Shown here: positions 1-8,265 of the stretch, piece after piece | Position numbering within the stretch: position 1 is the first letter of the stretch | How the letters are laid out: each line of letters opens with the position of its first letter | Source of the DNA: Actinomycetes bacterium | Lineage (GTDB): Bacteria > Actinomycetota > Acidimicrobiia > Acidimicrobiales > RAAP-2 | Direction: 5' to 3' | DNA length: 8,265 nucleotides | NCBI GenBank assembly: GCA_021787255.1 | Contig: JAJYMD010000228.1 | Span: forward strand, 1 to 8,265 | Program-made: the position numbers and the translations under genes | Notes under the pieces: model-generated | Told to the model about the DNA's origin: nothing | Databases searched by the model: none | The model's input: the letters and a program-made list of their open reading frames with translations, nothing else

Positions 1-1
1 C

Positions 2-1735
2 AACGGCGGCTCGTCGTTGACGGGCCTCGAGGCCATCTCGAACGGAGTGAGCGCCTTTCGCAGGCCCGAGTCCTACAACGCGCGAGTGACGCTCGTCGCG
101 ATGAGCTCGGTTCTCGCGTTCTTGGTGTTCGGCGTCACGATGCTCGCCCGTTGGACCCACGCCGTGCCGTACGCCGCCGGCTCGCCGACGGTGCTCTCCC
201 AGGAGGTCCAGGCCGTCGCGGGCCACGGGGCGCTCTTCTACGTGGTGCAAATTGCGACCCTGCTCATCCTCTACACGGGAGGCAATACCAGCTTCAACGG
301 GTTCCCGTTCCTCGCGAGCTTCGTCGCCGCCGACTCCTTCCTCCCGCGCCAGCTCACCCGGCGCGGTCACCGTCTCGCGTTCTCGAACGGCATCATCGTG
401 CTCACCGTCGTCGCCCTGGTGCTGATCGTCGCCTTCCGCGCAAGTGTGGACTCGCTCGTCGCGCTCTACGCGATCGGCGTCTTCACGGGCTTCTGCATGG
501 CCGGGTCGGGGATGGTGAAGCACCACCTCACCCACAAGGGCCGACACTGGCGGCGCAAGGTCGCCGTGAACGGCTTCGCAGCCGTCCTGACTGCGGCAGT
601 CGTCCTGATCTTTGCGTTCGCAAAATTCCTCGAAGGGGCCTGGGTCGTCGTCCTCGTCGGCCCGTTGATGTACTGGGGGCTGATCCGCATGAAGCGTGAG
701 TACGTCGAAGAGGAGCGGCAGCTCCAAGCTGGGGCGGCCGAAGGGGCGGAGGCACCGGTCCTGCGACGCCACGCGGTCGTCGTGCTGGTGGACAGGCTCG
801 ACATGGCCGCCGCGCGGGCGATCCAGTACGCCCGCGCGCTCTCCCCCGACGAGCTACGGGCGGTGCACTTCGACATCGACGACCTCGCGACGCGTGCGCT
901 GGTCGAGGACTGGAGCCGCCTCGGGCTGTCACGCCTGCCGCTCGACATCGTGGAGGTTCCCGACCGCCGCCTGGGGCGCGCCGCTCTCGAGCTCGTGGCC
1001 GACGTCGTCGCGGACGGGGAGACCCAATGCACGCTCCTGCTGCCGCGCAGGGGCTTCACCAACGCGTGGCAGCGGCTCCTTCACGACCGGACCGCCGACA
1101 AGATCGCGACCGTCGTCAGCCAGGTCCCTCACGTGGCGGCGACGATCGTGCCGTTCAATCTCACGGCCAAGTCCAAAGGTGCAGGGTCGCGCTTTCCCGC
1201 TCGGACCGAGGTGACGTCCAGCAGCGAGCTCACGAGCCCAGTCCCAGGAGGAGCACCTCGTGCCGACGAGGAGGCCACGGCGGGCAAGGGGGAGGTGGCC
1301 GAGGCCGAGGAGCGTGCGCCGTCGGCCAAGGGAGCGGGACGATGGAAGGCGCCTGTCGCCCGGGAGCACAAGGTGCTGGAGGGCGCGAGCACCAGGACCG
1401 ACGAGGATCTGGCGCTCGCACGGCGCGCCGCCGCCGCGCTACCCATCGGGCAGGTCGAGTGGCGCCAGCGAGTCGAGGTCGCGGGCCGGATCAAGTCGGT
1501 GCGGGTGCAGCCGAGGGCAGGCACCTCCAACCTGGAGTGCACCCTTGTCGACCGCACCGGCGCCATCCTCCTCGTCTTCCAGGGACGTCGCCGGATCCCC
1601 GGCATCGAACCGGGGGCGCGGCTCGTGGCCGAGGGCATGGTCGGTGCGTGGGGACGCAGGCTCGCGATCTTGAACCCCGACTACGAGCTCGTCGGCGAGC
1701 GGGAGACCGAGGAACCCCCCGCTGCCGAGCCATAG
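2..1735 (+). CDS. APC-superfamily permease with C-terminal OB-fold domain (5'-truncated by window edge)
   Basis: The reading frame is already open at the left edge (codons N-G-G-S-S before the TTG at 17), so the true start lies outside the window. Numbering from that TTG, the first motif (LTGLEAISNGVSAF, with the S-S just before it) is typical of APC permeases of the KimA-like group, which import potassium or amino acids. About six membrane segments follow (roughly 22-44, 72-90, 122-140, 146-163, 184-203, 207-225), with the family stretches FNGFPFLASFVAADSFLPRQ and LYAIGVFTGF. A soluble cytoplasmic region (about 245-385) resembles the tail of these permeases. A low-complexity Ala/Glu/Lys linker (about 386-460) leads to an OB-fold of about 85 residues (475-560: VEVAGRIKSVRVQPRAG, then VDRTGAILLVFQGRRRIPGI). 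In other actinobacteria a similar OB-fold protein is usually encoded by a separate gene near such a permease, so this looks like a fusion. The substrate cannot be read from the sequence. The stop at 1733-1735 lies inside the first 21-bp repeat and within the 3' end of the convergent gene. Confidence 0.88.
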   Translation, partial: NGGSSLTGLEAISNGVSAFRRPESYNARVTLVAMSSVLAFLVFGVTMLARWTHAVPYAAGSPTVLSQEVQAVAGHGALFYVVQIATLLILYTGGNTSFNGFPFLASFVAADSFLPRQLTRRGHRLAFSNGIIVLTVVALVLIVAFRASVDSLVALYAIGVFTGFCMAGSGMVKHHLTHKGRHWRRKVAVNGFAAVLTAAVVLIFAFAKFLEGAWVVVLVGPLMYWGLIRMKREYVEEERQLQAGAAEGAEAPVLRRHAVVVLVDRLDMAAARAIQYARALSPDELRAVHFDIDDLATRALVEDWSRLGLSRLPLDIVEVPDRRLGRAALELVADVVADGETQCTLLLPRRGFTNAWQRLLHDRTADKIATVVSQVPHVAATIVPFNLTAKSKGAGSRFPARTEVTSSSELTSPVPGGAPRADEEATAGKGEVAEAEERAPSAKGAGRWKAPVAREHKVLEGASTRTDEDLALARRAAAALPIGQVEWRQRVEVAGRIKSVRVQPRAGTSNLECTLVDRTGAILLVFQGRRRIPGIEPGARLVAEGMVGAWGRRLAILNPDYELVGERETEEPPAAEP

Positions 1736-3681
1736 CCCACGGATGCCGAGCCATAGCCCACGGATGCCGAGCCATAGCCCACGGATGCCGAGCCATAGCC
1801 CACGGATGCCGAGCCATAGCCCACGGATGCCGAGAGCGTCGACACCACGGCGGGGCTCACGGCGAGCGGCCCTCCGAAGACGTAGCCCCGGGTGCCCTTT
1901 CTAAGGCTGGCGAGGTAGGCGGAGACCGGTGCGGGCAGCGGTCCGTTCGGGTCGACGAGCAGGAGCGGGCCGCTCCGGCCGCTCGTCGCCATGAAGGCCC
2001 CTCCGCCGAGGGCGTCGGGGAAGGCTTCGGAGGTGGCGACCCCGAAGAGCGCGGCACCCGGAAAGAACGTGGAGGCCACCGCGGCCGACGTGCCGAAGAG
2101 TGTCCGTCCGTAGACGGGCTTGGCCGCCGGGTCGGCTCCGGCCGCGGCGAGCGGGCCCCCGATCGCGTAGCGGGTGTCGGAAGGGAAGCGCGCCAGGTAC
2201 GCGGCGGTCTCGGGTGCCTGGGTCGCACCGTCGGTCAGCAAGATGGCGGCGTGCTCCTCGATGGCCGCCGGGACGGCCGACAGGGCGTCGTAGAAGTCGA
2301 GCCCGGTCGCCTCGAAGATCGTGGACGGGTTCCCGAGCTGCTCGGCGACGTCGACGGCGGTCGCGTACTCGTTGGTGCCCGATTCCCGGACGACTCGGTA
2401 GCCGAGGCTTTCCAGGGTCGTGTCGATCTGCGGGCTCAGCGCAAGGTCACCGCCGAGCACGTAGACCGTGGACCCGCTCGGGAGCACCCGCTCGATCTCA
2501 GCCTGCACTCGGGGATCGAGCGCTGAGGAGACCGCAGCGTCCGGGGTGATGAGCAACGGCCCGTCGACCGCTGCCGCCAGCGGCCCTCCGACCAGGGCGT
2601 CGGAGAAGAACTCGGACTGCGCGAGGACGACCGCCTTGGCGGACCCGGGGGCCGGGAACTCCTGCTGCGAGACGGCGATCGAGGTGCCGATGGCGTCCTG
2701 GCCGTAGATCCGGATGACGTTGGACGGCGCGTCGGTCGGTGGGGCGCAGGGCAGGTCGCCGTCGTAGCCTCCGGCCGGGAACTGCGCGAGTGCCACCGGG
2801 CCGCCGGTGAACGAGGTGTCGGCGCAGACGGACTGCGTCCCGGCCTCGTCGTTGGCTCCAGGCATCCACGTGGCCAGTTCGCCGAGCGCGGGGGTTGTCG
2901 GGCCGGTCCCCCCGGTGATCGCCGCCCACTGGTTCGGCGCGGCGTAGAGCCCGACGCTCGGCGCCCCCGCGCTGACGAGGCCGTCCACGAACCCTTGGAG
3001 CACGGCCAAGTTCAACGCCTGGCCGGCAAATCCTGTCTGCCAGGTGTTGGTCGTCTCGACGTCCAGCCACCACGGGTACCCGCTCGGTGTGGCAGGGACG
3101 CTCACCGGCGGGGACTGCGCGTCGACGGCTTGCGCGGCGGCGTGGAGCCAGGCGGCGTCCTGGGTCGCCTGCTGGTCGCCGAATTCCCACGCGCATGCCG
3201 GAGAGTCCTCTCCGGCATGCGCCGGCCCAGCGCTCGTGGAGACGGTCGTGACCGTGCATGTGCCGTACGGGGTCGCGCCCGACGTCGGCCAGTTGGCGAC
3301 GAGTGTCCCGTTGAAGACGTTCCCCGGATCGCTGGTGTTCACGTACACGGATGCCTTGGGCTCCGAACTCGACCCCGTCGACGCGCTCACCGCCCAATAG
3401 AGCTCGCTCTGTGAATAGCTCGGAAACGACGAGGACGGGCCGAGGCAGGGGTTCAGCGTGTCGGGCACGCCGTCGTTCACCCCCACGATTCCGAAGGCTG
3501 GGTCGCTCGGGAACGTCGAGCCGCACTGCGGGAAGGAGATGTCGTTGCCAACCTGGGCGCTGCCCACCTGGGCGGCGCTCTGCGGGGCTGCCGCCGACGA
3601 GGTGGCCGCCCCGAGCGGCAGGATCGCCGCGAGCGTCAACGCGATCGTCGTTCGGGCTCCGAACCCACTCCCCGACTTCAT
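1681..3681 (-). CDS. Secreted GH25-like protein with three cell-wall-binding repeat 2 (CWB2) domains
   Basis: This 666-residue exported protein starts at ATG 3681, chosen because a signal peptide begins there (MKSGSGFGAR, then the hydrophobic TTIALTLAAILPLGAA, with likely cleavage after the Ala-rich stretch near residue 32) and a G-rich stretch lies just upstream. Residues about 45-315 form a domain that opens with NDISFPQCGS and contains YPWWLDVETTNTW (202-214), a D-x-E motif as in the TIM-barrel GH25-like lysozyme families. Six cysteines (53, 79, 142, 163, 286, 312) could form disulfides. Residues about 322-615 hold three CWB2 repeats with the typical RIYGQDAIGTSIAV, FSDALVGGPLAAA, LLIT and VYVLGGDLALS pattern. 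CWB2 domains bind anionic cell-wall polymers in known surface proteins, so a wall-attached role, possibly murein remodelling, is inferred. The tail is five SVGYGSA heptads followed by AAGGSSVSRSPTSS. The last 55 bp overlap the end of the convergent permease gene. Catalysis is unproven; the domain could be a non-catalytic binder. Confidence 0.9.
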   Translation of the reverse strand: MKSGSGFGARTTIALTLAAILPLGAATSSAAAPQSAAQVGSAQVGNDISFPQCGSTFPSDPAFGIVGVNDGVPDTLNPCLGPSSSFPSYSQSELYWAVSASTGSSSEPKASVYVNTSDPGNVFNGTLVANWPTSGATPYGTCTVTTVSTSAGPAHAGEDSPACAWEFGDQQATQDAAWLHAAAQAVDAQSPPVSVPATPSGYPWWLDVETTNTWQTGFAGQALNLAVLQGFVDGLVSAGAPSVGLYAAPNQWAAITGGTGPTTPALGELATWMPGANDEAGTQSVCADTSFTGGPVALAQFPAGGYDGDLPCAPPTDAPSNVIRIYGQDAIGTSIAVSQQEFPAPGSAKAVVLAQSEFFSDALVGGPLAAAVDGPLLITPDAAVSSALDPRVQAEIERVLPSGSTVYVLGGDLALSPQIDTTLESLGYRVVRESGTNEYATAVDVAEQLGNPSTIFEATGLDFYDALSAVPAAIEEHAAILLTDGATQAPETAAYLARFPSDTRYAIGGPLAAAGADPAAKPVYGRTLFGTSAAVASTFFPGAALFGVATSEAFPDALGGGAFMATSGRSGPLLLVDPNGPLPAPVSAYLASLRKGTRGYVFGGPLAVSPAVVSTLSASVGYGSASVGYGSASVGYGSASVGYGSASVGYGSAAGGSSVSRSPTSS
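1723..1834. repeat. 21-bp tandem repeat, 5 perfect copies plus 7 bp
   Basis: Units start at 1723, 1744, 1765, 1786 and 1807 (TGCCGAGCC...CACGGA), with a 7-bp partial copy at 1828-1834. All five full copies are identical, which points to recent expansion by slippage or to active maintenance. On the minus strand the unit is in frame with the convergent cell-wall protein and encodes SVGYGSA five times at its C-terminus. On the plus strand every copy contains GAGCCATAG; the first copy supplies the last two codons and the stop of the permease. Copy-number change would lengthen the secreted protein without touching the permease product. Confidence 0.97.
3191..3222. repeat. Perfect 15-bp inverted repeat with 2-nt spacer, inside a coding region
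   Basis: Left arm 3191-3205 (GCGCATGCCGGAGAG) and right arm 3208-3222 (CTCTCCGGCATGCGC) are exact reverse complements separated by TC. It lies inside the cell-wall protein gene and encodes about residues 154-164 (AHAGEDSPACA). In mRNA it could fold into a strong stem; in DNA it could extrude or bind a dimeric protein. No function can be assigned. Confidence 0.9.
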
Positions 3682-3875
3682 GCATGCCCCCGTGCTGGGT
3701 CGGAAGGAACGCCGCTGGGCCGACCGCCGTTCGTGGCTCGGTCGTCGAGCTGCGACGGCGAGACGTGACGACCGAGGCGGTCCACCGGGCGAGTGTAGCG
3801 GCGAGCCCTGCCCTGCTTCGGGGACCACAGCACCGAGCGACGCTGGTGCGCGGCCCTTGCGCCCCAGGCGATGCC

Positions 3876-3945
3876 GCCCGCCTCACCCTGGCGTGCCTGC
3901 CCCGCCCTGGCCGGCCCGCCTTACCCTGGCGTGCCTGCCCCGCCC
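3876..3945. repeat. 32-bp direct repeat spanning the 3' end of the membrane-protein gene
   Basis: Copies at 3876-3907 and 3914-3945 differ at one base (C at 3884, T at 3922) and are separated by 6 bp. The right copy contains the last codons (GAGTPG) and the TAA stop of the minus-strand gene ending at 3921. The left copy repeats the same codons but would end in TGA. The left copy is non-coding and lies in the 239-bp gap between this gene and the start of the cell-wall protein gene. The rest of that gap (3682-3875) shows no gene; a weak -10-like TACACT on the minus strand at 3797-3792 lacks a convincing -35. Confidence 0.85.
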
Positions 3946-4586
3946 GGCTTCGTCTTGCGGCGTCCCGAGCCCCACCGCTTGGGGGAGCCCGTCTTCGAGA
4001 GCTCGAAGAGATAGCGGTTGTAGGCGTCCAGCTCCTCGTCGGCGATGGCCTTCACCTCGAGGACCTGGACGTCGATCGCCGGCCGCGCGCGTGCGTCGAG
4101 ATCGTTCTCGACGTGGCGGGCCCCAAGCGGGGAGGACGCGGGACCGGCCTGGCTGGCCAGGAGGTCCGGCACCGCAGGCAGCAGGGGGGTCGTCGTGCGA
4201 ACCTGCGCGCCCAGGGCCTCTCGGGGGCTGGCGAGCGCGGGGCGGCGGGCAGCCTCCAAGCTCGCACGGCGCACTTCTCGTGCCAGAGCCTTGTCGGTCG
4301 CCCACCCGGGGATCTCGTGGAGCGGCCTCCCGTCCTCGTCGGCAGCCGCGCGCTGCCTCGCCAGCCACAGCCGATCGAACGGGGTGGTCTGGTCGTGGAT
4401 GAGCCTCCACCAGATGTACACGGCGTAGACGGCGAAGAAGGGCCACTCGACCGTGTAGACCCAGCTCAGCTCGTTGCCACCCAACGCGACGTGGTACTGC
4501 CACCAACCTGCGAGAAGGAACGTCGGCACGAGGACCGAGACGAGCGCCGTGAGGCCGACGCAGCGCCACGTCAGGTACTTCTTCAT
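3921..4586 (-). CDS. Two-TM membrane protein of an uncharacterised actinobacterial family
   Basis: This 221-residue protein has two predicted membrane helices (about 6-28 and 44-63) joined by a short loop, LAGWWQYHVALGGNELSWVY, followed by FFAVYAVYIWWRLIHDQ. This GxWQ...W-Y-EWP...WWR layout resembles a conserved family of small actinobacterial membrane proteins, some automatically annotated as SURF1-like or as regulators; no function is established to my knowledge. The rest (about 65-221) is hydrophilic and presumably cytoplasmic, ending in DEELDAYNRYLFELS and a basic tail, GSPKRWGSGRRKTKPGGAG. The ATG at 4586 has no clear ribosome binding site. A TAGCGT hexamer on the minus strand (4601-4596) lies 9 nt upstream of the ATG, so a leaderless transcript is possible. 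It is divergent from the S53 peptidase gene and on the same strand as, and upstream of, the cell-wall protein gene, but the 239-bp gap argues against a tight operon. Confidence 0.8.
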   Translation of the reverse strand: MKKYLTWRCVGLTALVSVLVPTFLLAGWWQYHVALGGNELSWVYTVEWPFFAVYAVYIWWRLIHDQTTPFDRLWLARQRAAADEDGRPLHEIPGWATDKALAREVRRASLEAARRPALASPREALGAQVRTTTPLLPAVPDLLASQAGPASSPLGARHVENDLDARARPAIDVQVLEVKAIADEELDAYNRYLFELSKTGSPKRWGSGRRKTKPGGAGTPG

Positions 4587-4720
4587 GCGCGATCGACGCT
4601 ACCGGATCGGTGACCGCCTCTGCTGGCGACCCCGGGTCTTGGCGTCGAGTCGATGAGACCGCTCGGTTGTCGGCCCCGTGCGCTGGCCGGTGCGCGAGTA
4701 CCGTTTCTCCCCGTCGAGAC

Positions 4721-4733
4721 GAGGAGGAGGAGG
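4721..4733 (+). promoter_or_regulatory. Ribosome binding site deciding the GTG start of the S53 peptidase
   Basis: The purine run GAGGAGGAGGAGG ends 8 nt before the GTG at 4742, an ideal spacing. The nearer ATG at 4737 is in another frame and stops after eight codons (MGCVPPSR). The site therefore selects GTG 4742 over the longer upstream extension of the frame. Confidence 0.8.
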
Positions 4734-4741
4734 ATCATGGG

Positions 4742-6196
4742 GTGCGTGCCGCCGTCTCGGTGAGCCTGCTCTCTGCGGTCGCGCTCTCGGCCGCACTGAC
4801 GATCGCGTGGACGGCGGGCTCGGGAGATCGGGTGGGCCATCTTCGCTCCCAGCAGCTCGGCACCCGCGAATCGCCCGCATCCGCGTACCTGTCCGAGTCG
4901 CAGTGCCTCGCCACAGCGTCGATCCGCCTGCCTTGCTACGACCCTGCCCAGATCGAGACTGCGTACGACGAGCGACCGCTGTTCGACGAGGGCGTCGACG
5001 GCCGTGGCCAGACGATCGTCGTCGTGGACTCTTTCGGCTCTCCAACCATCCGCAGAGACCTCGCCACGTTCGACGCCCAATTCCACCTGCCCACACCGCC
5101 GCGCCTGCAGATCATCCAGCCCGCAGGCGCCGTCCCCCCCTACGATCCTGGGACAGCGACAATGACCGGATGGGCGGGGGAGACGACCCTCGACGTCGAA
5201 TGGTCGCATGCCGTTGCGCCCGGCGCGGACATCCTCCTCGTCGAGACTCCCGTCTCCGAGACCGAAGGGACAGTTGGTTTCCCTCAGATCGAGGCCGCGG
5301 AGCTCTATGTCGTCCGCCACCGGCTCGGCGACGTCATCACCCAGAGCTTCGGCGCGAACGAGCGGACCTTCTCCTCGCCGAGCCGGCTCGAGGCGCTGCG
5401 CAGCGCCTTCGTCGCCGCGGCAGCCGCAGGTGTCACGGTCGTTGCATCGACCGGCGACACAGGGGTCAGCGACTACACGACAGCGACAGGCAAGGACTTC
5501 TCGACGACGCGGACGGTCACATGGCCCGCGAGCGATCCGCTGGTCACGGCAGTCGGGGGGACGAAGCTCAGCCTGGACGCTTCCGGGCACCGGACCTCGC
5601 CGGACCAGGTGTGGAACGATACGTACGATCCCGTGGCGAACGACTTCGTGTTCGGCACACCCCGGCCCCATCCGGACGCGAGCGGCGGGGGGCTCTCGTC
5701 GATCTTCTCGAGACCTTCGTACCAGCAGGGGGTCGCGCAGGTGGTGGGAGATCACCGCGGCATCCCCGACATCTCGATGAGCGCCGCGTGCTCAGGCCTG
5801 GTGGACACCTACCAGAGCTTCTCCGGGCCGACACCCCCGGGCTGGTACTACGTCTGCGGGACGAGCGAGGCCGCGCCGCTCTTCGCGGGAATCGTCGCGC
5901 TCGCAGACCAGGAGGCGCATCACGGTCTCGGTCTCATCAATCCTGCGCTCTACGCGATGGCACGAGCCCACGACCCCGGGATCGTTCCGGTGACGAAGGG
6001 TGACAACACGGTGTCGTTCGACGAGCGCGGTAGGCAGCACACGGTCGTCGGGTACCGCGCGTCGGCGGGTTACAACCTCGCCTCCGGCCTCGGCACCGTC
6101 GACGCCGCGCGCTTCGTGCCGGAGCTGGTGCGCACGGTCGCGGCGGTCGGCTCGGCGGTCACCTACCAAGTGCTGTCGGCACCCAGGAGGTCGTGA
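4742..6196 (+). CDS. Secreted S53 family (sedolisin) serine-carboxyl peptidase lacking a propeptide domain
   Basis: This 484-residue endopeptidase starts at GTG 4742, behind a strong ribosome binding site. The N-terminus is a signal peptide or anchor (RAAVSVSLLSAVALSAALTI). S53 signatures are complete: Glu147 and Asp151 in GETTLDVE, the oxyanion Asp239 in ASTGDTG, and nucleophile Ser375 in GTSEAAPLFAG. Probable calcium ligands are Asp343 (IPDIS) and the SGLGTVDA segment (448-455, Asp454). Family knowledge: these enzymes act outside the cell, usually at acid pH, as Ser-Glu-Asp triad peptidases. The catalytic domain begins near CYDPAQIETAYD (65-76), so only about 35 residues separate it from the signal peptide. 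The roughly 180-residue activation prodomain of kumamolisin-type enzymes is absent. The stop at 6194-6196 is 19 bp from the end of the convergent selenoprotein gene; no clear terminator is visible between them. Confidence 0.93.
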   Translation: MRAAVSVSLLSAVALSAALTIAWTAGSGDRVGHLRSQQLGTRESPASAYLSESQCLATASIRLPCYDPAQIETAYDERPLFDEGVDGRGQTIVVVDSFGSPTIRRDLATFDAQFHLPTPPRLQIIQPAGAVPPYDPGTATMTGWAGETTLDVEWSHAVAPGADILLVETPVSETEGTVGFPQIEAAELYVVRHRLGDVITQSFGANERTFSSPSRLEALRSAFVAAAAAGVTVVASTGDTGVSDYTTATGKDFSTTRTVTWPASDPLVTAVGGTKLSLDASGHRTSPDQVWNDTYDPVANDFVFGTPRPHPDASGGGLSSIFSRPSYQQGVAQVVGDHRGIPDISMSAACSGLVDTYQSFSGPTPPGWYYVCGTSEAAPLFAGIVALADQEAHHGLGLINPALYAMARAHDPGIVPVTKGDNTVSFDERGRQHTVVGYRASAGYNLASGLGTVDAARFVPELVRTVAAVGSAVTYQVLSAPRRS

Positions 6197-6215
6197 CAGC
6201 TCCGCGAGGCAACGG

Positions 6216-7802
6216 TCAGCCCTCGGCGGTCTCCCTCGAGCGGTCCCCCCGCAGGCTCAGCTGCTCTTCGATCCGCTGGGCGTCGGTTTGCCAGTGCCAA
6301 CCGCCGGTCGGCACGGCCCTTTCGAGAGGCGTGCCGGGGCCGAGCAGCTCGCGGACCGCGGCCTCGAGCTCGTGCGGCGTGGTCGCTCCGACGGCGGTCA
6401 CCGTGCCGTCGGCATCCACCAGCACGTTCGTGGGAACGCCGCGGATGCCGAGCCGCTCGACCAGCTCGCCGGCTTCGTCGACGAGCACCGTGCCCTTGAT
6501 GCCCCACAGCTCGCAGAATGTGCGCGCTTCGGCAAACGCTCGGGTGCCCTCCCAGACGTCCACCAAGATGATCTCCAGACCAGACCGGTCCGCACGCCGG
6601 CGCAGGTCCTCGATGACCGGCGCCTCGGCGTTGCACGGGCCTCACCAGCTGGCGAAGACGTTGATGACGTACTTGCGCCCCGCCCACGCCCTCAGGTCGC
6701 GCAGCTCCTCGGTCCACAGGTCCGGCAACGCCAGCGCGGGCATCTTCTTGCCCACCATCGGATGAGGTGCCTGCGCGAACGGCGACGAAGGGGCCCCGCC
6801 CAGCAGGTCCTCGACGAGGGTGAGCGTCCCGGAGCCGGCGTTGGCGACGAGGATGCGGCCAGGATGGAGCGGGTCTTCGCAGACGCCCCCGGGGGCGGCG
6901 CCGACGGGGATCCGCGACCACTCGACGCCGTCGAGCCCCATCACGCTCACGGTGCCGTCGCCGCGGTTGCCGACGTAGAGCCGGTCGTCACGCGAGCCCA
7001 TCGTGAGCCCGACGGGCGCGTTCGGGACCTCCATCTCCGCGACCTTCTCGAGCGTGCGGCCGTCGACGCGGGTGATGGTGCTGGCGAGCGAGTCTGCGAT
7101 GAAGACGTCCCCGCTCTGCTTGTGGACGTCTACCGCGCACGGCCCGGCGGCCAGCGGGACGTGGGCGACGACCTCGAGGGTCTTGTCGTCCACGACGCTC
7201 AGCGACGACGCCAAGAAGTTCACGCAGTAGACGCGTCCAGCTCGCGGGTCCGCGACGACCGCACCTGCGCCGAGCTCCGCGTCGACGACCCCGATCCGTT
7301 CGAGGCGGTCGAGGTCGATGACGCTCATCGTGGAGCCTGCGGCGTCGCCGGAGTAGAGGCGACGTCCTTCCACGTCGATGCACAAACCCGACGGGTAGCT
7401 GCCGACCGGCACCGTGGCAACCACGCGGCTCGTCCGCGTGTCGATGACCGAGATCTGGTCCGAGCGCGCGTCGGCGGTGAAGACCCTCCCGGTCCGCTCG
7501 TCGATGACGATGTCGATGGGCTCGTCGCCGACGGGGATCGTCTCGACGACCCTCAGCTCGTCGGGGTCGACCACCGTGACGGCGTTCGACCTCGAGCACG
7601 CCACGTAGATGCGGCCGCTCGCACGGCGGACGATCACCCCTTCAGGGTCGAGCCCGACCTCCACTTCTCCGATGAGCCGGAAGGCACGCCCCTCGGCGGT
7701 CGGGTCGACCCAGCAGCTCGGACCGCCTCCGATCTCGGTGAGCGGCTCCCGGGGCGGTTCGTCGCTGGCGTGCAAGATCGGCTCGTGCGGAATGTCCGGC
7801 AT
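6216..7802 (-). CDS. Selenoprotein: seven-bladed YVTN beta-propeller fused to TlpA/thioredoxin-like domain (UGA-encoded Sec387)
   Basis: Read through one in-frame TGA (6644-6642), the gene encodes 528 residues. The ATG at 7802 is chosen because a strong ribosome binding site lies 5 nt upstream. Residues about 45-330 contain seven YVTN-like blades (IYVACSRSNAVTVVD, VFTADARSDQISVID, LYSGDAAGSTMSVID, VYCVNFLASSLSVVD, VFIADSLASTITRVD, LYVGNRGDGTVSVMG, ILVANAGSGTLTLVE). Residues about 348-490 are a TlpA/ResA-like thioredoxin fold: YVINVFASW, then U387-G-P-C390, NAEAPVIEDL, and the cis-proline loop GIRGVPTNVLVD (Pro457). The UGA falls exactly where Cys is normal in WCGPC. A thiol-disulfide or peroxide redox role is inferred; the partner is unknown, and the propeller may bind it. 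No signal peptide or membrane segment is visible, so it is probably cytoplasmic, unlike most TlpA proteins. Without Sec insertion the product would stop at residue 386, before the active site. tRNA-Sec lies divergently upstream. The alternative, a Cys-to-stop mutation, is less likely given the context. Confidence 0.9.
6594..6631 (-). promoter_or_regulatory. SECIS-like hairpin downstream of the UGA
   Basis: Hand folding of the mRNA from +11 to +48 after the UGA gives ACGCC/GGCGU (5 bp), a GA bulge on the 5' side, GGCGC/GCGCC (5 bp), a C-U mismatch, GGUC/GACC (4 bp) and a six-base loop, AUCGAG. The loop is 28-33 nt after the UGA, within the range known for bacterial SECIS elements, which recruit SelB with Sec-tRNA. 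The loop does not begin with G, so it matches the classical E. coli consensus only in part. In GC-rich coding DNA a stem can also arise by chance. Confidence 0.6.
6642..6644 (-). other. UGA selenocysteine codon (Sec387)
   Basis: TGA on the minus strand sits between TGG (Trp386) and GGC-CCG-TGC (Gly-Pro-Cys). This makes the redox motif UxxC. The upstream and downstream parts are in the same frame and belong to one thioredoxin domain, so the codon is read through rather than being a gene end. Confidence 0.88.
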
Positions 7803-7807
7803 CCAGA

Positions 7808-7822
7808 CCTCTCTTCCTTCCT
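7808..7822 (-). promoter_or_regulatory. Ribosome binding site of the selenoprotein gene
   Basis: The minus strand reads AGGAAGGAAGAGAGG and then TCTGG before the ATG at 7802. It favours this start over the in-frame ATGs at 7832 and 7880, which lack such a site, and over extension into the tandem repeats. Confidence 0.75.
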
Positions 7823-7920
7823 GGATCGGCATTCGTCGCACGTCGACGGCTGCGGGGAGGTACCTGGGGCGGGCGTGCATGTGCGCGACCGCAGGTGAAC
7901 CTTTGCAAGTCCGGTGCCCA

Positions 7921-8084
7921 TCGCGCAAGACGGCGGGTCGGAAGCGGCGCGCAACGCGGCGCGGTCGGAAGCGTCGCGCAAGACGACGGGTCGGAAGCGT
8001 CGCGCAAGACGACGCGTCGGAAGCGGCGCGCAACGCGGCGCGGTCGGAAGCGTCGCGCAAGACGACGCGTCGGAAGCGTCGCGC
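7921..8084. repeat. Higher-order tandem repeat of 26/27-bp units (A-B-B-A-B-B')
   Basis: Six units begin with GTCGGAAGCG at 7937, 7964, 7990, 8016, 8043 and 8069, preceded by a 16-bp tail of a B-type unit (7921-7936). The A units (7937, 8016) are 27 bp and identical, with GCGCGCAACGCGGCGCG as the 3' part. The B units (7964, 7990, 8043) are 26 bp with TCGCGCAAGACGACG. The last unit breaks off after 16 bp. The A-B-B block repeats with a 79-bp period. B units ending in C contain a short dyad, GCGTCG-CGCAAGA-CGACGC (7997-8015 and 8050-8068). The array fills much of the 362-bp space between the selenoprotein start and the tRNA. The remainder (7823-7920, 8085-8164) shows no gene; arginine-rich open frames across the array are repeat artefacts. 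Confidence 0.92.
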
Positions 8085-8164
8085 CCGCCTCTGAGCCCGG
8101 TCCAGGGGTCCCTGAGCTGCGCAGGCGGCGGCCTCTACTCTCCTGATCCCCTACGCTCCTGCCC

Positions 8165-8257
8165 GGAGGTGTGCAGGTGCCTGGTGGGCCTCCCCGCCTT
8201 CAAAGCGGGTGGGACGGGTGATCCCCGTCCGGCGGGTTCGATTCCCGTCCACCTCCG
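8165..8257 (+). tRNA. selC: tRNA-Sec (anticodon TCA)
   Basis: The gene is 93 nt without an encoded CCA. Acceptor arms GGAGGTG (8165-8171) and CACCTCC (8250-8256) pair perfectly, with discriminator G8257. The D arm (8175-8191) has about six pairs, a bulged G8179 and a four-base TGGT loop. The anticodon stem CCCGC/GCGGG (8193-8197, 8205-8209) closes the loop CTTCAAA, with anticodon TCA at 8200-8202. The variable arm is long: GGACGGG/CCCGTCC (8212-8218, 8224-8230), 7 bp. The T loop is TTCGATT (8237-8243). TCA reads UGA, and the long variable and D stems fit tRNA-Sec, which is charged with Ser and converted to Sec. Acceptor plus T stem total 13 pairs, as in bacterial tRNA-Sec, but divide most naturally as 7+6 (G8231-C8249) rather than 8+5, because U8172 faces C8249. 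A weak -10-like TACTCT (8136-8141) lies upstream without a good -35. Confidence 0.92.
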
Positions 8258-8265
8258 CGGACGCC

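What the first reader, a model, noticed from the sequence alone, without database searches (positions are those of the whole stretch)
6216..7802. Apparently undescribed selenoprotein architecture: seven-bladed beta-propeller plus Sec-containing thioredoxin domain
A frame-preserving TGA replaces the first Cys of WCGPC in a TlpA-like domain. Both flanks are in one frame, and the downstream 141 residues keep the thioredoxin fold, including the cis-Pro loop GVPTN. Thioredoxin-like selenoproteins are known, and propeller-thioredoxin proteins with Cys exist (NHLRC2-like, in the opposite domain order). I do not know of a Sec form with an N-terminal YVTN propeller. Standard gene callers would split it into a 386-residue propeller protein and a small orphan fragment, hiding the active site.
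Basis: partly seen in the sequence, partly recalled or inferred. Interest (0 to 1): 0.95.

Follow-up and report, generated by a model that had tools for sequence, protein, structure and literature searches.

The report
Propeller–thioredoxin selenoprotein beside tRNA-Sec
A bacterial gene that gene callers cut in two at an in-frame UGA codon is predicted to encode a selenocysteine protein joining a propeller-shaped domain to a thioredoxin domain; the same UGA stands in all 24 genomes where the gene was found, so it is likely a new selenoprotein family that the protein databases searched list almost only in halves.

Summary
A 528-residue frame is interrupted once, by TGA at residue 387, in FASW-UGPC of a TlpA/Redoxin-type thioredoxin domain behind a YVTN propeller (seven blades in an AlphaFold2 model, pLDDT 88). 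A tRNA-Sec gene begins 363 bases upstream. The genome carries selA, selB, selD and a formate dehydrogenase gene with UGA at the known Sec site. In 24 of 24 genomes with the gene the codon is TGA; no Cys form was seen among listed homologues. Codons after the UGA are under purifying selection as strong as before it. Of 54 close database entries 53 stop at FASW; of 120 listed C-terminal entries 119 begin after the UGA. The gene lies beside a Sec-machinery gene in 16 of 24 genomes and near a UGA-containing fdhA in two more. Two constrained hairpins follow the UGA; the second has a GGU loop like the formate dehydrogenase hairpin, but 55–58 nt from the UGA, outside the published 16–37 nt rule. The architecture is not in a 2026 table of 119 prokaryotic selenoprotein families. 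Selenocysteine is strongly inferred, not measured. Function (likely a cytosolic selenol/thiol reductase, perhaps in selenium assimilation) is inferred.

The parts
6216..7802 (-). Selenoprotein gene: 528 codons including Sec UGA at codon 387, then terminal TGA
   Evidence: translation with TGA=U; start matches the aligned starts of relatives
6807..7682 (-). Seven-bladed YVTN/YncE-type beta-propeller, residues 41-332
6342..6755 (-). TlpA/Redoxin-type thioredoxin domain, residues 350-487
   Evidence: Pfam Redoxin, AhpC-TSA, Thioredoxin; secondary structure of the model
6642..6644 (-). In-frame TGA, predicted selenocysteine codon, residue 387 (U of WUGPC)
   Evidence: TGA in 24 of 24 genomes
6633..6644 (-). 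UGPC active-site motif, residues 387-390 (Sec387, resolving Cys390)
   Evidence: alignments A2 and A5
6426..6440 (-). GVPTN, cis-proline loop of the thioredoxin fold, residues 455-459
   Evidence: alignment A2
6600..6623 (-). Hairpin H1, first downstream hairpin (8 pairs, 6-nt loop, loop begins 27 nt after the UGA)
6576..6592 (-). Hairpin H2, candidate SelB-binding SECIS hairpin, loop GGUCU at 6586-6582, loop begins 55 nt after the UGA
   Evidence: same GGUCU loop as in the formate dehydrogenase hairpin
8165..8258 (+). tRNA-Sec gene (anticodon TCA), divergent from the selenoprotein gene
   Evidence: ARAGORN 8165-8258; Rfam RF01852 8165-8256, 70.4 bits, gathering 47

Best explanation
The gene is predicted to be read through its in-frame UGA as selenocysteine, giving one 528-residue protein in which a seven-bladed propeller (predicted fold) is followed by a thioredoxin domain with a UGPC active site. 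Shown by sequence: the frame, the codon in 24 genomes, selection on the codons after it, the tRNA-Sec gene, and selA, selB, selD and a second UGA-containing selenoprotein gene in the same genome. Inferred, mechanism of decoding: SelB carrying Sec-tRNA-Sec binds hairpin H2, whose GGU loop matches that of the formate dehydrogenase hairpin; because H2 lies 55-58 nt from the UGA, the intervening hairpin H1 (24 nt) would fold up and bring it into the usual range (about 31 nt). Inferred, mechanism of action: a cytosolic selenol/thiol reductase. The propeller face, with conserved Arg71, Arg113 and Arg280 and Cys69, Cys193 and Cys222, would hold an anionic or disulfide-bonded substrate; Sec387 would attack it and Cys390 would resolve the selenenylsulfide, with electrons from a thioredoxin-type system. 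From its place near selenium genes, the pathway I would test first is selenium assimilation (reduction or delivery of selenium to SelD); I give that last step about 0.3. The stated confidence is for the selenoprotein and its two-domain build, not for the pathway.
For: UGA: TGA in 24 of 24 genomes (window, G001-G012, G019; G224, G279; G524, G538, G578, G633, G661, G665, G675; G984, outside the class). Frame open for 104 or more codons after it where the contig allows. Selection: pooled pN/pS of 13 copies against the window is 0.12 over codons +1 to +30 and 0.26 over +1 to +110, against 0.31 in the propeller; over codons +1 to +23 of 14 rows one ATG/GTG/TTG occurs, so a separate downstream gene does not explain it there. 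Databases: 53 of 54 close entries, the window's own included, end at FASW; 119 of 120 listed C-terminal hits start after the UGA. Machinery in the same genome: tRNA-Sec in the window; selA 367.3 bits; selB 218.6 bits (cut-off 242.25) and near full length by tblastn; selD 316.7 bits; FdhA with UGA at NRTUHAPS. Co-occurrence: within the family, selA in 14 of 14 genomes with the gene (partial in G006) and 1 of 23 without. Linkage: beside tRNA-Sec or selA in 16 of 24 genomes; 1.2-1.3 kb from a UGA-containing fdhA, with selA beyond, in 2 more. SECIS: on 23 rows H1 has 7.70 of 8 and H2 5.57 of 6 pairs on average; a codon-resampling null that keeps relatedness reached H1 in 18 and H2 in 5 of 5000 draws, both together in 0. 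Model: pLDDT 88.4, pTM 0.88. No N-terminal hydrophobic stretch in 10 of 10 aligned rows.
Against: No protein or selenium measurement exists. H2 breaks the 16-37 nt spacing rule and H1 lacks a G in the first two loop positions in the window, so neither alone fits the published bacterial SECIS model (PMC13188914, section 5 passages). H1 and H2 were chosen on the same sequences that were tested; covariation is modest (two pairs with double changes). Single-sequence folding of the region is not clearly better than shuffles (z +0.13 to -1.71 in 5 rows; -1.09 for a shorter stretch). 40 of the 120 database C-terminal fragments are called from a start at codon +5 to +22, so start codons there do occur in other members, though all lie after Cys390. 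One entry, P0126, has Trp at the site. In 4 of 24 genomes no selA, selB, selD or tRNA-Sec lies within the 6-9.5 kb searched. 15 of 47 searched relatives without the gene have selA, complete or partial, so the gene is not needed for selenium use. Arg113 is His in G984. No assay points to a substrate.
Confidence: 0.85

Rival explanations
1. Same selenoprotein, but a general client of the machinery: a cytosolic disulfide or peroxide reductase whose gene sits by selenium genes only because it depends on them. (Rival to the pathway step only.)
For: Many uncharacterised UxxC selenoproteins are taken to be redox enzymes (PMC13188914). G279, G633, G675 and G984 carry the gene without selA, selB, selD or tRNA-Sec within the 6-9.5 kb searched. 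Domain hits are Redoxin, AhpC-TSA and ResA-like.
Against: Several different arrangements keep it next to tRNA-Sec, selA or fdhA, which favours a selenium-related role but does not prove it.
Confidence: 0.5
2. UGA is a true stop: a 386-residue propeller protein and a separate downstream thioredoxin fragment are made.
For: This is how databases hold it: 53 of 54 close propeller entries and 119 of 120 listed C-terminal entries; in 40 of those 120 a start is called at codon +5 to +22.
Against: The fragment would lack the active site; codons directly after the UGA are constrained and in 14 rows hold one possible start; the codon is TGA, never TAA or TAG, in 24 of 24; the thioredoxin strand-helix motif would be cut in its centre.
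Confidence: 0.02
3. UGA is read as Trp or Cys by a changed genetic code or by leaky readthrough.
For: One homologue, P0126, is recorded with Trp at the site.
Against: UGA also ends genes in the same window (4610-6196 and 6216-7802), and the genome has the whole Sec pathway. P0126 lies on a 1508-base contig; its codon was not seen, and it may come from a caller that reads TGA as Trp.
Confidence: 0.02
4. Pseudogene or assembly error.
For: The window's genome is a fragmented assembly of 58.5% estimated completeness.
Against: 23 other genomes carry the same codon with open, constrained flanks.
Confidence: 0.01

Closest known systems
TlpA/ResA/Redoxin-type thioredoxin proteins, including Sec forms ('Redoxin family protein' PF08534 UxxC; 'UGC-containing TlpA'; 'Prx-like thiol:disulfide oxidoreductase' UxxC) listed in PMC13188914
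   Same: Thioredoxin fold, UxxC or CxxC at the helix start, cis-Pro loop; Sec forms known
   Different: The table names no propeller with them; here a seven-bladed propeller precedes the domain, no signal peptide is apparent, and no Cys form of the whole protein was seen among listed homologues
NHLRC2 / SOQ1 family (Trx-like plus NHL propeller)
   Same: Thioredoxin domain joined to a beta-propeller; function unknown
   Different: Reverse domain order, six blades, CC(I/V)NC motif and Cys, against seven blades and WUGPC here (PMC6107167, passages)
YVTN/YncE seven-bladed propellers (PDB 1l0q, 3vgz; hydrazine synthase beta 5c2v)
   Same: Fold and repeat sequence
   Different: Recorded without a thioredoxin domain; here Cys69, Cys193 and Cys222 are present in 32 of 32 rows that cover them
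NF041054 WAxxUGC_long, ResA-like selenoprotein
   Same: ResA-like, Sec-containing by its name
   Different: 53.5 bits against a cut-off of 300; motif here is FASWUGPC
Formate dehydrogenase alpha selenoprotein of the same genomes
   Same: UGA at a Sec site; hairpin with GGUCU loop in 4 of 4 genomes examined
   Different: Loop begins 18 nt after the UGA there, 55 nt here

Membership tests
Bacterial selenoprotein | In-frame UGA at a redox-active site, conserved in relatives | tested here: met
   24 of 24 genomes
Bacterial selenoprotein | Genome encodes SelA, SelB, SelD and tRNA-Sec | tested here: met
   selB scores 218.6 bits, under the 242.25 cut-off, but aligns over nearly its whole length
Bacterial selenoprotein | Cys-containing homologues at the Sec position | tested here: met
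   For the thioredoxin domain only (P0115, WCGPC); none for the whole protein among 120 listed of 186 and 120 listed of 190 hits
Bacterial selenoprotein | SECIS meeting the published model (loop 3-9 nt, G in first two loop positions, stem 4-16 bp, 16-37 nt from UGA) | tested here: inconclusive
   H2 meets loop, G and stem rules but lies 55-58 nt away; H1 meets spacing but not the G rule in the window
Bacterial selenoprotein | Selenium or Sec shown in the protein | not testable with these tools
   needs 75Se labelling or mass spectrometry
TlpA/ResA/Redoxin-type thioredoxin domain | Profile match above curated cut-off | tested here: met
   PF08534 59.8 bits, cut-off 26.6; PF00578 47.2, cut-off 26
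ResA (NF002854 subfamily) | Score above the subfamily cut-off | tested here: not met
   63.1 bits, cut-off 170
ResA / TlpA exported redox protein | N-terminal signal or anchor | tested here: not met
   hydropathy only: N-terminal maximum 0.89 or lower in 10 of 10 rows
YVTN seven-bladed propeller | Repeat profile and 7 x 4 strands | tested here: met
   TIGR02276 122 bits, cut-off 27.85; 28 strands in the model
NHLRC2/SOQ1 | Trx before propeller, six NHL blades, CC(I/V)NC | tested here: not met
   order, blade number and motif all differ
NF041054 WAxxUGC_long | Score above cut-off and WAxxUGC motif | tested here: not met
   53.5 of 300 bits
'Redoxin family protein' selenoprotein of PMC13188914 Table 1 | Identity to the representative accession | not testable with these tools
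   representative sequence not held; whether it is a fragment of this family is open

The most novel reading that the evidence does not exclude
A selenoprotein family that exists only as Sec and works for the Sec pathway itself: a propeller–selenothioredoxin encoded by tRNA-Sec and the sel genes that reduces or hands selenium to SelD. Its UGA is decoded by a two-hairpin SECIS in which a spacer hairpin folds away 24 nt and carries a formate-dehydrogenase-type GGU hairpin, 55-58 nt downstream, into SelB range.
Probability: 0.25. Interest if true: 0.88.

Novelty: new variant of a known kind. Interest (0 to 1): 0.72.

Why it matters
It adds a likely selenoprotein family with a domain architecture not in the 2026 table of 119 families, seen here only as Sec and lying beside a Sec-machinery gene in 16 of 24 genomes. 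Automatic annotation removes its active site in 53 of 54 close entries and 119 of 120 listed C-terminal entries. It offers a test case for two open points: which protein delivers reduced selenium to SelD, and how far from a UGA a SelB-binding hairpin can lie if another hairpin fills the gap. It also suggests a search recipe: families of proteins that all stop at the same residue.

Tried and rejected
Plus-strand reading of 6216-7802: spurious.

H1 as the only SECIS: spacing fits, but the apical loop AUCGAG lacks the required G and the upper stem is changed in L163 and weak in L215. H2 alone: loop fits, spacing does not. I therefore propose both together, untested. In 7 of 23 rows the minimum-energy fold of H2 closes one more pair and leaves a 3-nt loop.

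First codon-resampling test drew codons independently for each row and ignored relatedness; I rely on the second one. The synonymous-conservation scan is supportive, not unique: propeller windows near codons -231 and -150 score about as high.

Class, order and phylum searches were samples (395, 397 and 396 genomes, partly overlapping, three candidates scored per genome, E at most 1e-30, 1e-30 and 1e-25): 2, 9 (the same 2 among them) and 1 full-length members, all with TGA; 1 further order genome and 4 phylum genomes matched in the propeller only, and no thioredoxin motif was seen in the open frame of those loci. Counts of loci exclude L009, which is the same contig as L081.

Linkage could not be judged in G524 and G665 (contig ends). 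G023 has selA, selB, selD and tRNA-Sec but no copy was found; its contig ends at or just upstream of selA, where the gene lies in G003 and G019.

Position of the propeller Cys and Arg residues relative to Sec387 was not measured: the tool gives no coordinates; that they share one face is inferred from blade topology (recalled). The pdb_via list is filled by the propeller; it tests nothing about the thioredoxin part, and NHLRC2 is not among its 50 rows.

Literature: PMC13188914, section 7 parts 1-2 of 3 and passages of sections 5-7; PMC9312934, PMC1794560, PMC2398784, PMC6107167 and PMC8538045, passages; PMC12013277, term search without hits; all others, search listing only.

Full report

The codon is conserved. 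Related genomes gave 23 further full or nearly full copies: 12 of 12 other genomes of the genus and one of another genus of the family, G224 and G279, seven more in the order and G984, of the phylum but outside the class. In 24 of 24, window included, the codon is TGA. L009, found, is the same contig as L081 and is not counted twice. No copy of the whole protein with Cys was seen: of 54 close propeller entries (P0003-P0056, the window's own included) 53 end exactly at FASW, the other (P0038) being a partial record; of 120 listed hits to the C-terminal part (190 found) 119 begin after the UGA. The exception, P0126, has Trp at the site on a 1508-base contig; its DNA was not seen.

The frame is used beyond the UGA. 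For 13 other copies against the window, pooled pN/pS is 0.12 for codons +1 to +30 and 0.26 for +1 to +110, compared with 0.33 for the 40 codons before the UGA and 0.31 for the propeller. In codons +1 to +23 of 14 rows there is one possible start codon (a GTG at +9), so an independent downstream gene does not explain the constraint there. Against this, 40 of the 120 database fragments are called from a start at codon +5 to +22, so starts do occur in other members, at varying places and always after Cys390.

The genome decodes UGA as Sec. The window's genome (58.5% complete) holds selB (218.6 bits, below the 242-bit cut-off, yet near full length by tblastn to another selB), selA (367.3 bits), selD (316.7 bits) and a formate dehydrogenase alpha gene (617.1 bits, below the 666-bit cut-off) with UGA at NRTUHAPS, which fits the UHxP motif of Sec formate dehydrogenases (PMC13188914 table). 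Of 37 family genomes, selA occurs in 14 of 14 with the gene (partial in G006; G000's copy of the gene is the window's) and in 1 of 23 without (an 18-bit hit in G018 not counted; Fisher 2.5e-9, not corrected for relatedness). Over all 61 genomes it is 14 of 14 and 15 of 47, so selenium users without this gene are common. In the family, tRNA-Sec scores over the cut-off in G001-G012, G019 and G023 only; the held G000 lacks this end of the contig.

Neighbourhood. In the window and in 10 further genomes the gene lies beside tRNA-Sec. In G003, G004 and G019 it is divergent from selA-selB-selD-tRNA-Sec, about 0.12-0.15 kb from selA. In G224 and G578 it follows selA-selB-selD-tRNA-Sec on the same strand. 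That is 16 of 24. In G538 and G661 a UGA-containing fdhA lies 1.2-1.3 kb away on the other strand, with selA beyond. In G279, G633, G675 and G984 no selA, selB, selD or tRNA-Sec was found in the 6-9.5 kb searched on either side; in G524 and G665 the contig is too short to tell.

SECIS. A 2026 review gives the bacterial rules: loop 3-9 nt, G in the first two loop positions, stem 4-16 bp, 16-37 nt from UGA, and says that some genes break them (PMC13188914, section 5 passages). Two hairpins follow the UGA. H1 (6623-6600) has its loop 27 nt after the UGA but no G at the loop start. H2 (6592-6576) has the loop GGUCU, as in the formate dehydrogenase hairpins of four genomes examined (loop at 18 nt), but its loop begins 55 nt after the UGA. 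GGU stands at that place in 23 of 23 rows and in G984, where one codon is inserted and the stem is of different sequence (58 nt). Mean pairing is 7.70 of 8 (H1) and 5.57 of 6 (H2). When synonymous codons are redrawn column by column, keeping relatedness, H1 is reached in 18 of 5000 draws, H2 in 5, both in none. These helices were picked on the same data. Covariation is modest and single-sequence folding energies are unremarkable. My reading: with H1 folded, 24 of the 55 nt are taken up and H2 comes within about 31 nt. This is inference.

How it may work. Cys69, Cys193 and Cys222 are present in 32 of 32 rows that cover them, Cys30 in 30 of 31; Arg71, Arg113 and Arg280 likewise in 32 of 32, though G984, not among those rows, has His for Arg113. 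A Sec-thioredoxin next to an Arg- and thiol-rich face suggests a selenol-dependent reductase. Thioredoxin can form selenium adducts and supports selenoprotein synthesis in E. coli (PMC8538045, abstract and passages), and the donor to SelD is still described as unsettled (PMC13188914). Together with the linkage this makes selenium assimilation the pathway I would test first (about 0.3); a general redox client is the main rival.

What is known. The review's table of 119 families and subfamilies lists Redoxin, TlpA-like, Prx-like and thioredoxin selenoproteins but none named with a propeller; the word propeller does not occur in its text or in that of PMC9312934, PMC1794560, PMC2398784 or PMC12013277. 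Word searches gave no description in the papers listed. Most subscription papers and all preprints are outside that library. NHLRC2 differs in order, blade number and motif.

Verdict. Selenocysteine is strongly inferred, the SECIS geometry is plausible and testable, and the function is open.

Noticed in passing
7921-8084: Tandem repeat (26-base unit, 6.2 copies; 79-base higher unit 96% matched) between the selenoprotein gene and tRNA-Sec.
   Followed up: no
1723-1834: Perfect 21-base tandem repeat (5.3 copies) where the permease-like frame (17-1735) and the CWB2-domain protein (1681-3828) overlap, giving a SVGYGSA repeat near the end of the latter.
   Followed up: no
4610-6196: Subtilase-family (PF00082) protein convergent with the selenoprotein gene; a similar protein sits at the same place in G001 (L186:914-2419).
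   Followed up: partly
P0048, compare L162/L187: The recorded protein start looks mis-called inside tRNA-Sec: its first residues (MGPPAFKAGGTGDPR) match the frame read across the tRNA-Sec gene that precedes the selenoprotein gene in G224.
   Followed up: partly
L169 (G279) and L181 (G019): selD of G279 has UGA at HGAGUACK; a second selD copy of G019 is reported with one in-frame TGA, not inspected further.
   Followed up: partly
G000:C29: The held assembly lacks the window beyond position 6196, that is, the whole selenoprotein gene and tRNA-Sec; genome searches of G000 therefore miss both.
   Followed up: partly
P0057: A propeller resembling the G984 member whose recorded translation looks frame-shifted around the Sec site and returns to the thioredoxin frame.
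   Followed up: no
G040, G042, G043, G045, G046, G048-G050, G052, G053, G055, G059, G060: Order-level genomes with selA over the cut-off but without this gene; their selenoproteins were not examined.
   Followed up: no
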